From contig JAJPIK010000102.1 in assembly GCA_021324795.1 (NCBI GenBank), forward strand, positions 62,001 to 126,000: 64,000 bases of DNA. The letters run 5' to 3'. This stretch comes from Chloroflexota bacterium (GTDB lineage: Bacteria > Chloroflexota > UBA6077 > FW602-bin22 > CADDYW01). A program made the position numbers and the translations under genes. The notes beneath the pieces were generated by a model. The model ran no database searches. It saw nothing but the letters and a program-made list of their open reading frames with translations, and was not told where the DNA came from. Below, in pieces: positions 1-64,000 of the stretch. Each line of letters opens with the position of its first letter. The stretch's first letter is position 1.

Positions 1-679
1 TATAGCGATCAAGCGGCTCTTCGAGCCAGTAGACACCGAGCTTCTCGAGTTCGCGCGCCGTCTGCAACGCGCGCTGCTCGGTCCACACCGGACCAGGCTC
101 CGGCTGGGGCGTTCCCGGTAGCTGGGCCTGGTTCGCGTCGACCAGAATCGTAAAATCGTCACCGACCGAGCGGCGGACCGCGGCGACCTGGGCCAGATCG
201 TCTTTCATCTGCCAATCGTGAATCCGCAACTTGATCGCGCGATAGCCAAGCTCGCGAATGTGCAGCACATCCTCGGCGCGCCGCTCCGGCGCGCGTACCT
301 CGATGCAGCTTGCGTAAGCGGGGACACGATCCTGGTAGCCGCCCCAGAGCTTGTAGACCGGCTGGCCACAGGCCTTGCCGATGATATCCCAGAGCGCGAT
401 CTCGACGCCCCAGCCTCCACCGGCCATCCGGAGGATCTTGGCGTGCTGCTCGATGGCAAACGGATCCTTACCAATGAGCTGAGGCTTGATCCAGCTCTCG
501 AAACGATCGGCCGCTGCGTAGCCGGGGGCTCCGATGCCGGTGATGCCTTCGTCGGTGTGGATCTTGACAATCACTCCACCCCAACGCTGCCAAGTCGAGC
601 CCGGCGCCCAAGCCGGGTGAGCAACGGCCGGCAGCGGCGGGCCGGCCAGGGTAATCATTTCTAGGTCGGTGATCTTCAT
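1..679 (-). CDS. Mandelate racemase / muconate lactonizing enzyme family protein (partial, 3' end off the window)
   Basis: The reverse strand encodes about 226 residues of an enolase-superfamily enzyme that runs off the left edge. The N-terminal capping domain begins MKITDLEMITLAGPP and includes VIVKIHTDEGITGIG. The barrel carries the acid-sugar-dehydratase-like motif AIKLRIHDW (KxR in place of KxK), then the metal-ligand strands ILVDANQAQ and WLEEPLDRY. These Asp and Glu ligands bind Mg2+ in the family; abstraction of an alpha proton from a carboxylate substrate is the family reaction. The start is set by GGAGGA seven bases before ATG 679; another ATG at 686 is out of frame. The substrate cannot be told from this fragment, since the third ligand and the C-terminal catalytic residues are missing. 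It is transcribed away from the MFS gene. Confidence 0.88.
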   Translation of the reverse strand, partial: MKITDLEMITLAGPPLPAVAHPAWAPGSTWQRWGGVIVKIHTDEGITGIGAPGYAAADRFESWIKPQLIGKDPFAIEQHAKILRMAGGGWGVEIALWDIIGKACGQPVYKLWGGYQDRVPAYASCIEVRAPERRAEDVLHIRELGYRAIKLRIHDWQMKDDLAQVAAVRRSVGDDFTILVDANQAQLPGTPQPEPGPVWTEQRALQTARELEKLGVYWLEEPLDRY

Positions 680-714
680 CGGGCATTCCTCCAGGTGATG
701 ATTCCGTGTGAGCG

Positions 715-743
715 ATCATAGCACGCCAGAGCCGGAGTGTCAG
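715..743 (-). promoter_or_regulatory. Sigma-70-type promoter for the left-edge enolase-superfamily gene
   Basis: On the reverse strand a CTGACA -35 box (738-743) is separated by 17 bases from a TATGAT -10 box (715-720). It lies about 35 bases upstream of the ATG at 679. The match to consensus is good, but no experimental support exists. Confidence 0.55.
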
Positions 744-1028
744 CGGGCCGATTCGCCCCAGCACCAGAAGAATTGCCATCTTCCCCAAACGCCTGCAGGC
801 ACTCCCGCGGGAAAACCTGACTTTGTATGAGTTGCCGGTCGGCGGCAACGATCCCTCGCGCCTGCTCGCCTGGCCCACGCACCGGAGCACCGAAAACGAA
901 GACCGGCCCGCTGGAGCTGCTGTTCGATTAGGGCCTGGTTCGCGCTAAAGGTGACCGCGATGACCGGGGCAGGCACGTGACGGCGATCAAAGTCAGGACA
1001 CGGGGGCTCCTGAAGAAGCCGAAATTGT
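744..1028. other. Stretch without a supported gene
   Basis: No reading frame here has both a ribosome binding site and protein-like composition. The open frames on the reverse strand are Arg/Pro-rich and look like GC-driven shadows. It may be decayed coding sequence linked to the small gene at 1029-1415, but no family could be recognised. Confidence 0.4.
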
Positions 1029-1415
1029 CTACCAGGCAGTAACCGAGCGACGGCGTGCCTGGGTTCGATTGGCGTAACTGTTCGCCAGACGGTGCGCCAG
1101 CCTCGGCAGACGGAAACGATTGAGCAACGCATCATTGGGCCTTCGCCAATGCCCCGGGATCCGGATCGTGCCATGCTCGTCGATGACCAGACCGATCCAT
1201 TCGACGGCATCGATCACCTCTTTAGCCATCCGACTCCGCAGCCAGGAACGGGAGACCGTTCCTCCGGCCCGGAGTGTCGCCTGCCGCAAAAGGCTCGCGG
1301 CAATCTCCTGGCCCTCGGGGCTCATGACATTGATACCCTCGTCGATCATGGCCTCCTTGATCAACTGCGCCAGTGGTTGGGAACTGCCTTCCGACAACTG
1401 CTCGAATCTCTTCAC
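1029..1415 (-). CDS. Small uncharacterised protein
   Basis: This 128-residue frame starts at GTG 1415 with a weak AAGGGAA about ten bases upstream. The first 80 residues look like a real helical protein (PLAQLIKEAMIDEGINVM, EIAASLLRQATLRAG), followed by EVIDAVEWIGLVIDEHGTI. The C-terminus is Arg-rich (NRTQARRRS) and may be out of its original frame. I do not recognise the family. It may be a remnant of a longer gene, because the following 300 bases toward the enolase-family gene have no clear coding content. An opposite-strand frame covers nearly the same bases and looks less protein-like. Confidence 0.35.
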   Translation of the reverse strand: MKRFEQLSEGSSQPLAQLIKEAMIDEGINVMSPEGQEIAASLLRQATLRAGGTVSRSWLRSRMAKEVIDAVEWIGLVIDEHGTIRIPGHWRRPNDALLNRFRLPRLAHRLANSYANRTQARRRSVTAW

Positions 1416-1710
1416 GTCAACTATTCCCTTCTTCCCTCATCCCGAAACTAACTGCCTATCGTTCTACCCGATTCGCAGGGCGATCGCTTTCTCCGGTTGT
1501 CGCCCTTTAATCAATGCAACCCCAGAATATATCCTCTAGTCCTCTAGCACAATAGCCCGGTAGTCCTCTTTACGGCCGAGCAGTCTAGGATACTTTTCCT
1601 ATTGGGAAGTGAAAAGATGCCGGCCGAAGGCTTCTCCTTACCTACGACTGACTAGCTCCCACTCGTCCAGAGAAACCTGCCATTCCGGTACGGGTAAGGC
1701 CGCGGATAAA
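1416..1710. other. Intergenic region upstream of the MFS promoter
   Basis: No gene is apparent. The only structure noticed is a short direct repeat TCCTCTAG near 1533-1548. The stretch is more AT-rich than its surroundings. Confidence 0.4.
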
Positions 1711-1739
1711 TTGACTTTCTCGGCAAGGTCTTGTATTCT
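1711..1739 (+). promoter_or_regulatory. Sigma-70-type promoter of the MFS gene
   Basis: TTGACT (1711-1716) and TATTCT (1734-1739) are separated by exactly 17 bases. They lie about 60 bases before the TTG start at 1801. Confidence 0.65.
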
Positions 1740-1800
1740 TCGCGGCATCCGGCGCAGTGCCAATTCGACACAGCAACCGTGATAGGAAAGGAGATTCCTT

Positions 1801-3138
1801 TTGGAGGTATCATCAGTTGGCGGGCTCGCTCGGCTCGACGTAGCGAAAATGAACTCGCTTCATCGCCGAGCCCTTTTCCTGGTCAGCCTGGGCGAATTCA
1901 TTGATGGCTATGATCTCCTGGTCATGGGCGGCGCACTGCTCCTTCTGGTTCCCCAATTCAAGCTCACGCCAGCGCAGGTTGGTTTGCTGGGATCGGCAGC
2001 CTTCCTGGGAGCAGCGGTTGGCCTGGTGGTATTCGGAGATATGTCCGACCGGGTCGGTCGGCGAGCTATCTTTATTTTCAATCTGATCGCCTTCGTCATC
2101 TTTGCGATCCTCTCGGCTTTTATCACAGACATTACCCAGCTTTTTATTGCTCGCTTTATCGTCGGCATCGCGGTTGGCGCGGATATACCCACGAGCACCG
2201 CGTTCCTTGCCGAGATGTCGCCAAGCCGCATGCGCGGCGCATTACTCGGCGCGCTGCCCAACATCACCTGGACGGTCGGCGCTTTCACAGCGACGATTCT
2301 CGGATTCTTCCTGCTTGGTGTTGGCCCTGATGCCTGGCGTTGGATGTTCGGTCTAGCAGCCATCCCAGCGCTTATCGTTTTGCTCGGTCGGCAAACCTTA
2401 CCAGAGTCGCCACGTTGGTTAATTAGTCGCGGCCGCTTCGACGAAGCACGAAGCGTCCTCGAACGCCTCGGCATTACCAATCCGGATCTTTCCGCCTATA
2501 CCGCAGAAAAGTCACGCTTCAGTGAGCTCTTCGGCCCGAAGCTGCGCAGTCGGACGATTTGGGTCTCGGTGATCTTTGGCCTCAATTGCCTAGCCGGGCC
2601 GATCTCGACCATTGCAACCCCCTTCATCCTGAAATACGTTGGCCTGGTCGATACGCGGAGCGCCTTACTGTTTTCCGGGGTCGTCTGGATCTTCAATTTC
2701 CTCGGCGCTTCTTCCAGCTTCTTTCTGATCGATCGCCTGGGGCGCAAGAAACTATCGGTCCTCTCGATGGTACCCGGGGGCTTGCTCGCCGTCGGGATTG
2801 CCCTGTTTGGCGTGGGCAACCCAAAGGTGATGGTGCCGCTATTCTTCCTATTTGGCTATTTCGTCTGGCTGGGTGCCCCCAGTCTGCAATGGGCATGGTC
2901 GTCCGAACTTTTCCCAACGCGCGTCCGGGGGAGGAGCCAGGGAGTCTGCAACGCGGTCTGCCGCATCATGATCGCGGCAAATACCTTCATCATTCCAGTC
3001 GGGCTTGCCACCGTTGGATTCACTCCAACGATTCTGCTTCTCTCGATACCACTCTTTCTCTACGCACTGATTACCTGGACCATTCCCTTCTTCGAGACCA
3101 AAGGGAAGTCTCTCGAAGAGCTTGCGGTGGGAGGCTAG
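1801..3138 (+). CDS. MFS transporter, sugar/metabolite-proton symporter type
   Basis: A 445-residue inner-membrane transporter with about twelve predicted hydrophobic segments. Family signatures are clear: GDMSDRVGRRAIF in the first inter-domain loop, PESPRWLISRGR at the start of the central loop, and DRLGRKKLSVLS in the second half. These place it in the sugar-porter / aromatic-acid-symporter branch of the Major Facilitator Superfamily; the substrate is unknown. The TTG start at 1801 is supported by AAAGGAG eight bases upstream. The ATG at 1849 (MNSLHRRALF) would also leave a complete first helix but has no ribosome binding site. It converges with the pucR-like gene, so it may supply the neighbouring catabolic locus, but this is only positional. 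Confidence 0.9.
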   Translation: MEVSSVGGLARLDVAKMNSLHRRALFLVSLGEFIDGYDLLVMGGALLLLVPQFKLTPAQVGLLGSAAFLGAAVGLVVFGDMSDRVGRRAIFIFNLIAFVIFAILSAFITDITQLFIARFIVGIAVGADIPTSTAFLAEMSPSRMRGALLGALPNITWTVGAFTATILGFFLLGVGPDAWRWMFGLAAIPALIVLLGRQTLPESPRWLISRGRFDEARSVLERLGITNPDLSAYTAEKSRFSELFGPKLRSRTIWVSVIFGLNCLAGPISTIATPFILKYVGLVDTRSALLFSGVVWIFNFLGASSSFFLIDRLGRKKLSVLSMVPGGLLAVGIALFGVGNPKVMVPLFFLFGYFVWLGAPSLQWAWSSELFPTRVRGRSQGVCNAVCRIMIAANTFIIPVGLATVGFTPTILLLSIPLFLYALITWTIPFFETKGKSLEELAVGG

Positions 3139-3207
3139 CTCGGTTCGCCGTCGATTTCCTGCCGCGCGGAACGCCAGTGGCTGCCCGACTTCGTCGTCTA
3201 AACTGCC

Positions 3208-4950
3208 CTAACCTCGCAGGCGCCGCGCCCTCAAAGCCAGCGCCAGGCTGAGGCAACGGTCGAGGTCGTCGACGAAAGGCCCGAGGATCGATTCGATCCG
3301 GTCGAGTCGATGCTTGAGGGTATTGTAATGGACGAAGAGGGTGCGGGCAGTGAGCACACCGTTGCGGCTGCAATTGAGGAAGGTCTCGAGGGTTTGGACG
3401 AGGTTAGTGTGGTGGGCAACGTCGTATGCCAGTAGACGACCGATCGTTTGCTCACAGAACTCGTTCAGCTCGGCCTCGGGACAACTGACGAGCAAGCGAT
3501 CTAGGCCAAGCTCTCGGAAGAGCCAGATCTGGCCCGAGCGCTGGGCTCGCTTACCGACGGCAAGGGCGCGCAAGGCTTCGGCGTGGCTGTCAGCGAGCTC
3601 GAGTGGGTCTTCGCAAACGCGTCCGATGCCAATGCTCACCGCGACCTCCGGCAGTCGACGCTGAGCTTCCCGCTGGATCTCGGCCGCGCATTCCTTGAGG
3701 AGCACAGGACGGTTCGGATCGGCAGCCAGTAGCGCAGCAATGCCGAAACTGCGCTCCCAGACGATCGCCCGCCGACCGAGCGCAGCCATGGCCGCTTCCG
3801 CCAAACGATGACTGATCCGTTGGGTCGCCGTGGGATCCGCTGGCATTCCCGTCGATTTCCCCGCATCGTTCGTTTCGATCTCGGCCACCAGCACGGCGCG
3901 GGGAATCCCGAGGTCCCAGCCAAAAGTGACCGCGTGCTCAAGGAGGCGACTGCGATCGTGGGTGTGGCCATTGACCAGCTCCTCCAGACAGATCACCTGA
4001 AAGCGCCGGTCGGCAGCCGCAATCGCCCGCTCTTGAACAAGCCGCAGGGCCGCGACCGTCGTGGCGTGCTCCAGAGCGATGAGCTCTGCCTCGCCCAGCA
4101 TGCCCGGCTCGGCCTGGACAACGACGGCGCCGTAGAGCTCATCGCTCACCCGAATCGGCTGCACCACCGCGTCATACTCGCCGTGATCTCCCTCGAAACG
4201 CTGCCAGCGCGGGCCAAAGTCACCCTCGGCAGCATCCAAAGGACTGACACTCAGCTTGAGGGCATTGGGTTCCCTCCCCCCTATTCCCTTTCCCGCCGAG
4301 TGGGAGAAGGCACCCAGAGAGTACCCGAGCCGCGGCTGACGAGGCGAGTGCCTTCCCAACAGCGGATCAACTGATCCCCCCTGCTCTCCGAAATCGGGCG
4401 ACCTCGCCAGTAGTGAGCCATCTGGGCGGACAATGCCGACTGGGTGGGCGACGAGCTCGCTTAGCGCCAGGGCAATCTCGCGCAGGCCGCCACCGGCCAG
4501 GGCGATCTGAGTAAATCGACGGTGGATCGTCGCCGATTGCTCGAGGCGTAGGGCCTGGACGTTGAGAATAACGCCAAGCACCGCGTTGATCACGTCGTCA
4601 AACGACGTCTCGAGGGGAAGTTGGATCACGGGGAAGGCGAGAGCGTCGGCCGCTTCGAGCATGGCTGGCGGAATCTGATCGAGATAACGCGCCGGCTTAA
4701 TCGCCAGGCCAGCCAATCCACGCTGAGCTAGGCGCGGGACGAGCGATTCGAGGGCAGCGCGCTTATCTCGTAATGGATAGGCCGTGGTGAGAAGAAGCTG
4801 GTCCGGCTTCACCCAGGCCAGGATATCGGGTACTTCCATGACGTTCACGTAGCGAACCCGACGATCCAAACCAGCCACGCCGGCAACGATCCGCGCTTGT
4901 TCCAAGGGCGCGAGCTTTAGCACCTCGCGCAAGGGGACCCCATCATTCAT
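3208..4950 (-). CDS. PucR/CdaR-family transcriptional regulator
   Basis: A 580-residue regulator. Residues 1-125 are the PucR N-terminal ligand-sensing domain (VPLREVLKLAPLEQARIVAG, ILAWVKPDQLLLTTAYPL). The middle holds a GGDEF-like CdaR region, and the last 65 residues are the HTH_30 DNA-binding domain (RTLFVHYNTLKHRLDRIESIL). In Bacillus PucR controls purine catabolism. Here the gene is divergent from the carbamoyltransferase operon, with palindromic operator candidates in the gap, so it probably controls that operon and itself. A short Pro/Gly/Ser-rich segment around residues 210-228 (GAFSHSAGKGIGGREP) is encoded by a palindromic element at 4266-4316 and looks like an in-frame insertion. 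Confidence 0.9.
   Translation of the reverse strand: MNDGVPLREVLKLAPLEQARIVAGVAGLDRRVRYVNVMEVPDILAWVKPDQLLLTTAYPLRDKRAALESLVPRLAQRGLAGLAIKPARYLDQIPPAMLEAADALAFPVIQLPLETSFDDVINAVLGVILNVQALRLEQSATIHRRFTQIALAGGGLREIALALSELVAHPVGIVRPDGSLLARSPDFGEQGGSVDPLLGRHSPRQPRLGYSLGAFSHSAGKGIGGREPNALKLSVSPLDAAEGDFGPRWQRFEGDHGEYDAVVQPIRVSDELYGAVVVQAEPGMLGEAELIALEHATTVAALRLVQERAIAAADRRFQVICLEELVNGHTHDRSRLLEHAVTFGWDLGIPRAVLVAEIETNDAGKSTGMPADPTATQRISHRLAEAAMAALGRRAIVWERSFGIAALLAADPNRPVLLKECAAEIQREAQRRLPEVAVSIGIGRVCEDPLELADSHAEALRALAVGKRAQRSGQIWLFRELGLDRLLVSCPEAELNEFCEQTIGRLLAYDVAHHTNLVQTLETFLNCSRNGVLTARTLFVHYNTLKHRLDRIESILGPFVDDLDRCLSLALALRARRLRG
4266..4316. repeat. Dispersed palindromic element, copy 1 (inside the pucR-like gene)
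   Basis: A C-rich run leads to CCTTTCCCGC, then a CGA loop and GTGGGAGAAGG, forming an imperfect hairpin. It resembles the copies at 5364, 45671 and 49365. It lies within the regulator reading frame and keeps it open. Confidence 0.55.
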
Positions 4951-4963
4951 CGCATGCTCATTG

Positions 4964-4975
4964 TAGCACGTGCTA
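4964..4975. promoter_or_regulatory. Palindromic operator candidate next to the pucR-like start
   Basis: TAGCACGTGCTA is a perfect 12-base palindrome 14 bases upstream of the pucR-like ATG. Its last bases run into TACAAT on the reverse strand, a plausible -10 box, so binding there would fit autorepression. Which protein binds is inference. Confidence 0.55.
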
Positions 4976-4993
4976 TATCGTACAAGGTGTCTG

Positions 4994-5053
4994 CGTCATT
5001 GTGAGCGCGGCATAATCATTTACCCTTTTTCGAGTGAGTCGCTCACAATGACG
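4994..5053. promoter_or_regulatory. 14-base perfect inverted repeat in the divergent promoter region
   Basis: CGTCATTGTGAGCG (4994-5007) is repeated inverted as CGCTCACAATGACG (5040-5053), with a 32-base spacer that contains CATAAT (5011-5016), a possible -10 box for the operon. The right arm includes the ATG at 5048. It could be a regulator site or, if both arms are transcribed, a hairpin masking the start codon. Confidence 0.6.
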
Positions 5054-6079
5054 AGTCCGTATACCCCGAGTAGGATAACGTCAGTCAAACGAGAAGCAGG
5101 CAGATTGACAAAGGTGAACCAGCTATTCTGGGAAGCGGGCTTGATTAGTCAGGCAATCGTGCCGCTGTTCGAACGTAACCAACGGATCGGTCGCGTTCAC
5201 AGCGTCTTTCGCCGGGCGGTGAACATTGTCTTCGATGGTACGTTAATCACGGTGACTCTGCCGGAGCTTGGCACGATGCCGAATGGCATCGTCGTCGAGG
5301 GAGACCGCGACTTCCAGGCACTCGGCATTGAAGTTGGGATGAAGGTCGTTTTGCGCGGAGCATCCTCTCCCCCTACCCCTTTCTCCCCTACGGAGGGAGA
5401 AGGAGGACTGGTCTTTCCCGACGCGCTTCTAACGATTGGTCTTCGTCACGCGACCAGATGGTCGCCGCGTCTCTCACAGATAGGTCCAGGAAAGCCGTCG
5501 ATTAAGCGGCGAGTCAACCTCGATCGGGCCATGGCCCTCGCCGCCGCGCGCGCGCCGCACCGTGGCTTTGGTCCGTTGCTCGCCCTGCTCGCCCCTTCGG
5601 GTCTTTCGGCCGCGAGTGCAACGATTCCTCCAATGTGCGAATACGCCTATCAAAAGATTGTCGGGGTCATCCGGGCGATCGAGCAGGAAGACTTGGCCAT
5701 GGCGATCGAGGCGGCGGAGATGCTGATCGGCTTAGGCGATGGGCTGACTCCTTCCGGTGATGACTTCCTGGTCGGCTTCGGGGCAGCGATTGCCGCCGTC
5801 GGTCAGCCCTTGGCAGCGCGATTTCTCGAATGCTGTGCCGAGCTTGCCCGCGTGCGCACGACGTTCGTGGGCGCAGCCTTGCTCGCCCACGCCGCGCGCG
5901 GCGAATACACCGCGCGGCTTAAGGCGCTTTTGACAACCCTGCTGACCGGAACCGAACGCGACGTGGCCGAGCAGATTCCGATCGTCCTCGCTTGGGGCAG
6001 CACCTCCGGTGCGGATCTCCTCCTCGGTGTACTCGTCGGCTTGGTCGTCGGCATACGACGACCGGTAGAGGCGTTATGA
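5048..6079 (+). CDS. DUF2877 protein, oxamate carbamoyltransferase subunit AllH-like
   Basis: About 343 residues matching the DUF2877 family, the AllH (YlbF) subunit of the E. coli oxamate carbamoyltransferase AllFGH. The diagnostic C-terminal segment is MLIGLGDGLTPSGDDFLVGFGAA, followed by a helical tail. The first gene of the operon, it overlaps fdrA by four bases (ATGA at 6076). The start is uncertain: ATG 5048 lies inside an inverted repeat and lacks a ribosome binding site, and the frame is open upstream to a GTG at 4970. Residues around 106-121 (SSPPTPFSPTEGEGG) are low-complexity and encoded by a palindromic element, so they look inserted into the normal fold. Confidence 0.82.
   Translation: MTSPYTPSRITSVKREAGRLTKVNQLFWEAGLISQAIVPLFERNQRIGRVHSVFRRAVNIVFDGTLITVTLPELGTMPNGIVVEGDRDFQALGIEVGMKVVLRGASSPPTPFSPTEGEGGLVFPDALLTIGLRHATRWSPRLSQIGPGKPSIKRRVNLDRAMALAAARAPHRGFGPLLALLAPSGLSAASATIPPMCEYAYQKIVGVIRAIEQEDLAMAIEAAEMLIGLGDGLTPSGDDFLVGFGAAIAAVGQPLAARFLECCAELARVRTTFVGAALLAHAARGEYTARLKALLTTLLTGTERDVAEQIPIVLAWGSTSGADLLLGVLVGLVVGIRRPVEAL
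5364..5406. repeat. Dispersed palindromic element, copy 2 (inside the DUF2877 gene)
   Basis: A C-rich run ending in CCTTTCTCCC is followed by a short loop and AGGGAGAAGG, an imperfect hairpin like the copy 1.1 kb away in the divergent gene. The reading frame passes through it without a stop. Confidence 0.55.
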
Positions 6080-7629
6080 CAAAGGCGATCGCGCGCGTGC
6101 TGGTGTTCCCCCACACCTACCGCGACTCGGTGGAGATGATGCGGCTGGCAAGTCTGATCGAGCGTGAGCCGGGGGTGAAGCAGGTTGCCGCGGTCATGGC
6201 GACCCCCGCCAACCGCGCGCTCCTTGAACCGTCCGGGCTTCTGATTGGCGCCGCGCGTCAGGCCGGTCCAGATGACTTGGTGATCGCTGTGCTGGCTGCC
6301 GACGAAAACGCCGCGACCGCCGCGCTCACGCGAGCTCAGACTCTGCTCGCCGGCCAAGCTGAGTTGAGTACTGGCGATAGCCTGAATGAGCCGCCAGCGT
6401 CACGCTCACTCGACGGAGCGGTGGATGCGCTCCCCGGTGCCAACCTCGCGCTGATCTCGGTGCCGGGACCATACGCCGCGGCCGAGGCGCTCAAGGCACT
6501 GAAGCGGGGGCTCAACGTCTTCCTCTTTAGCGATAACGTGACGCTCGACGACGAAGTCAGGCTGAAGCGCCTGGCGATCGAGCGCGGACTGCTCTTGATG
6601 GGACCGGACTGCGGGACGGCAATCCTGGACGGCATTCCGGTCGGCTTCGCCAACGTGGTTCGAACCGGGCCAATCGGCGTGATCAGCGCTTCGGGTACCG
6701 GTCTCCAATCGGTCACCTGCTTGATCGATCGCCAGGGCTCGGGGATCTCTCAGGCGATTGGCGTGGGCGGACGGGATCTGTCAGCGGCGGTAGGCGGCCT
6801 GATGATGTGTGAAGGGATCCAGCGGCTCGGTCGCGATCCGGAGACCCGGATCATCGTGCTGATCTCGAAACCACCTTCGGCAGCAGGATTGGCTAACGTG
6901 GGGAATGCCGTGTCGTCGATTGGCAAACCAGTTGTCGCCTGTTTCATCGGCGCTCCGCCCGGCTCGCTCAAAAGATTTGGTTTGGAGCAGGTCGATACCC
7001 TTGAAGAGGCCGCCCGACTCGCCGTGGCGCTGAGTGGCAATGCTGCTTCAGATAGGCTGGCGATCGATTGCGCAGCATACCCGGCGCCTTCCCAGCCATT
7101 CCCCTTTACGTCGGGTCAGCGCTTTGTGCGCGGACTTTTCGCCGGGGGAACGTTGGCCCATGAAGCGCATCTCCTTTTGCGTGAACGGCTCGGTCTGGTC
7201 GCGGAGATTGAAGAAGGAAATCCCGGCAACGTAGGCGGTCACGCGGTTGTCGACCTCGGGGCCGACGCTTTTACCGTTGGCCGCGCCCATCCAATGATCG
7301 ACGCACGTTTACGCGCCGAGTGGATCGTCGCCACTGCGCACGACCCCAGCGTCGCGGTGATTCTCTTCGACGTGATTCTCGGGTTCGGCTCGCATGCTGA
7401 CCCAGCCGGGACACTTCAGCCAGCTATTCTCGAAGCCCAGCGGGTTGCCGCCGCCGACGGACGGATGCTCGCGTTCATTGCCTCGGTCTGCGGTACGACG
7501 GCTGATCCACAGGGGCTGGCACTCCAAGAAGACAAACTACGGAGTGCCGGGGTTTGGGTCGCGCCGAGCAACGCGGCAGCGGCGCGTTGGACCTTGGCCG
7601 CGCTCGGGGAGGATCGGAAAGGTGACTGA
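6076..7629 (+). CDS. fdrA: FdrA-family acyl-CoA-synthetase-like protein (AllF-type carbamoyltransferase subunit)
   Basis: A 517-residue protein of the FdrA family, related to the succinyl-CoA synthetase alpha fold. The CoA-ligase-like Rossmann segment GPDCGTAILDGIPVGFANVV, the GVISASGTGLQSV loop and GVGGRDLSAAVGG are characteristic. In E. coli FdrA is the AllF subunit of oxamate carbamoyltransferase, acting with AllG and AllH in anaerobic allantoin use. The ATG at 6076 overlaps the upstream stop codon in ATGA, which indicates translational coupling. Length is close to the E. coli protein (about 555). The substrate here need not be oxalurate; the same three-subunit unit occurs in other bacteria without allantoin genes. 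Confidence 0.88.
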   Translation: MTKAIARVLVFPHTYRDSVEMMRLASLIEREPGVKQVAAVMATPANRALLEPSGLLIGAARQAGPDDLVIAVLAADENAATAALTRAQTLLAGQAELSTGDSLNEPPASRSLDGAVDALPGANLALISVPGPYAAAEALKALKRGLNVFLFSDNVTLDDEVRLKRLAIERGLLLMGPDCGTAILDGIPVGFANVVRTGPIGVISASGTGLQSVTCLIDRQGSGISQAIGVGGRDLSAAVGGLMMCEGIQRLGRDPETRIIVLISKPPSAAGLANVGNAVSSIGKPVVACFIGAPPGSLKRFGLEQVDTLEEAARLAVALSGNAASDRLAIDCAAYPAPSQPFPFTSGQRFVRGLFAGGTLAHEAHLLLRERLGLVAEIEEGNPGNVGGHAVVDLGADAFTVGRAHPMIDARLRAEWIVATAHDPSVAVILFDVILGFGSHADPAGTLQPAILEAQRVAAADGRMLAFIASVCGTTADPQGLALQEDKLRSAGVWVAPSNAAAARWTLAALGEDRKGD

Positions 7630-9124
7630 GACGATCACGACGGCAGCGCAAAATGCCGCGCTGAATGCATCGCACGTTCTCGGAGCACCGCTTCAGGTCA
7701 TTTCGGTTGGGCTCACTTCGTTCGCCGAGCCATTCGGATACTATGGCATACCAACCAGCCAGGTTGATTGGCAGCCACCTTTTGGCGCAGATCCGACGCT
7801 CGCCCGACTGATTGCCGAACTGGCTGACGACCGCCCCGGCACTCTCGGCGGCACGGTCGCCGCGGCAAACCATACCGCGATCGAGCAGATTCTCGCCGCT
7901 CGCCCAATCCTGGTCGGTATCGCGACCGCGCGAGCAGCGCTCACTCTTGCCAGTGGGAATACGGCGGGGGCGCCCTTGCCGGAGCGGGCGATCCTTCACT
8001 CGGGCCCTCCGATCGCCTGGGAACGGATGTGTGGTCCGATGCAGGGTGCGGTTCTGGGGGCAATCCTCTTCGAGGGTTGGGCCAGCGATCTCGACGAGGC
8101 GGCTCGCTTGGCAGCGAGCGGCGCAGTCCACTTCGCGCCCTGCCATCATTACCGGGCGGTTGGTCCGATGGCCGGGGTAATCTCGCCGTCGATGCCGGTC
8201 TGGGTCGTACGTAATGATGCCACCGGCAACCTGGCCTATTCGAACTTCAATGAAGGTCTCGGCAAGGTGCTGCGCTACGGCGCAAACGGCTCCGAAGTGA
8301 TTCAGCGATTGCACTGGCTAGCCGATACTCTCGCGCCGGCGCTCGCCGCGACGCTCGATCAGCACGGGCCGGTTGACCTGGGAGCGCTCACCGCCCAGGC
8401 GCTGCACATGGGCGACGAATGCCACAATCGCAACGTCGCCGCGACCTCGCTCCTCGCGCGTGGTCTCGCCCCGACTCTCGTCCGCACCGTGGCCAGCGAC
8501 GTGGCCGGCGAGGTGCTCGATTTCCTCCGTGAAAACAATCACTTCTATCTGAACCTTTCGATGGCCGCTTGCAAAGCCACGCTCGACGCGGCGCGCGGCG
8601 TGCCCGGCTCGACCATCGTGGTCGCCATGGCACGGAATGGGGTCGACTTCGGTATCCAGCTCAGCGGCACCGGCGACGATTGGTTTACCGCGCCGTCGAC
8701 CGTTCCCAACGCGCTTTTCTTCCCCGGCTACGGCCCTGACGACGCGAATCCTGATCTGGGCGACAGTGCAATCACTGAAACGATTGGCCTGGGAGGATTC
8801 GCCATGGCCGCCGCACCGGCCATCGTCCGTTTTGTTGGAGGAGCCACCCGCGACGCCCTGCGTTACACCCAGGAAATGGCGATGATCACCCTGGCGCGAA
8901 ACCCGAGCTATGCTCTGCCACCGCTTGACTTCGCCGGCACGCCGACTGGCATCGACGCGCGGCGAGTCGTCGAAACACGCGTCGCCCCGGTGATCAATAC
9001 CGGCGTGGCGCATCGAGAGCCCGGGGTTGGGCAAATCGGCGCGGGAATCACCCGTGCCCCGATCGAATGTTTTGTCGCGGCGCTGCGGGCGCTTGGAGAA
9101 CGCTTGGGAGTTGCTGATGGATAA
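7622..9124 (+). CDS. DUF1116 protein, oxamate carbamoyltransferase subunit AllG-like
   Basis: A 500-residue DUF1116 protein (YlbE/AllG). Recognisable segments are GPMQGAVLGAILFEGWA, FAPCHHYRAVGPMAGVISPSMPVWVV, HMGDECHNRNVAAT and MARNGVDFGIQLSGTGD. In E. coli AllG forms the carbamoyltransferase together with FdrA and AllH. The GTG start at 7622 is backed by GGGGAGGA eight bases upstream and overlaps the end of fdrA by eight bases; a longer upstream frame exists but would lie inside fdrA. The short gap after it (9125-9161) contains two direct copies of CTTATAAGT. Confidence 0.87.
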   Translation: MTETITTAAQNAALNASHVLGAPLQVISVGLTSFAEPFGYYGIPTSQVDWQPPFGADPTLARLIAELADDRPGTLGGTVAAANHTAIEQILAARPILVGIATARAALTLASGNTAGAPLPERAILHSGPPIAWERMCGPMQGAVLGAILFEGWASDLDEAARLAASGAVHFAPCHHYRAVGPMAGVISPSMPVWVVRNDATGNLAYSNFNEGLGKVLRYGANGSEVIQRLHWLADTLAPALAATLDQHGPVDLGALTAQALHMGDECHNRNVAATSLLARGLAPTLVRTVASDVAGEVLDFLRENNHFYLNLSMAACKATLDAARGVPGSTIVVAMARNGVDFGIQLSGTGDDWFTAPSTVPNALFFPGYGPDDANPDLGDSAITETIGLGGFAMAAAPAIVRFVGGATRDALRYTQEMAMITLARNPSYALPPLDFAGTPTGIDARRVVETRVAPVINTGVAHREPGVGQIGAGITRAPIECFVAALRALGERLGVADG

Positions 9125-9161
9125 GCTTATCTTATAAGTCTTATAAGTAAAGAGGAGCACC

Positions 9162-10145
9162 ATGGAGCGAGCAGCATTGATCGCGATTGGGGGAAACGCC
9201 TTGATTCGGTCCGATCAACCCGGCACGATCGCCGAGCAGTTCGAGAACGCCCGAGCGATCGCTAGTCAGCTCGCGACACTCCTCGCCAATGGTTGGCGCC
9301 TCGTCCTCACCCATGGCAACGGTCCACAAGTGGGATTCATCATGCTCCGCTCAGAACGGGCAAGCGATGACATTTCGGTGCCCCGCCTGACGCTAGATCT
9401 CTGTGTCGCCGACTCTCAAGGCGGGCTGGGCTACATTCTCGCCAATTCCATTCTCAGCGCGCTACGTCAGCATGACCTGGGCGAGCGGGTTGTCTGTGTG
9501 CTCACCCACACCCTGGTCGATACCAATGATCCTGCTTTTCACACCCCCAGCAAGCCGATCGGGCCGTTTTTCGACGCCGAGCAGGCCAAAGAGCACCGCC
9601 AGCGCTTCGGCTGGACCATGATCGAAGACTCCGGTCGCGGTTATCGTCGAGTCGTTCCCTCTCCCCAGCCGGTGCGCATCGTCGAGGCCACGGCGATTCG
9701 CGCCCTGCTCGACGCCGGCCTGCTCGTTATTGCGGCCGGTGGTGGGGGCATTCCGGTCGTCGAATCGACGGACGGACAGTTACGTGGCGTCGAGGCGGTG
9801 ATCGATAAGGATCGCTCCTCGGCAGCGCTTGCTGCCTACCTGGGTATTCCGCGCTTGATAATCACCACCGGCGTCGAGCAGGTCGCGATTCATTTTGGTA
9901 AGCCGGATCAGCGCTGGCTCGATCAGATAACCGTTACCGAGGCCCGTTGCTATCTCGCGGCCGGGGAGTTTCCTGCGGGCAGCATGGGGCCGAAGATCGA
10001 AGCTGCGTTGACCTTTCTGGAGAGAGGGGGAAAGGAGGTGATCATCAGCTCGCCTTCACACTTGGTCGACGCCGCGACCGGGCGAGCCGGCACGCGCATC
10101 GTGCCCGATACCGAAACCGGATGCAAAGGAGAGGTCCATGCCTGA
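9162..10145 (+). CDS. arcC: Carbamate kinase
   Basis: A 327-residue carbamate kinase of the amino-acid-kinase fold. It begins RAALIAIGGNALIR with the ATP-binding glycine loop, then LTHGNGPQVGF, VIAAGGGGIPVV, VIDKDRSSAALA and the C-terminal FPAGSMGPKIEAAL. It converts carbamoyl phosphate and ADP to ATP, CO2 and ammonia. Placed directly after the carbamoyltransferase subunits, it would recover ATP from the carbamoyl phosphate they release, as AllK does in E. coli; arginine deiminase genes are absent. AGAGGAG lies six bases before the ATG. Its last eight bases overlap the next gene. Confidence 0.94.
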   Translation: MERAALIAIGGNALIRSDQPGTIAEQFENARAIASQLATLLANGWRLVLTHGNGPQVGFIMLRSERASDDISVPRLTLDLCVADSQGGLGYILANSILSALRQHDLGERVVCVLTHTLVDTNDPAFHTPSKPIGPFFDAEQAKEHRQRFGWTMIEDSGRGYRRVVPSPQPVRIVEATAIRALLDAGLLVIAAGGGGIPVVESTDGQLRGVEAVIDKDRSSAALAAYLGIPRLIITTGVEQVAIHFGKPDQRWLDQITVTEARCYLAAGEFPAGSMGPKIEAALTFLERGGKEVIISSPSHLVDAATGRAGTRIVPDTETGCKGEVHA

Positions 10146-10821
10146 AGTCACAGTCACTGCAGAACCTTACGAGTTCGTATTCGATCCGGCCCGGACCGCG
10201 CTGCTGATCATCGACATGCAGCGTGACTTCGTCGATCCGGGGGGATTCGGGGAAGCGCTCGGAAACGACGTCTCCTTGCTCCGTCGCGCCGTTCCCCCGA
10301 CCAAACGCGTCCTCGACGTCGCACGTTCGCTCGGTATCCAGGTTATTCACACGCGTGAGGGTCATCGTCCCGATCTGGCCGATTGTCCGCCGTCAAAGAA
10401 AGCGCGAGGTCGTCTTGCCGCCGGCATTGGCGACCCCGGTCCGATGGGACGAATTCTCGTCCGTGGTGAATACGGTCACGACATCATCGACGATCTGAAG
10501 CCGGCGCCGGGTGAGCCAGTCATCGACAAGCCGGGTAAGGGCGCATTTTTCGCAACCGATCTCGACGCGATCCTACACAATCGAGGTATCACGCGGCTCA
10601 TCGTCACTGGTGTAACAACCGAGGTCTGTGTCAACACGACGGTACGCGAAGCGAATGATCGTGGTTACGAATGTTTAGTCCTCGAAGACTGTGTCGCTTC
10701 GTACTTCCCAGAGTTCCAGGAAGCTGGAATCAAGATGATCAAAGCTCAGGGCGGCATTTTCGGCTGGGTTTCTGATTCAGAACGCTTGTTGAGCGCCCTG
10801 GCATTAGTTGGGGTAGCGTAG
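10138..10821 (+). CDS. Cysteine hydrolase of the isochorismatase family, biuret hydrolase (BiuH)-like
   Basis: A 227-residue amidohydrolase with the Asp-Lys-Cys triad at about D26 (LIIDMQRDF), K134 (DKPGKGAFF) and C164 (TTEVCVNTT). Compared from memory with Rhizobium biuret hydrolase, it shares HTREGHRPDLAD, IGDPGP, RGEYGHDII and REANDRGYECLVLEDC, much closer than to generic isochorismatases. BiuH turns biuret into allophanate and ammonia; ureidoacrylate hydrolase is the nearest alternative. AAAGGAG precedes the ATG, which overlaps the carbamate kinase gene by eight bases. Its role in a carbamoyl-phosphate pathway is unproven; it may release or clear an N-carbamoyl amide that feeds the transferase. 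Confidence 0.87.
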   Translation: MPEVTVTAEPYEFVFDPARTALLIIDMQRDFVDPGGFGEALGNDVSLLRRAVPPTKRVLDVARSLGIQVIHTREGHRPDLADCPPSKKARGRLAAGIGDPGPMGRILVRGEYGHDIIDDLKPAPGEPVIDKPGKGAFFATDLDAILHNRGITRLIVTGVTTEVCVNTTVREANDRGYECLVLEDCVASYFPEFQEAGIKMIKAQGGIFGWVSDSERLLSALALVGVA

Positions 10822-10866
10822 AGCGGCAGTGGTGCCTAGTTCGGGCTGAGGAAAGAAGGAAAGAAA

Positions 10867-12456
10867 GTGGCTGCGACTAAATCGCTTGCTTCCTCGAAGA
10901 TCTCCTGGTGGGTCACCGGGGATTGGAATGCATTCTTCGGCTTGTTCACTAACGTCATTGTTAACGTCCTGGTGCTGACTGGCCTCGCGCTGGGGGTAGT
11001 CAAAATCCCCGATACAATTGTCTACGGGCGAATCCTACCCGCACTAGGAATCGCGCTGCTGATTGGCAACGTCTATTACACCTATCTGGCCTGGCGACTA
11101 GCCCATAAAGAGAATCGCAATGATGTCTGTGCGATGCCCTACGGACCGAGCGTGCCACACATGTTCATCGTTACCCTTGGGATTATGCTGCCGATCTATC
11201 TCCAAACGAAGAACCCGACCATCGCCTGGCAGGCTGGACTGGCCTGGTGCTTCATTATCGGTGTCATCATCTACATTGGCGCCTTCGTTGGTCCGACGAT
11301 TCGCAAGTACACTCCTCGCGCGGCGTTGCTCGGGACACTGGCCGGCATCTCGATCGCTTTTATCTCGATGCGGCCCGCCTTCCAGAGTTGGGACGTTCCC
11401 TGGATCGGTCTGGTCTCGCTGACGCTGGTGCTGGTCGGCTGGACGGCGGGAGTGCGTCTACCGGGGAATGTGCCGGTGGGCTTGGCTGCGGTTGTCATCG
11501 GCGCGGCGCTTGGCTGGGCGACCGGTGTGATGCGCGCCCCGGACGTGGTAGCCTCTTTCTCTCACTTCGGTGTCTTCGCGCCGATTCCATCCACCGATGT
11601 GATCTCTGGTTTCTCTGGTATTGCCAGCTTGCTCGTCACCGCGATCCCGCTCGGGATCTACAACTTCACCGAAGGGATGAGTAACGTCGAGAGCGCAGCA
11701 GCGGCCGGCGACAGTTACAGTTTGCGGGCGGTACTGCTGGCCGACGGGACCGGCGCGATCGTCGGCTCGCTTCTGGGGAGCCCCTTCCCTCCAGCGGTGT
11801 ACATTGGTCACCCGGGATGGAAGGCGGTTGGTGGACGGATCGGCTACTCGATGGTGACTGGCGTTTGCACTGCCGTGCTCTGCCTCTTCGGGCTAGTGGC
11901 CTTGCTCCTGGCAGTGATTCCCCAGGTAGCCTTGCTCCCGATTCTGCTCTACATCGGACTAGTGATCGGCGCTCAAGCGTTCCAGGCGTCGCCGGGTCGT
12001 TATGCGCCGGCGATCATCCTGGCACTGTTACCGAACCTGGCCAACTGGGCTCAAGGGCAAGTCGATACCGCGCTCTCAACTCTCAACGTGCAAGAAACGC
12101 CCAAAGTGCTGGCGGCAATCAGCGACAACGGCTCGATCGTCTACCATGGCATGGCCCGATTTGGTGGTGGTGCGGTGCTGACAGGCTTGATCTTGGGAGC
12201 AATCGCCGCCTTCATCATCGACCGCAACTGGCGCAGCGCGACGATCTATGCCCTGGCCGCGGCGGTGCTGTCGTTCTTCGGCTTCACTCATGGCACCCAG
12301 CTCGCCTTCGGCGAGTCGCCGGATATTGCGATTGGCTACGTCCTGATGGCGGGGATCTGCGCGGCGTACTGGTGGAAGGACGAGAAGACCGAGGTTCCGG
12401 GCGCGGTGAATGAGCCGTCCGCGGTGGGCGAGGCAATCTCGGTTCCGGAGATTTAG
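10867..12456 (+). CDS. Nucleobase-type permease (NCS2/xanthine-uracil permease-like)
   Basis: A 529-residue polytopic membrane protein with roughly twelve to thirteen hydrophobic segments. Conserved stretches are WVTGDWNAFFGLFTNV, DVCAMPYGPSVPHMFIV, FVGPTIRKYTPRAALLGT and LAGISIAFISMRPAF, followed by YNFTEGMSNVESAAAAGDSY, which matches the NCS2-type core where substrate-binding acidic residues lie. The family imports uracil, xanthine and related ring ureides. The GTG start at 10867 has AAGGAAAG upstream. Its position suggests it imports the substrate degraded by the preceding enzymes. The exact subfamily is not certain. Confidence 0.82.
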   Translation: MAATKSLASSKISWWVTGDWNAFFGLFTNVIVNVLVLTGLALGVVKIPDTIVYGRILPALGIALLIGNVYYTYLAWRLAHKENRNDVCAMPYGPSVPHMFIVTLGIMLPIYLQTKNPTIAWQAGLAWCFIIGVIIYIGAFVGPTIRKYTPRAALLGTLAGISIAFISMRPAFQSWDVPWIGLVSLTLVLVGWTAGVRLPGNVPVGLAAVVIGAALGWATGVMRAPDVVASFSHFGVFAPIPSTDVISGFSGIASLLVTAIPLGIYNFTEGMSNVESAAAAGDSYSLRAVLLADGTGAIVGSLLGSPFPPAVYIGHPGWKAVGGRIGYSMVTGVCTAVLCLFGLVALLLAVIPQVALLPILLYIGLVIGAQAFQASPGRYAPAIILALLPNLANWAQGQVDTALSTLNVQETPKVLAAISDNGSIVYHGMARFGGGAVLTGLILGAIAAFIIDRNWRSATIYALAAAVLSFFGFTHGTQLAFGESPDIAIGYVLMAGICAAYWWKDEKTEVPGAVNEPSAVGEAISVPEI

Positions 12457-12467
12457 GAGAGACTCCC

Positions 12468-12866
12468 ATGCTGCTAGAGCTATTCGTCAATGGCACCTTG
12501 ATGCGCGGCTTAGCACTGCACGGCAACCTCAACGGTGCAGAGTTCCTCGAGGAAGTGCGCACTGCCCCGATCTATCGGCTCTACTCGATTGGCGACATCC
12601 ACCCCGGCATGTTCGAGGTGCCAGAAGGTGGCGTCTCGGTAGCCGGCGAGCTATATCGAGTACCGCTAGACGTGCTTCGCCGGGTCGAGGCCGGAGAGCC
12701 GCCCCATCTCTATCGTGGCATGGTCCGGCTCATTGACGGGCGTGAAGTCTCGGGCATTCTCTACCCGCGCGAGCTTGCCGAGGGTCACCACCGCGACATC
12801 TCCAATTTTGCCGACTGGCGCGCCTACGTCAAAGCGCGCCAAGAATCGCCAGCCATACTGGAGTGA
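12468..12866 (+). CDS. Free-standing allophanate hydrolase C-terminal-domain-like protein (GGCT fold)
   Basis: A 132-residue protein that begins LLELFVNGTLMRG, typical of the gamma-glutamylcyclotransferase fold. The pattern RTAPIYRLYSIGDIHPGMFEV, VAGELYRVPLDVL and ISNFADWRAY fits the C-terminal domain of allophanate hydrolase (AtzF), which completes the breakdown of allophanate. Here it stands alone, without the amidase domain. GGAG lies about ten bases before the ATG. It closes the carbamoyl operon. A role in allophanate or a similar carbamoyl compound is inferred; generic annotation would call it gamma-glutamylcyclotransferase. Confidence 0.75.
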   Translation: MLLELFVNGTLMRGLALHGNLNGAEFLEEVRTAPIYRLYSIGDIHPGMFEVPEGGVSVAGELYRVPLDVLRRVEAGEPPHLYRGMVRLIDGREVSGILYPRELAEGHHRDISNFADWRAYVKARQESPAILE

Positions 12867-12987
12867 TCGGCTACCTTACCTGTTCCTCCAGCCCTGTCCG
12901 CACCATCGTCGCGGATGACGCCGCTGACCGCTCGCTTCGTCAAACCCAACGGTGATGCCCAGACGAGCTCCTCAGACGGTCTCTCCT

Positions 12988-13869
12988 TCACGCTGTCACC
13001 AGAAGCCGGTACGCTTCCCGGAGCTTTTCTTCATTCACGCCGGTCTGCAGGCCCAGGCGCTCGCACAGGCGGACGATCTGCTCGGTGGCGACGTTGCCGC
13101 GAGCGCCGGGAGCAAAGGGGCAGCCTCCTAAGCCACCGACCGCCCCATCGAAGGTACGGATGCCGAGCTCGAGAGCGGTCAGCAAGTTGGCCATGGCGAG
13201 ACCGCTGGTATCGTGGAGGTGCAGCGCCAGGCTGCACCGGTCGAGCTGACCAACGAGGGGGCGACAAACCGCGACGATCTGGCGGGGGTCGGCGTCGCCC
13301 AAAGTGTCGCTCACGACGGCCTCATCGACCCCGGCTTGCACGACCGCGTTCACCGTGGTGATTGCTTGGAGAGGTGTAATGGGACCATCATAGGGACAGT
13401 GGAAACAGGTTGAGACGTAGCCACGTACCCAGATGCCACGAGCGTGGGCGATTTCAACAATTCGGCCGAGCGTGGCAAGGTTCTCCGTGATCGAGCGCCC
13501 GCTGTTGGCGCGGCTGAACCCCTCGCTCGCCGCTACCACCATCGCTATCGCGGTCGCCCCGACCGCTAGGGCCCGCTCTAGCCCGTGCTGATTCAGGATC
13601 AGAGCAACACAGTGACGATCCGGGCGCTTTACCGCGGGAAAGAGTTCATCAGCGTCGGCGAGCTGGGGAATCCGATCCGGCCGGACGAACGAGGTGATCT
13701 CGACGTCCAATGAGCCGGCGGCAAAAAGCGCTTCGACAAAGCGACGCTTCACCTCGGTCGGATAGCAGCGGGTTTCATTCTGCAGACCGTCGCGCGGTCC
13801 CACCTCGACGATTCGCACTTTCCCCTTAAGGCTTTCTAATGGGTCTCTGACAGCTTTTTGCGTGTTCAT
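12988..13869 (-). CDS. mvaB: Hydroxymethylglutaryl-CoA lyase
   Basis: A 293-residue lyase of the HMGL/DRE-TIM family. VEVGPRDGLQNE opens the barrel, SDTLGDADPRQI and LHLHDTSGLAMAN follow, and GLGGCPFAPGARGNVATE includes the family's catalytic cysteine. It cleaves HMG-CoA to acetoacetate and acetyl-CoA, the last step of leucine degradation. The start is ATG 13869, seven bases after the stop of the hydratase gene; the open frame upstream runs antisense inside that gene and is not coding. It is the last of three same-strand leucine genes. Confidence 0.92.
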   Translation of the reverse strand: MNTQKAVRDPLESLKGKVRIVEVGPRDGLQNETRCYPTEVKRRFVEALFAAGSLDVEITSFVRPDRIPQLADADELFPAVKRPDRHCVALILNQHGLERALAVGATAIAMVVAASEGFSRANSGRSITENLATLGRIVEIAHARGIWVRGYVSTCFHCPYDGPITPLQAITTVNAVVQAGVDEAVVSDTLGDADPRQIVAVCRPLVGQLDRCSLALHLHDTSGLAMANLLTALELGIRTFDGAVGGLGGCPFAPGARGNVATEQIVRLCERLGLQTGVNEEKLREAYRLLVTA

Positions 13870-13876
13870 ACTCGCG

Positions 13877-14614
13877 TCATGCCCCTGACCACCTGGGCAC
13901 TCGGCGCTCACGGAGCGCCCGGATCCCCTCGGCGTAATCCGCGGTCGACCGCAGACTTGCCACGGCTTTTGCTGCTTCACCCGGCCTCGCCCCATGGTCA
14001 GGGATCCTTTTGATCGCCCGGTGAGAGCCCGGCGCGCCGCGGAGGAGATCCGCGGCGACGGTCTCGACCGCCGTGTCCAATTCTTCTGGCGTGGCGACGA
14101 CATCGACCAAGCCAATGGTCTGGGCGTCCGCGGCGTTGAGCGGCTGGGCGAGCATGGCCAGGCGCCGGAAACGGTGGGCACCGACGCGGGCGATGACCGC
14201 GGGCGAGATCAAGGCCGGGGCCAAACCGAGCCGCGCTTCGCTCAACGTGAACGTGGCGGACGCACTCGCGACGACGAAGTCCGCCGCCGCAGCCAGGCCA
14301 ACTCCTCCACCGTAGGTTGCTCCCTGGACGCGACAGATCACCGGAATCGGCAGGTGGCCAAGGAGCTCGACGACCTCGCCGACCAGACGCAACTCTTCCT
14401 CCGGTGCCTGAGCCAGCCAATGGACGTCAGCTCCGCCGCAAAAGACGCTGCCGGTACTCCGCAGGGTAAGCACCCGGGCCGACAACGCCGCCGCGAACAT
14501 CTCGAGGCTCTGCCGGAGGGCGAGCCAGCCCTCACCATCAAGCGCGTTGCGCTTGTCTGGGCGGTCGATCAGAATCGTCGCGCGCTCGTTGTCGAAGGCG
14601 TGATGGACGTACAT
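13877..14614 (-). CDS. liuC: Enoyl-CoA hydratase, methylglutaconyl-CoA hydratase (LiuC) type
   Basis: A 245-residue crotonase-fold enzyme. The oxyanion-hole segments are FCGGADVHWLAQ and QGATYGGGVGLAAAADF, and LSEARLGLAPALISPAV is typical of bacterial methylglutaconyl-CoA hydratases, where the Glu is catalytic. It hydrates 3-methylglutaconyl-CoA to HMG-CoA. The start at ATG 14614 has GGAGGAGG five to six bases upstream; a longer form from 14650 is unlikely. It is flanked by the carboxyltransferase subunit and HMG-CoA lyase, which fixes its likely role in leucine catabolism. Confidence 0.88.
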   Translation of the reverse strand: MYVHHAFDNERATILIDRPDKRNALDGEGWLALRQSLEMFAAALSARVLTLRSTGSVFCGGADVHWLAQAPEEELRLVGEVVELLGHLPIPVICRVQGATYGGGVGLAAAADFVVASASATFTLSEARLGLAPALISPAVIARVGAHRFRRLAMLAQPLNAADAQTIGLVDVVATPEELDTAVETVAADLLRGAPGSHRAIKRIPDHGARPGEAAKAVASLRSTADYAEGIRALRERRVPRWSGA

Positions 14615-14657
14615 GCTTCCTCCTCCGTGCCAGCTTCCTCCTCTCGCCAAACGCCCT

Positions 14658-16265
14658 CTACATCCGAAAGATGCCGTAATTGCTCTTCGGCGTCTCGATT
14701 GGCGATCTCTTGACGATGCTCAGTGCCAGGCCGAGGTAGACGCTGGTTTCGACTGGATCGATCACGCCATCATCCCAGAGGTGCGCGGTCGCATAGAGAG
14801 CGTTGCTTTCCGCGTCATACTTAGCGATCGTTGCCTCGGCCTGGCGTTGGAGCTCGTCTTCATCCACTGTCTGCCCTTTGGCGGCAGCGGCGTCCCGGGC
14901 AATCGTCGTCAGGACGTTCGCGGCTTCCTGACCGCCCATCACCGAGATCCGCGCATTGGGCCAGGACCAAAGAAAGCGCGGATCGTAGGCGCGCCCGGCC
15001 ATCGCGTAGTTGCCTGCGCCATGCGATGCGCCAACGATCAGGCTGAGCTTGGGAACGTTGCAGCAGGCGACCGCGTTCACCATCTTCGCTCCCGCCTTGG
15101 CGATACCGGCCCGCTCGTACGTTTTCCCGACCATGAAGCCGACGACATCATGCATGAAGAGAAGGGGGATGCCCCGGCGATCACAGAGCTGGATGAAATG
15201 GGTACTTTTCTCGGCGCATTCGCCAAACAGAATCCCGTTGTTCGCCACGATGCCAACCGGTTCACCCATGATGTGGGCGAAGCCGCAGAGCAGTGTCTCG
15301 CCGTAGAGTGGCTTGAACTCCTCGAAATCGCTGTCATCGACAATGCGGGCTAAGATCTCGAGCATCGGCAGTCGCTTGCGCGACGAGCGGGGAATCAAAC
15401 CGTAGAGCTCCCGGGGATCGTAGCGCGGATCGACCGGGGCTTTCCGGGGGCCCGTCCGCCCCGGGATCGCCCAGCCGCGAATAAGCTGACGGGCGAGCTG
15501 CAGTCCCTCGACCTCGCCGTCGACAACGTAGTCGACCAGACCGGACTCGCGTCCGTGCACGTCGGCGCCGCCAAGCTCCTCGGCGCTGACCACTTCGCCG
15601 GTCGCGGCGCGCACCAGGGGTGGACCGCCCAGGAAGATCGTCCCCGCGCCGCGAACGATGATCGTTTGGTCGGCCATCGCCGGGATGTAGGCACCCCCGG
15701 CCGTACACGAGCCAAGGACGACGGCGAGCTGGGGAATACCCTGCGCCGACATGCGCGCCATATTAAAGAAGATGCGGCCAAAGCCTTCCCGGTGGGGGAA
15801 AATCTCCGCCTGCAACGGAAGGTAGGCACCGCCACTATCAACTAGGTAGAGGCAGGGGAGGCGGTTCTCCGCGGCGATCTGCTGGGCACGAAGCTGCTTG
15901 GCAACCGTCAGGGGAAAGTAGGTGCCGCCTTTGACCGTGGCGTCGTTGGCGATGACCATGACCTCGGTCCCCTCGACGACGCCGATGCCGGTGACAATCC
16001 CCGCGCCGGGCGATGCGCCTTCGTATTCGGTCTCGGCACAGAGGATCGAAAGCTCAAGGAAAGGCACGCCCGGATCGCAAACGCAAGCGATGCGCTCGCG
16101 CGGCAAGAGCTTTCCCCGATCGCGATGGCGAGCGATCGCCACGTCGCGACCGCCGTCGATCGTCCGGGCGGACCGCCGACGGAGATCCTCGAGCAAGGCG
16201 CGATTATGTCGCGCGTTTTCCTGAAACTCGGTGCTCTCGGTATCGACGGTACTCTCGATGATCAT
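14658..16265 (-). CDS. liuB: Methylcrotonoyl-CoA carboxylase, carboxyltransferase (beta) subunit
   Basis: A 535-residue carboxyltransferase of the biotin-dependent acyl-CoA carboxylase family. Segments TYFPLTVAKQLRAQQIA, LYLVDSGGAYLPLQAE, FPHREGFGRIFFNMA, VLGSCTAGGAYIPAM and SHGAGNYAMAGRAYDPRF match MCC beta rather than propionyl-CoA carboxylase. It transfers CO2 from biotin to 3-methylcrotonyl-CoA in leucine breakdown. The partner biotin carboxylase/carrier subunit is not in this window, nor are isovaleryl-CoA dehydrogenase or an acyl-CoA ligase. The operon therefore holds only the last three steps, and the alpha subunit must be encoded elsewhere. Confidence 0.93.
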   Translation of the reverse strand: MIIESTVDTESTEFQENARHNRALLEDLRRRSARTIDGGRDVAIARHRDRGKLLPRERIACVCDPGVPFLELSILCAETEYEGASPGAGIVTGIGVVEGTEVMVIANDATVKGGTYFPLTVAKQLRAQQIAAENRLPCLYLVDSGGAYLPLQAEIFPHREGFGRIFFNMARMSAQGIPQLAVVLGSCTAGGAYIPAMADQTIIVRGAGTIFLGGPPLVRAATGEVVSAEELGGADVHGRESGLVDYVVDGEVEGLQLARQLIRGWAIPGRTGPRKAPVDPRYDPRELYGLIPRSSRKRLPMLEILARIVDDSDFEEFKPLYGETLLCGFAHIMGEPVGIVANNGILFGECAEKSTHFIQLCDRRGIPLLFMHDVVGFMVGKTYERAGIAKAGAKMVNAVACCNVPKLSLIVGASHGAGNYAMAGRAYDPRFLWSWPNARISVMGGQEAANVLTTIARDAAAAKGQTVDEDELQRQAEATIAKYDAESNALYATAHLWDDGVIDPVETSVYLGLALSIVKRSPIETPKSNYGIFRM

Positions 16266-16518
16266 TGTTCCTTACCAAGACAATTATAGGCCCACCAACG
16301 ACCGCCCGTCGCCAAAGTAGCGAGGACCCGCCCGGGGTCTCTTTGCCTGCCTGACCATACTGCAAATGATGCGCCGAGGCATCTGGAGCCAGCAGCCCGC
16401 GCATGCTCAGGCAGTCGCAACGGCAATGCCCGGACATTTAGCAGGCGAGTTGGTGGGGTGGAGAGCTGGCATCGACTCTGCAAGAGGTCATCTTTATTCG
16501 CTGATCAGGAGGGGTGTG

Positions 16519-17394
16519 ATGGCCATCAGGAAATCGTGCATCCTCCTCGTCGAGCCGAACCCGGACCTGCACGAGCTCGAAGAGCAAGTATTGACCGACG
16601 CTGGTTACCAGGTCGAGCCCACGCCAGCGGGCGCCGATCCGGTCATGGTGGCTGAGCAGACCCACCCGGATCTGATCGTTATGGGCCTCCCGTACAAACA
16701 CCCGGAAGAATGGCAGGTGATCGATCGGCTACAGGCGGCGCCGGAGACGCGAAAGATTCCACTAGTCGTGATCACGACCTCGGAACGCGAGGCCGCGGCA
16801 GCTCAGGCGGCCCCGACCGCCCGCTATACGGTCGTCGCTCCCTACGACATCTCAGCCCTCGAAACGGCTGCCCGCGAGGCCTTGCAGAGCCCGCCGCCCG
16901 CGGCGGTCCTTCCTCCGGCTAAGTCGCCGGTCTCGCCAGCGGTTTCCTTCGCGACCGATACTTTATCCCAACAGGCACGTCACCTCGTCCTCGAAGCAAT
17001 TCGGCAGCTCCAGCAGCGCGAACCGTACAAGACGCGTTTTCCCGAGCTGTCTAAAGGGCTGGTCGACGACCTTGGCATCATGATGGGGGCAATCATCGAC
17101 GGCCTGCGTCGGTATCTCCCGCCCGAGGAGGTATTCGCGGTGCCAGTGATTCGCCAGGCAATCGAACGGCACGTGAAGCTTCGGGTGAGCCAGGGGCTGC
17201 AGCCGGCGGCGGTGGTTCAGGAATACCAGGCTCTCCAAAGAACGTCCGATCAAGCGATCGTTGGCCTGATCAATCAGCGAGACTTCACTGCCATCGACGC
17301 ACTCGTGCTGATCCAGAGAATTCGACCATACGTCGACGAGCTGATTCGACAAGTCCTGGTCGAGTTCCAACGCTACTGCCAGTCCCCAATGTGA
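16519..17394 (+). CDS. Degenerate receiver-domain protein with RsbRD-like helical C-terminus
   Basis: A 291-residue protein with a CheY-like fold in residues 5-125 and, after a Pro/Ala-rich linker (135-155), an all-helical domain resembling the RsbRD/PucR-associated N-terminal domain (HVKLRVSQGLQPAAVVQEYQAL). The receiver lacks the phosphorylation site: DLIVMGLP has Gly56 where Asp is expected, the acidic pocket reads LVEPNP, and the Lys before the last strand is missing in VVAPYDI. It is therefore probably a phosphorylation-independent pseudo-receiver acting as a protein-interaction module, perhaps in a partner-switching pathway. AGGAGGGG lies seven bases before ATG 16519. Confidence 0.72.
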   Translation: MAIRKSCILLVEPNPDLHELEEQVLTDAGYQVEPTPAGADPVMVAEQTHPDLIVMGLPYKHPEEWQVIDRLQAAPETRKIPLVVITTSEREAAAAQAAPTARYTVVAPYDISALETAAREALQSPPPAAVLPPAKSPVSPAVSFATDTLSQQARHLVLEAIRQLQQREPYKTRFPELSKGLVDDLGIMMGAIIDGLRRYLPPEEVFAVPVIRQAIERHVKLRVSQGLQPAAVVQEYQALQRTSDQAIVGLINQRDFTAIDALVLIQRIRPYVDELIRQVLVEFQRYCQSPM

Positions 17395-17419
17395 CGACGT
17401 TGGCCCCGATCGTTGCTCG

Positions 17420-18283
17420 TTATCCTTTGACTGCGCCAGCCGTTAGACCGGAGATGAAGCCACGCTGGAGGAAGAAGAAGAGCAAGACGACGGGCAGGCT
17501 GACGACGATCGCGGCCGCCATCAAGCCACCCCAGTTCACCTCGACGTCACCGATGTTCGCGTACAAGAAGATCTGGGCCGTCCGCATCTCAGCCGACGTA
17601 GTGACAATCGACGCCACGATGAAGTCGTTCCACGCACTGATAAAAGTGAGCAGGGCTACCGCCATCAGGGCCGGCTTGGACACGGGCAGAATGATCTGAA
17701 AGAGAGTCTGGACCCGCGAGCAGCCATCGACAACCGCTGCCTCTTCGAGCTCTTGGGGAACGGTTTGGAAGAAGCCACGGAGGATCCAAACGCTGACCGG
17801 TAGGCTCCCGACCCAGTAAATCAGGATGAGCCCCAGATAGGTATCTAACAGGCCAAGCATCGATAGGATGAGATAGATTGGCACGAGATTCACTAACCCG
17901 GGAATCATCATCGGCGCGATGATCAGAAACAGGATGACTTGGCTCCCCCGGAAGCGCATGCGTGCGAGCGGATAGGCCGCCAGCGACGCTGCCATCAGGG
18001 TCAGCCCGACGGCGCAAACCGACACGACCGTGCTATTGAATAGCCCTTGCGCCAGCCCACCTTGAAATTCACTAGCGTAGTTGAACAGGGTGAACGGGTT
18101 GGGAATGATTTCCGGCGGGAAGGCGTAGATCTGATGCTCGAGCTTGACCGAGGTGAGAAAGGCCCAGACAAATGGGATAAGTGCACTGAGAATCGCCAGC
18201 ACCATCAATGCTGATTGGATTCCTTCGTAGCGCCGCTGTCTCAAGGAACGACCAGTTGGACTGAGCGCGAGCATTCTCTTCAA
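17420..18283 (-). CDS. Carbohydrate ABC transporter permease (MalG-type, CUT1)
   Basis: A 287-residue membrane protein with about six hydrophobic segments and the CUT1 cytoplasmic coupling motif EEAAVVDGCSRVQTLFQIILP. It ends in the usual short RGFISGLTAGAVKG. The TTG at 18283 overlaps the upstream stop (TTGA) and has AGGAG just before it; ATG 18274 is an alternative start. It forms the sugar channel with the permease upstream. No ATPase is encoded in this operon. Confidence 0.9.
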   Translation of the reverse strand: MKRMLALSPTGRSLRQRRYEGIQSALMVLAILSALIPFVWAFLTSVKLEHQIYAFPPEIIPNPFTLFNYASEFQGGLAQGLFNSTVVSVCAVGLTLMAASLAAYPLARMRFRGSQVILFLIIAPMMIPGLVNLVPIYLILSMLGLLDTYLGLILIYWVGSLPVSVWILRGFFQTVPQELEEAAVVDGCSRVQTLFQIILPVSKPALMAVALLTFISAWNDFIVASIVTTSAEMRTAQIFLYANIGDVEVNWGGLMAAAIVVSLPVVLLFFFLQRGFISGLTAGAVKG

Positions 18284-19182
18284 TCACTCCTGAGTAAGCG
18301 CACGTAGCCGAACGCTAAAACCAGGTTCAGGGCGAAGATGAACATGGCGATGCTCTCGGCCGGTCCCATCCGGAAATAGTTGAACGCTTGCAGATACATC
18401 AGCAGACTGAGAGGCTCGGTCGCTCGGCCCGGACCACCACCGGTGAGAACCAGCATGGACACGAGGGTGTTGAAATTGACGATCGTGAGCAAGACAAGGA
18501 CGATCGCCAGCGGAAGCTTCATCAGCGGAAGAGTCATCGTCCAGAACGATCGCCAGCCGGAGGCGCCATCGGTCGCGGCCGCCTCGTAAAGCTCATCCGG
18601 AATCGTCTGTAAGCCGGCCAGGAGCAGGATCATCGCGTAGGGGGCACTTCGCCAAGTGTCGACGACGATCAGTGACCCCATCGCCAGGGTCGGATCAGTG
18701 AGCCAGGCGATCTTGTGCAGGCCAAGCGAGGCCAGGATGACGTTGATCAGCCCGTCGTCGAAGTTGAGAATCCATTTGAAGATGAGATAGACGACGACGT
18801 AGGAGGTCACCCAGGGGACGACGACCAGCGTGCGAAAGATCGGCACCAGGGCGAGGGTCTGGTTCGCCAGGAGTGCCAGCCCGAAGCCGAGACTCACCGC
18901 GAGGATCACCGAGCAGACAGTGAAGGTGAGCGAGACGCGCAAGCTCTGCCAGAAATCCGGGCTCGTGAGCATCCAGACATAGTTATCCAGTCCCACGAAG
19001 GCCAGCAATTGCACGAACTGGACGTTGTAAAAGCTGACGAGCGCCCCGTAGAGCGTTGGAGCAAGACTGAATACCGACAGAACGAGCACGGTCGGCGCGA
19101 CCATCAAGTAAGGTAACCAATCGAATTTTCGGCGCCGCGCCCGGAGCGTTGCCAGCTCAACCGCCGTCTTCGCAGTTGCCAC
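18280..19182 (-). CDS. Carbohydrate ABC transporter permease (MalF-type, CUT1)
   Basis: A 300-residue inner-membrane protein with six hydrophobic segments. The coupling helix is YEAAATDGASGWRSFWTMTLP. The GTG start at 19182 lies four bases after the TAA of the binding-protein gene and has no proper ribosome binding site, so it is probably translationally coupled. If the binding protein really terminates at its amber codon, coupling could reduce expression of this gene. Confidence 0.9.
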   Translation of the reverse strand: MATAKTAVELATLRARRRKFDWLPYLMVAPTVLVLSVFSLAPTLYGALVSFYNVQFVQLLAFVGLDNYVWMLTSPDFWQSLRVSLTFTVCSVILAVSLGFGLALLANQTLALVPIFRTLVVVPWVTSYVVVYLIFKWILNFDDGLINVILASLGLHKIAWLTDPTLAMGSLIVVDTWRSAPYAMILLLAGLQTIPDELYEAAATDGASGWRSFWTMTLPLMKLPLAIVLVLLTIVNFNTLVSMLVLTGGGPGRATEPLSLLMYLQAFNYFRMGPAESIAMFIFALNLVLAFGYVRLLRSD

Positions 19183-19186
19183 GCCT

Positions 19187-20605
19187 TTATACCTGCGGCA
19201 GCTTGTCTTTCGGGATCGCCTGGAGAAGCTTCGTATATTTATCGCGGGCGTCCTGCATCGCGTCCTTCACCGCCCGTCCCTGCGTGACGATGCTATCGTA
19301 CGCCTCCAACAAAATGTCATCAGTGCGGACCGGTGGGCTCAGGTCAGGTACGGCCCAGTCTTTCTGCGCTTGGGCAAATAACTTGACCCAAGCGTTCTGG
19401 GGGGCATCGAAAAACGGATCGGTTGACGTACTCTGCCGTTTCGGCTGCTGGCCACCGATCTTCGCGAAGTCGAGGTCCGCGTCTTTGGTCAACTAGAAAT
19501 CGACGACAGTGAAGGCCGCATCTTTGTTCTTGGACTTACTCGACACCCCCATCGACCAGTGATTGACGAAGAGCGGTCCCCACTTCTTCCCATCGAACGT
19601 TGGAGTCCGCGCAAACACCGCATCCATCGGATCAAACTGCATGTTCGCGCGTGCCGTCGAGTAGGTATTGCTGCCAAAGTCATACGCGGCGCAGAGCCCA
19701 CTTGCGAAGAACTTGTCGGCGTCGGACAGATTCATGTTCAGCGTCGAAGCCGGCTGGATCTTGTCCTTGGTCACCCAGTCGGTGATGAATTGAACGCTCT
19801 CGATCGCCTCGGGAGAGACCCAACGATCGGCGTTCCAATCCGGCGGCTCGACGTCCTGGTGGCCGGTACGGTAGGTCATCATCGGGTTGAAGTAGGGGAT
19901 CGACGCCCCCGAACCGCGTGCCAGGAACACCGCGTATCCCCACACTTTCACTGACGAGGGGTCGAAGTTGGCGTCGGTGGGATGGTTTCCTTTACCATCG
20001 ACGACGATATCCTGGAGTGCCTTGACCCAGTCGTTCCAGGTCTTGATCTGATCGACCTGATGGCCAGCCTTCTCAAACATGCTCTTCCGATAGATTGGAA
20101 GGTCGCCAAAGAGAAGCAGTGGAGCGATGTATTTTTTGCCGTTGTAATTGCCGACATTCCACCAGACTTTCGGGTAATCGTCTTTGTCAGCTTGCTGCCA
20201 GGTATTGAAGTGTGGAAGCAGATCCTCGAGCGAGCCAAGGAGCACCGCTTGGGCAATGTTCGCCGGGCTGAAAAGGCTGATGTCCGGCGCGGAGCCAGCC
20301 GACCAGGCGGCCATGTATTTCTCGCCAATGGTCTGCCAAGCGGTCTGTTCCCACTTGATCGTCAGGTTCGGATATTGCTTCTGAAATCTTTGCCAGACAG
20401 CCTTGGAGGCATTATCGCGCACGTCGTTGGTGCCCACCGGGGTGAAGTGAGCCATGAACTCAATCGTCCCGCTCGTCGCCGAGCCACCACTGCCACCAAT
20501 CGAGATTGCGCGGCAAGCCGAGGTCATTGGCAGGAGGCCAAACGCCCCCGCGGTGATCGCCGCATTCCGCAGCAACGATCGGCGACTCATCCGAAGCGAA
20601 CTCAT
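19187..20605 (-). pseudogene. Sugar ABC transporter substrate-binding protein with an in-frame amber stop
   Basis: A family-1 extracellular binding protein of about 470 codons broken by TAG at 19493-19495. Upstream of it are a twin-Arg-like leader (SRRSLLRNAAITAGAFGLLP), a Cys near residue 30 and residues ending KNKDAAFTVVDF. Downstream the same frame continues LTKDADLDFAKIGGQQPKRQ to a TAA just before the permease start. Both halves are needed for the normal fold, in which this junction is the helix preceding the C-terminal domain closure. TAG could derive from a Trp or Tyr codon by one change, or be a sequencing error. The start is ATG 20605 with GGAGGGG five bases upstream. Confidence 0.8.
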
Positions 20606-20984
20606 CTGTTCCCCTCCATTCATTGAATTCTCTCTGGAAGAGGGTTAGAACCTGCCCCGAGCGCAGCGAAGGGATGAAGACTGCTCACCAAATTCATCTG
20701 CGATAGTGGCCGAACCTGCCGTGGCTAGCTCCCCGGGCATACGTCGACCGACCAACCGAACTAGTATGGCTGCATAGTATCAGGGGCATCGTGTCAAGTC
20801 AATGGATCCCGAGATATGAGGCAGCCTCTCAGCCGAGACACGCCACTTGCCCCGGCTGAGATATCGAGCAACCGGGCCAGACAAAGCTGCACCTAGTATT
20901 GTGTATTGTATTGCTTTTGCTCCGACTCCCTGGATGCAAGAGGTCAAGAACGCGGGGCACTTCGCTGGCTTGTAGATCGGCCGA
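20606..20984. other. Intergenic region upstream of the sugar transporter operon
   Basis: No gene is visible. It contains the promoter candidate at 20774-20802, reading toward the binding protein, and a long leader of about 150 bases. No riboswitch-like fold was recognised. Confidence 0.5.
20774..20802 (-). promoter_or_regulatory. Sigma-70-type promoter of the amber-interrupted sugar transporter operon
   Basis: On the reverse strand TTGACT (20797-20802) and TACTAT (20774-20779) are separated by exactly 17 bases. A second TTGACA overlaps it, shifted by five bases. Confidence 0.5.
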
Positions 20985-21998
20985 CTACTCGTCCATTACG
21001 AACACGCATTTGCCAGTCGCACCGCCGTCGAAGATCTGGAAGGCTTCGGCGGCTTGCTCCAGGCGGAAGCGGTGGGTGATAAGCTTGGTCAGCGGGACTT
21101 GACGGTCGATCACGAAGCGCGCACATTCCTCCAGACCGACGGTCGGGAAGGTCCACGAGCCGTAGAGGGTCAGGTGGCGATGGATGATATCCGGGCTGGG
21201 CTCAAGACTGACCGTACCGCCCTCGCCGACGAAGCAGGCACGACCAAAGATGCGTGCGCTGCGGACGGTCTGGGCCCGGGCGGTAGCATTGCCGGTGCAG
21301 TCGAGCGTCGCGTCGGCACCTTCGCCGTGGGTGTAGGAGCGCACCGCCGCGACCGGGTCTTCTCGGGTTGGATTGATCAGCACGTCGGCACCAAGTCCAC
21401 CAGCCAGCTCGAGGCGGGCGTCGGAGACATCGATCGCGATGATTCGGGCGCCCATCGCCTTTGCGAGCAGCGTTGCGCTCAATCCGACTGGTCCTTGCCC
21501 GTAAATTGCCAGGGTATCTCGACCGGAAACGTCGAGCTTCTTCACCGCCATGTAGGCCGTGCCGGTCCCACAGGCAATCGCTGCGCCCTCGGCATAGGAG
21601 AGTTCGTCCGGCAGGTGAACGAGGCAAGCGGCTGGCACGAGAATGTAGTCGGCGTTGCCGCCATGGGAGCCGAGCCCGTAGGTCTTATGGCCCTGGACGC
21701 AAAGCTGGTAGTAGCCGATCCGGCAATACTTGCAGATGCCACAGCCGGAGTAGTGGTGAATGATCGCCCGGTCGCCAACCTTGGCCGTGGTCACCCCCTC
21801 CCCAAGCTGGGCAACGCTGCCGCACGGCTCGTGGCCGCTGATATTCGTCCGCGCCTGGGAGCTACGATAGGGATGGAGGTCGCTGCCGCAGATCCCGGAC
21901 GCCCCCATCTTAATGAGGACTTCCCCAGGGCCGGGGACGGGGTCTGGAAATTCCCGGATTTCGAGCTTACGATCGCCCAGAAAAACGACGCCGCGCAT
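20985..21998 (-). CDS. Zinc-dependent alcohol/sugar dehydrogenase (MDR family)
   Basis: A 337-residue medium-chain dehydrogenase. Catalytic zinc ligands are seen in GICGSDLHPY and SGHEPCGSV, the structural zinc cysteines in HHYSGCGICKYCRIGYYQLC, and the NAD(P) Rossmann motif in YGQGPVGLSATLLAKAMG. The closest well-known relatives are sorbitol/threonine-type dehydrogenases; the substrate is unknown. A GGGAGGAAAC ribosome binding site directly precedes ATG 21998. It is the last gene after a TIM-barrel enzyme and a binding protein, with a 16-base gap, so oxidation of an imported polyol or sugar acid is a reasonable guess. Confidence 0.9.
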   Translation of the reverse strand: MRGVVFLGDRKLEIREFPDPVPGPGEVLIKMGASGICGSDLHPYRSSQARTNISGHEPCGSVAQLGEGVTTAKVGDRAIIHHYSGCGICKYCRIGYYQLCVQGHKTYGLGSHGGNADYILVPAACLVHLPDELSYAEGAAIACGTGTAYMAVKKLDVSGRDTLAIYGQGPVGLSATLLAKAMGARIIAIDVSDARLELAGGLGADVLINPTREDPVAAVRSYTHGEGADATLDCTGNATARAQTVRSARIFGRACFVGEGGTVSLEPSPDIIHRHLTLYGSWTFPTVGLEECARFVIDRQVPLTKLITHRFRLEQAAEAFQIFDGGATGKCVFVMDE

Positions 21999-22014
21999 GT
22001 TTCCTCCCGAGGGA

Positions 22015-22863
22015 TTATTCTCTGTCTTCGAGCTGATTCAGAACCGCGCGACAGTAGCCGGCGGCCCAGGCCATGCTGATCTCGTTGCGCTTCTCGCCGG
22101 GCAGCCTTGGCAGGTGCTCCGGTGCGATGGCGCCATGATAGCCGACTTGCTGGAGGATCCTCAAGGCGGCGGCCGGCTTGACCTGGCCAGTTCCCGGAAA
22201 TACTTCGTCGACGTGGTCGGAATGGATGATCACGTCACGCACGTGGACGAAGAAGATGCGGTCGACGAACGGCCGGACGACTTCGCAAACGTCGTAGCCG
22301 CTGATCGCCATACAGCCGAAGCAGAAGATCATGCCATTCTCCGGGGCGGGCACTGCTTCGAAGATGCTCTTGAACTCGTTGGCACCCCAGAGGCCCTTGG
22401 CCGGCGGCCAGGGACTGTGAGTCGCGAGCTTCACACCCGCGAGGTGGGCACGCTCACAGGCACGCTGATAGAACTCGACGTTGCGTCGGAACTGCTCGGC
22501 CGCTTCCAGGGCACTCTTGGCGTCGTCGAGCGGTGGATGGAGAGTCACCACCGGGATGCCCGCCTCCCCGGCGGCCGACAGATGGCGTGCGAAGACGTCG
22601 AAGGCGGCCTGGCCCGCCGGGGTTGGCTCGCACCAGGCCCGGACCGGCTCTTTCACCGGCTCCAGCCCGATGATCTCGATCCCGGCGTCGTCGAATGGCT
22701 TGCGGTACTCACGTAGTTCGTTCGCCGTGGGAAAGCCGCGCTCGACCGCGCTGGGGATCGAGCGCGACGCTTCTTGGACCGCCGTGGCGCCGACTGATTG
22801 GCAGTAGCGAATGCGTTCGCTGGGATCGTCGCTCACCATATGGGTGCGCAAGCAGATTTTCAC
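22015..22863 (-). CDS. Sugar-phosphate-isomerase-like TIM barrel, mannonate-dehydratase-like
   Basis: A 282-residue AP-endonuclease-2-type barrel. The C-terminal half reads FVHVRDVIIHSDHVDEVF, FPGTGQVKPAAALRILQQVGY and APEHLPRLPGE, the order of metal-binding and active-site segments in mannonate dehydratase (UxuA). The N-terminus is VKICLRTHMVSDDPSERI. UxuA dehydrates D-mannonate to 2-keto-3-deoxygluconate; this protein is shorter than UxuA (about 390), so an isomerase/epimerase is possible. The GTG start at 22863 with GGAG nine bases upstream is preferred; the open frame extending to 23145 lies inside the binding-protein gene. Confidence 0.75.
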   Translation of the reverse strand: MKICLRTHMVSDDPSERIRYCQSVGATAVQEASRSIPSAVERGFPTANELREYRKPFDDAGIEIIGLEPVKEPVRAWCEPTPAGQAAFDVFARHLSAAGEAGIPVVTLHPPLDDAKSALEAAEQFRRNVEFYQRACERAHLAGVKLATHSPWPPAKGLWGANEFKSIFEAVPAPENGMIFCFGCMAISGYDVCEVVRPFVDRIFFVHVRDVIIHSDHVDEVFPGTGQVKPAAALRILQQVGYHGAIAPEHLPRLPGEKRNEISMAWAAGYCRAVLNQLEDRE

Positions 22864-22874
22864 TTCGGAGTCTC

Positions 22875-24836
22875 CTACTGCTGTGCCGGTTGCAGGGTGT
22901 TGATGAATAGGGTCGACGTGCGGTGCCAATTGGACGGAATGATGTAGGGATTCTCCGCGGTCGGCCAGCCAGACCAGTAGGTCGTGTTGACCGGCATGTA
23001 CAGAAAGTGTTGGACCAGCGGAATCTCCGGGAGTGCCGGCAACCATTGTTCCATGGCCTGATGGTAGAGATTCATCAGCTTCGGGTCGCTGGGCGGGGTC
23101 TGGCTCATCTGATCGATGAGCTGGTCGAAAGTCGCGTTCTTCCACCGATAGTAGTGCGTCGCCGGTTGCCCGGTTGGCGCGGAGTAGCGGCTCTGGAAAT
23201 AACTCAGGCTGAGGTAGGGGTCACGGACACTGGCACCGATCCCATCAATGGTAGCATCGAACTGCCCCAGAGAAAGGATGGTCCCCTCGTCGGTCGGCGA
23301 TTTGAACGAGGCATCAATGCCGGCCTTGTGTAATTGAGCGACGATCACCGGAGTAATGTCCAGGAAGAAGCTCGGTGGTAAGAGGATCACCATCGACAGA
23401 CGCTTGCCATCCTTGGCCCAGAAGCCTCCCTGATCCTTCTGATACCCCTTCGACTGTAGAATTTGAGCGGTCTTGTTCGGGTCATAGGCGTCGACCGGAT
23501 ACTTCTGCAGGATGTCGGATACGGCTGAAAAGTAGGGCTGGAGTGGCTGAAAGGCGGGAAAAGGTAGGACGGTCTTCTGGCCGGCGCCATGGTAACCGAT
23601 CTGGACGATCTGATCTCGGTCGATGGCGTGGTTGATCGCCCAACGGATGTCCGGATCGTTAAAAGGCGGCTTGGAGCAGTTGAAGAACATCCCGGTGGTC
23701 CAGAAGTCCAGACAGCCGTAGGGCGATTCCTTCGTCCACATGATCAGCTTGGGATTGCGCGACAGCGCCACTAACGCGTTCGCCGGCTGCAAGTCGTGCG
23801 TCGCATCCACCTGGTTACTGGACAACAACTCGATTCGCTTGTCGTCAAGGAAATTGGGAAGGTCGATGATCCGCTTCATTTTCGGCAAGGGGTGGAAGCC
23901 GGTTTTGGCGCCCCACCAGTCATCGCGGCGATCCCAAAACTTCTGGTCCGGGCTGGAGAGAGTTAGCTTCCACGGACCGGTGACCACCGGCCAACCTTGG
24001 TTCATGTCGAAGTTAGTGAAGGTCGTCGGATCTTTACCTTTGAAGATGTGCTCCGGGACCATCACGACGCCGATGTCTTCGTGGAAGACGAAATGGTCGA
24101 AAACGAAGCGCGGGTTCGGGCTGGTGAGGGTGATCTGTACCGTGAGCGGATCAAGCGCGACGACGTCTTTGACCCATTGGTGCATATCTACCGACCAGGT
24201 CAACTTCGGAGCATTGTCCTTAAGCATGTTGAGGGTAAAGACGACGTCGCTAGCGGTGAAGGGCTGACCGTCGCTCCAAGTGACCCCATTGCGAAGCTTG
24301 ATGGTGATCTGGCTATAGTCCGCACTGTAGGCGTAGCTCTCGGCCTGATACGGGATCTCGCCGTTGTTGCAAGTCAGACCGGGCGGGCCGCAGACCTTGT
24401 CGGTGTAGTAGGGATTGTACAGGAACAAGGGCTCGAAGGCGAAGTGCCAGCCGCTGCGCGCGATGCCCGGCAGGTGGGGGTTCATGATCTGGACGTCCGC
24501 GAACTGATTGACCGCATCGGACTCGCTAAAGATGAGGGTCTGAGCACGCGGGAACTGGTTCGGTGCCTGCCCGGCCGCCAGAGCGGCCGTTGGTGATGCG
24601 GGAGCGACCGCGGGTTGAGCATTCGCGGTCGGCTTGGGTGCGGTCGTGGCCGCAGCCGGAGCACTCGTCGCCACGGCAGCAGGAGGCGAGGTGGGCGCCG
24701 CGGCCGGCTGGGTGGTGGGGGCGACGGTTGGCCCCGGTGGAGCCGTCTGCGAACAGGCCGCGAGTACGGTAGCTGTGCCGAGACCGACAATAGTTCCGAG
24801 GACTCGGCGCCGAGAAACACGCGCATTGCTGAGCAT
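22875..24836 (-). CDS. ABC transporter substrate-binding lipoprotein, family 5 (peptide/opine type)
   Basis: A 653-residue secreted lipoprotein. The leader RRRVLGTIVGLGTATVLAAC provides the lipobox, followed by about 70 residues of Ala/Pro/Thr linker. The mature part has the family-5 signature ITIKLRNGVTWSDGQPFTASDVVFTL and the C-terminal lobe segments AINHAIDRDQIVQIGYHGAGQ and YDPNKTAQILQSKGY. Family-5 proteins bind oligopeptides, nickel, opines or plant oligosaccharides. No permeases or ATPases are adjacent; the downstream neighbours are sugar-type enzymes, so a carbohydrate ligand is possible. GGAGGAT lies seven bases before the ATG. Confidence 0.9.
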   Translation of the reverse strand: MLSNARVSRRRVLGTIVGLGTATVLAACSQTAPPGPTVAPTTQPAAAPTSPPAAVATSAPAAATTAPKPTANAQPAVAPASPTAALAAGQAPNQFPRAQTLIFSESDAVNQFADVQIMNPHLPGIARSGWHFAFEPLFLYNPYYTDKVCGPPGLTCNNGEIPYQAESYAYSADYSQITIKLRNGVTWSDGQPFTASDVVFTLNMLKDNAPKLTWSVDMHQWVKDVVALDPLTVQITLTSPNPRFVFDHFVFHEDIGVVMVPEHIFKGKDPTTFTNFDMNQGWPVVTGPWKLTLSSPDQKFWDRRDDWWGAKTGFHPLPKMKRIIDLPNFLDDKRIELLSSNQVDATHDLQPANALVALSRNPKLIMWTKESPYGCLDFWTTGMFFNCSKPPFNDPDIRWAINHAIDRDQIVQIGYHGAGQKTVLPFPAFQPLQPYFSAVSDILQKYPVDAYDPNKTAQILQSKGYQKDQGGFWAKDGKRLSMVILLPPSFFLDITPVIVAQLHKAGIDASFKSPTDEGTILSLGQFDATIDGIGASVRDPYLSLSYFQSRYSAPTGQPATHYYRWKNATFDQLIDQMSQTPPSDPKLMNLYHQAMEQWLPALPEIPLVQHFLYMPVNTTYWSGWPTAENPYIIPSNWHRTSTLFINTLQPAQQ

Positions 24837-25106
24837 GGCTACTATCCTCCGGTTGGGATCAATATATGGTTTGTCGAGGGCGGGGCTTCGGCTTGGCCGT
24901 ATTACGCGAATAAAGCAAGGAGCGACTGGTAGCCAGAAGGGATGGTGTGTAGATCTCGCCAGTTGCGCCCCGGGCCTAATCTAGCACACCGTTAATCTGT
25001 ATGCAATATCGAAGGCATAGTGAAATGCGTTGAGGCGATTCTCTCGCTTGGATGATTTCCGAAGCATGTAAAAAGAGGCTGCACTACCAGTTTACCAAGT
25101 CCCCAC

Positions 25107-26414
25107 TCAGCCAACCCCCGTCGTCGCAGTGAGCGCCGGTGGCCGTCGGCGGCGACGACGCGGCTGCTCGGGAACCAGGAGCACGATGCCACTCAGCCCA
25201 CGACCGATGGCGGAGATGACGAACATGACCCCGAGCACGTCAACCGTGCCGACGAGGAGATGGCCAATTAGGTAGCCGACGACCAGCGGCGTGACGCTGG
25301 CAGCGATGCTGGTCAGGATATTCAGGTGAACTACCTGGGCATTTCCCTCTCGCCTACCAGCGAGCGAGGCGTAGGCGGCGTTCGTGGAGACGGTGATGCC
25401 GGCGTCGAGAAAGCTGAGGACGTAGGTAAGGATGAGTGGCCACCACGCCGTGGGCGTGGAGAAGATGTAGCACAATGGCACGACGGCTTTCGCGAGGCTG
25501 CAGACGCCCAGGGGAAGCCTGAGGCCGATCCGATCGACCAGTTTTCCCCAGATACCGAGGGTGAGGATCGGGATAATCTGGGCGATGACCTGAAGGCTGA
25601 GCAAGGTGCCGAGGCTGATCCCCAGTCGATCGAGCGCCCAGGCCTGCATGAAAGGCGCGGAAAAGTACACCGCGACCTGAAACACGACGGTATACATGGC
25701 CAGTCGCGGTGCCGACACCGAGCCATGGTGCTGGCGCTTAGTAATTGGGCCTGCCTCTGGCGCGGCGGGAATCGCCGTTGGCACGCGTCCCAGCAACCAC
25801 CAGCCGAAGCCGGCGCAAAGACCGTTCAGCACCAGCGCGGCGGCGAAGCCTGCTGCATCTGCTTGCCGGGCGTGGCTGCGATCGAGCAGCCAGCCAATAG
25901 CCGGGAAGGTGACCAGCGAGGCAAAGCTCAGCCACTGGGCGCGGGCGGCCAGAAAGCCTCCCCGTTGCGACGCGGGCACGAGCTCGGCGCACCAGCCAAA
26001 CCAGGTGACGTTGCCGATGCCGGCGAAGGCCGCGGACAAGAACACGGTCACAAAAAGCAAAGGAAGAACCAAGGATCTGAGAGCTATGCTCTGGCCGATC
26101 GCGAGACTCGCCAGGACCAGCACCAATGGCAGCCAAACGGCGCGAGCGAGGGTCCAACTCAGGCGCGTCAGCCGCTTGTGTGAGCCAAAGCGGCGTTGGA
26201 GGCGACGGGTCAAGGCGACGAGCATGCCGCCGCCGGTCGTCAGCGCTGAGAGCAAGCCAAGCTCAAAGGCACCACCACCAGCCCAGAGGACTAAACCGGT
26301 CAGCACCGTCCCGCCGACTAATACGGTGTAAATGCCGCTGAGGGCACCATCAGCGTAGAGCGCCCATCGCCAGAAAGGAACCTTGCCGACGCTGACCCGG
26401 GTGCGCGTGAGCAC
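25107..26414 (-). CDS. MFS transporter
   Basis: A transporter of about 435 residues with roughly eleven to twelve hydrophobic segments, ending in an Arg-rich tail (PRRRRRRPPALTA). The first half has RRLQRRFGSHKRLTRLSW, and the second half WGKLVDRIGLRLPLGV. It resembles poorly studied bacterial MFS proteins of the YfcJ/unknown class; the substrate is not predictable. GTG 26414 has AAAGGGAG six bases upstream and is favoured; the frame stays open to a GTG at 26453 without a ribosome binding site. It lies downstream of tenA on the same strand with an 85-base gap, but cotranscription is unproven. Confidence 0.82.
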   Translation of the reverse strand: MLTRTRVSVGKVPFWRWALYADGALSGIYTVLVGGTVLTGLVLWAGGGAFELGLLSALTTGGGMLVALTRRLQRRFGSHKRLTRLSWTLARAVWLPLVLVLASLAIGQSIALRSLVLPLLFVTVFLSAAFAGIGNVTWFGWCAELVPASQRGGFLAARAQWLSFASLVTFPAIGWLLDRSHARQADAAGFAAALVLNGLCAGFGWWLLGRVPTAIPAAPEAGPITKRQHHGSVSAPRLAMYTVVFQVAVYFSAPFMQAWALDRLGISLGTLLSLQVIAQIIPILTLGIWGKLVDRIGLRLPLGVCSLAKAVVPLCYIFSTPTAWWPLILTYVLSFLDAGITVSTNAAYASLAGRREGNAQVVHLNILTSIAASVTPLVVGYLIGHLLVGTVDVLGVMFVISAIGRGLSGIVLLVPEQPRRRRRRPPALTATTGVG

Positions 26415-26499
26415 GGAAAGCTCCCTTTCGTTGGAGTTCGCGGAGGTGCTCACTGAAGATACCGCCGATTGTGATTACGTGCAACCGGGATCACTCAAC

Positions 26500-27168
26500 T
26501 CAAACCGGCCAGTTTTCCTGCCTATACGCTGCATCCCAGAATAGCCACTCGTAGCGGCTGGTAGTGAGGAAATGCTCGCGGACTCGCGCCCGGCGCGACT
26601 CTGGGAGGTCCGCAACGGCCTGGTTGATGACCTCGAGCACTTGCTGGACAACCGTGCCGAATTCCTCCGAGGCGTAGGTGTCGATCCAGCGCTGGTAGGT
26701 AAGATTGGCCGAGCCCCGGGCCTGGAGGGCCTTGCCGACCTCCCAGTAGATCCAGTAGCAGGGGAGCACCGCACCGAGCAGCTCCTCGAACGGGCTGCCA
26801 TAGGCGACGCGGAGCAAGTACGAGGTATAGGCAAGGTTAGTCGGCGCGAGTGGGCTACGGTAGACGTCAGCTTCGCTCAGTCCCCAATCCTGGAAGAAGC
26901 TCTCGTGAAGCGAGCGTTCGACGACCAGCGCACCTTTCGCGTGCTCGGCGAACATCTCGCACCAGCGGTCGTCAGGGGACTTCGCTGCCGCGATGGTTAA
27001 GCAGCGAGCATAATCGCGTAGATAGAGTGCATCCTGGATCACGTAAAAGCGAAAAGCTGAATCGGAAAGCTTGCCGCTAATTAGCCCCTGGACGAACGGA
27101 TGGTCAAGAATCTCCGCGTAGAGCGGAGCGATGCTTGCCCAAAGCTCGATCGTAAATTGAGTCGCCAT
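26500..27168 (-). CDS. tenA: TenA family aminopyrimidine aminohydrolase / thiaminase II
   Basis: A 222-residue all-helical TenA protein. FVQGLISGKLSDSAFRFYVIQDALYLRDYAR opens the fold with an active-site Asp region; LPCYWIYWEVG carries the nucleophilic Cys; SRYEWLFWDAAYR carries the Glu and aromatic pocket. The family hydrolyses aminopyrimidine thiamin-degradation products for salvage. ATG 27168 (MATQF) is preferred over an in-frame ATG at 27183. A hairpin with a T-run lies immediately upstream. No other thiamin gene is adjacent; the MFS gene behind it could be a vitamer transporter, which is inference. Confidence 0.92.
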   Translation of the reverse strand: MATQFTIELWASIAPLYAEILDHPFVQGLISGKLSDSAFRFYVIQDALYLRDYARCLTIAAAKSPDDRWCEMFAEHAKGALVVERSLHESFFQDWGLSEADVYRSPLAPTNLAYTSYLLRVAYGSPFEELLGAVLPCYWIYWEVGKALQARGSANLTYQRWIDTYASEEFGTVVQQVLEVINQAVADLPESRRARVREHFLTTSRYEWLFWDAAYRQENWPV

Positions 27169-27172
27169 GCTG

Positions 27173-27219
27173 CCCTCGCCCATCAGTTAAAAGGGCGAGG
27201 TTCTGAGTCCCTCGCCCTT
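27173..27219 (-). promoter_or_regulatory. tenA leader with mutually exclusive hairpins (attenuator-like)
   Basis: On the reverse strand AAGGGCGAGG (27219-27210 region) can pair perfectly with CCTCGCCCTT (27200-27191), giving a 10-bp stem and nine-base loop followed by a T-run, like an intrinsic terminator. A second GGGCGAGG copy lies at 27181-27173, just before the start codon, and could pair with the same central arm instead, covering the ribosome binding site. Confidence 0.6.
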
Positions 27220-27402
27220 GCTAGTGCGATTATACCGACGGAGTCAAGCTAGTGCCGGGAGATACATTATCCGAGGTGCTCGGCGCAGCCGTCCACGGCA
27301 GTCCCTTTCCGAGCAAGATACCTAACGAGAGAGCGCCTGCTATTCTGCGGCAAGACGAAGGTAAAGAAAGCATCACTTTACCTATCCCAAGGCGCGCGGT
27401 TC

Positions 27403-27606
27403 TCATCGCTCGATGGCGACCTTGCCGACGACCTCGTACCCCATTTGCTCAGCCTCGCGCCGCACCCGGGCTTCATCCCGGCCAGGATCGCTGCTGATTC
27501 CGGTCGACCAGACAACCGAATCGGTCACCAATTCACGGAGCTGAAGCCGCTCGATCGGTCCAACGGCCAAGAAGACGATACGCGCTTGTCGCGCTGACTC
27601 ACTCAT
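27403..27606 (-). CDS. Small uncharacterised protein
   Basis: A 67-residue protein, MSESARQARIVFLAVGPIE at the N-terminus and EQMGYEVVGKVAIER at the C-terminus. AGGAG lies nine bases before the ATG at 27606, and codon composition is normal for the window. The predicted pattern is strand-helix-strand, without Cys pairs or membrane segments. I do not recognise a family. It is transcribed divergently from the sugar-binding protein gene at 27848. Confidence 0.55.
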   Translation of the reverse strand: MSESARQARIVFLAVGPIERLQLRELVTDSVVWSTGISSDPGRDEARVRREAEQMGYEVVGKVAIER

Positions 27607-27754
27607 CCGCTTCTACTCCTGACGAAAAGTCCACTTCCGCCTTGATCAGTGCTGCCGCCAGCGTAATTCAATGATCGTTCGTGCGCGTTGAAAAAATGTG
27701 TCCAAATCGTAAAAAAGTCGCAAAGTCGATTGCAGGCCATTTCTTCTTGTCTCC

Positions 27755-27783
27755 TTGACACACGCACAGAGGCTTTGCTATCA
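27755..27783 (+). promoter_or_regulatory. Sigma-70-type promoter of the second sugar transporter operon
   Basis: A consensus TTGACA (27755-27760) is followed after 17 bases by CTATCA (27778-27783), a weak -10. The binding-protein ATG is 65 bases downstream. Confidence 0.5.
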
Positions 27784-27847
27784 CTAGGTGGACCATGACG
27801 ATGAGTTTGATAATCCAGCCAGATCGTTAAACACCAAAGGAGCATGA

Positions 27848-29254
27848 ATGGAACGCTCACTGACCGTCCGCCGACGGCGGCTCATTCTGGGAGCGCTTGG
27901 CGGTAGTGCATTAGCCTTGCTCGCAGCGTGCGGCCAGCAGGCGGGAGGGATCGCTTCGCCGCCGCCGTCGGCGGTGTCCGGGCAATCGTCAACCGCTGCG
28001 CCAACCACCGCGGCTGCCTCATCCGGGCAGGCGACGCCGGCCGCGAAGGGCAAGGCGTCCGCCCCGCAGGGGACAGTGACGGGCTGGTACGTTTTTACCG
28101 GCGATTCTCCTCAGGGAAAGACAATGCCCCAGATCGCCGATGCTTTCAATAAGGCGCATCCCGGTCTCACTGCCAATGTGCAGTTTGGTGGCGCCTCGAA
28201 CGGCACCGAGTTTGCCCAAAAACTGCTGACTGCCGTCGCGGCGGGTGCACCGCCCGACACGATGACGATTGACGTGATCTGGCCATCACGCTTTGCCTCC
28301 TCCAACGCGATCACCGCCCTGGATACCTACGCCAAGCGGGATGGGGTTGACTTCAAAGACTTCCTCGCCGCGCCCCTCGATGCCTGCACCTACAAAGGTC
28401 AGGTGTATGCGCTCCCACTGCAGACCGGTACCTTGCTCCTCTATTACAACAAAGACCTTTTCAAGAGTGTCGGCCTGGATCCAGAGAAGCCGCCTCAGAC
28501 CTGGGATGATCTGCTCGCCTACGCCCAGAAATTGACCAAGACGCCGGACCAATGGGGTCTGAACATCCCGATCGGCCACGACGAGGGGCCGGTGTGGAAC
28601 TGGCACTGTCTGGTTTGGCAGAATGGTGGCGAACTGACGAACTCCGATAACACCAAAGACACCTTCAATGACGAGAAGGGAGTGGAGGCACTCCAGTTCT
28701 GGGTGGACATGGTCCACAAGTACAAAGTAGCCACCCTTTCGCCGCCCCAGCAAGCCTTCGCGACCGGCAAGTTTGGCATGTCGACCGAAGTGCCATCGCA
28801 GATCAGCTATTACGAGGGTGCCAAGGTGCCATTCGAGTTTGGCACGGCGGTATTGCCGAAGAAGGTCGGCGCGGCGAGCAACACCGGTGGCTGGAACTGG
28901 GCGATTGCCAAGGGTTCGAAGAATCCCGATGGCGCGTGGGAATGGGTCAAGTTCGCCACGAACCGCGACAGTCTGATCGCTTGGAATAGCCGAGTGACGA
29001 TGATCGCTCCCCGCCAATCGGTGCGCGACGACAGCAACTACCAGGCATTTGAGAAGAAAGAAACGCACTGGCAAGCAGTGATGGACACAATCCCGATCAT
29101 GCGTATCCGACCCAAGCTCGCTGGCTACCTCGAATGGTCGAACGCTTTGGGGCAGCAGATCGAAGCAGCGATCTATCAGCGCGCGTCGGTTCAGGATGCC
29201 TTGAACAAAGCGGCTCAGGATTGCGACGCGATTCTGGCGAAGGAACCAAAGTAA
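27848..29254 (+). CDS. Sugar ABC transporter substrate-binding lipoprotein (family 1)
   Basis: A 468-residue lipoprotein with leader ERSLTVRRRRLILGALG and lipobox ALLAAC at about residues 20-25, then a Ser/Ala/Pro-rich linker. The mature part has IADAFNKAHPGLTANVQFGG, GQVYALPLQTGTLLLYYNKDLF and GGWNWAIAKGSKNPDGAWEWVKF, characteristic of CUT1 binding proteins. AAGGAG lies about five bases before ATG 27848. It is followed by its two permeases with a two-base and a four-base-overlap junction. The sugar is unknown. Confidence 0.92.
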   Translation: MERSLTVRRRRLILGALGGSALALLAACGQQAGGIASPPPSAVSGQSSTAAPTTAAASSGQATPAAKGKASAPQGTVTGWYVFTGDSPQGKTMPQIADAFNKAHPGLTANVQFGGASNGTEFAQKLLTAVAAGAPPDTMTIDVIWPSRFASSNAITALDTYAKRDGVDFKDFLAAPLDACTYKGQVYALPLQTGTLLLYYNKDLFKSVGLDPEKPPQTWDDLLAYAQKLTKTPDQWGLNIPIGHDEGPVWNWHCLVWQNGGELTNSDNTKDTFNDEKGVEALQFWVDMVHKYKVATLSPPQQAFATGKFGMSTEVPSQISYYEGAKVPFEFGTAVLPKKVGAASNTGGWNWAIAKGSKNPDGAWEWVKFATNRDSLIAWNSRVTMIAPRQSVRDDSNYQAFEKKETHWQAVMDTIPIMRIRPKLAGYLEWSNALGQQIEAAIYQRASVQDALNKAAQDCDAILAKEPK

Positions 29255-29256
29255 AC

Positions 29257-30183
29257 GTGAGCACCGTCGCCCAGGTTCGGGTCGGGGGGAGGGGGCGGCG
29301 TCGAATCAGCCGAGCGACGCTCGATCAGACGGTGGTAGGCTATCTCTGCCTGTCGCCACTGCTCCTTCATTTTCTCATCTTCCTGGCCTTTCCGCTGGTT
29401 TTTTCGCTCTATCTCAGCTTGAACTCCTGGGATCTCATGTCGCCCGACAAGAGCTTCGTCGGCCTGGGCAATTACGTCCAGCTCTTTCACGATGCGGATT
29501 TTTGGCAAGCAGCGGTGAACACGGTGATCTTCGCTTTCTGGCGGGTAGTTGTTGGAACAATCCTCGCCTTGCTCCTGGCCCTGCTCGTCAATCAGAAGTT
29601 GCGTGGCATTAGTATCTTCCGCGGCGCCATCTTTGCGCCAGTGATCACCTCCCTTGTTGCGATCTCGGTCGTCTGGCTCTGGCTCTACGACCCCAGCTAC
29701 GGGCTCTTGAATCTGCCGGTGAAGGCGCTGGGCATGGCACCGCTGGCCTGGCTACAGGACCCCCACCTGGCCATGCCAGCGGTGATCATCATGTCGATCT
29801 GGAAGGGCGTTGGCTACACCATGGTCATTTATCTGGCCGGCCTCCAGGGAATTCCGGAGCAATTTTACGAAGCGGCGCGGATCGATGGCGCGGGTGCCTG
29901 GGCGCGCTTCCGCTTCGTCACTCTGCCGCTGCTCACGCCGGTGACGCTCTTCGTTCTGGTTATCTCGACGATCGGCGCCTTCCAAATCTTCGCCCAGATC
30001 TACATCATGACGAACGGCGGCCCGGTCAAATCGACTACCGTGGCCGTCTACTACCTCTATCAACAAGGATTTCAGTTCTTTCATATGGGGTACGCCTCGG
30101 CACTCGCCTGGATTCTCTTTCTGGTCATGCTCATTCTGACGGTGGTGCAGTTCCGGTTCTTCCGCCAGGAGGTGGGACTGTGA
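29257..30183 (+). CDS. Carbohydrate ABC transporter permease (MalF-type, CUT1)
   Basis: A 308-residue inner-membrane permease with six hydrophobic segments and coupling motif YEAARIDGAGAWARFRFVTLP. GTG 29257 is two bases after the binding-protein stop; the longer open frame upstream overlaps that gene and is not used. The Arg-rich N-terminus (RVGGRGRRRISR) is cytoplasmic. Confidence 0.92.
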   Translation: MSTVAQVRVGGRGRRRISRATLDQTVVGYLCLSPLLLHFLIFLAFPLVFSLYLSLNSWDLMSPDKSFVGLGNYVQLFHDADFWQAAVNTVIFAFWRVVVGTILALLLALLVNQKLRGISIFRGAIFAPVITSLVAISVVWLWLYDPSYGLLNLPVKALGMAPLAWLQDPHLAMPAVIIMSIWKGVGYTMVIYLAGLQGIPEQFYEAARIDGAGAWARFRFVTLPLLTPVTLFVLVISTIGAFQIFAQIYIMTNGGPVKSTTVAVYYLYQQGFQFFHMGYASALAWILFLVMLILTVVQFRFFRQEVGL

Positions 30184-31046
30184 ACGCGACCGCTGTCTGG
30201 TCGTCAACTCGGCCAAGCCATCGCCTTTCCTGGCGTCTGGCTCGCTGGCTTGGCCGAAGCATCCTGGCCCTGGTCTCGCTCCTGATGCTCGTGCCGATCA
30301 TCTGGATGGTATTGACCTCGTTCAAGACCCAGGCCGAGATCGCCGCCTGGCCGCCACCACTTTTGCCGCACACCTTTGTTTGGGAGAACTACCGCAACGC
30401 CTGGGAAACGGCACCATTCGCGCGCTACTTCCTGAACAGTGCAATCGTCGCGGTTAGCGCCACTCTGGGGAACCTGACGGTGTGCACCCTCGCGGCGTAC
30501 GCCTTCGCCCGGCTCCGCTTTCCCGGTCGCGATCTCAGCTTCAGCGTCGTCTTAGCCACCCTAATGGTGCCCAGTCAGGTTACGCTGGTGCCGACGTTCC
30601 TGATCGTCCGATACCTGAGCTGGATCAACACCTACTGGGCGCTGATCATCCCCCCACTTGGCACCGCGTTCGGGACGTTTCTGCTGCGGCAGTTCTTTTT
30701 GACGATTCCTGGCGAGCTCGAGGAAGCAGCGCGGATCGACGGGGCCGGGCGACTCGGTATCCTCTGGCGGATCATTGTGCCGCTGGCTCAGCCAGCCCTG
30801 GCAACACTGGCGATCTTCACCTTTATCGGCTTTTGGGACGACTTCCTCTGGCCGCTGATCACGATCAGCGTCGACGACATGCGCACCGTTCAGCTCGGAC
30901 TGAGCATCTTCAAGAATGAATACTCGATCGACTGGCCGCGCTTGATGGCCGCCTCGACCTTTATCCAGGTTCCGGTCTTCGCCGTCTATCTGGCCGCCCA
31001 GCGCTACTTCGTCGAAGGCGTGGTGCTGAGCGGGCTGAAGGGATGA
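30180..31046 (+). CDS. Carbohydrate ABC transporter permease (MalG-type, CUT1)
   Basis: A 288-residue permease with six hydrophobic segments and coupling motif EEAARIDGAGRLGILWRIIVP. The GTG start overlaps the previous stop codon (GTGA), with AGGAGGT about seven bases upstream. It ends YFVEGVVLSGLKG, the family's usual C-terminus. No ATPase follows, so a shared MsmK/UgpC-type ATPase elsewhere is expected. Confidence 0.93.
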   Translation: MNATAVWSSTRPSHRLSWRLARWLGRSILALVSLLMLVPIIWMVLTSFKTQAEIAAWPPPLLPHTFVWENYRNAWETAPFARYFLNSAIVAVSATLGNLTVCTLAAYAFARLRFPGRDLSFSVVLATLMVPSQVTLVPTFLIVRYLSWINTYWALIIPPLGTAFGTFLLRQFFLTIPGELEEAARIDGAGRLGILWRIIVPLAQPALATLAIFTFIGFWDDFLWPLITISVDDMRTVQLGLSIFKNEYSIDWPRLMAASTFIQVPVFAVYLAAQRYFVEGVVLSGLKG

Positions 31047-31115
31047 GGCGAAGTGACGAAACCAGACTGGGAGCGCCACCTTCCCGGCGGAATGGTCAAG
31101 CGTTGCCAGCTAATA

Positions 31116-31613
31116 CTAACGAATCTCGCGTAGCCGACCGGATCGAACGTCGTAGACGAAGCCGGTCACCGAAATCTCTGGGGGAATTAGTGGTGAGCTT
31201 CGGAGTGTCGCGACGTCCTGGCGCACGCTCTCGTCTAGATCATGGAACGGCAGAAAATCGATCTGTGACGCGTCGGCGTGAAGATCGTTCTTCAGTTGCT
31301 GGCGCAGCGCATCGTTGCTGAGCGTCAGCATCCCGCAATCGGTATGGTGAATGACGATGAACTCACGGGTTCCTAACAGCTTGTAGGAGATAATCAGCGA
31401 GCGAAGGGCGTCATCGCTAGCGCGTCCACCGGCGTTGCGAATGACGTGCGCGTCGCCTTCCTGGAGCCCGAGGAACTTCGCCGGATCAAGCCGAGCGTCC
31501 ATGCAGGTGAGGATCGCGACATGCCGTCCCGGATGCCTCGGAAGATCACCTTTCGTGAACTCACGGGCGTAACGTTCGTTCGCAGCGAGCAGTTCGGGTA
31601 ACACCGTCACCAT
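31116..31613 (-). CDS. Beta-class carbonic anhydrase
   Basis: A 165-residue enzyme interconverting CO2 and bicarbonate. Zinc ligands and the Asp-Arg dyad are visible in ILTCMDARLDP and IHHTDCGML, with HVIRNAGGRASDDALRSL between them. The short length and motif spacing fit the smaller, actinobacterial-type beta-CA group. ATG 31613 follows AAGGAGG by six bases and is preferred over ATG 31628. Neighbours give no further clue; bicarbonate supply for biotin carboxylases is a general possibility. Confidence 0.93.
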   Translation of the reverse strand: MVTVLPELLAANERYAREFTKGDLPRHPGRHVAILTCMDARLDPAKFLGLQEGDAHVIRNAGGRASDDALRSLIISYKLLGTREFIVIHHTDCGMLTLSNDALRQQLKNDLHADASQIDFLPFHDLDESVRQDVATLRSSPLIPPEISVTGFVYDVRSGRLREIR

Positions 31614-31746
31614 TCTTTCCTCCTTCATCTCGGATCAAAAACGCATTCAAGATGAGCACTGGATCCAGGCATCCATTCTCATCTGCCTTCCTTGGACAAG
31701 AAGCAAAGCGTTGCATCGTCACGATGAAATCGAGGCTCGCGTCAAT

Positions 31747-32121
31747 TTATTTCTCAATCCTCGACGTTTCAACCGGCCGAAACGTCAGATCCAAGGCGAG
31801 CCAGAGGGTGCGCGAATGCGGGAAGAAAAGCAGCGGGAGAGCAATCGCGGCGACCATGCCGCCGTATTCCATGAGCTGCCAGGGGGGCGTTGGCTGGGTA
31901 AGGAGCCAGGCGATCAGGATCGCGATGATCGGAATGCTTTCGCCGACGATCAGATTGATCGCCATGGCGCCAAGATAATAACCTTCGTCGCGCTCAAGCC
32001 AGAGACCACAGCTCGGACAGCGCTCGGCGAGCTTGAACCAGGAGACAAACAGCGGGCCACCCCCACAATTCGGACAACGTAAACCCAAGGCACGTGCGAA
32101 GAGTAAGCGAACGCGATTCAT
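31747..32121 (-). CDS. DUF983 family zinc-ribbon membrane protein
   Basis: A 124-residue protein with an N-terminal zinc ribbon (LRCPNCGGGPLF and RCPSCGLWLERDEGYYLGA) followed by two hydrophobic segments (NLIVGESIPIIAILIAWLL and YGGMVAAIALPLLFF). This is the DUF983 architecture. Its function is unknown; in some bacteria DUF983 genes sit near cytochrome oxidase assembly genes, but here ctaA is 20 kb away. It is convergent to nothing and lies behind the divergent MerR promoter region. Confidence 0.85.
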   Translation of the reverse strand: MNRVRLLFARALGLRCPNCGGGPLFVSWFKLAERCPSCGLWLERDEGYYLGAMAINLIVGESIPIIAILIAWLLTQPTPPWQLMEYGGMVAAIALPLLFFPHSRTLWLALDLTFRPVETSRIEK

Positions 32122-32312
32122 CTCTGGCCCCCTACGAAAGCTGGCACTTCCTGATTATACGACCTCTACTCCATCATCTGTACTATGATTATTGTCAATC
32201 GGATGTCATCTCGTTAGTGAAGGAGCAATCTGGCATACTCGCGACTCTTAGGCATGACGCGGGTAGCGTGTCCGAAGTCGGGTCGAAGGATGAAATCGCG
32301 CTTCAAAACCCC

Positions 32313-32343
32313 TTGCACCTGACGTTACGTTAGGGCGTACGAT
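32313..32343 (+). promoter_or_regulatory. MerR-type promoter/operator with 19-bp spacer
   Basis: TTGCAC (32313-32318) and TACGAT (32338-32343) are separated by 19 bases, the over-long spacing typical of MerR-activated promoters. Between them lies the near-perfect inverted repeat CCTGACGTTACGTTAGG (32318-32334). It lies directly before the merR-like gene, so it is almost certainly its autoregulatory site. Confidence 0.85.
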
Positions 32344-32369
32344 TTCGATGTCTGAGTAAGGAGGATCCG

Positions 32370-33122
32370 ATGGCGAAGCAAGGGAAGCAGTTCTACCTGG
32401 CGCACGAGTTCGCCGAGCGGGCCGGGGTGACGGTGCGAACCCTCCACCATTACGATCGGCTCGGGCTGCTCAAGCCCGCCGCTTACACCGAGACTGGGTA
32501 CCGGCTCTACGGTGAGAGCGAATTGACCCGGCTCGAGCAGATCGTCGCGCTGAAGTTCGTCGGCTTTCCATTGAAACAGATCACGTCGCTGCTCGACCAG
32601 GGCACGCTGGACCTGCCGGCGACACTGCGCTTTCAGCGGCAGATCGTCGAAGAGAAGCGCCGTCGCTTGGACCAGGCACTCCAGGCAATCGTTCAGGCGG
32701 AGGAGATGCTGGTGAGCGAGAGCGCTGGTCGCTGGGAAGCGCTCAAGAAAATTATCGAGGTGATCGAGATGCAAGAAAAATGGGACTGGGTCAAACAATA
32801 TTATACCAAGGAACAGCTCGACGAGCTGGCCAAGCGAGGGACACCGGAGAGGATGGAGCACGGCCAGCAAGCCTGGGCCGAGCTAATTCACGACGTCCAG
32901 GCGTCACTCGGCGAAGATCCAGCCGGCGAGAAGGCGCAAGCGCTTGCCGCCCGCTGGCAGGCGCTGATCGACGAGTTCACCGGCGGCAATCTCGAGATCC
33001 GCCAGAACCTCGAGCGCCTCTACGCTGACCGAGCCAACTGGCCAGCCGAGCCCCGGCCGATGGTGCCAGAAGAAGTGATGGAATTCATTCAGAAGTCAAT
33101 GGCGGCGAAGAAGCGGCGGTGA
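32370..33122 (+). CDS. MerR family regulator with TipAS ligand-binding domain
   Basis: A 250-residue regulator. Residues 7-75 are the winged helix (HEFAERAGVTVRTLHHYDRLGLLKP, TGYRLYGESEL), then a coiled-coil dimer helix, and from about residue 130 the helical TipAS domain (EKWDWVKQYYTKEQLDEL, to VPEEVMEFIQKSM). TipA-type proteins bind thiopeptides or other multidrug ligands and twist a 19-bp-spacer promoter into activity. Exactly such a promoter precedes this gene. No resistance or efflux gene follows directly, so the target may be only itself or distant genes. AAGGAGG lies about seven bases before the ATG. Confidence 0.93.
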   Translation: MAKQGKQFYLAHEFAERAGVTVRTLHHYDRLGLLKPAAYTETGYRLYGESELTRLEQIVALKFVGFPLKQITSLLDQGTLDLPATLRFQRQIVEEKRRRLDQALQAIVQAEEMLVSESAGRWEALKKIIEVIEMQEKWDWVKQYYTKEQLDELAKRGTPERMEHGQQAWAELIHDVQASLGEDPAGEKAQALAARWQALIDEFTGGNLEIRQNLERLYADRANWPAEPRPMVPEEVMEFIQKSMAAKKRR

Positions 33123-33123
33123 T

Positions 33124-33432
33124 CCTAAGCAAGCGGCCAGGCTCCCTCACCCTGTCGGCAGCACCCTGGGCTGGCGCGGTCGGTCGGCTCTCTGGCAGAT
33201 CATGGCCCGGGGTGACCTGATCGCCGAATGCCCCGACGAAGCCATGGCGCGGTGGGCCCATCGACTGATAGCAAAGTATAGCAACCTCCCAATGGACCTC
33301 GCCGATGCAACGCTGGTGGCGCTGGCCGAGGCTCGGGGCCTCAAACGCGTCTTTACACTCGACCGTCACTTCGCGGTCTACCGCTTTGCCGACCGGGACT
33401 CGTTTGAGGTTGTCCCAACTCTGCATCGCTGA
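33124..33432 (+). pseudogene. Truncated PIN-domain (VapC-like) toxin remnant
   Basis: From just after the merR stop, one frame encodes the C-terminal two-thirds of a PIN nuclease: VGSTLGWRGRSALWQIMARGD, then SNLPMDLADATLVALAEARG and KRVFTLDRHFAVYR. The acidic residues of DLADATL and TLDRHF match the PIN active site, but the N-terminal strand with the first catalytic Asp is missing, and no antitoxin lies upstream. An ATG at 33202 could start a short product. It is best read as a toxin fragment left by a deletion whose edge coincides with the merR stop. Confidence 0.7.
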
Positions 33433-33458
33433 GCCCTTGTGTCGTTGAGCCCGTCCTC

Positions 33459-34298
33459 TCACTTCATCTGTGGGCTCTTCGTGCGTACCCGCTCGTAGAT
33501 CCCCTCCATGGTCGCAATGAACGACGCGCTCCTGGGCCAGAACGGCGGATAATCGCCTTGCTTCTTGATCAGCAGGGCCGGCACGCTCGCCGGGGTCGCC
33601 GCTTCGACGGTGGCGGGTAAGCGCTTGGCGCCGGCCCAGAACTCCCTCAGAGTAGCTGGCGCTTTGGCCAGCTCTTTCTTGGGCGTTGGATAGAACGACG
33701 GGGCCGGCTCGATCGGGATCTCGGTCGGGGTAAGCTCGCTGGCCAGGATCTGGCCCAGCGGCGAGCGAACCAGCTCGCGGCGGAGCTGCTCGCGGGAGAG
33801 GCCACGTAGCTCGAACAAGAGGAAAGGATCGCGGTCCAGGTCCGACGCCAGGACGTAGCAGAGGCCGGCGATGTGCTTGCAGGGATTGTAGTAGTCCGGG
33901 CACGAGCAGGACGTCGTGAAGTCTTTCTGGCGACGTGGCAGGAGATGCAGGCTGTGCTCAGCAAAGACATCCTCGATGTTGTCTGGAACCTCGCTCATCA
34001 GCAGCTTGGTGACGAAGCTCGCTTTGCTGGAAAGGTCGGCGATCAACCGGGTCCACTCCGCTGCGGAGATCGGCGTCATCGTGACTTTGGTCGTGTAGAT
34101 CGGCTCTTTATACACGCCAAAGTACGGATTGATCGAGCCCCGCACCTTCGCGGTGACCGTGCCGTTCTTGAGCTCGTGGCTGAGAATCCGGCCGCCGCTC
34201 GCGTAGGAACGGCCCCGGCCGAGGCGCGCCGAGTCGGTGAACTCTTCTAACGCCGCGATGAACCGTTGTCCCCACCAGGTGCGACTGAATTGTGCCAC
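33459..34298 (-). CDS. SWIM zinc-finger protein
   Basis: A 279-residue protein with FSRTWWGQRFIAALEEF at the N-terminus and the SWIM finger CSCPDYYNPCKHIAG at about residues 130-144 (CxC-x-CxH). The C-terminal third is Pro/Ala-rich. The gene directly follows an SNF2-family helicase on the same strand (51-base gap), a pairing common in bacteria, for example around mycobacterial helicase HelZ. It probably forms a DNA-binding partner of that helicase. The GTG start at 34298 has GGGAG seven bases upstream. Confidence 0.88.
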   Translation of the reverse strand: MAQFSRTWWGQRFIAALEEFTDSARLGRGRSYASGGRILSHELKNGTVTAKVRGSINPYFGVYKEPIYTTKVTMTPISAAEWTRLIADLSSKASFVTKLLMSEVPDNIEDVFAEHSLHLLPRRQKDFTTSCSCPDYYNPCKHIAGLCYVLASDLDRDPFLLFELRGLSREQLRRELVRSPLGQILASELTPTEIPIEPAPSFYPTPKKELAKAPATLREFWAGAKRLPATVEAATPASVPALLIKKQGDYPPFWPRSASFIATMEGIYERVRTKSPQMK

Positions 34299-34349
34299 GT
34301 TCTCGACTCCCTTCGTTACTGGATGACGACCGAACCGCGGTGTAGCTAT

Positions 34350-37300
34350 TTACTCCAGGACCGCGCTGCGCTGCAAGGCGATCAGCTCTTTGAATGTGTC
34401 GTTGTCGAGCTCAGTTAACCAGGATTCGTCGGCACCAATGATCGAGGCGGAAATCCGCTTCTTGTCTTCGATCATCTGGTCGATCCGCTCCTCCAGGGTG
34501 CCAATGGCAACGAATTTGTGGACGAAGACGTTCTTCTGCTGGCCGATCCGGAAAGCGCGGTCGGTCGCCTGGTCTTCGACGGCTGGATTCCACCAGCGGT
34601 CGAAGTGGAAGACGTGGTTCGCCTTGGTCAGGTTCAGGCCAACTCCGCCGGCCCGGAGCGACAGGATGAAAACCGACGGCTCGGTCTCCGGATCCTGGAA
34701 GGCGGTTATCATTCGCTCTCGCTTCGCCGCGCTCGTCCCGCCATGCAGGAAGTAGGTATTGTAATGGAGAGTCTGGGTGACGAACTGATCGAGCGCCGTG
34801 CCGATCTCAGCGAACTGGCTGAAAACGAGCAAGCTTTCGCCGCTCTCGATCGCCTCTTCCATCATCTCGCCGAGCCGCTTCAGCTTGTGTGAGCGTTCGC
34901 TCGTGAAAGCACTGCCATCCTGGAGGAATTGCATCGGATGGTTGCAGATCTGCTTCAGCTTCATCAGCGTAGCTAGGATCAAGCCCCGGCGCTGAATCCC
35001 CGCCGCCTCGTCGATCTGCTCGGATACGTCCTTGACAACCGCCGCGTAGAGCGACGCCTGCTCTGGCGTCAGGTTGCAATAGACCTTCTGCTCGATTTTG
35101 TCCGGTAGGTCGGCGATGATCCGCTGGTCGGTCTTGACCCGCCGTAGGATGAAAGGTTCCACCAGCTTTTTGAGAGTGGCCGACTTCGTGAGATCGTTCT
35201 CCTTTTGAATCGGCAGCTCGAAGTTCTTCCGGAACTGTGCTTCCTTGCCCAGGTAACCGGGATTCAGGAAGTTGAAGATCGACCAGAGGTCGAGCAGACG
35301 GTTCTCGACCGGGGTGCCGGTGAGCGCCAAGCGATGCTGGGCCGACAGCTTCATCACCGCCCGGGCCTGGGCCGACTGTGGATTCTTGATGTTCTGTGCC
35401 TCGTCGACGACGACCCGCTGCCACTGGACACTTCGGAGCAGCTTTTCATCCAGTCGCGCCAGGGCGAAGGAGGTGATCACCACGTCCTGCTCACGGCAAG
35501 CCGCACGAAACTCAGCTTCCTGTTTGTTTCGCCCGCTGCCGTGGTGGACCAGTGTCCGCAATTGGGGCGCGAAGCGCTCGATCTCCTTGCGCCAGTTCCC
35601 CACCACTGAGGTCGGCGCGATCACCAGAGTTGGCGCCGGCTTTGCGATGGAGGAGTCCTCCGGGCTCCTCTCGGAAACCAGCTGAGCGATCACCTCCAGC
35701 GTCTTGCCAAGGCCCATGTCATCGGCCAGGCAGGGATTCAAGCCCAGACTCTCCAGATAGCGCAGCCAGGCCACGCCTCGCTTCTGATAATCGCGCAAGG
35801 TGCCATTCAGATTAGCCAGGTCCTCGACCGGCGCGAAGGCACTCTTGTCTTGAAGCTTGGAAAGCATCGACTCCAGCGTCTGATCGTGATCCCATTCCAG
35901 GTCATCTGACGCTTCACTCGAGATCCGGATGACATCCTGAAGAGTTAGCTCGGCTTCCTCGCCCTGGCGCTTCTGCCAGAACTCCAGCATCTGCTGCATC
36001 TTCTCGCGGTCAAGCTCGAGCCATTCCCCGCGAAATTGGACCAGTGGCGTCTTCGCGGCGACCAGCGCCGCCCATTCTTCCTCGCTGACGACCTGTCCAC
36101 CAATTGAAAGCTGGTACTGGTAGGCGATGACTGCATCGCGACGGAAATAGCCCTTGCTCACTGCCGTGGCCTGCTTTGAGGCCGGGCGCAGCGTCGTCTT
36201 CAGTCGGATCTTTGCCCGGCGCCGCCCCTCTGGCGTCCACCAGGCCGGCACGATCACGGTGTAGCCGGCGTCTTCCAGCACCCAGGCGCTCTCTTTCAAA
36301 AAGGCAAAAGCCTCGTCCAGGGTGAGATGGAAGCCGATCGGCTGATCGGTCTCGAGCCCCTCCCAGACCTTGGGGTAGACCCGCGCCGCGTAGCCAAGCG
36401 CCAAGAGCAAGTTCTTCTCGAAGTCACTGCCGAATGGCCGCGCCGCCTCGCGCTTCGCGTTTGAATTCAGGCGCCAATAATCGGCGAGACTCAGCTTGAG
36501 CGATGGATCGTGCTTTGCCGCGACCAGAAAGTGAATCCGCCACTGGTCCGGGTCACTGGCCAGCGCATCTTCCAGACGGAAGCAGAGGTTGAAACTGGAA
36601 GCGGTCTGGGCTTGGGTCAGCTTCTGACGCCAGCCGGCCCACTGCCGATATTCGGTCAGCGCGTTGTCGTCCCGGGCACGCGAGCGGGGTCGGTACGGGT
36701 AGATACAGTCGTAGAGCAAGGTATCGGAGATCTGCTGGTCAAACTTGGCGGGGAATGGCGTGCCGGTCACGATCTCCTGGAGCAAACACTCGGAGAAGTG
36801 ATGCAGCAAACTGGATTTCGCAAAGGTTTCAGAGTTTTCCGGATTGGCCGAGCCAGCGACGCAGACCGCGGGCATCGACGCGACGTAGCGGCGGATCGCC
36901 GTCTCGTAGGTGTCAGACACGATCTCCCAGCCTGGCAGCACCTCGAAGCGGCTCGCATTCGCTCCCCCCTTGCCATTGGACGGAACGAGCTCGTGATACT
37001 TCAAGGCTGGGATGTACCGATCCTTGGCGATGATCTGCCTGAGAACCTGACTGTACTGGTACCAGAACACGAGGTCGGTCCCGAGCTGGAAGTCCTCGGC
37101 CGCGTGAAGGGCAACAAAGTGGACGCCGTTTAAGGTCGCGATCAGATTAGCCACCTGATAGCAGCAAACCTGCCAGGAGGCCAGCCCGAACTCCTCCGGG
37201 ATCTCCTCTTCGACATAGTGCAGCAGCTCGAACGAAGGCAAAGGTTGATCGTTCACGCTGGGCAGCAGAAAGTATTTCGCACTGAAGGCGTTCGTAAGCT

Positions 37301-37517
37301 TCCTAACGAACGTATTCTCGATATCCAGCTTTTCTTTCAGAAAGGCCGCGAGCGCCGCGTCGGCGAGATGCCGTGGGTGAACCTTACCCTCACCGTGTGA
37401 ACGAGCGCGCGTCGGTCGATCGGTCTCCACCCATAGGTAGAAGCCCCCCGGCCGAACGAATTCGGTTGTCTCGTCCGGAATCCAAGTTCCGTGAACAATG
37501 TGCATCGTCGCCACCAT
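34350..37517 (-). CDS. SNF2-family DEAD/DEAH-box helicase
   Basis: A 1055-residue ATPase. The N-terminal half is the SNF2-associated region of bacterial HelZ-like proteins. Motif I is DDMGLGKT at about residue 600, motif II DEAQ near 704, LTGTPVENRLLDLWS follows, and motifs V-VI are AGGVGLNLTKANHVFHFD and DQATDRAFRIGQ near 985. It translocates on double-stranded DNA; the cellular role is unknown, with repair and defence both suggested for relatives. The start is either ATG 37517 or ATG 37505; the latter has a GGTGG upstream and fits better with the promoter at 37533-37561. It probably works with the SWIM protein downstream. Confidence 0.94.
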   Translation of the reverse strand: MVATMHIVHGTWIPDETTEFVRPGGFYLWVETDRPTRARSHGEGKVHPRHLADAALAAFLKEKLDIENTFVRKLTNAFSAKYFLLPSVNDQPLPSFELLHYVEEEIPEEFGLASWQVCCYQVANLIATLNGVHFVALHAAEDFQLGTDLVFWYQYSQVLRQIIAKDRYIPALKYHELVPSNGKGGANASRFEVLPGWEIVSDTYETAIRRYVASMPAVCVAGSANPENSETFAKSSLLHHFSECLLQEIVTGTPFPAKFDQQISDTLLYDCIYPYRPRSRARDDNALTEYRQWAGWRQKLTQAQTASSFNLCFRLEDALASDPDQWRIHFLVAAKHDPSLKLSLADYWRLNSNAKREAARPFGSDFEKNLLLALGYAARVYPKVWEGLETDQPIGFHLTLDEAFAFLKESAWVLEDAGYTVIVPAWWTPEGRRRAKIRLKTTLRPASKQATAVSKGYFRRDAVIAYQYQLSIGGQVVSEEEWAALVAAKTPLVQFRGEWLELDREKMQQMLEFWQKRQGEEAELTLQDVIRISSEASDDLEWDHDQTLESMLSKLQDKSAFAPVEDLANLNGTLRDYQKRGVAWLRYLESLGLNPCLADDMGLGKTLEVIAQLVSERSPEDSSIAKPAPTLVIAPTSVVGNWRKEIERFAPQLRTLVHHGSGRNKQEAEFRAACREQDVVITSFALARLDEKLLRSVQWQRVVVDEAQNIKNPQSAQARAVMKLSAQHRLALTGTPVENRLLDLWSIFNFLNPGYLGKEAQFRKNFELPIQKENDLTKSATLKKLVEPFILRRVKTDQRIIADLPDKIEQKVYCNLTPEQASLYAAVVKDVSEQIDEAAGIQRRGLILATLMKLKQICNHPMQFLQDGSAFTSERSHKLKRLGEMMEEAIESGESLLVFSQFAEIGTALDQFVTQTLHYNTYFLHGGTSAAKRERMITAFQDPETEPSVFILSLRAGGVGLNLTKANHVFHFDRWWNPAVEDQATDRAFRIGQQKNVFVHKFVAIGTLEERIDQMIEDKKRISASIIGADESWLTELDNDTFKELIALQRSAVLE

Positions 37518-37532
37518 CTAGAACTTGGAACT

Positions 37533-37561
37533 ATCATACACGATATGCATACAATATGCAA
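37533..37561 (-). promoter_or_regulatory. Sigma-70-type promoter of the SNF2 helicase operon
   Basis: On the reverse strand TTGCAT (37556-37561) is followed after exactly 17 bases by TATGAT (37533-37538). It is so close to the start codon that the mRNA would have a leader of at most about 20 bases. Confidence 0.6.
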
Positions 37562-37602
37562 AGGGATTGAAAGGAGAAGCGGTGCCGAAACAGCCTGAAG
37601 GG

Positions 37603-38496
37603 CTATCCCGCCAATCCCAGCAGCGCCAGACTGTCGCGGTTGATCACCTTTTCAAACTCGTCGATTGGCACCGGCGGCAAGCCGGTACCGGCGATGGGAT
37701 CGTTCACCCGGTAAATCGCGTCCATCGTCTCCTGGGGTGTGGCCACCGGGTAATCCGAACCGAAAAGGAGCTTGTCGAGCACGCCCCATTCGGTGGCCAG
37801 CCGCATGCCATTGTAGTATTGCCAGGGACGGTAGAAGTTGGCGGAGATGTCGGCGTAGACGTTCGGGTGCTTACGGATGACCGCGATACAGTCGGCATGC
37901 CAAGGATGTGCCAGGTGGGCCAGGATAATCTTCAGGTCCGGAAACGCCATCGCCACCCGGTCGATGTGTCGAGGGTGGGCGAAGTCCAGGTCGGCGTGAC
38001 GGACCGGCGAGGTACCCTGGTGAAAGAGAATGGGGAGCTTGAGCTCCGCGGCGCGTCGGTAGATCCGGAAGGCATCTTCCCCCAGTGGATCAAAATTCTG
38101 GTAATTCGGCCCCAGCTTGATTCCTCGCAAGCCCAGGTCGCCAGTCGCCCGCTCAATCTCGGCAAGTGCACATGGGTCGCGCGGGTGAACGGCGAGGAAG
38201 CCGATGATCTTGTCCGGATAGGCCCGAATCAGCGCGGCGGCCTCGTCATTGAGCTCACGAGCCGGCGCCACTGGCCCAACCGGCTCGGTTGGATCCTCCG
38301 GCGGAGGTGCAGCGATGTTGAAGCAGATCGCCTTGTCGACGGTCTCCATTGCCCGCAGATAATCGTCCCAGGTATAAGCGCCCGGATTCTGCTGGCCCGG
38401 ACGCATCGGCGCCATGTCCGGTCGGTTGAAGCCCGCTACCTCGACTTCCGGTCGGGTGCGGTAACGCGGAGTATGGGTGTGAACGTCGACGATCAC
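37603..38496 (-). CDS. Amidohydrolase family protein (COG2159-type TIM barrel)
   Basis: A 297-residue metal-dependent hydrolase or decarboxylase. Metal ligands are visible in MIVDVHTHTPRY, PILFHQGTS, ILAHLAHPW and LLFGSDYPVATPQE. This set fits the Amidohydro_2 family that includes aminocarboxymuconate-semialdehyde and gamma-resorcylate decarboxylases as well as lactonases. The substrate is unknown. The GTG start at 38496 has GAGGTG six bases upstream. It is divergent from the PNPOx-fold gene. Confidence 0.87.
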   Translation of the reverse strand: MIVDVHTHTPRYRTRPEVEVAGFNRPDMAPMRPGQQNPGAYTWDDYLRAMETVDKAICFNIAAPPPEDPTEPVGPVAPARELNDEAAALIRAYPDKIIGFLAVHPRDPCALAEIERATGDLGLRGIKLGPNYQNFDPLGEDAFRIYRRAAELKLPILFHQGTSPVRHADLDFAHPRHIDRVAMAFPDLKIILAHLAHPWHADCIAVIRKHPNVYADISANFYRPWQYYNGMRLATEWGVLDKLLFGSDYPVATPQETMDAIYRVNDPIAGTGLPPVPIDEFEKVINRDSLALLGLAG

Positions 38497-38632
38497 GGAG
38501 CAGCACCTCGCTGTACATTGTTAGGAATATCATAACCCGCTGAAGGCCAGACCGTCATCCCCGAGAACAACCCTTGTGGTAAGATTCAGGGGCGTGGCAG
38601 CGCTCGATCTTCCCTGACATTGGAGCAAGCCC

Positions 38633-39238
38633 ATGGGTAATGTCTACGACCAGATTGATGAGAAGTTAGTCGCCTGGATTGGCCAGCAGCATCTGTTCTT
38701 CGTCGCGACGGCGGCGCGCGCAGACCACGGACACGTCAACGTCTCGCCCAAGGGACCGATAGGGAGTCTACGTATCCTCGGACCACGGCGAGTCGCCTAC
38801 CTCGATCTGATCGGCAGTGGCGCCGAGACCGTGGCGCACCTACGTGAGAACGGCCGCATCGTCATCATGCTCTGTGCCTTCGCAGGCCCGCCGCGCATCG
38901 TGCGCTTGCACGGCCGTGGCCAGGTCTATCAGATCGGCGAGCCGGGCTTTGCTGAGCTGAACGCCGAGCTCGACTTCACTGGCATCGCGGCGGCCCACGA
39001 CGCTTCGCGGGCGATCATCGTGATCGACGTCGACCGCATCTCCGACTCCTGCGGCTATGGTGTCCCACTCATGGCGTACCAAGGCGAGCGTCCGCAGCTC
39101 ATGGCCTGGATCGACCGCAAGCTGCAGAAGAGTGACGACGCCCTCATGGAGTACGTGGCCGAGCAGAACGCCACCAGCATCGACGGGTTACCGGCCTTCG
39201 AGCCGATGATCCTACCTCGCCACGAGATCAGGAAATAA
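38633..39238 (+). CDS. Pyridoxamine 5'-phosphate oxidase-fold protein
   Basis: A 201-residue flavin/split-barrel protein. The N-terminal half LFFVATAARADHGHVNVSPKGP, VAYLDLIGSGAETVAHL and IMLCAFAGPPRIVRLHG is the PNPOx-like core that usually binds FMN or F420. It belongs to a group often annotated as pyridoxamine 5'-phosphate oxidase family, but true PdxH-specific residues are not evident, so a redox role on an unknown substrate is more likely. GGAG lies eight bases before the ATG. Confidence 0.87.
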   Translation: MGNVYDQIDEKLVAWIGQQHLFFVATAARADHGHVNVSPKGPIGSLRILGPRRVAYLDLIGSGAETVAHLRENGRIVIMLCAFAGPPRIVRLHGRGQVYQIGEPGFAELNAELDFTGIAAAHDASRAIIVIDVDRISDSCGYGVPLMAYQGERPQLMAWIDRKLQKSDDALMEYVAEQNATSIDGLPAFEPMILPRHEIRK

Positions 39239-39247
39239 GAGGAGAAG

Positions 39248-39817
39248 ATGTCAGTGGCTGAGTGCTACGGCTGCGTGGTTGGGTTCAAGTGTTTGCCGTA
39301 CCCAATCGGGAATCAACACGAGCCTTTCGGAACCTGCCGAAATTGTCATTCGCATGCTTGCGGGCATCACGCTCAGAGAGACGGAAATGTCCCGGAGTTC
39401 AGATGCTTTAAGTGCGATCCACAGCTCTTGGGGGCAAGCGCCGTCGTCGGGGTTGCAACAAGAGTACCGGCTGGCTCTTCGGCTCAGCGAGTGGCTCGAA
39501 CGGTACTCTCGGGTTACCATGCGGATCTGCTGGCGAATCCTTCGTGGGCGTTCCAGCACATCGACGATTTCTTGACCCGCTGTCGCGGCTACGGAAATTC
39601 GTTGCCTGGCCCCTATCGGCGAGTGGATTATAGCGCGAGCTGGAATGACAATGATCTCCGAGATTTCCTACGCCCCCTCACCGGCTCCTCTCAGGATTTG
39701 CTGGTCTTAGCGGGCGCGATAGTGAATATCTACATACTGCCGTTTCTCCCTGGCTGGGCCAGTCCGAGCTTTGTTGCACCATACCTGCTCGACATCGCGC
39801 ACCATCTCGTACCGTGA
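39248..39817 (+). CDS. Unrecognised Cys/His-rich protein
   Basis: A 189-residue protein starting nine bases after the PNPOx-fold gene, with AGGAGAAG before its ATG. The first 60 residues contain at least nine Cys and several His (ECYGC, FGTCRNCHSHACGHHAQRD, EFRCFKCD), consistent with two zinc-binding knuckles. The rest is probably globular and ends in a hydrophobic stretch (DLLVLAGAIVNIYILPFLPGW). Its end overlaps the next frame by four bases when the longer start of that gene is used. I do not recognise the family. Overlapping frames on both strands are less protein-like. Confidence 0.6.
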   Translation: MSVAECYGCVVGFKCLPYPIGNQHEPFGTCRNCHSHACGHHAQRDGNVPEFRCFKCDPQLLGASAVVGVATRVPAGSSAQRVARTVLSGYHADLLANPSWAFQHIDDFLTRCRGYGNSLPGPYRRVDYSASWNDNDLRDFLRPLTGSSQDLLVLAGAIVNIYILPFLPGWASPSFVAPYLLDIAHHLVP

Positions 39818-39834
39818 GGCGAAGTAGGAGTGGC

Positions 39835-40392
39835 ATGGCGGAAGATCTCAGTTGGGTTCGATTCTGGCCTATTTGGCCTTCGGCAGCTTTTACCGCGAGG
39901 CGAAGGAGCAGTGGTGTGTCAGAAATTGGTGGTTGGGTGATCCATCAGCACCATGACGTTGCTGCGTTCGTCGCTACCTTTCCCGAGCACACCCGCCCCG
40001 CGAACCTTCCGAAATGGGTCGCTCTGTGCACAGGCACCACAAAGGCATATGTACGAGCGGCTGAACGACCGTACGCGGAAGGTAAGCAGATCTTTGTTTC
40101 CAAGGGGTTCATTATCGACGAAGGACAAGAAGTCTCGGTTTCCGAAACGACATTTCAGCGATATGCCATCTACCGGCTCATGCACGACCGGGATCAGATA
40201 CTTGGCTTGATTGGGCTGATCCTAGCGATTGCCGGCTATGTCGTTGATGCCTCCTTGACGGCTGGAAAGATCCATCCCTATCTGATCGTAAGCGATACCA
40301 CTCTCTTTTGGTCGCAAATAGGATCCTTCTTGGCAAAGATCGTAGGAACGGCACTCGTCTTCTGGAAGGGCTTCCTCCAGAGTGTAGGATAA
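39835..40392 (+). CDS. Unrecognised protein with C-terminal membrane segments
   Basis: A protein of about 185 residues. The N-terminal part is soluble (VIHQHHDVAAFVATFPEHTRP, RYAIYRLMHDRDQ), and the C-terminal part has two hydrophobic helices (ILGLIGLILAIAGYVVDASL and IGSFLAKIVGTALVFWKGFL). ATG 39835 has GGAG five bases upstream; a GTG at 39916 with AGGAG is an equally plausible shorter start. It lies directly behind the Cys/His-rich gene and probably forms a two-gene unit with it. No family was recognised. Confidence 0.55.
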   Translation: MAEDLSWVRFWPIWPSAAFTARRRSSGVSEIGGWVIHQHHDVAAFVATFPEHTRPANLPKWVALCTGTTKAYVRAAERPYAEGKQIFVSKGFIIDEGQEVSVSETTFQRYAIYRLMHDRDQILGLIGLILAIAGYVVDASLTAGKIHPYLIVSDTTLFWSQIGSFLAKIVGTALVFWKGFLQSVG

Positions 40393-40446
40393 CGAATCAC
40401 CACACTCCCGGCGCTTTTCCCACACCTTGATCAGGAGCTCCAGTAT

Positions 40447-40893
40447 CTAGTATCTATAGTAGCGATCCGAGAACTCGTCGTAGCACTGCAGGGTGAAATA
40501 GAGGATCGCCACGGAAAAGAGGATGCCGATGAGATTGAGGCTGACGAGCGAGGCGAGGAACGAGAGGACAGTTCCGGCGACGAAGAGCCGCCAGCCGCTG
40601 AGACGAAGCTTCTGAAGCGGGCGGAATGACATGGCCCAGAGGATCGGCGGCAGCAGCACGAGCCAGAAGAACGGCGTGAGGAGAAGCGCGCCGGCGAGCT
40701 CCGGCGCGCTGACGACAAAGCGGATGATCGAGAGAACGGCGGCCAGCCAGCCACCCAGGACGACCGTTAAGGCGACGCTGAGCACCGCCAGCATCGGAAG
40801 GGACCGAGCGAACTGCTCGCGCTGCTCGTAATAAATCGGCGGTCCGATCGCTTTGACCTTGCTGACGACCGCTCGCTCAAACTCGCTATACAT
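40447..40893 (-). CDS. Small membrane protein of unknown function
   Basis: A 148-residue protein with a soluble N-terminus (YSEFERAVVSKVKAIGPPIYYEQ) and three to four hydrophobic segments (SLPMLAVLSVALTVVLGGWL, LLLTPFFWLVLLPPILWAM, LFVAGTVLSFLASLV, IGILFSVAILYFTLQC). AGAGG precedes ATG 40893. The two Pro residues in PPILW and the Tyr-rich end (DRYYRY) are the only notable points. The family is not recognised. Confidence 0.65.
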   Translation of the reverse strand: MYSEFERAVVSKVKAIGPPIYYEQREQFARSLPMLAVLSVALTVVLGGWLAAVLSIIRFVVSAPELAGALLLTPFFWLVLLPPILWAMSFRPLQKLRLSGWRLFVAGTVLSFLASLVSLNLIGILFSVAILYFTLQCYDEFSDRYYRY

Positions 40894-41111
40894 TGTCGCC
40901 TCTCGTGCTCAGCTCCAATTGCCCATGATCTTACCATCCGATCGCCACGCTCGGCAAAAACGAGCTGAGCGCAAAGGGTCAGAAGCACTGCCGTCTGGAT
41001 TGCCTCTTTCCCGCGAAGGCGGTCTGACGTACACTAGTGACTGCGTATCTTCCCTATGTATACGAGGTGGACGAAGATGGGGTTAATAGGATGGGGTTAA
41101 AGGGAGAGGCG

Positions 41112-42026
41112 GTGATTGCCCGCACTACTCGATCCGGGCGCCTGCGGCGACGGAAGGCGATCGAAGGCTACTTGCTGATCGCCCCCTGGCTGATTGGCTT
41201 TCTTGCCTTCACCGCCGGGCCGTTGCTCGCCTCGCTCTACTACAGCTTCACCGACTACAACGTGATCCAGCCGCCGCACTGGATAGCCCTCGGGAACTAC
41301 GTCACGCTGTTCAGTCGCGATCCCCTCTTCTGGCTGTCGCTCGTCAATACCGCTTATTACGTCTTTCTCTCGGTCCCATTGAGCATGGTGTGCGGTCTCG
41401 CGGTGGCGTTGATGCTCAACCAGCGGCTGCCCGGCCTCGCAGTGCTCCGGAGCATTTATTACTTGCCTTCGGTCATGCCGGCCGTCGCGACCTCGGTCCT
41501 CTGGCTCTGGCTGCTCGATCCGAACACCGGCATCATCAACAGCGTCCTGCGTCTGATCGGGATCAACGGTCCCGGCTGGCTGGCCGATCCGAACTGGGCG
41601 AAGCCGGCCCTGGTGCTGATGTCGCTCTGGGGCTTCGGCACGGCGATGATCATTTACTTGGCGGGTTTGCAGAACATTCCTGGCGAGCTTTACGAGGCAG
41701 CAATGCTCGACGGGGCCGGCCCCTGGCAAACGTTCTGGAGCATCACTTTGCCGATGCTCTCGCCGGTGATCCTTTTCAATCTGATCATCGGTACGATCAA
41801 CTCATTCCAGGTGTTCACCGCGGCGTTCGTCATGACCGGCGGCGGACCGGTCAATGCGACCCGCTTCTACGTGCTCTATCTCTTCAACCAGGCGTTTGGC
41901 TACTTCCACATGGGAATCGCGGCGGCCATGGCCTGGTTCCTTTTCCTGATCGTGGTACTGGTCGCCTACCTGCAATTTCGCTTGATTGGGAGCCGAGTGT
42001 ATTACGAAGGGAGTACCCGGACGTAG
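41112..42026 (+). CDS. Carbohydrate ABC transporter permease (MalF-type, CUT1)
   Basis: A permease of about 304 residues with six hydrophobic segments and coupling motif YEAAMLDGAGPWQTFWSITLP. GTG 41112 has AAGGGAG about six bases upstream; ATG 41091 and GTG 41037 are in-frame alternatives with weaker sites. It is the first gene of a transporter in which the permeases precede the binding protein, the reverse of the 27.8-31.0 kb operon. Confidence 0.9.
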   Translation: MIARTTRSGRLRRRKAIEGYLLIAPWLIGFLAFTAGPLLASLYYSFTDYNVIQPPHWIALGNYVTLFSRDPLFWLSLVNTAYYVFLSVPLSMVCGLAVALMLNQRLPGLAVLRSIYYLPSVMPAVATSVLWLWLLDPNTGIINSVLRLIGINGPGWLADPNWAKPALVLMSLWGFGTAMIIYLAGLQNIPGELYEAAMLDGAGPWQTFWSITLPMLSPVILFNLIIGTINSFQVFTAAFVMTGGGPVNATRFYVLYLFNQAFGYFHMGIAAAMAWFLFLIVVLVAYLQFRLIGSRVYYEGSTRT

Positions 42027-42102
42027 GAGACAGCGGGACGAGGGACGCTCCCAGTTCGGTCCCCCTCCCTCGAACTCTCTGAGGATGAGCCCAGAGGAGG
42101 AG

Positions 42103-43002
42103 ATGAAGACAACGACGTTGCCCCGGCCGATGGCCGTTCAGAGATCACAATGGGCGAGGCGCCTGCGCTGGCGCTGGCCGAGCTACCTGCTGCGAGTCGT
42201 GGTGTTTCTCCTGGCGATCGCCGGCGCGGCGGTCATGCTTTTGCCCCTGGCTTGGCTGGTCTCGAGCTCGCTCAAGCCCGACGATCAGCTTTTTGTCTAC
42301 CCGCCGGTCTGGATCCCCCGCTACCTGAACTGGCCGAATTACGTCAACGCCTGGAACTATGCGCCCTTCGCGATGTATCTCACGAACACATTGATCATCA
42401 CCGTCTTTAGCCTGATCGGTACGCTTATCTCTTCGTCGCTCGTCGCCTATGGCTTTGCCCGGGGTCAATTCCCGGGCCGCGACCTGCTCTTTGGCATCCT
42501 GCTCAGCACGATGATGCTGCCGGGCATCGTCACGTTGATTCCCTTGTTCCTGATCTTCAAGGCCTTGAACTGGATCAATACCTTCCTGCCGCTGATCGTG
42601 CCGAGCTACTTTGCCACGCCGTTCTACGTCTTTCTGCTACGCCAGTTCTTCCTGGGTCTTCCTCGGGACCTCGACGATGCCGCCTACGTCGACGGTGCCT
42701 CGACGCTCCAGGTCTTAGTTCAGGTAATTCTGCCGCTTGCCAAGCCTGCATTGGCGAGCGTGGCGATTTTCAGCGTGACGTTCCACTGGAACGATTTTCT
42801 GGCGCCCTTGATCTACCTCAACGACCAGTCGATGTACACCTTGGCGCTTGGGCTCTACAGCTTTCTCAGCGAACACACGGCGCAATGGGGATATCTCATG
42901 GCCGCCTCGACGTTGATGATCCTGCCCATGGTGGTGCTGTTCTTCTTCGCCCAGCGCACCTTCATCCAGGGCATCGTGACGAGCGGCTTTGGCGGACGGT
43001 GA
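42103..43002 (+). CDS. Carbohydrate ABC transporter permease (MalG-type, CUT1)
   Basis: A 299-residue permease with six hydrophobic segments and coupling motif DDAAYVDGASTLQVLVQVILP. It ends in the family-typical AQRTFIQGIVTSGFGGR. ATG 42103 follows GAGGAGGAG directly and is favoured; the frame is open further upstream, where it overlaps the MalF-type gene. Confidence 0.92.
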   Translation: MKTTTLPRPMAVQRSQWARRLRWRWPSYLLRVVVFLLAIAGAAVMLLPLAWLVSSSLKPDDQLFVYPPVWIPRYLNWPNYVNAWNYAPFAMYLTNTLIITVFSLIGTLISSSLVAYGFARGQFPGRDLLFGILLSTMMLPGIVTLIPLFLIFKALNWINTFLPLIVPSYFATPFYVFLLRQFFLGLPRDLDDAAYVDGASTLQVLVQVILPLAKPALASVAIFSVTFHWNDFLAPLIYLNDQSMYTLALGLYSFLSEHTAQWGYLMAASTLMILPMVVLFFFAQRTFIQGIVTSGFGGR

Positions 43003-43016
43003 ATGGGTGGACCAGA

Positions 43017-43074
43017 AAGCACGAAAGGCGGGGTTCTTACCGCACGGTTTTGTGCTTTTTTTCGTGACGTTTGG
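43017..43074 (+). terminator. Hairpin with T-run between permease and binding-protein genes
   Basis: AAAGCAC pairs with GTGCTTT around an inner GCGG/CCGC stem, followed by a T-run. Flanking bases form a longer imperfect inverted repeat built from CACGAAAG-type units, also seen near 45512. It may reduce or separate expression of the binding protein from the permeases. Confidence 0.5.
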
Positions 43075-43138
43075 TGGCCTTCGTGATCTAAACGGCTTCA
43101 AAATCACTGAGCACGCTTTATGAGAGGAGAATCGGCCA

Positions 43139-44692
43139 ATGAACCCGGGCAATGATCTTAGCGACCAGGTGACCAATATTGGGCGATTGAGTCGACGGCA
43201 GGCCCTACGTGGGTTAGGGCTTATGGGGGCATTAGGAGTGAGTGGTGCCATCTTCGTGGCTTGCGGGAGTCAGGCTGCACCGACGCCAGTTCCGCCGACA
43301 ACTGCACCGGGCAAGCCAGCCACGACGACTCCCGCTCAGGCGACGACCGCGCCGGCCACGGCGCCGACGTCGGCTGCTCAGCCGACCGCGGCTCCCACCG
43401 CCGCTCCGGCGGCCGCACCAGCCGCGGCACCGACGGTGGCTCCGGCGGCGACCGGCATGATTGGCTCGGCGTCGGCGAAAACTGTCATCACCGTTTGGCA
43501 CACCCTGGGCGGCGGACCGGACCTGACGGCCTTCCGGAGCATTCTGACGAGCTACACCAAGGCGAACACGGACGTCGCCTTCAAGCTGAGCTTTGTGCCG
43601 GGCTCCTCGGCGACCGGTCCGTACGTCGAGAAGATTACCGCGGCAATTGCCAGTGGCTCCCCGCCGGACATTTTCCACATGAATCGCCCGCCCCAGTTCG
43701 GCGCGGCTGGGGCGCTCTACGCGCTCGACGACTTCATTAAGGCCGATAAGAACTTCAACCAGGAGGACTTCTTTCCCGCGCCCTGGCAGCGAGTGACCTG
43801 GCTAGGCAAAGCGTACGGCGTTCCAGTGATCGTCGATAGCCGGGGCTATTGGATGAACAAGAAGCTGTTTCAGGAGGCTGGACTCGATCCGAGCAAGCCA
43901 CCGGCCACCTGGGACGACCTGATTACCGTCGAACAGAAATTGAGTCAGAAGGACTCCTCCGGGCACTACACTCGCTTCGGCTTCACTCCCCTCTATGGCA
44001 ACGCCCAGTTCTATTCCTACCTCTACCTGGCCGGTGGTCAGCTCCAAGATGCAAACTACAAAGTGACTTTCAACGATGACCACGGCGTCCAGGCGTTAGA
44101 GTGGCTGATCAAAGCGACCGATGCGACCGGCGGCGCCCAGATTGTCAATACCTTCGAGAACAGCTTTGCGACCGGAGCGAACGATCCCTTCCTGGCCGGG
44201 CTTGTTGCCTCGAAGATTGATGGCTGCTTTGGGCTGAGCGTGATTCATCAGTATGCGCCGAACTTCGAGTTCGCGGTAGCGCCTGAGCCGTTCCCGGCCG
44301 GTGGTCACAAGGCGACAATGGTCGGCGGCTACAACTGGAGCATCGCTAAACAGTCGAAACACGCCCAGGAGAGCTACAATTTCCTCTCCTGGTTCAGTCA
44401 GCCTGCCCAGGCGGTGATTTTCGCCCAAGCGAGCGCGAACATGCCGGCCCGGCGCTCGGCGCTCAATTCCGATTACATTCAGAAGAATCCGGAGATCAAG
44501 TTCTTCTTTGATGCCCTCTCCTACGGCGTGCCCTACAGCACCGCGCCCTGGTCCCAGGTCATGTGGGACAACGTGAACGTGACCGCGACGCAGGATGCGC
44601 TCTACAAGCGCAAGTCGCCAAAGGAGGCGCTCGACGCAGCGGCCTCGGTGGTTCAGGCCGAAGTCGACAAGTGGATAAACCAGAAGAATTGA
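43139..44692 (+). CDS. Sugar ABC transporter substrate-binding lipoprotein (family 1)
   Basis: A 517-residue lipoprotein. The leader has a twin-Arg-like start (LSRRQALRGLGLMGALG) and a lipobox ending FVAC near residue 42, then a 60-residue Ala/Pro/Thr linker. The mature protein shows TVITVWHTLGGGPDLTAF, VTWLGKAYGVPVIVDSRGYWMNKKLF and GGYNWSIAKQSKHAQESYNFLSWF, typical of CUT1 binding proteins. It is the third gene of the 41-44.7 kb transporter, 136 bases after the MalG-type gene, and ends before a strong terminator. Confidence 0.92.
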   Translation: MNPGNDLSDQVTNIGRLSRRQALRGLGLMGALGVSGAIFVACGSQAAPTPVPPTTAPGKPATTTPAQATTAPATAPTSAAQPTAAPTAAPAAAPAAAPTVAPAATGMIGSASAKTVITVWHTLGGGPDLTAFRSILTSYTKANTDVAFKLSFVPGSSATGPYVEKITAAIASGSPPDIFHMNRPPQFGAAGALYALDDFIKADKNFNQEDFFPAPWQRVTWLGKAYGVPVIVDSRGYWMNKKLFQEAGLDPSKPPATWDDLITVEQKLSQKDSSGHYTRFGFTPLYGNAQFYSYLYLAGGQLQDANYKVTFNDDHGVQALEWLIKATDATGGAQIVNTFENSFATGANDPFLAGLVASKIDGCFGLSVIHQYAPNFEFAVAPEPFPAGGHKATMVGGYNWSIAKQSKHAQESYNFLSWFSQPAQAVIFAQASANMPARRSALNSDYIQKNPEIKFFFDALSYGVPYSTAPWSQVMWDNVNVTATQDALYKRKSPKEALDAAASVVQAEVDKWINQKN

Positions 44693-44717
44693 ACGTGTGC
44701 TGAAGCCACGGCAAACC

Positions 44718-44764
44718 AAGCAGCAGGGGCAGGACTGATACCACCAGTCCTGCCCCTGCTGCTT
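44718..44764. terminator. Strong hairpin between convergent genes
   Basis: A perfect 20-bp stem (44718-44737 with 44745-44764) closes a seven-base loop. There is no T-run, but it lies 25 bases after one stop codon and 8 bases before the other, so it can end transcription from both sides. Confidence 0.8.
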
Positions 44765-44772
44765 GCAAGTTA

Positions 44773-45186
44773 TTAGCGGGTGACGAGAGGAAGGTAGATC
44801 TCATTGGGACCTCTACCTCCGCCATAGTCGTACCCGACAATCGCCGCGTAAAAGGGCATGGACGCGTACACATTGAGTGTCCCTTGAAAGCGAGCGGGCA
44901 CCTGGGGGACATCCCGCAGATGAATTGTCAGGCTACTCTGCGCGGGAACGATTGTCCAAAAACTATACGTGAACGCGCCCGGACCTGAGATGACATTCTG
45001 GACGTTCAGGGGAACGCTATTGGGATTGGTCAACTGGTAGATGGTCATCGCGCCGGAAGAAGCCGGCTGCTGGGAAGCTGCGCTCACCGTTGCAGGTGAG
45101 TTCGCTAAGCCCGTCGCAACCACGGTTGCCAGTAGCACCAGCGCCAGGAGTCTTGCCGAGAGCAGGGGGAACAATCCGCGAGTCAT
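44773..45186 (-). CDS. Secreted protein of unknown function
   Basis: About 137 residues: signal peptide LFPLLSARLLALVLLATVVATGLA, cleavage probably near AAS, then a beta-rich domain (TIYQLTNPNSVPLNVQNVI, SSLTIHLRDVPQVPARFQG) ending EIYLPLVTR. The IYLPLV ending is common in secreted Chloroflexota proteins. ATG 45186 has no ribosome binding site; the open frame extends to 45447 but the added residues are Arg/Cys/Pro-rich and unlikely. The function is unknown; surface or extracellular attachment is possible. Confidence 0.6.
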   Translation of the reverse strand: MTRGLFPLLSARLLALVLLATVVATGLANSPATVSAASQQPASSGAMTIYQLTNPNSVPLNVQNVISGPGAFTYSFWTIVPAQSSLTIHLRDVPQVPARFQGTLNVYASMPFYAAIVGYDYGGGRGPNEIYLPLVTR

Positions 45187-45670
45187 ACAACAACACCGAT
45201 TATGATGGGATTCGGCTGGCGGTTGGGGAGGCAGGTCGAACCAGTCGTAGCGTTCGTGTGTCGTGATCGAGCTACCCGGCCGGACGCGAATTGATGCTCG
45301 CCACCATAAAGATAAAGCGGGAGAGCAAATGGAGGATAGTACTTTTATCCCAGCCAGAGGAGGCTTGGGCCGCTGTCCGAATCCTGCGTTGTACCGACGC
45401 AGCGGCTCAAAAGACGTGGGGCCAGCCATCGGGCGCCAGTATAGCATCTTGCTAAGATCAAGACATGTAAAAATTTTGTTAGAAAGCGCAGCTTATCACG
45501 TAGAACCGCTTGGACCACGAAAGACGCGAAACCACGCGGTAAAGATGGAGAGGGAGGCAGACAAGGCAGGATCGGATCAGGTAGAATCAGGCGTAACGGG
45601 CTTTGGCTGTCAGCCAACACACGCACCTGGCCTTTTATCTGATTTAATTCCAGACGGAATCGGCAGGCAG
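45187..45670. other. Intergenic region with CACGAAAG-type sequence
   Basis: No gene is supported. Around 45512-45535 there is CCACGAAAGACGCGAAAC, similar to the inverted repeat at 43017-43074. This may be a second copy of a small intergenic repeat. Confidence 0.4.
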
Positions 45671-45703
45671 CCCTCACCCTAACCCTCTTCCAGAGGGAGA
45701 GGG
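45671..45703. repeat. Dispersed palindromic element, copy 3 (intergenic)
   Basis: CCCTCACCCTAACCCTCTTCC is continued by AGA and GGGAGAGGG, a near-perfect hairpin. It lies 20 bases before the start of the TIM-barrel gene at 45725. Confidence 0.6.
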
Positions 45704-45724
45704 AATCGAGTGCAGGAGAGAGCG

Positions 45725-46492
45725 ATGCACATCGGCGTTTGTCATTCGGTGACCCTCCCGGGGGAATGGGAGGAGGCGATCGTGGAGGCGGGAGCGCTTG
45801 GGTTCGAAGGAATCGAGCTTTTTCTGCGTCCGAACACGATGGCCGAGCTGATGGACCATCCGGAGCGAGCTGGGGCCCTGCGTGAGGCAGCAAAGCGCGC
45901 GGGAGTCGCGCTACCATCGCTCGCTCTCGTCATCTTTGGCCAGGAATGGCGTTTGAGCGATCCAAACCCGAACGCTCGAGAAGCGACGGTGGAGAAAGTG
46001 CGCATCGGCATTCAACGCTGCGCAGAGCTCGGGGGCAAGGTCGTGCTCCTCACCGGAGCCGCCGCGTTGGATGATCCCCCGGCGGTCGAGGCGTACCTGA
46101 CGTCGCTTCGGGAGCTGGCGGGGACTGCGGCCGAGCTAGGCGTTCGTCTCGGGATCGAAACCGGGTACAGCGCGGACGAAACGCGCGACATCCTCGCCCG
46201 CGTCGGCAGTCCCTGGGTCGGCGATTACTTCGACACCGGGAACGCTGCGGGGCGAGGGCGAGACCCGGTAGCAGAGATTCGGAACCGGCGCGGTCTGATC
46301 TTCCAGATGCACGTCAAGGGCGTGCGTGGGACAGACCTGGACGAGGGGACGGTGGATCTGACCGGTGTAAGCCAAGCCTTGCGCGAGACCGGCTACGACG
46401 GCTGGCTCATGCTGGAGACGCGGGCCAGCGACGCGCCACGGGAAGCCGCTCGGAAGAACCTGGCCACCTTGCGTCAGCACCTCGGCGTCTAG
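45725..46492 (+). CDS. Sugar phosphate isomerase/epimerase family TIM barrel
   Basis: A 255-residue AP-endonuclease-2-type barrel: MHIGVCHSVTLPGEW, GFEGIELFLRPN, LGIETGYSADETRDIL, VGDYFDTGNAAGRG and FQMHVKGVRGTDLDEG supply the expected metal-binding His, Glu and Asp. The family includes hexulose-6-phosphate epimerases, tagatose epimerases and inosose enzymes; the substrate is unknown. AGGAGA lies six bases before ATG 45725. It converges with another member of the same family, separated by a terminator hairpin. Confidence 0.88.
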   Translation: MHIGVCHSVTLPGEWEEAIVEAGALGFEGIELFLRPNTMAELMDHPERAGALREAAKRAGVALPSLALVIFGQEWRLSDPNPNAREATVEKVRIGIQRCAELGGKVVLLTGAAALDDPPAVEAYLTSLRELAGTAAELGVRLGIETGYSADETRDILARVGSPWVGDYFDTGNAAGRGRDPVAEIRNRRGLIFQMHVKGVRGTDLDEGTVDLTGVSQALRETGYDGWLMLETRASDAPREAARKNLATLRQHLGV

Positions 46493-46504
46493 ATCTCAAT
46501 GACC

Positions 46505-46541
46505 AAAGCGTTTGGGTTGGCCAAGTCAACCCAAACGCTTT
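46505..46541. terminator. Bidirectional terminator hairpin between convergent genes
   Basis: AAAGCGTTTGGGTTG (46505-46519) pairs perfectly with 46527-46541 around a seven-base loop. The ends are A-rich and T-rich, as needed for use in both directions. Confidence 0.8.
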
Positions 46542-46548
46542 CTTGGGA

Positions 46549-47409
46549 TCACTTTAGATACTCGGTGTGTCCGTTCTTCATCAGCCAGTCCTTCAGATAG
46601 ACGTAGCTATCGTGGGCGCACTGGTCCTCGTCGCGATTGTCGGTGTCAACTTCCATCGAGAAAATGACGTCTTCTTTCTCGCCGGCCTGGGCCAGCAGCG
46701 GCAGCACCCGTTCGAAGTCGACCAGCCCCGCTCCGACGGCGACACCGTTGTAGGTGTCATTCTCCAGGACGTAATCGCGCACGTGCGCGTGCATAGTATA
46801 AGGCAGGCACTTGCGGGTGGCCTCGACCGGATCCTCCCCGAGGATAAGCCAGTTACCGGTGTCGCTCTGAATGCCGACGTTGTCCAGACCGGTCTCCATG
46901 CAGATGCGGATCAGTTCGTCTGACTGCCAGTAATCGTAGTTCTCCTGGCAGATGCGAATGCCGTGATCTTTCGCGATCTGGCCAATCTCCTTGAGCATCT
47001 GGATGGCGACTTTGATCTGCCCCTCGCGGGTCATCCGACCGTTTCGCTGGCAGCCGAAATTCGACGTCCGTGCGCCCAGGTAGGCGGCGACCTCCAAGTT
47101 GCGACGTGCCTCGGCGAGAGAAGCCGCCCTCACCTCGGCATCGTTATGCACAGCGACGCTGCCAAATCCGACCATCGCGACTAGATCGTTCTCTTTCAGG
47201 CGTGCCTTGAGCTCCTCGAGGTAGCCTCGGCTGGTGTCCGGCAGCGACCGAACCCCGAAATCGATCCCCATTGGACTGAAGCCGAACTCTTTCCTGATCT
47301 CGACAGTCTTGTTGAAAACGTAGTCAAATGCCTCGGCTGGGCCGAGCCCTTTCTGTCGAACTTGCCGGTGCCAGTTCTGTGCTGCCAGGGAGCCAATGAT
47401 GATACCCAT
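46549..47409 (-). CDS. Sugar phosphate isomerase/epimerase family TIM barrel
   Basis: A 286-residue barrel. ARTSNFGCQRNGRMT, RICQENYDYWQSDELIRI, NVGIQSDTGNWLILGEDP, MHAHVRDYVLEND and IFSMEVDTDNRDEDQ give the likely metal ligands. It is only distantly similar to the convergent family member at 45725. Function is probably sugar or inositol-type isomerisation; substrate unknown. AAGGAG lies seven bases before ATG 47409. Confidence 0.87.
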   Translation of the reverse strand: MGIIIGSLAAQNWHRQVRQKGLGPAEAFDYVFNKTVEIRKEFGFSPMGIDFGVRSLPDTSRGYLEELKARLKENDLVAMVGFGSVAVHNDAEVRAASLAEARRNLEVAAYLGARTSNFGCQRNGRMTREGQIKVAIQMLKEIGQIAKDHGIRICQENYDYWQSDELIRICMETGLDNVGIQSDTGNWLILGEDPVEATRKCLPYTMHAHVRDYVLENDTYNGVAVGAGLVDFERVLPLLAQAGEKEDVIFSMEVDTDNRDEDQCAHDSYVYLKDWLMKNGHTEYLK

Positions 47410-47432
47410 GCTTCCACTCCTTATCGAGGCTC

Positions 47433-47462
47433 ATGCTAGTCTTGATCGCTTGGATTCGTCAA
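47433..47462 (-). promoter_or_regulatory. Possible sigma-70-type promoter of the isomerase gene
   Basis: On the reverse strand TTGACG (47457-47462) and TAGCAT (47433-47438) are 18 bases apart, about 24 bases before the start codon. Confidence 0.45.
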
Positions 47463-47654
47463 CGCACCGTCGAGGCAGCCAGGAACGAGCCGAGTTACAA
47501 CGATTGACGCGGGAACCGGGATCACGCCTCGCGATTTTCGCGGGCCGACGTCAGGTCGGTAAGACCAATTTGCCGGGGCGAACCTGGACGATTACTCTAC
47601 CTGGCACATATAGCAGGGCCAGTTGGGTTGGACAGGATTGGAACGATGGTCTTT

Positions 47655-49322
47655 TTATTGGTTGAGCATCCCGTAATCCTTCTCCACTCGCTCCGGACTC
47701 ACCAGCCCTTCCCGAACGTCGTTTAAAACACGCTCGCGGGGCCGCTGGCGCGGGTCGCCCAGACCACCGCCGCCGGGGAGCTCGATCCAGAGTTCGGTTT
47801 GGGGATCCGGGTAGATCGTCGCTTTGGGGTTAGGCCGCTCGATTGTGCCGTCGGGGTGCTTGAGAAAGTAGTCACCAGGGGCGCCAGCTTGGCCACCTTG
47901 GAGGCCGCGGGCGGGAAATTGGAGACGGTCGAAGAAGGGAGAGAAAGTATAGGGACGGTTGGTGCGCAGCCCGGCGATCACCAGCCGGTGGCCAAGGCCA
48001 CCCCGGAACTGACCGGGCCCGCCCGAGTCCGGGCGCAGTGCCTTCTCTAGGACGACTAGCGGTGAGCGGTTCTCGATGATCTCGACGGCGGTGCCGGAGA
48101 TGCCCGAGGGAAACGCAGTCGACGAGAGACCATCGAGGCCGGTCCGAGCGCCGGTCCCGCCGGCGTTGAAGAACAGCAGGTTGAAGCGACGTCCGTCCGG
48201 GTAGAAGCCATGGAACTGGGTGTTCCAGAGGTTCGCCGAGCCCTCGGCCATGATCCGGTCCGGTACAACCTCAGCGAGCGCACCGAAGATCAACGCTGGC
48301 AGAAAGTGGCCGAGGATGTGTCGGGCAGCGACCGGGGCAGGGCGCCGACAGTTCAGGATGCAGCCTTCCGGCGCGGTCACGGTGAGTGAGCGGAAGCTGC
48401 CCTCGTTGTTCGGCACGTCGGGGGCGAGCAGCGCCTTCAGGGCAAAGGTGGCGTAAGCCTCGGTATAATTCAGGACGACGTTAATTCCGTACCGACTCTC
48501 CGGCGAGGTCCCGGCGAAATCGACGTGAACAGCCTCTCCTTTGATGTCGACCCGTACCTGTAAGCGGATCGGCTCGTCGTAGCCGTCGGTCATCGTCACG
48601 TTTTCATAGGAGCCGTCCGGTAGACGGGCGATCGCCTCGCGCATGGCACGATCGGACCGAGCGATGATCTCGTCGGCAAGCGGCTCGATCGTTGTGAAAC
48701 CAAACTCGTCCATGAACTCGCTCAGCCGGGCCGCGCCGACGTCGTTCGCCGCGGTCATCGAGTAGAGTTCGGCAGTCACTTCGCTCGGCGCTCGGATGTT
48801 GTTCTGAATGATCCGAAAGAGATCTTCGTTCGGCTTGCCCTCGACGAAGAGCCGACTGATCGGGATGAATAAACCTTCTTCATAGAGCTCGCGGGCGTCC
48901 GCGGAAAAGACCCGGCCGCCGATGTCGGCGACGTGGCAAATGTTGCCGAAGAACGCGACGAGCTTCCCTTGATGAAAAGTTGGCGTGATGACTGTGATGT
49001 CAAGCAGGTGCCCGGAGGTCTTCCAGGGATCGTTGGTGATCCAGACGTCACCCGGTTTGATCGTTTCGGGGGGGAACTCGGCAAGGAAATGACGAATGCA
49101 ATTCGCCATCGAGTTGATGTGGCCAGGGGTACCGGTGATCGCCTGGGCGAGGAGATAGCCGCGCGCGTCAAAGACGCAAGCCGAAAGGTCACCCGCTTCC
49201 GCGACCGGCGGAGAAAACGAGGTGTGGACCAGCGCGGTCGCCTGCTCATTGACGACCCCGATCAAGCGGCTCCAGAAGACTTCCAACGCGAAAGGATCAA
49301 TGGTTGAAACGGCTTGCGCCAT
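47655..49322 (-). CDS. hyuB: Hydantoinase B / oxoprolinase family protein
   Basis: A 555-residue HyuB subunit. ALEVFWSRLIGVVNEQATALVHTSFSPPVAEAGDLSACVFD, GDVWITNDPWKTSGHLLDI, HVDFAGTSPESRYGINVVLNYTEAYATFALK and PGGGGLGDP are characteristic. With HyuA it forms ATP-dependent N-methylhydantoinase, 5-oxoprolinase or acetone/acetophenone carboxylase-type enzymes. ATG 49322 has GGAG seven bases upstream; the open frame upstream to 49424 crosses a palindromic repeat and is not coding. It is 114 bases downstream of hyuA on the same strand. Confidence 0.93.
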   Translation of the reverse strand: MAQAVSTIDPFALEVFWSRLIGVVNEQATALVHTSFSPPVAEAGDLSACVFDARGYLLAQAITGTPGHINSMANCIRHFLAEFPPETIKPGDVWITNDPWKTSGHLLDITVITPTFHQGKLVAFFGNICHVADIGGRVFSADARELYEEGLFIPISRLFVEGKPNEDLFRIIQNNIRAPSEVTAELYSMTAANDVGAARLSEFMDEFGFTTIEPLADEIIARSDRAMREAIARLPDGSYENVTMTDGYDEPIRLQVRVDIKGEAVHVDFAGTSPESRYGINVVLNYTEAYATFALKALLAPDVPNNEGSFRSLTVTAPEGCILNCRRPAPVAARHILGHFLPALIFGALAEVVPDRIMAEGSANLWNTQFHGFYPDGRRFNLLFFNAGGTGARTGLDGLSSTAFPSGISGTAVEIIENRSPLVVLEKALRPDSGGPGQFRGGLGHRLVIAGLRTNRPYTFSPFFDRLQFPARGLQGGQAGAPGDYFLKHPDGTIERPNPKATIYPDPQTELWIELPGGGGLGDPRQRPRERVLNDVREGLVSPERVEKDYGMLNQ

Positions 49323-49364
49323 TGCGCTACTCCACTGAAATTTCCTTAGCCCGTCGGCTCCGGC

Positions 49365-49414
49365 CCCGGGTTCCCTCACCTCTCCCGCGCACGGGAGAGG
49401 TGAGGGAACCCGGG
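49365..49414. repeat. Dispersed palindromic element, copy 4 (between hyuA and hyuB)
   Basis: A perfect 23-bp inverted repeat (49365-49387 with 49392-49414) around the loop CGCA. The core TTCCCTCACCTCTCCC resembles the other copies. In the hyuAB mRNA it would form a very stable hairpin 22 bases after the hyuA stop. Confidence 0.85.
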
Positions 49415-49436
49415 ATTTACCCAATCAAACGGCTCT

Positions 49437-51527
49437 TCACTCCAGCTCGATCACCAGATTCGACCAATCGTCGACCATAACCTGACCTCGTCCGCCGACG
49501 ACGACTGTCGACTCCCGCTCTTCGACGACGGCCGGCCCGTTGAAGTGCGCGCCGGCCGCCAGGCGATTTCGATTGTAGACCGGAACAGTTACGAAGCCGC
49601 CGCACTCCGGCAGATAGATCGGCCGCTCACCCTTGAGCGCAGCCCGAGCGTCCCGGTAACCATCCGAGCGCAGTGGCCGAACCTCCGGTCGCGGACCGGA
49701 GACGCTCAGTCGCCAGTTGAGCGCCTCAACCGGCACGCCCGGCGCAGCACGCTTGAAGAGGCTGAGATAGACCGCGTCGAACACCCCTCGAATTTCGGTC
49801 CGGCTCGCCTTGCTGAGCCGACCAAGCGGGATCGGTACCAAGATCTGGTGGGCCTGACCAGCCAGACGCATCTCGGCGGTGCGGACGAACGAGATCTGGT
49901 CGGGCGAGACCTGAGCCGCGGCGAGGAGGTCCCGGCCCTGTTTCTCCATGTCAGCAAACAATCGATCGATCTCCACCCAGTCCAGGCTATCGAGCAGGCC
50001 AGCCGCGCCGCGGACGAAGCTGAAGGCGAGCGGCGCCACCAGGAAGCCGATCGTCGAGCCAACACCGGCCGCGAACGGGGCGATGATCTGACGCAGACGG
50101 AGGATGGACGCGACCTGATAAGCGTGGACCGGACCGGCGCCGCCGAAGGCGAAGAGGGGGAAGCGCCGGACGTCCTTTCCCCGCTCGACCGCGTGCATCC
50201 GGGCGGCCGATGCCATATTCTCATTCACTGTCTGGTGAATCGCCCAAGCCGCCTCGGTGACCGACTTGTGGATTGGCTCAGCGATGTGACGACGGATGGC
50301 TTGCTCGGCCGCGGCGCGGTCGAGCTTCAACTGGCCTCCGAGGAAGAAGTCGGGATCGAGATAACCCAGGACAAGGTCGGCGTCGGTGACGGTCGGCAGC
50401 TCTCCGCCCAGTCCATAGCAGGCCGGCCCCGGCGCGGCACCGGCGCTCTCCGGACCAACCTTGATCAGGCCAAAGCGGTCGATCCGGGCGATCGAGCCGC
50501 CGCCCGCGCCGATCTCGATCAGATCGATTGCCGGCGCCTTGATTGGCAAGCCACTCCCCGGTTTGAAGCGATAGACCCGGTCGACCTCGAACTCGTTCGT
50601 CGTGAAAGGCTTGCCATTCTCGATCAGGCACGCCTTGGCGGTCGTCCCGCCCATGTCGAACGAGAGCAGGTCTGGCCATCCACTTTGCTGGCCAAGGTAG
50701 GCCGCGGCGAGCGCGCCAGCGGCTGGTCCGGATTCGATCAGCCGCACCGGAAATCGGGCTGCCGCCTCAGCGGTAGCGATTCCACCGTTCGAGAGCATCA
50801 GAAACAGGCGTCCACCGAAGTGGATTCGAGTGAGCTCGGCTTCCAGATCCGCCAGGTAGCGGTCAAGCATCTCCTGGACGTAGGCGTTGGCGACCGTCGT
50901 CGAGGTCCGCTCGTACTCGCGAATCTCGCCGGCGACCTCCGACGACAGTGACACCCGCAGCTTGGGCGCCCGGTCCGCGATCCGCTCTGCCACCAGCTTT
51001 TCATGCAACGGATTCCGGAAGGCGTGCAGAAAGACGACGGCGACGGCATGGATCTCCCGGCGCTCGATCTCGTCCAGGGCAGCGTCGACGGTCGCGAGGT
51101 CGATCGGTCGGTAGACCGTGCCATCGGCGAAGATGCGCTCGTCGACTTCGAAGCGGTCCTCCCGGGCGACGAGGGGACGCGGCTGCTCGAGCAGCAGATC
51201 GTACATGTCGTAGCGGTGCTCGCGGGCGATGTCGAGCACGTCCTTGAAGCCGCGAGTGGTCAGCAGCGCGGTACGCGCGCCGCTGCGTTGAATGATCGCA
51301 TTGGTAACCAGCGTCGTGCCGTGAATGACGTTGCGGAGCGCCTCGGCGCTAACTCCTGCTGCCTCGAGGCTCTGGGCGATCGCCCGCAAGACGCCAACCG
51401 ATGGATCCTCCGGTGTGGTCAAGGTCTTGGCAATGTGAAAGGCGCCGGTGGAGTCGTTGACCAGCAGAACGTCGGTAAACGTCCCGCCGACGTCGACTCC
51501 GACGCGAAAGCTCAAAGCAGCAGGCAC
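49437..51527 (-). CDS. hyuA: Hydantoinase A / oxoprolinase family protein
   Basis: A 696-residue HyuA subunit with the ASKHA-type ATP-binding motifs: VGVDVGGTFTDVLLVND at the start, VIHGTTLVTNAI, LSFDMGGTTAKACLIENG and EIGAGGGSIARIDRFG, plus FAFGGAGPVHAYQVA. With HyuB it hydrolyses cyclic amides with ATP. The GTG start at 51527 has a weak GAGAG upstream. The gene follows ctaA by 21 bases. The window's other amide-degrading genes make a hydantoin or lactam substrate more attractive than carboxylation, but this is inference. Confidence 0.93.
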   Translation of the reverse strand: MPAALSFRVGVDVGGTFTDVLLVNDSTGAFHIAKTLTTPEDPSVGVLRAIAQSLEAAGVSAEALRNVIHGTTLVTNAIIQRSGARTALLTTRGFKDVLDIAREHRYDMYDLLLEQPRPLVAREDRFEVDERIFADGTVYRPIDLATVDAALDEIERREIHAVAVVFLHAFRNPLHEKLVAERIADRAPKLRVSLSSEVAGEIREYERTSTTVANAYVQEMLDRYLADLEAELTRIHFGGRLFLMLSNGGIATAEAAARFPVRLIESGPAAGALAAAYLGQQSGWPDLLSFDMGGTTAKACLIENGKPFTTNEFEVDRVYRFKPGSGLPIKAPAIDLIEIGAGGGSIARIDRFGLIKVGPESAGAAPGPACYGLGGELPTVTDADLVLGYLDPDFFLGGQLKLDRAAAEQAIRRHIAEPIHKSVTEAAWAIHQTVNENMASAARMHAVERGKDVRRFPLFAFGGAGPVHAYQVASILRLRQIIAPFAAGVGSTIGFLVAPLAFSFVRGAAGLLDSLDWVEIDRLFADMEKQGRDLLAAAQVSPDQISFVRTAEMRLAGQAHQILVPIPLGRLSKASRTEIRGVFDAVYLSLFKRAAPGVPVEALNWRLSVSGPRPEVRPLRSDGYRDARAALKGERPIYLPECGGFVTVPVYNRNRLAAGAHFNGPAVVEERESTVVVGGRGQVMVDDWSNLVIELE

Positions 51528-51548
51528 AGCAAATCTCTCATTCGAGCG

Positions 51549-52529
51549 TTACTGCACGCGACCGACCGATACCGGAATCGTCGGCATCGCATCTTTGGTC
51601 TCGGTCACCTCCACCGGCCCCGGCAATACCCTCAGGCACAGATAGCTGACGCTGCCGAAGAGGAGGGCCATGACGCCGGCGTGGAGAAGGGCACTGAAGA
51701 GGCCCATGCCGGTCGAGACAACCACCGCACCGGTGAGTGATTGGGCAAGGATGAGAACCACCGCGGCAAAGCTTGCCCAGACGAGGTCAGGACGCACCGC
51801 CCGAAAACTCCAGGCACGTACAGCCAGGCCAACCAGGAAGACGACGGCGAGCAAAGCGGCGAAGCGATGGGCGAAGACCGGGCCGGTGGGGTAGCCGAGG
51901 CGCGGCACGACCTGGCCGTTGCAGAGCGGCCAGCCGTAACAGCCCATGTTCAATCCAGCATGCCGGATGTAGGCGCCCAGGTAGACAACGACGAGCAGGA
52001 AAAGCAGCGCCGTCCAGGCGGCGCGGACGTAGCCACGGCTGACCGTCTGACGACGGAGCTGACGAGTCGCTTCGGACTCGCCGACCGAGGTCGCTACCAG
52101 CAACGCGCTGGCGAAGGCGGCAAGCGAGATGCCGAAGTGCAAGGCGAGCACAAGCGGGTTCTGAGGATAAAGTACCGCCCAGGCGCCCATGCCAGCTTGC
52201 AGGAAGAGTGTACCAACCATCAGGATGGCAAGAATGCGGATCTCCCGGTTCTGGCGATAGGCCAGCCAGGCACTGACCGCGAGCGAGAGAACGAGAATCG
52301 TCTCGATTCCGGTCACCGCGCGGTGGCTGAACTCGATCATCGTCGAGACAGCAAATTCTGGAATCAACTCGCCGTGACAAAGCGGCCAAGAGCGGCCGCA
52401 GCCTTCTGCCGAGCCGGTGTTCGTCACCGTCGCCCCCATGACGAGGACGATGAACATCCCGATAGCCGTTGCCCAGGCCAACGGCTTCAACAGAGGAACA
52501 GCGATTGAGCGAGGATCATGCCGATTCAT
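51549..52529 (-). CDS. ctaA: Heme A synthase (COX15/CtaA)
   Basis: A 326-residue membrane protein with about eight hydrophobic segments in two related halves. Heme-ligand and conserved segments are GATVTNTGSAEGCGRSWPLCHG, EFSHRAVTGIET, ALHFGISLAAFA, NMGCYGWPLCNGQVVP, FAHRFAALLAVVF and LLHAGVMALLFG. Cys pairs occur in both halves (GCGRSWPLCHG and CYGWPLC). It oxidises heme O to heme A for aa3-type oxidases, so the organism probably respires oxygen. AAGGGG lies six bases before the ATG. No other cytochrome gene is nearby. Confidence 0.93.
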   Translation of the reverse strand: MNRHDPRSIAVPLLKPLAWATAIGMFIVLVMGATVTNTGSAEGCGRSWPLCHGELIPEFAVSTMIEFSHRAVTGIETILVLSLAVSAWLAYRQNREIRILAILMVGTLFLQAGMGAWAVLYPQNPLVLALHFGISLAAFASALLVATSVGESEATRQLRRQTVSRGYVRAAWTALLFLLVVVYLGAYIRHAGLNMGCYGWPLCNGQVVPRLGYPTGPVFAHRFAALLAVVFLVGLAVRAWSFRAVRPDLVWASFAAVVLILAQSLTGAVVVSTGMGLFSALLHAGVMALLFGSVSYLCLRVLPGPVEVTETKDAMPTIPVSVGRVQ

Positions 52530-52690
52530 TTAGGCCCCTTGCTGTGGACGCGGCAGATTGGTACCGTCTGAGATCGACAATCATGCTAACAGGTTTGGCG
52601 GCAGTGGAAAAGTGTCGCCGATCAGCCTGCCGTTACGGTATGTCCTCCGATTGGCGCACCTTCTATGGCACCTCCAGGGCGTCAGTGAGC

Positions 52691-52718
52691 GGCCGCGCAG
52701 AATCCTTCAGGCGCGGCC
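52691..52718. terminator. Hairpin downstream of the glycosylase gene
   Basis: GGCCGCGC (52691-52698) pairs with GCGCGGCC (52711-52718) around a 12-base loop, 12 bases after the glycosylase stop. The T-rich tail is on the forward strand; on the reverse strand it is preceded by A-rich sequence. Confidence 0.6.
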
Positions 52719-52730
52719 TTTCTTCTCTCT

Positions 52731-53504
52731 TCATCCCCGTTTTTGTCGGTAGAAGATGCACAGATCGGTGAGGTGACATGCTCCACAACGCGGGAAGTGG
52801 GCCTTGCAAATCACGCGGGCGTGCCGCGAGAGCTCTTGGTAGAGATGACGGCGTTGAGCTGCCGTGAGCTGACTGACCGCGGCACCGAGCACACGGTTGA
52901 GGCGGGGCGAGTCGACGCCGACACCGAGGCGGGAGAAAAGCCGGAGCAGCGGCTGCGTGAGCGGCATCATCATCCGATCGAAGACATCGAACATGACCTT
53001 TTGCGCGAGGTGCGTGCCAACTCCGGGCAACGACGTCAGGTAGCTTTCCAGGGTGGCATCATCCCAGCTTTGAAGCGGGATGAACGAGCCGTCCGGAAAA
53101 TCGTCCCGCATCCGCGCGACCAGTGCTTGAATGAAGCTGGCACGCTGGTGTGCAAAGCCGGTAGCTTTGACGAGGGCTTCAATCTCGGTGAGAGGGGCAT
53201 CGGCGAGGTCGTCCCAGATTGGGTAACGACTGCGCAATCGATCGAAGGCGAATCGCGCGGTGCTTGGCACCGTTCGGTAGGCCAGCAGGCCGTAGACGAG
53301 CGCCGCTAGCGGATCAGTGGTGAAGGTGCTGTCTTCGACGCCATCGAGCGGAAACCGCTGAAGCCAGGCGAATGGAAATGGAGATCTCGGAGAAGATGCT
53401 TCTTCGCTGAATCCCCCGTTGACTTGGTTACTGAGAATGCCAACCAAGCTCGTATCCTTCCAAATTGCTTGTCGTCGGGCAACGCTACAGACCTCTTCGG
53501 CCAA
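52731..53504 (-). CDS. HhH-GPD-fold DNA glycosylase-like protein lacking catalytic Lys and Asp
   Basis: Up to 257 residues of the endonuclease III fold. The helix-hairpin-helix is LTSLPGVGTHLAQKVM and the [4Fe-4S] cluster is intact (C-x6-C-x2-C-x5-C in CKAHFPRCGACHLTDLC). At the position of the catalytic Lys (LPGVGRKTA in Nth) there is GVGTHLA, and where Nth has VDTH this protein has PLTQ, so both catalytic Lys and Asp are missing. It may bind DNA structures without base excision, or use other residues. The start is uncertain; TTG 53504 is the longest option without a ribosome binding site, and a shorter start near residue 20 is plausible. Confidence 0.75.
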   Translation of the reverse strand: MAEEVCSVARRQAIWKDTSLVGILSNQVNGGFSEEASSPRSPFPFAWLQRFPLDGVEDSTFTTDPLAALVYGLLAYRTVPSTARFAFDRLRSRYPIWDDLADAPLTEIEALVKATGFAHQRASFIQALVARMRDDFPDGSFIPLQSWDDATLESYLTSLPGVGTHLAQKVMFDVFDRMMMPLTQPLLRLFSRLGVGVDSPRLNRVLGAAVSQLTAAQRRHLYQELSRHARVICKAHFPRCGACHLTDLCIFYRQKRG

Positions 53505-53894
53505 TACTTCGGCCCATGCGTCCCTAATTGCAGAATGGTCTTCTTTTTTTACTCTAGTTATCCAAGCGGTCTGGGAGTGTCAGATGCCCGGTCCGGGATT
53601 TCAAACCCGAAATTAGTGCAGAGTGCCCAATAATCCACCTCGCGTCATTATAGAAGGTCGCACGTCTCCTGATTCAGCGAGAAAAATGCCCCGGTGGACA
53701 TTCCGAAAACTGAGTACCCACTCGATGTTCGGCAAAGTGCACAAATCTTTTCGCCGATCTTCCGGATCGCGACTCCGTAGAACGTCGTCAGCTGCTCGCG
53801 TAGGCTGGTCATGAGACCACTTCCCCGACCAGGGTTGCACTCAAATGGGGAGGCCGGCCTTGATCAGACTAACTCGAGAAGGGAGAAAACCAGC
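53505..53894. other. Intergenic region between the glycosylase-like and amidase genes
   Basis: No gene was found. A short CGGG-N8-CCCG hairpin near 53593-53608 is present, but the surroundings do not fold as a tRNA. The last 20 bases hold the AAGGGAG ribosome binding site of the amidase gene. Confidence 0.45.
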
Positions 53895-55306
53895 GTGTCG
53901 GAACTGCCTCAGACGATTGCCGACGCGGCGCAATGGCTTCGCGACGGACGAATCACCTCAGTTGCCCTGACCGAGGCGTTGCTCGATCGGAGCCACGCTG
54001 CCCAGGACACTCTCGCGGCTTTTATCACGATCAACGATGCCTCGGCCTTTGAAGCCGCTCGTCGCGCTGACCGCGAGCTGGCCCAGGGGATCGACCGTGG
54101 CCCGCTGCAGGGGATACCTATCGCGATCAAGGACCTCATCGCGACCGCTGACGCGCCGACGACTGCGAATAGTCGGGTGCTTGATCCCGAGTGGGGGCGG
54201 CGTGCCGATGCGACGGTCGTCCGGAAGCTCCGGACGGCGGGAGCCGTCATCATCGGAAAACTTGGCCTGCACGAGTTCGCCATCGGATGGCCAGACCCGT
54301 CGACCGGCTTCCGCATTCCGAAGAATCCTTGGGATCTCTCACGTAGCCCGGGGGATCCAGTTCCGGGACGGGAGTCGCGGTCGCGGCTGGCCTGGTTCTC
54401 GGAGGGCTCGGAACGGACACCGGCGGCTCGATTCGGGGACCATCCGCCTATTGTGGCATTACTGGGATCAAGCCGACCTTCGGGCGGGTCAGCAAAGAAG
54501 GATGCGTGCCGTTAGGGTATAGCCTGGACAACATTGGGCCGATGACCCGCACGGTCCGCGACTGCGCCATGATGCTTCAGATCATGGCCGGATACGATCC
54601 CGCCGATCCGTGCACCGAGCCGGTGGCGGTGCCGGACATGACGGCAGAGATGGATGGCTCACTCGCGAACGTCCGGATCGGCGTGCCGGGAGAGTATTTC
54701 TTCACGGTGCCGGAGTTGGACGGCGAGGTCAAAGCCGCGGTGCTGACCGCGCTCGACCAGATGAAAGCGGCCGGAGCCACGCTCGTCGATGTGAAGATCC
54801 CGCACGCGGCCGAAGCCCGGGTCGCCCAGCGTGTCACGATGCTCAGCGAGGCTTATGCCTATCACGAACCGACTTTGCAGCGGTGTCCGGAGCTGTATGG
54901 CAAGTACACTCGCCAAACGATTCAGCAAGGTGCGTTCTTCAGCGCGGCCGATTACGTTCAGGCGCAGCGGGTGCGTGCCCTAATCAAGGCCGAATGCGCG
55001 GAGATCCTTGCACACGTCGACGTCGTGGTCGTGCCGACGATGCTCAACGTCGCTCCAACCTTCGCCGGCTATAACCCGGATGCCATGTTTAGCACTCCAA
55101 CGTTTACCGGTATCTGGAACCTCGTTGGGCTACCGGCTCTGAGTGTGTGCTGCGGCTTCTCAGACGCGAGCCTACCGGTCGCCATGCAGATCATCGGTAA
55201 ACCCTTCGCCGAGCCGATCGTCTTCAAAGTCGGCGACGCTTATCAACAGATCACCGATTGGCACACTCGTGTGCCCCGATTTGCAAAGGAGGTTCAACCC
55301 GTATGA
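53895..55306 (+). pseudogene. Amidase (signature family) with a -1 frameshift
   Basis: An amidase of about 470 codons interrupted in the run of five G at 54350-54354. The first frame gives IPIAIKDLIATADAPT with the catalytic Lys and reads to DLSRSPG, then goes into nonsense. The second frame, from 54353, restores GSSSGTGVAVAAGLV, GTDTGGSIRGPSAYCGI (cis-Ser and nucleophilic Ser) and GYSLDNIGPMTRTVRD to the end. One extra base would give an intact protein. As it stands, the triad is split and no active enzyme is made. The GTG start at 53895 has AAGGGAG about nine bases upstream. It resembles the AtzE/GatA-like amidases that pair with small AtzG proteins, as here. Confidence 0.85.
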
Positions 55307-55521
55307 AGACGCCCAATGGGGAGAGCACGACGCCGTCTGCCGAGACGGTGGCCGAGGTCGACTTCGTCACTCGACGGACCGGACTTCCACTCACTCCGGA
55401 AGAGCGCGAACGGTTCATCAAGCTCTATCCGTCTCTCGTAGAGATGCTCCAGCAGCTCCGATTACCAGAGACGCGCTACAGCGAGCCCGCGCTGATCTTC
55501 CCGGCCACTGCAGATCGCTAA
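55303..55521 (+). CDS. AtzG-like small amidase-associated protein (DUF4089-like)
   Basis: A 72-residue protein overlapping the amidase stop by four bases (ATGA), with AAAGGAGG upstream. TGLPLTPEERERFIKLYPSLVEMLQQLRLP followed by EPALIF fits AtzG, the GatC-like subunit that stabilises the 1-carboxybiuret hydrolase AtzE. By analogy it would bind the preceding (frameshifted) amidase or the intact amidase two genes on. Assignment rests on pattern, length and context. Confidence 0.7.
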   Translation: MKTPNGESTTPSAETVAEVDFVTRRTGLPLTPEERERFIKLYPSLVEMLQQLRLPETRYSEPALIFPATADR

Positions 55522-55543
55522 TAGATAGATGGGAGAGGAGGCA

Positions 55544-55726
55544 ATGGACCTCGAAAAGCTCAAGAACCTCGACGCTCTACTGCACCAGAATGGGTACTCC
55601 GACGACGTCTTCGCCGGCATCCTTCCCTATGTGCAGCTATACGTGACGACTCGGACAGGGCTCCGCGAGCTTCCGCTTCGCGACGTCGCCTCATCGCTGG
55701 TCATGATTGCGGGAGGCAAACGATGA
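55544..55726 (+). CDS. Small uncharacterised protein between amidase genes
   Basis: A 60-residue, mostly helical protein (EKLKNLDALLHQNGYSDDVF, PLRDVASSLVMIAGG). GGAGAGGAGG directly precedes ATG 55544, and its stop overlaps the start of the next amidase (ATGA), so it is very likely translated and coupled. It could be a second amidase-partner subunit, though it lacks the Pro-Glu-Pro ending of AtzG. No family recognised. Confidence 0.65.
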   Translation: MDLEKLKNLDALLHQNGYSDDVFAGILPYVQLYVTTRTGLRELPLRDVASSLVMIAGGKR

Positions 55727-57162
55727 CAAACGCGGAGATTCGCGCACTCTCGTTGATCGCAGTACGCGATGCCATCGCGGCGGGCGATCTGACGTCCGAA
55801 GCTGTGACCGCCGCGGCGATCGAGCAGGCACGGCGTTTCAACGACGAGTATGCGTTGTTCATCACTTTCACGCCTGACCTTGCGCTCGAGCAAGCGCGTG
55901 CTGCGGATCAAGCGCGCGCGTCGGGAAAGTCGTTCGGAGCGCTCCATGGCGTTCCCATCACGATCAAGGACAACATCGATACTGCGGGAATTCGGACGAC
56001 GGCAGGTGCGAAGGTCTTTGCCGACCGCGTGCCGAGCGACGACGCGACAGTGGTGACCAAATTGAACGCGGCCGGAGCCATCTCGCTGGGCAAGACAAAC
56101 ATGCACGAGATGGCGCTGGGTGGGACGACAACGAATCCGCACTTCGGAGCCACCCGAAACCCCTGGGCACCGGACCGAATTCCCGGTGGCTCGAGTGGTG
56201 GCGCCGCAGCGTGTGCCTCCCTACAGATCGGCTACGCCGCGATTGGTACCGACTCAGCGGGCTCGGTTCGGGCCCCGGCCGCGCTCTGCGGACTGGTCGG
56301 GTTGAAACCGACACACGGACTCGTTAGCTTACACGGCTGCATGCCGACCGGGACGTGGACAACGGATCACATTGGTCCATTAACGCGCTCGGTGGCCGAT
56401 GCTGCAGTGATCTTCGATGTCATTCGAGGCTATGATCCCGCGGATCCCGACTCGGCGCCTCGTGATCCGGAGCCTTTCCCGCCGCTCACGTCTCTGGCTG
56501 GGCTCAAATTCGGACTGCCCGAGAACTATTTCTGGGAAGACCTGGACGACGAGGTGGAGCAGATCTGTCGACGCACGGTTGCAATGCTGATTGACGCCGG
56601 GGCTGAGGTCGTTCCTGTCCACCTTCCAACTGTGGATCTGCTGCCGATTTTACGCCCGTCGACCATGGCCGAAGCGTACGTCTTTCACGAGCCGTACCTG
56701 CGCGAGCACCTGGAAGATTACGGCGAAGACATCCGCTACCGATTACTCGCCGGACAGTACGTTCTCGCGACCGACTACATTCGCGCATTGCGCGCTCGTC
56801 GGCTCGTTATCAATGAGATGAGCCAGGTGCTGACCTCGGTCGATGCCTTGGTGACGCCCTCATCGCCGGTTCCCGCGCAGCCGATTGGCTTCACGTCGAT
56901 CAAGGTGAAGGACAAAGAACTATCGGCTACCTCCGGTATGGGATCGCTGTTCGTTCGCAACACAATGCCAGCAAATCAGGCTGGCGTTCCGGCGATCTCG
57001 ATTCCAGCCGGCTGCACCAGCGACGGGCTGCCAGTGGGGATTCAGCTCATTACCGGCGCTTTTCTCGATTATAAGCTACTTTCAATCGCGACGTTGGTGG
57101 AGGAGATGATCGGATTTGACCCAACTCCGCCGATTCTGAAGGCTATGGAGGCCGCGGCATGA
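55723..57162 (+). CDS. Amidase (signature family)
   Basis: A 479-residue intact amidase. The Ser-cisSer-Lys triad is visible: Lys in GVPITIKDNIDTAGI, cis-Ser in IPGGSSGGAAACASL, and the nucleophile in GTDSAGSVRAPAALCGL. Near the end AISIPAGCTSDGLPVGIQL is typical of the Glu-tRNA amidotransferase A-like group. It hydrolyses an amide to carboxylate and ammonia; the substrate is unknown. Its 5' end overlaps the small upstream gene and its 3' end overlaps the ABC ATPase gene, both by ATGA, so amide hydrolysis and transport are one translational unit. Confidence 0.92.
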   Translation: MTNAEIRALSLIAVRDAIAAGDLTSEAVTAAAIEQARRFNDEYALFITFTPDLALEQARAADQARASGKSFGALHGVPITIKDNIDTAGIRTTAGAKVFADRVPSDDATVVTKLNAAGAISLGKTNMHEMALGGTTTNPHFGATRNPWAPDRIPGGSSGGAAACASLQIGYAAIGTDSAGSVRAPAALCGLVGLKPTHGLVSLHGCMPTGTWTTDHIGPLTRSVADAAVIFDVIRGYDPADPDSAPRDPEPFPPLTSLAGLKFGLPENYFWEDLDDEVEQICRRTVAMLIDAGAEVVPVHLPTVDLLPILRPSTMAEAYVFHEPYLREHLEDYGEDIRYRLLAGQYVLATDYIRALRARRLVINEMSQVLTSVDALVTPSSPVPAQPIGFTSIKVKDKELSATSGMGSLFVRNTMPANQAGVPAISIPAGCTSDGLPVGIQLITGAFLDYKLLSIATLVEEMIGFDPTPPILKAMEAAA

Positions 57163-58175
57163 GCGCACCTTTGTTAATACGATACAAGCGCGAAGTTGCC
57201 CCCAAGCTGGAAGTCGTCCCAGCGGCGTCGCTGCTCGAGATTGATCACCTCGTGGTCGAGTTCAAAACCCGCGAAGGGATCCTGCGAGCCGTGAACGACG
57301 TGTCGCTGTCGCTCCAGAGTGGGCAGATTCTCGCGATCCTTGGTGAATCGGGATCGGGGAAGAGCATGCTTTTACGGACTATCCTGGGGATTCAGGCCCC
57401 CGCCGCGCGGGTCTCTGGCGAGGTGCGGATGCGCGGGGTGAACCTGATCGGTCTCCCTGCCTCCGAGCGCGAGCATATCCGGGGAAGCTGGGTATCGATG
57501 GTGTTCCAAAATCCGATGACAGCTTTGGATCCGGTCTATACCGTCGAAGATCAGATCGTGGAGACTGTGCTTCGGCACACGACGATCACCCGCGCCGAGG
57601 CGAAAGCACGAGCGCTCGATCTATTGCAACTCGTGCACATTCCATCGCCGCAAGAGCGGCTCAAGGCATATCCGTTCGAGCTGAGCGGCGGTATGCGCCA
57701 ACGTATCGTCATTGCGATGGCGCTCGCGTGTAATCCCAGCTTGCTCCTCGCCGACGAGCCAACCACGGCCCTGGACGTCACGGTGCAGGCTCGCGTCCTC
57801 CGCTTGCTTCGCGATCTGCAGCGTGAATTGGGCATGAGCGTGATCATCGTGACACACGACGTTGGCGTGGCGGCAGAGATCGCCGACGAGGTGGCAGTGA
57901 TGTACGCGGGGCGCATCGTTGAGGCGGGACCGGTTGCAACGATCCTCCGCGAGCCACGACATCCCTACACGCGCGGATTGCTGCAAGCAAACGTCCGGCC
58001 GCGGCAGACAGAAAGGCCCGAGGCGATTCCCGGGTCGCCGCCGAATCTCGCGCGCTTGCCGCGCGGGTGTTCATTTGCACCGCGCTGCGCCGTGGCAGAG
58101 GATCGTTGCTGGGCCGGTATGCCCGAGTTGAGGACGGTATCGCCGGGGCACCAGCTGCGCTGCGTCCAATCGTAA
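57159..58175 (+). CDS. Oligopeptide/dipeptide ABC transporter ATPase (DppD-type)
   Basis: A 338-residue ATPase. Walker A is ILGESGSGKSMLL near residue 60, the signature is ELSGGMRQRI, Walker B LLLADEPTTALD, and the C-terminal peptide-transporter tail has CSFAPRCAVAEDRCW. It energises import with the DppF-type partner at 61794. It starts in the stop codon of the amidase gene. Confidence 0.95.
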   Translation: MSAPLLIRYKREVAPKLEVVPAASLLEIDHLVVEFKTREGILRAVNDVSLSLQSGQILAILGESGSGKSMLLRTILGIQAPAARVSGEVRMRGVNLIGLPASEREHIRGSWVSMVFQNPMTALDPVYTVEDQIVETVLRHTTITRAEAKARALDLLQLVHIPSPQERLKAYPFELSGGMRQRIVIAMALACNPSLLLADEPTTALDVTVQARVLRLLRDLQRELGMSVIIVTHDVGVAAEIADEVAVMYAGRIVEAGPVATILREPRHPYTRGLLQANVRPRQTERPEAIPGSPPNLARLPRGCSFAPRCAVAEDRCWAGMPELRTVSPGHQLRCVQS

Positions 58176-58227
58176 ACAGGCTCAACGCTATTTGGTCGAT
58201 GGGATGGGCGAGAAGGGAGTAATGGTG

Positions 58228-59901
58228 ATGAATCGACGATCGCTACTCACACTACTGACTTTGGTACCGGCGGCGACATTGCTTGAGACGGCCTGCGGCG
58301 CCGGCTCGACGAACTCGACGAGCGGAGCGCCAGCGTCGATGGTCACGACGCCATCTGGACAAGCGACAGGTCAGGCTACTGCAACTGGATCGGGTGGAAC
58401 CCTCGTCATCGGTATGACCGCCGGTAACATTCCTTATCCGGATACACCGCCGGATCAGGGATTTGAAGGGCGCCGCTTCGTTGGGTACCAGATCTACGAT
58501 GCACTAGCTCGCTTCAACTTGAATCAGGGCAATACGGTGCCAACCCCACATCCCGGCTTGGCCGAGAGTTGGAAGGTCGCCGAGGATAAGCTGACCTGGA
58601 CTTTTAAGCTACGCCAGGGCGTGAAATTCCACGACGGGACCGACTTCAACGCTGATGCAGTCATCTTCCAAATGGACCGTATCATGAAGAAAGACTCTGA
58701 GTTCTTTTCGCCGTTGCTTTTCGCGTCGAACGCATCCAATACGCTCATGATCGACTCCTACCGAGCGGTCGACCCAGCGACGGTTGAGATCCAGACGAAG
58801 TATCCGTACTCCTTTCTCCCATGGGAGATGGCTTTTATCCTCTTTCCGAGTCCTACCGCTGTCAAGAAGTATGGCAACAAAGAGTATGTCAAGTATCCAG
58901 TGGGCACTGGACCGTTCAAGGTGACCAAGTACGTCGATGGTCAGGTGATGGAGCTGGTGCCCAATGACCGGTATTGGGCTGGCAAACCCCAGCTAGATAA
59001 GCTGATCCTCCGCCCCATGCCGGATCCAGCGGCTCGGCTTGCCGCCCTCGAATCAGGTGGAATCAACTGGGCTGAGGTGCCTCCGCCCGATTCGCTCGAC
59101 CAGCTCAAGCAGCAGGGTTACCAGGTTCTCCTGCGGACGTATCCCCACACGATCATTCTGGTGTCAAATCTATACGAGCCACCATTCAATAATCCGAAGG
59201 TGCGCGTTGCTCTGCAGTACGCCGCTGATCGCAATGGCATGTGTGGCAACTTGCTCCACAATGTCTGCACTCCGGCGACGCAATACATGTACAAAGAGAG
59301 TCCATGGTACGACCCGGCGCCGTCTCTTAACTACGAGTACGATCCCCAAAAGGCGAAGCAGCTTCTGGCCGAAGCTGGTTATCCCAACGGCTTCACCATG
59401 ACTATCGCCTATCCTACCAGCGGATCCGGAAACATGTGGCCGGAGCCGATGATGGAGTTCATGCAGGCGAGCTTCAAGGATGTCGGGGTCGAGATGAAGT
59501 TGGTTCCTCTCGAGTGGAACGATATAATCTCGCTCTATCGGGCGGGATTCGGAGACAAGCAGAACCAGAAGTACAATGGCATCTACTTTTCGGTGGCGCC
59601 GATCGCGCCATCGTCGTTGTTGAGTTTCGCCTCTTGGCGTATTCCTCCGAAGGGATGCTGTAACCCCATGGGCTATCAATCGCCAGAAGTCGACAAGCTG
59701 TTGCAGCAAGCTCAATCGGAGTTCGATCCGACCAAGCAGAACGAGCTGCTGAAACAAGTGATGGACATCGTTGCGAAAGACTCGCCCGTCACGTTTGTCG
59801 TCCACGATCTCAACCTGCGGATATTGTCGCCCAAGGTCCACGGATTTGTTCAGCCGATGTCCTGGTTTGCCGACCTGAATCACGTCTGGGTGCAGAAGTA
59901 G
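58228..59901 (+). CDS. Family-5 extracellular substrate-binding protein
   Basis: About 557 residues. A leader NRRSLLTLLTLVPAATLL precedes ETACGAG, a poor but possible lipobox, then a short Ser/Thr/Gly linker. The mature part has LTWTFKLRQGVKFHDGTDFNADAVIFQMDR and YPVGTGPFKVTKYVDGQVMELVPNDRYWAGKP. It delivers peptides or amide compounds to the DppB/DppC channel that follows. ATG 58228 has GGGAG about eight bases upstream; an upstream TTG at 58192 is less likely. Confidence 0.92.
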   Translation: MNRRSLLTLLTLVPAATLLETACGAGSTNSTSGAPASMVTTPSGQATGQATATGSGGTLVIGMTAGNIPYPDTPPDQGFEGRRFVGYQIYDALARFNLNQGNTVPTPHPGLAESWKVAEDKLTWTFKLRQGVKFHDGTDFNADAVIFQMDRIMKKDSEFFSPLLFASNASNTLMIDSYRAVDPATVEIQTKYPYSFLPWEMAFILFPSPTAVKKYGNKEYVKYPVGTGPFKVTKYVDGQVMELVPNDRYWAGKPQLDKLILRPMPDPAARLAALESGGINWAEVPPPDSLDQLKQQGYQVLLRTYPHTIILVSNLYEPPFNNPKVRVALQYAADRNGMCGNLLHNVCTPATQYMYKESPWYDPAPSLNYEYDPQKAKQLLAEAGYPNGFTMTIAYPTSGSGNMWPEPMMEFMQASFKDVGVEMKLVPLEWNDIISLYRAGFGDKQNQKYNGIYFSVAPIAPSSLLSFASWRIPPKGCCNPMGYQSPEVDKLLQQAQSEFDPTKQNELLKQVMDIVAKDSPVTFVVHDLNLRILSPKVHGFVQPMSWFADLNHVWVQK

Positions 59902-59903
59902 CC

Positions 59904-60848
59904 ATGATCGCGATAGTCCTGAAGAGACTGGGCATGGCCGTGCCAGCGTTGTTTGGGGTATCAATCGTGATCTTCTTGTTGATCAACGTGCTGCCAGGAG
60001 ACCCGCTTGCGGGTCTCCTGGCTCCTGACGCGACGCCAGCCGATCGTGCCGTGCTGGCCAAGCAGCTCGGATTGGACGAGCCACTTCCGGTGCAGTACGT
60101 TCACTGGCTTATTAACGTTAGTCAAGGGAACCTTGGAGAGTCGTTTTCGCGTCATCGATCGGTAGCGGATCTCATCAAGAACGCGTTCACGAATACGCTA
60201 ATTCTCGCGAGCGCCGCCGCGATGGTAGGCCTCGCCACCGGGTTGCTGCTGGGTATCGTGGCGGCGTTGAAGGCCGGGAGTCCGGCCGATCGGTTCATCT
60301 CGGCGGTCAGCACGATGGGGCTCAGCGTCCCGTCATACTGGCTTGCGATCCTTCTCATCATTATCTTCTCGGCAACACTGAAGTGGCTGCCGTCGGCCGG
60401 CATGCACGGGATCGATGGAGACACCATCGACTTTCTCAAGCACTTGGTCATGCCGTCCATCGCAACGTCGGCGGTCACGGTCGGTATGGTGGCGAAGACC
60501 ACTCGATCGAGCCTGATCGAGACGTTTGGTGACGACTTTGTCCTCACACTTCGGGCTAAAGGGCTCGGGAGTGGCCAGATTCTGATGCACGTCATCAAGA
60601 ACGCTGCCCCGGCAATTATGACAATGGCAGGCCTCCAGGTAGGATATCTTCTCGGCGGCTCGGTGCTGGTGGAGACGATCTTCTCCTGGCCCGGCCTCGG
60701 TTTGCTGATTTTTCAATCGATTCAATCACGTGATCTGCGGGTGATTCAGGCATCGGTGCTGGTGATCGCCGTGACTTTCGTATTGGTAAATCTGGTCGTC
60801 GATCTATTGCAAACGCTGGTCAATCCACGACTTCGACGCGCTAACTAA
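59904..60848 (+). CDS. Oligopeptide ABC transporter permease (DppB-type)
   Basis: A 314-residue permease with six hydrophobic segments. VSIVIFLLINVLPGDPLAG is the DppB-type start; the coupling motif is TLRAKGLGSGQILMHVIKNA. Two bases separate it from the binding protein. A 13-bp perfect inverted repeat lies within codons 31-40. Confidence 0.94.
   Translation: MIAIVLKRLGMAVPALFGVSIVIFLLINVLPGDPLAGLLAPDATPADRAVLAKQLGLDEPLPVQYVHWLINVSQGNLGESFSRHRSVADLIKNAFTNTLILASAAAMVGLATGLLLGIVAALKAGSPADRFISAVSTMGLSVPSYWLAILLIIIFSATLKWLPSAGMHGIDGDTIDFLKHLVMPSIATSAVTVGMVAKTTRSSLIETFGDDFVLTLRAKGLGSGQILMHVIKNAAPAIMTMAGLQVGYLLGGSVLVETIFSWPGLGLLIFQSIQSRDLRVIQASVLVIAVTFVLVNLVVDLLQTLVNPRLRRAN
59994..60021. repeat. 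Perfect 13-bp inverted repeat inside the dppB-type gene
   Basis: CCAGGAGACCCGC (59994-60006) and its exact complement (60009-60021) flank a TT loop in coding sequence for PGDPLAGLLA, near the start of the gene. The PGDP motif is conserved in the family, so part of this is constrained by protein coding. Confidence 0.75.
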
Positions 60849-60863
60849 CTGAGGTAACTGACA

Positions 60864-61772
60864 ATGAGTACTGTCTCACTTACGGTTGTCCGAGGGCGCG
60901 AGTCGGAAGCGACGGTGACACCGCGGTCCTACTACGGTGAAGTATGGTACCGATTCGTTCGTGATAAGAGTGCCGTTGCGACGTCAGGGCTGTTGCTTGT
61001 CATTATTCTGGCATCAGCTCTTGCGCCACTGCTCACGACCCAAGACCCCTTGCAGGGTAACGTCGCCCAGCGATTGCTCCCGCTCGGCACGGCCGGGCAC
61101 ATGCTCGGGACGGACGAGCAAGGGCGAGATATGCTGGCGCGATTGCTCTACGGTGGGCGTCTTTCGCTCGTGGCAGGGATCGTTCCGGTGTTAATCGCCT
61201 CGGCAATTGGCACTGCGATCGGCGCTGTGGCAGCCTACGCCGGGCGACTCGTTGGAGCAGTGCTGATGCGCATCATGGATGTCTGCTATGCCTTTCCGGC
61301 CATCTTGCTGGCAATCGCGCTCGTTGCGTCGCTTGGCGCTGGCATTCTGAATTCAATTCTTGCCCTGAGCATCGTCTTCATTCCGCCGATTTCCCGGGTG
61401 GCGGAATCGGCCACTCGACAGGTCGTCGTCCAGGAATACGTCGAGGCGGCGCGGGTCAGTGGGGCTTCGGGATTACTGATCATCGTCGATCAGTTGCTGC
61501 CCAACGTCTTTAGCCCAATCTTTGTCTACGCGTCGGGACTGGTCGGATTGAGCATTGTCGCCGCTTCCGGGTTGAGTTATCTCGGACTGGGCGCGGCGCC
61601 GCCCGCGCCGGAGTGGGGTGCGATGCTGAACAGCTTGCAGTCCTCCATTTACGTCCAACCAGCGGTGGTGGCCTTGCCCGGTTTGTTTATCTTCGTGACG
61701 TCGATCACCTTCAACGTCTTGAGCAATGCCCTGCGTGACGCGCTCGACGTCCGAGGGGTGGGCCGAAGTTAG
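60864..61772 (+). CDS. Oligopeptide ABC transporter permease (DppC-type)
   Basis: A 302-residue permease with an extended cytoplasmic N-terminus, then LLLVIILASALAPLL and GTDEQGRDMLARLLYGGRLSL, typical of DppC. The coupling motif is YVEAARVSGASGLLIIVDQLLP, and GAAPPAPEWGAML is the conserved C-terminal loop. It is 15 bases after the DppB-type gene. Confidence 0.95.
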   Translation: MSTVSLTVVRGRESEATVTPRSYYGEVWYRFVRDKSAVATSGLLLVIILASALAPLLTTQDPLQGNVAQRLLPLGTAGHMLGTDEQGRDMLARLLYGGRLSLVAGIVPVLIASAIGTAIGAVAAYAGRLVGAVLMRIMDVCYAFPAILLAIALVASLGAGILNSILALSIVFIPPISRVAESATRQVVVQEYVEAARVSGASGLLIIVDQLLPNVFSPIFVYASGLVGLSIVAASGLSYLGLGAAPPAPEWGAMLNSLQSSIYVQPAVVALPGLFIFVTSITFNVLSNALRDALDVRGVGRS

Positions 61773-61793
61773 AGAGTGTGAGGAGAAGATCCC

Positions 61794-62792
61794 ATGCAAC
61801 AGACGTTGAATCCTGAGCGACCGCTCGCCGAGGCGCCGCCCTTTCTTTCGGTGCGCAACCTGCGCAAGCAATTTCCGGTCAGAATCGGTTTCAGGAAGAC
61901 CGGCTACGTCTCCGCGGTTGACGACATCTCCTTCGACGTCCAACAAGGAGAAACGCTAGGCATCGTCGGCGAGTCGGGCTGCGGCAAGTCTACCACGGCC
62001 CGATTGCTGCTCCGTCTGATCGAACCGGACGCGGGAACGGTGATCCTCAACGGCCGTGACGTTCGCAAGATGGACAGGGGCGAAGACAAGGTAGTTCGCC
62101 GTAGTATGCAGATGGTATTCCAGGACCCGTATACCTCAGTCAACCCCCGCATGTCGATTGGCGAAAATGTCAGCTTTCCGATGAAAGCACACGGGGTTGG
62201 CAAAGCGGAAAGGCACGAGCGTGCAGCCCTGTTGCTCGAGCAGGTGGGTCTACACCCTCATCATGCCTCGTATTTTCCGCACCAGTTGAGCGGCGGCCAG
62301 CTCCAACGGGTCAATATCGCCCGGGCACTGGCCCTCGAACCGAAGCTCATCGTTTGCGACGAGCCAGTTTCGGCTCTCGATAAATCGATTCAGGCGCAAG
62401 TGCTTAATTTGCTCAAAGATCTTCAAGAGCAGTTGAAGCTAACCTATCTCTTCATCAGTCACGACTTAAACGTCGTCGAGTACATGAGCGATCACGTTCT
62501 GGTAATGTATCTGGGACAGGTAGTCGAGGCGTGCTCGTCCGAGGAACTATACCGTGAGCCATTGCATCCGTATTCCCGGGTTCTGCTGTCGTCGATCCCC
62601 AAGGTTGATCCCAACTCGTCCGCACCCGTCGAGCCACTCGGGGGTGAGATTCCGAGTCCGCTCAACCCGCCGTCCGGTTGTCGCTTCCGCACCCGTTGTC
62701 CATTTGCTATGGAAGTCTGCGCCCGGGAGCGCCCGATCCTACGCCAGCCGAGCCCGGGGCACGGCGTGGCCTGCCATCTCTACAAGGCGTAG
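61794..62792 (+). CDS. Oligopeptide ABC transporter ATPase (DppF-type)
   Basis: A 332-residue ATPase. Walker A is VGESGCGKSTTARLL, the signature QLSGGQLQRVNIARAL, Walker B LIVCDEPVSALD, and the C-terminal peptide-family tail SGCRFRTRCPFAMEVC. It completes the five-component transporter (57159-62792). It converges with the enolase-superfamily gene, with a 14-base gap and no evident terminator. Confidence 0.95.
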   Translation: MQQTLNPERPLAEAPPFLSVRNLRKQFPVRIGFRKTGYVSAVDDISFDVQQGETLGIVGESGCGKSTTARLLLRLIEPDAGTVILNGRDVRKMDRGEDKVVRRSMQMVFQDPYTSVNPRMSIGENVSFPMKAHGVGKAERHERAALLLEQVGLHPHHASYFPHQLSGGQLQRVNIARALALEPKLIVCDEPVSALDKSIQAQVLNLLKDLQEQLKLTYLFISHDLNVVEYMSDHVLVMYLGQVVEACSSEELYREPLHPYSRVLLSSIPKVDPNSSAPVEPLGGEIPSPLNPPSGCRFRTRCPFAMEVCARERPILRQPSPGHGVACHLYKA

Positions 62793-62806
62793 GTATCGTG
62801 GTGTCA

Positions 62807-63970
62807 CTAACTTAGCTCGACCCGTTCCCCCACCTTCTTCTCGTCGATTTCGATTCCTAATCCTGGCTCGATCGGCAGAGAGAGCGAGCCACCCTCTGGC
62901 TGGACAAAGCGGGTGTGAAAGTGCTGCTTACCAACCTGGGCGCGGATGAGATACTCAGCCATCGGGCAGGTAGCCGGCGATTGGGCAGCAATGACGTTGA
63001 GCGCGGCGTGGAGAGAGTGGCCGTGGGGGATGACGTTGCGTCCGTAGGCCGAGGCGAGGGCACAGATCTTCACCAATTCACTGATTCCGCCGCACCAATC
63101 GGGATCCGCCTGAATCACGTCGACCGCGTCGGCCTGGAGAAGCTGAAGGAAGCCCCAGCGGGTATATTCATGCTCGCCGGTCGCGATCGGCACCCGGCTG
63201 TTCCGACGAATTGCCACGAAGTCGCCGATCCGATCAGGTGGCACCGGCTCTTCTAGCCAACGTGGGCGATACTCGGCGATCCGCTCGAGCATGCGTATCG
63301 CATAGGTCGCATCCCAGCCCATAAAGCAATCGACCATGATCTCGACGTTGGGTCCGACCGCCTCGCGAACCGTGCGGATCAGGGCGACGTTTTTCTCCAT
63401 GCCTTCCAAGCCATCGCTTGGGCCGTGACGGAAGAACCACTTCTGCGCCTTATATCCCAGTTCGACGGCCATCTGAGCGCGCTCGCGCACGAGGCCAGGC
63501 TCGTGGGAAAAGCCCAGCATCGAGGCGTAGCAATCGACGCGCTCGCGGGTCGGTCCGCCGAGCAAACGGTAGATCGGAACGTTATAAACCTTGCCGCGCA
63601 GATCCCAGAGGGCGCAATCGACCGCGCTGATCGCCATCATTTCGTAGCCCTTGCGGGCATGGCGATCTTGTCGATAAAGAAGATCCCAGAGAAACTCACC
63701 CGCCAGTGGGTCCCGTCCCACCAGATGGGATGCCAGTTTTTCTCGGATGATCGTCGCCGTTTCGGTAAAGATCGGGCCGAAGAGGCCACTGATCCCATTA
63801 TCGGTATCGATCTGTGTGTAAACCGCGCTCAGGCGAGTAGCTCGCGTTTGTGATGGTGCCCGCGCGGCGAATTCCGGATAGGCATCGAGCATGCCAACCT
63901 GGCGCTCCTCGCTCGGATCGAGGTCAGTGGGACCGGAGACGCGAAAGCAGCGAACGGCGGTGATTTTCAT
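62807..63970 (-). CDS. Enolase-superfamily protein, L-rhamnonate dehydratase-like
   Basis: A 387-residue enzyme. The capping domain has SAVYTQIDTDNGISGLFGP; the barrel shows GYKAQKWFFRHGPSDGLEGM, VEIMVDCFMGWD, RWLEEPVPPD, IATGEHEYTRWG and VIPHGHSLHAALN, including Asp, Glu and Glu metal ligands and the catalytic His. KWFFR with a long following loop, and the MVDCFMGWD strand, match L-rhamnonate dehydratase and close relatives rather than mandelate racemase. Dehydration of a six-carbon sugar acid is likely. GAGGAGCAATCG precedes the ATG at 63970. It is the second enolase-superfamily gene in the window. Confidence 0.9.
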   Translation of the reverse strand: MKITAVRCFRVSGPTDLDPSEERQVGMLDAYPEFAARAPSQTRATRLSAVYTQIDTDNGISGLFGPIFTETATIIREKLASHLVGRDPLAGEFLWDLLYRQDRHARKGYEMMAISAVDCALWDLRGKVYNVPIYRLLGGPTRERVDCYASMLGFSHEPGLVRERAQMAVELGYKAQKWFFRHGPSDGLEGMEKNVALIRTVREAVGPNVEIMVDCFMGWDATYAIRMLERIAEYRPRWLEEPVPPDRIGDFVAIRRNSRVPIATGEHEYTRWGFLQLLQADAVDVIQADPDWCGGISELVKICALASAYGRNVIPHGHSLHAALNVIAAQSPATCPMAEYLIRAQVGKQHFHTRFVQPEGGSLSLPIEPGLGIEIDEKKVGERVELS

Positions 63971-64000
63971 CGATTGCTCCTCATTTGATTGAGTATGGGG

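Follow-up and report, generated by a model that had tools for sequence, protein, structure and literature searches.

Two short palindromic inserts, carried by neighbouring genes for a PucR-type regulator and for AllH, are, with a probability of roughly 0.7, solo copies of a palindrome family whose autonomous form is a homing-type cassette encoding a DUF559 nuclease. The inserts lie in a window of 64,000 nucleotides from a Chloroflexota genome (contig JAJPIK010000102.1), which is the whole stretch of DNA analysed here. The features of the window and the host proteins that carry DUF559 are listed in Table 1.

Table 1 Palindromic elements and host genes of the window, and host proteins of DUF559 cassettes.
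Feature	Window position or locus	Strand	Evidence or detail
Solo palindromic element in PucR-type regulator gene	4269-4310	+ (gene coded on -)	R1 30.3 bits, E 1.3e-4
Solo palindromic element in AllH (DUF2877)	5360-5404	+	R1 28.2 bits, E 3.5e-4
Host gene 1, PucR-family transcriptional regulator, 580 aa	3208-4950	-	ORF; Pfam PucR, GGDEF_2, HTH_30
Host gene 2, AllH, 343 aa	5048-6079	+	ORF; PF11392 (formerly DUF2877), Pfam E 2.8e-24
Intergenic copy, CCCTCACCCTAACCCTCTTCCAGAGGGAGAGGG, just upstream of a gene	45666-45710	+	Best R1 match in window, 39.1 bits, E 2e-6
Intergenic perfect hairpin, 23-bp arms, 4-base loop, with CCCTCACCTCTCCC	49365-49414	+	R1 17.7 bits, E 0.05
LeuRS	L184		Two DUF559 copies
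MetH	L194, L115, L122		Two DUF559 copies in L194
UvrC	L187		
HrpA	L164, L210		
Mur ligase	L177		
MmeI/Eco57I methyltransferases	L137, L162, L165, L167, L189, L192		
HsdM	L135		
HsdS	L191		

Palindromic copies in these two genes had been proposed in the initial annotation, and they were recovered by R1, a covariance model built from 22 genome copies that all lie outside the window. After one intergenic copy, the PucR and AllH elements ranked second and third in the window, and their E-values at whole-genome scale were about 0.01 and 0.03, respectively. Each was the best local match of the other within the window. The AllH insert adds 14 residues (SSPPTPFSPTEGEG, about positions 5363 to 5404) in frame, and a 14-column gap was observed exactly at this site in all eight aligned homologues. 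Judged from this alignment, the AllH element is a clean in-frame insertion that leaves the frame unbroken, as had been claimed. The element in the regulator gene is built of a C-rich outer arm, a CTA spacer, and a stem (CCCTTTCCC/GGGAGAAGG), and adds about 16 low-complexity residues (GAFSHSAGKGIGGREP) between the PucR domain (residues 9-126) and the GGDEF_2 domain (328-465) named by Pfam. Comparison with homologues indicated that these residues were also likely gained by insertion, with edges that are not sharp because linker length differs among the homologues in this region. Hence, absence of the extra residues from homologues was confirmed for AllH and is less certain for PucR.

Folded as single strands, both window hairpins were no better than shuffles (z -0.7 for PucR and -0.3 for AllH), and both are eroded; the two elements were therefore identified by family sequence and not by fold. 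Weak folding and the variable PucR linker are consistent with both inserts being chance low-complexity linkers, but we find this reading barely credible, as the independent model R1 ranked the two near the top at E about 1e-4 and the gap in the AllH homologues is precisely 14 residues.

AllH is a subunit of oxamate carbamoyltransferase according to PF11392, and the ATG at 5048 was chosen as its start. Together with an FdrA-like gene, the regulator and AllH make up an apparent oxamate carbamoyltransferase locus for purine/allantoin breakdown (3208-7629). Orthologues of the PucR regulator were 69/55% identical in genome G017 and 62/50% identical in G064, with an AllH gene adjoining it in the latter.

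The initial annotation had staked the insertion on two things: residues missing from homologues, as seen in AllH, and further copies elsewhere in the genome. Such copies were abundant. On both strands of the genome, the pattern CCCTCWCCC-N1-30-GGGAGAGG occurred 60 times against 6 for the reversed pattern, and R1 gave 55 matches with E-values no higher than 0.03, some being the two strands of one copy. The family layout comprises an outer arm CCCTCACCCC, a spacer, an inner stem CCCCTCTCCC-loop-GGGAGAGGGG, and sometimes a mirrored outer arm. Two intergenic copies in the window had also been reported; the one at 45671 belongs to the family, while the hairpin at 49365 is only borderline by R1 (E 0.05), with arms that are 100% complementary and a folding z of -10.2. 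Some intergenic copies have extended ends and form a subtype, GAAAT..GGCAGGC-CCCTCACCCTAACCCTCTCCC-loop-GGGAGAGGG-AATTTC (window 45650-45710; L069, L076, L085, and L100), which resembles a longer element with outer inverted repeats.

In-frame copies were present in seven genes of the genome. Besides AllH and PucR, the hosts were a 1150-aa DUF1156 methyltransferase (five hairpins), a 1031-aa membrane protein, a tandem ABC ATPase, a DUF2079 protein, and a NuoE/NuoF fusion, with copies well inside open frames; the comparison of inserts with homologues covered the DUF1156 methyltransferase, AllH, and PucR. When the frame of the copies was tested by codon usage, the test proved too conservative for counting in-frame insertions, and it pointed to a copy on contig C90 (L081, G000:C90, 5383-5445) that breaks the frame of an N6-methyltransferase just before motif I, DxACGSGHF. 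Because this copy splits the methyltransferase out of frame, insertion is not intrinsically in frame, and frame preservation is best read as survival rather than guidance. The split site is the same spot as that of in-frame DUF559 cassettes in other genomes (L167 and L192).

On contig C88 of the same genome, the DUF1156 methyltransferase contains a DUF559 domain between two palindromes, plus further palindromes. The DUF559 family alignment showed invariant D43, E54, D56, G57, D67, and R70. The best matches of its predicted fold (pLDDT 92) were NGO0050 (3hrl) and the homing endonuclease I-Bth0305I (3r3p), with which sequence profiles agreed; Vsr was a weaker structural match, and the best PADLOC model was 'homing endonuclease'. 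On this modelling, DUF559 is predicted to be a nuclease of the same type as Vsr and the homing endonuclease I-Bth0305I.

The association between DUF559 and palindromes was observed in two sets of loci. In the first, taken from 101 related genomes with a Pfam match as the sole criterion, a C-rich hairpin lay within 250 bp of the DUF559 domain in 20 of the 25 loci and on both sides in 12; hairpin density was 3.52/kb near the domain versus 0.08/kb in the stretches of these loci that lie 500-1500 bp away. Hairpins were found at 0/19 PucR and 1/14 AllH control loci. For the second set, public genomes were scanned with a DUF559 alignment (A2), and 80 named loci were chosen by similarity to eight relatives. 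Here, a hairpin was found within 250 bp in 58 loci and on both sides in 31 (2.73 versus 0.14/kb), and the remaining 22 had no detectable hairpin within that distance. By raw counts that ignore kinship, the density near DUF559 was thus 20-40 times that farther out in both sets. Hairpin-bearing named loci came from at least ten phyla (Chloroflexota, Pseudomonadota, Bacteroidota, Nitrospirota, Desulfobacterota, Cyanobacteria, Acidobacteriota, Armatimonadota, Myxococcota, Latescibacterota, and Methylomirabilota); many of the genomes with cassettes are metagenome assemblies, and the palindrome sequences beside DUF559 vary from clade to clade. On viral contigs, palindromes stood beside DUF559 in 15 of the 27 closest relatives. 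Again by raw counts, the bracketing units were inverted in 30 loci and direct in 2 among the 32 in which the tail CCCTCACC could be scored on both sides. Related genomes with DUF559 had a median of 33 palindromes versus 0 in those without it (p 5e-6, kinship ignored).

Two recurrent settings were noted among the named loci. In Bacteroidota L197, L204, and L207, DUF559 is flanked by another palindrome type (CCCCCTAACCCCCTAAAGGGGG) and lies apparently between histidine biosynthesis genes, just before hisF, as judged by eye. In Comamonadaceae-type genomes (L147, L157, L206, and L208), a DUF559 cassette recurs between apparent fadB-type and thiolase genes.

The palindromes could instead be ordinary REPs moved by a RAYT/TnpA-REP (Y1) transposase that has since been lost here, in which case the DUF559 link would be incidental. 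REPs in coding sequence are known, Chloroflexi have GTAG REPs, and in-frame REP-type inserts outside Rickettsia have already been published (PMC3733652). We nevertheless consider this origin very improbable. No Y1 domain above the cut-off was found in the own genome, 13 of the 24 palindrome-rich relatives had none, and palindromes were found at 0/20 Y1-transposase loci of the same set of relatives (Fisher p 1.7e-8 versus DUF559, kinship ignored). RAYT was accordingly rejected as the mobiliser after the Y1 search of the own genome and 100 relatives, in which the flanks were checked. Like the GTAG/CGTC REPs and REPtrons (PMC3733652), the elements described here are small palindromes that form inverted dimers, cluster, occasionally lie inside genes, and flank an enzyme gene; the enzyme, however, is a DUF559/Vsr-type nuclease and not a Y1 transposase, and no conserved terminal GTAG or CGTC tetranucleotide was found in the consensus of the aligned copies (nnnnCCCTCACCCCCnGCCCCTCTCCCnnnGGGAGAGGGAGnGGnn).

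Occupied and empty alleles were found in close relatives. In the DUF1156 methyltransferase, the cassette is present in the own genome and in G001, bounded by GCCCTCACCC and GGGTGAGGGC. At this site, a short linker is seen in G012, whose upstream sequence is 90% identical; in G010, a cassette is found at a different place in this gene. Three further sites of the gene hold solo palindromes, B in the own genome only, C in G001 only, and D in common, all in frame and with some host bases replaced. Solo palindromes and DUF559 cassettes are thereby alike in how they insert. In MetH of genus g32, a cassette of approximately 175 aa, in the order palindrome dimer-DUF559-palindrome dimer, lies at the hinge in G070 and G045 and is missing from G033 and G100. 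MITEs have terminal inverted repeats and a target-site duplication; inverted ends were seen in the bracketed DUF559 loci, and the junctions between occupied and empty alleles showed some replaced host bases and no clear target duplication. Since the empty MetH and methyltransferase alleles have neither palindrome nor DUF559, cassette and palindromes probably arrived together at both sites. At the MetH hinge of L340 (G100) and L342 (G078), a different in-frame repeat (CCAATTACCAATTACC, reading NYQLP) stands at the cassette site, which suggests that the hinge tolerates several kinds of insert.

In 24 of the 105 DUF559 loci, the domain was in frame within an ORF that stays open for at least 100 aa on either side, and Pfam named host domains on both sides of DUF559 or a host domain split by it. 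The hosts included essential proteins (Table 1). In L164, the match to E. coli HrpA runs to residue 245 and resumes at 244, with about 148 extra residues between, and the second insertion in LeuRS falls between residues 460 and 461 of 1h3n. Most of these proteins have no intein splicing motifs: 18 of the 19 DUF559-containing ORFs scanned gave no Pfam intein domain, at a cut-off of 1e-5 in part of the runs, by which weak inteins could be missed. The exception was L128, in which DUF559 probably resides within an intein, the match to PF14890 (E 8e-5) falling short of the curated cut-off of that family. L128, L129, and L130 have DUF559 without flanking palindromes, inside apparently intein-bearing proteins.

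Hosts were often N6-methyltransferases, type IIG enzymes, or DISARM-type DrmMI, which is what might be seen if hosts such as restriction enzymes had recruited DUF559 as a useful nuclease domain and the palindromes were recombination scars. This seems scarcely plausible, because DUF559 also occurs in proteins that have no need of a nuclease (LeuRS, MetH, UvrC, HrpA, and a Mur ligase) and is free-standing in 66 of the 105 loci.

In a further alternative, the palindromes are repeats in their own right that offer sites for landing or recombination, and DUF559 homing genes insert beside or between them without mobilising them, drawn to the palindromes as tolerated safe sites or as targets. Nucleases often home into tolerated sites, solo palindromes greatly outnumber DUF559 genes, and six of the 24 palindrome-rich genomes gave no DUF559 match, several of these six being incomplete. 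The regular inverted pair formed by the flanking units and the empty alleles that lack palindrome and DUF559 alike argue against it, and we judge it unlikely.

We therefore return to the homing-type cassette, which consists of one or more palindromes, a small DUF559 nuclease gene, and one or more inverted palindromes. The nuclease would cut an empty allele or a palindrome, or DNA close to either; the break would then be repaired with palindromes as homology, or by imprecise end joining with the deletion of some host bases, and the whole cassette or a palindrome alone would be copied in. By analogy with the relation of REPs to RAYTs, solo palindromes may be partial copies or cassette remnants. 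DUF559 may thus mobilise the solo palindromes, and the PucR and AllH copies would be products of the same machinery. Through selection on the host gene, the surviving insertions would be those in loops or linkers that do not interrupt the frame, and the inserts would hence be translated as extra residues.

The initial annotation had likened the two inserts to the Rickettsia palindromic elements (RPEs), which are protein-coding palindromes (Ogata et al. 2002, as cited in PMC3733652). The likeness stands as one of behaviour. Both are short multicopy palindromes, some of them in frame in functional genes where the added residues are tolerated, and an in-frame palindrome absent from orthologues was observed in AllH and at sites B-D of the DUF1156 methyltransferase. 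The present elements differ from RPEs in sequence and hosts and also bracket a nuclease gene, and no tie to the Rickettsia family itself emerged; the NCBIfam scan of the host proteins named no Rickettsia RPE family, which is weak evidence.

With EDxHD/Vsr-type homing endonucleases such as I-Bth0305I, DUF559 shares fold, sequence, conserved acidic residues, presence/absence polymorphism in close relatives, and one likely intein-borne copy. It differs in being usually outside a self-splicing intron or intein, either as an unspliced in-frame insert or alone between palindromes. Hairpin repeats also accompany endonuclease genes in the mobile GC clusters of yeast mitochondria, the double-hairpin elements of fungal mitochondria, and the endonuclease/bypass cassette of T4, all of which insert in or near coding sequence. 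Compared with these systems, the cassettes described here reside in bacterial chromosomes of many phyla, and their in-frame inserts are most simply understood as read through, not bypassed or spliced.

More broadly, we hold it an even bet that DUF559 with inverted C-rich palindromes makes up a widespread and undescribed class of bacterial mobile element, which would colonise genes in frame, persist as an additional unspliced domain in enzymes as essential as LeuRS, MetH, UvrC, and HrpA, seed solo palindromes that become new protein segments, and provide the mobiliser so far missing for those protein-coding palindromes that lack a transposase. No paper linking DUF559 with palindromes or mobility was found in the open-licence literature; because the search covered open-licence papers, an earlier description elsewhere is possible. 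How palindromes enter coding genes has been an open question since the Rickettsia work, and CGTC-type repeats have no known dedicated transposase (PMC3733652). The question is now testable, since palindromes adjoin genes of one nuclease family in ten phyla or more, and close relatives include both alleles with the cassette and alleles that lack it. As the palindromes bracket DUF559 across these phyla, sometimes in frame in essential genes, the nuclease is a candidate engine for protein-inserting repeats. If true, this would explain recurrent low-complexity runs in bacterial proteins, such as LTPGPSPxGRGE, give DUF559 a function, and show one way in which essential proteins gain new segments.
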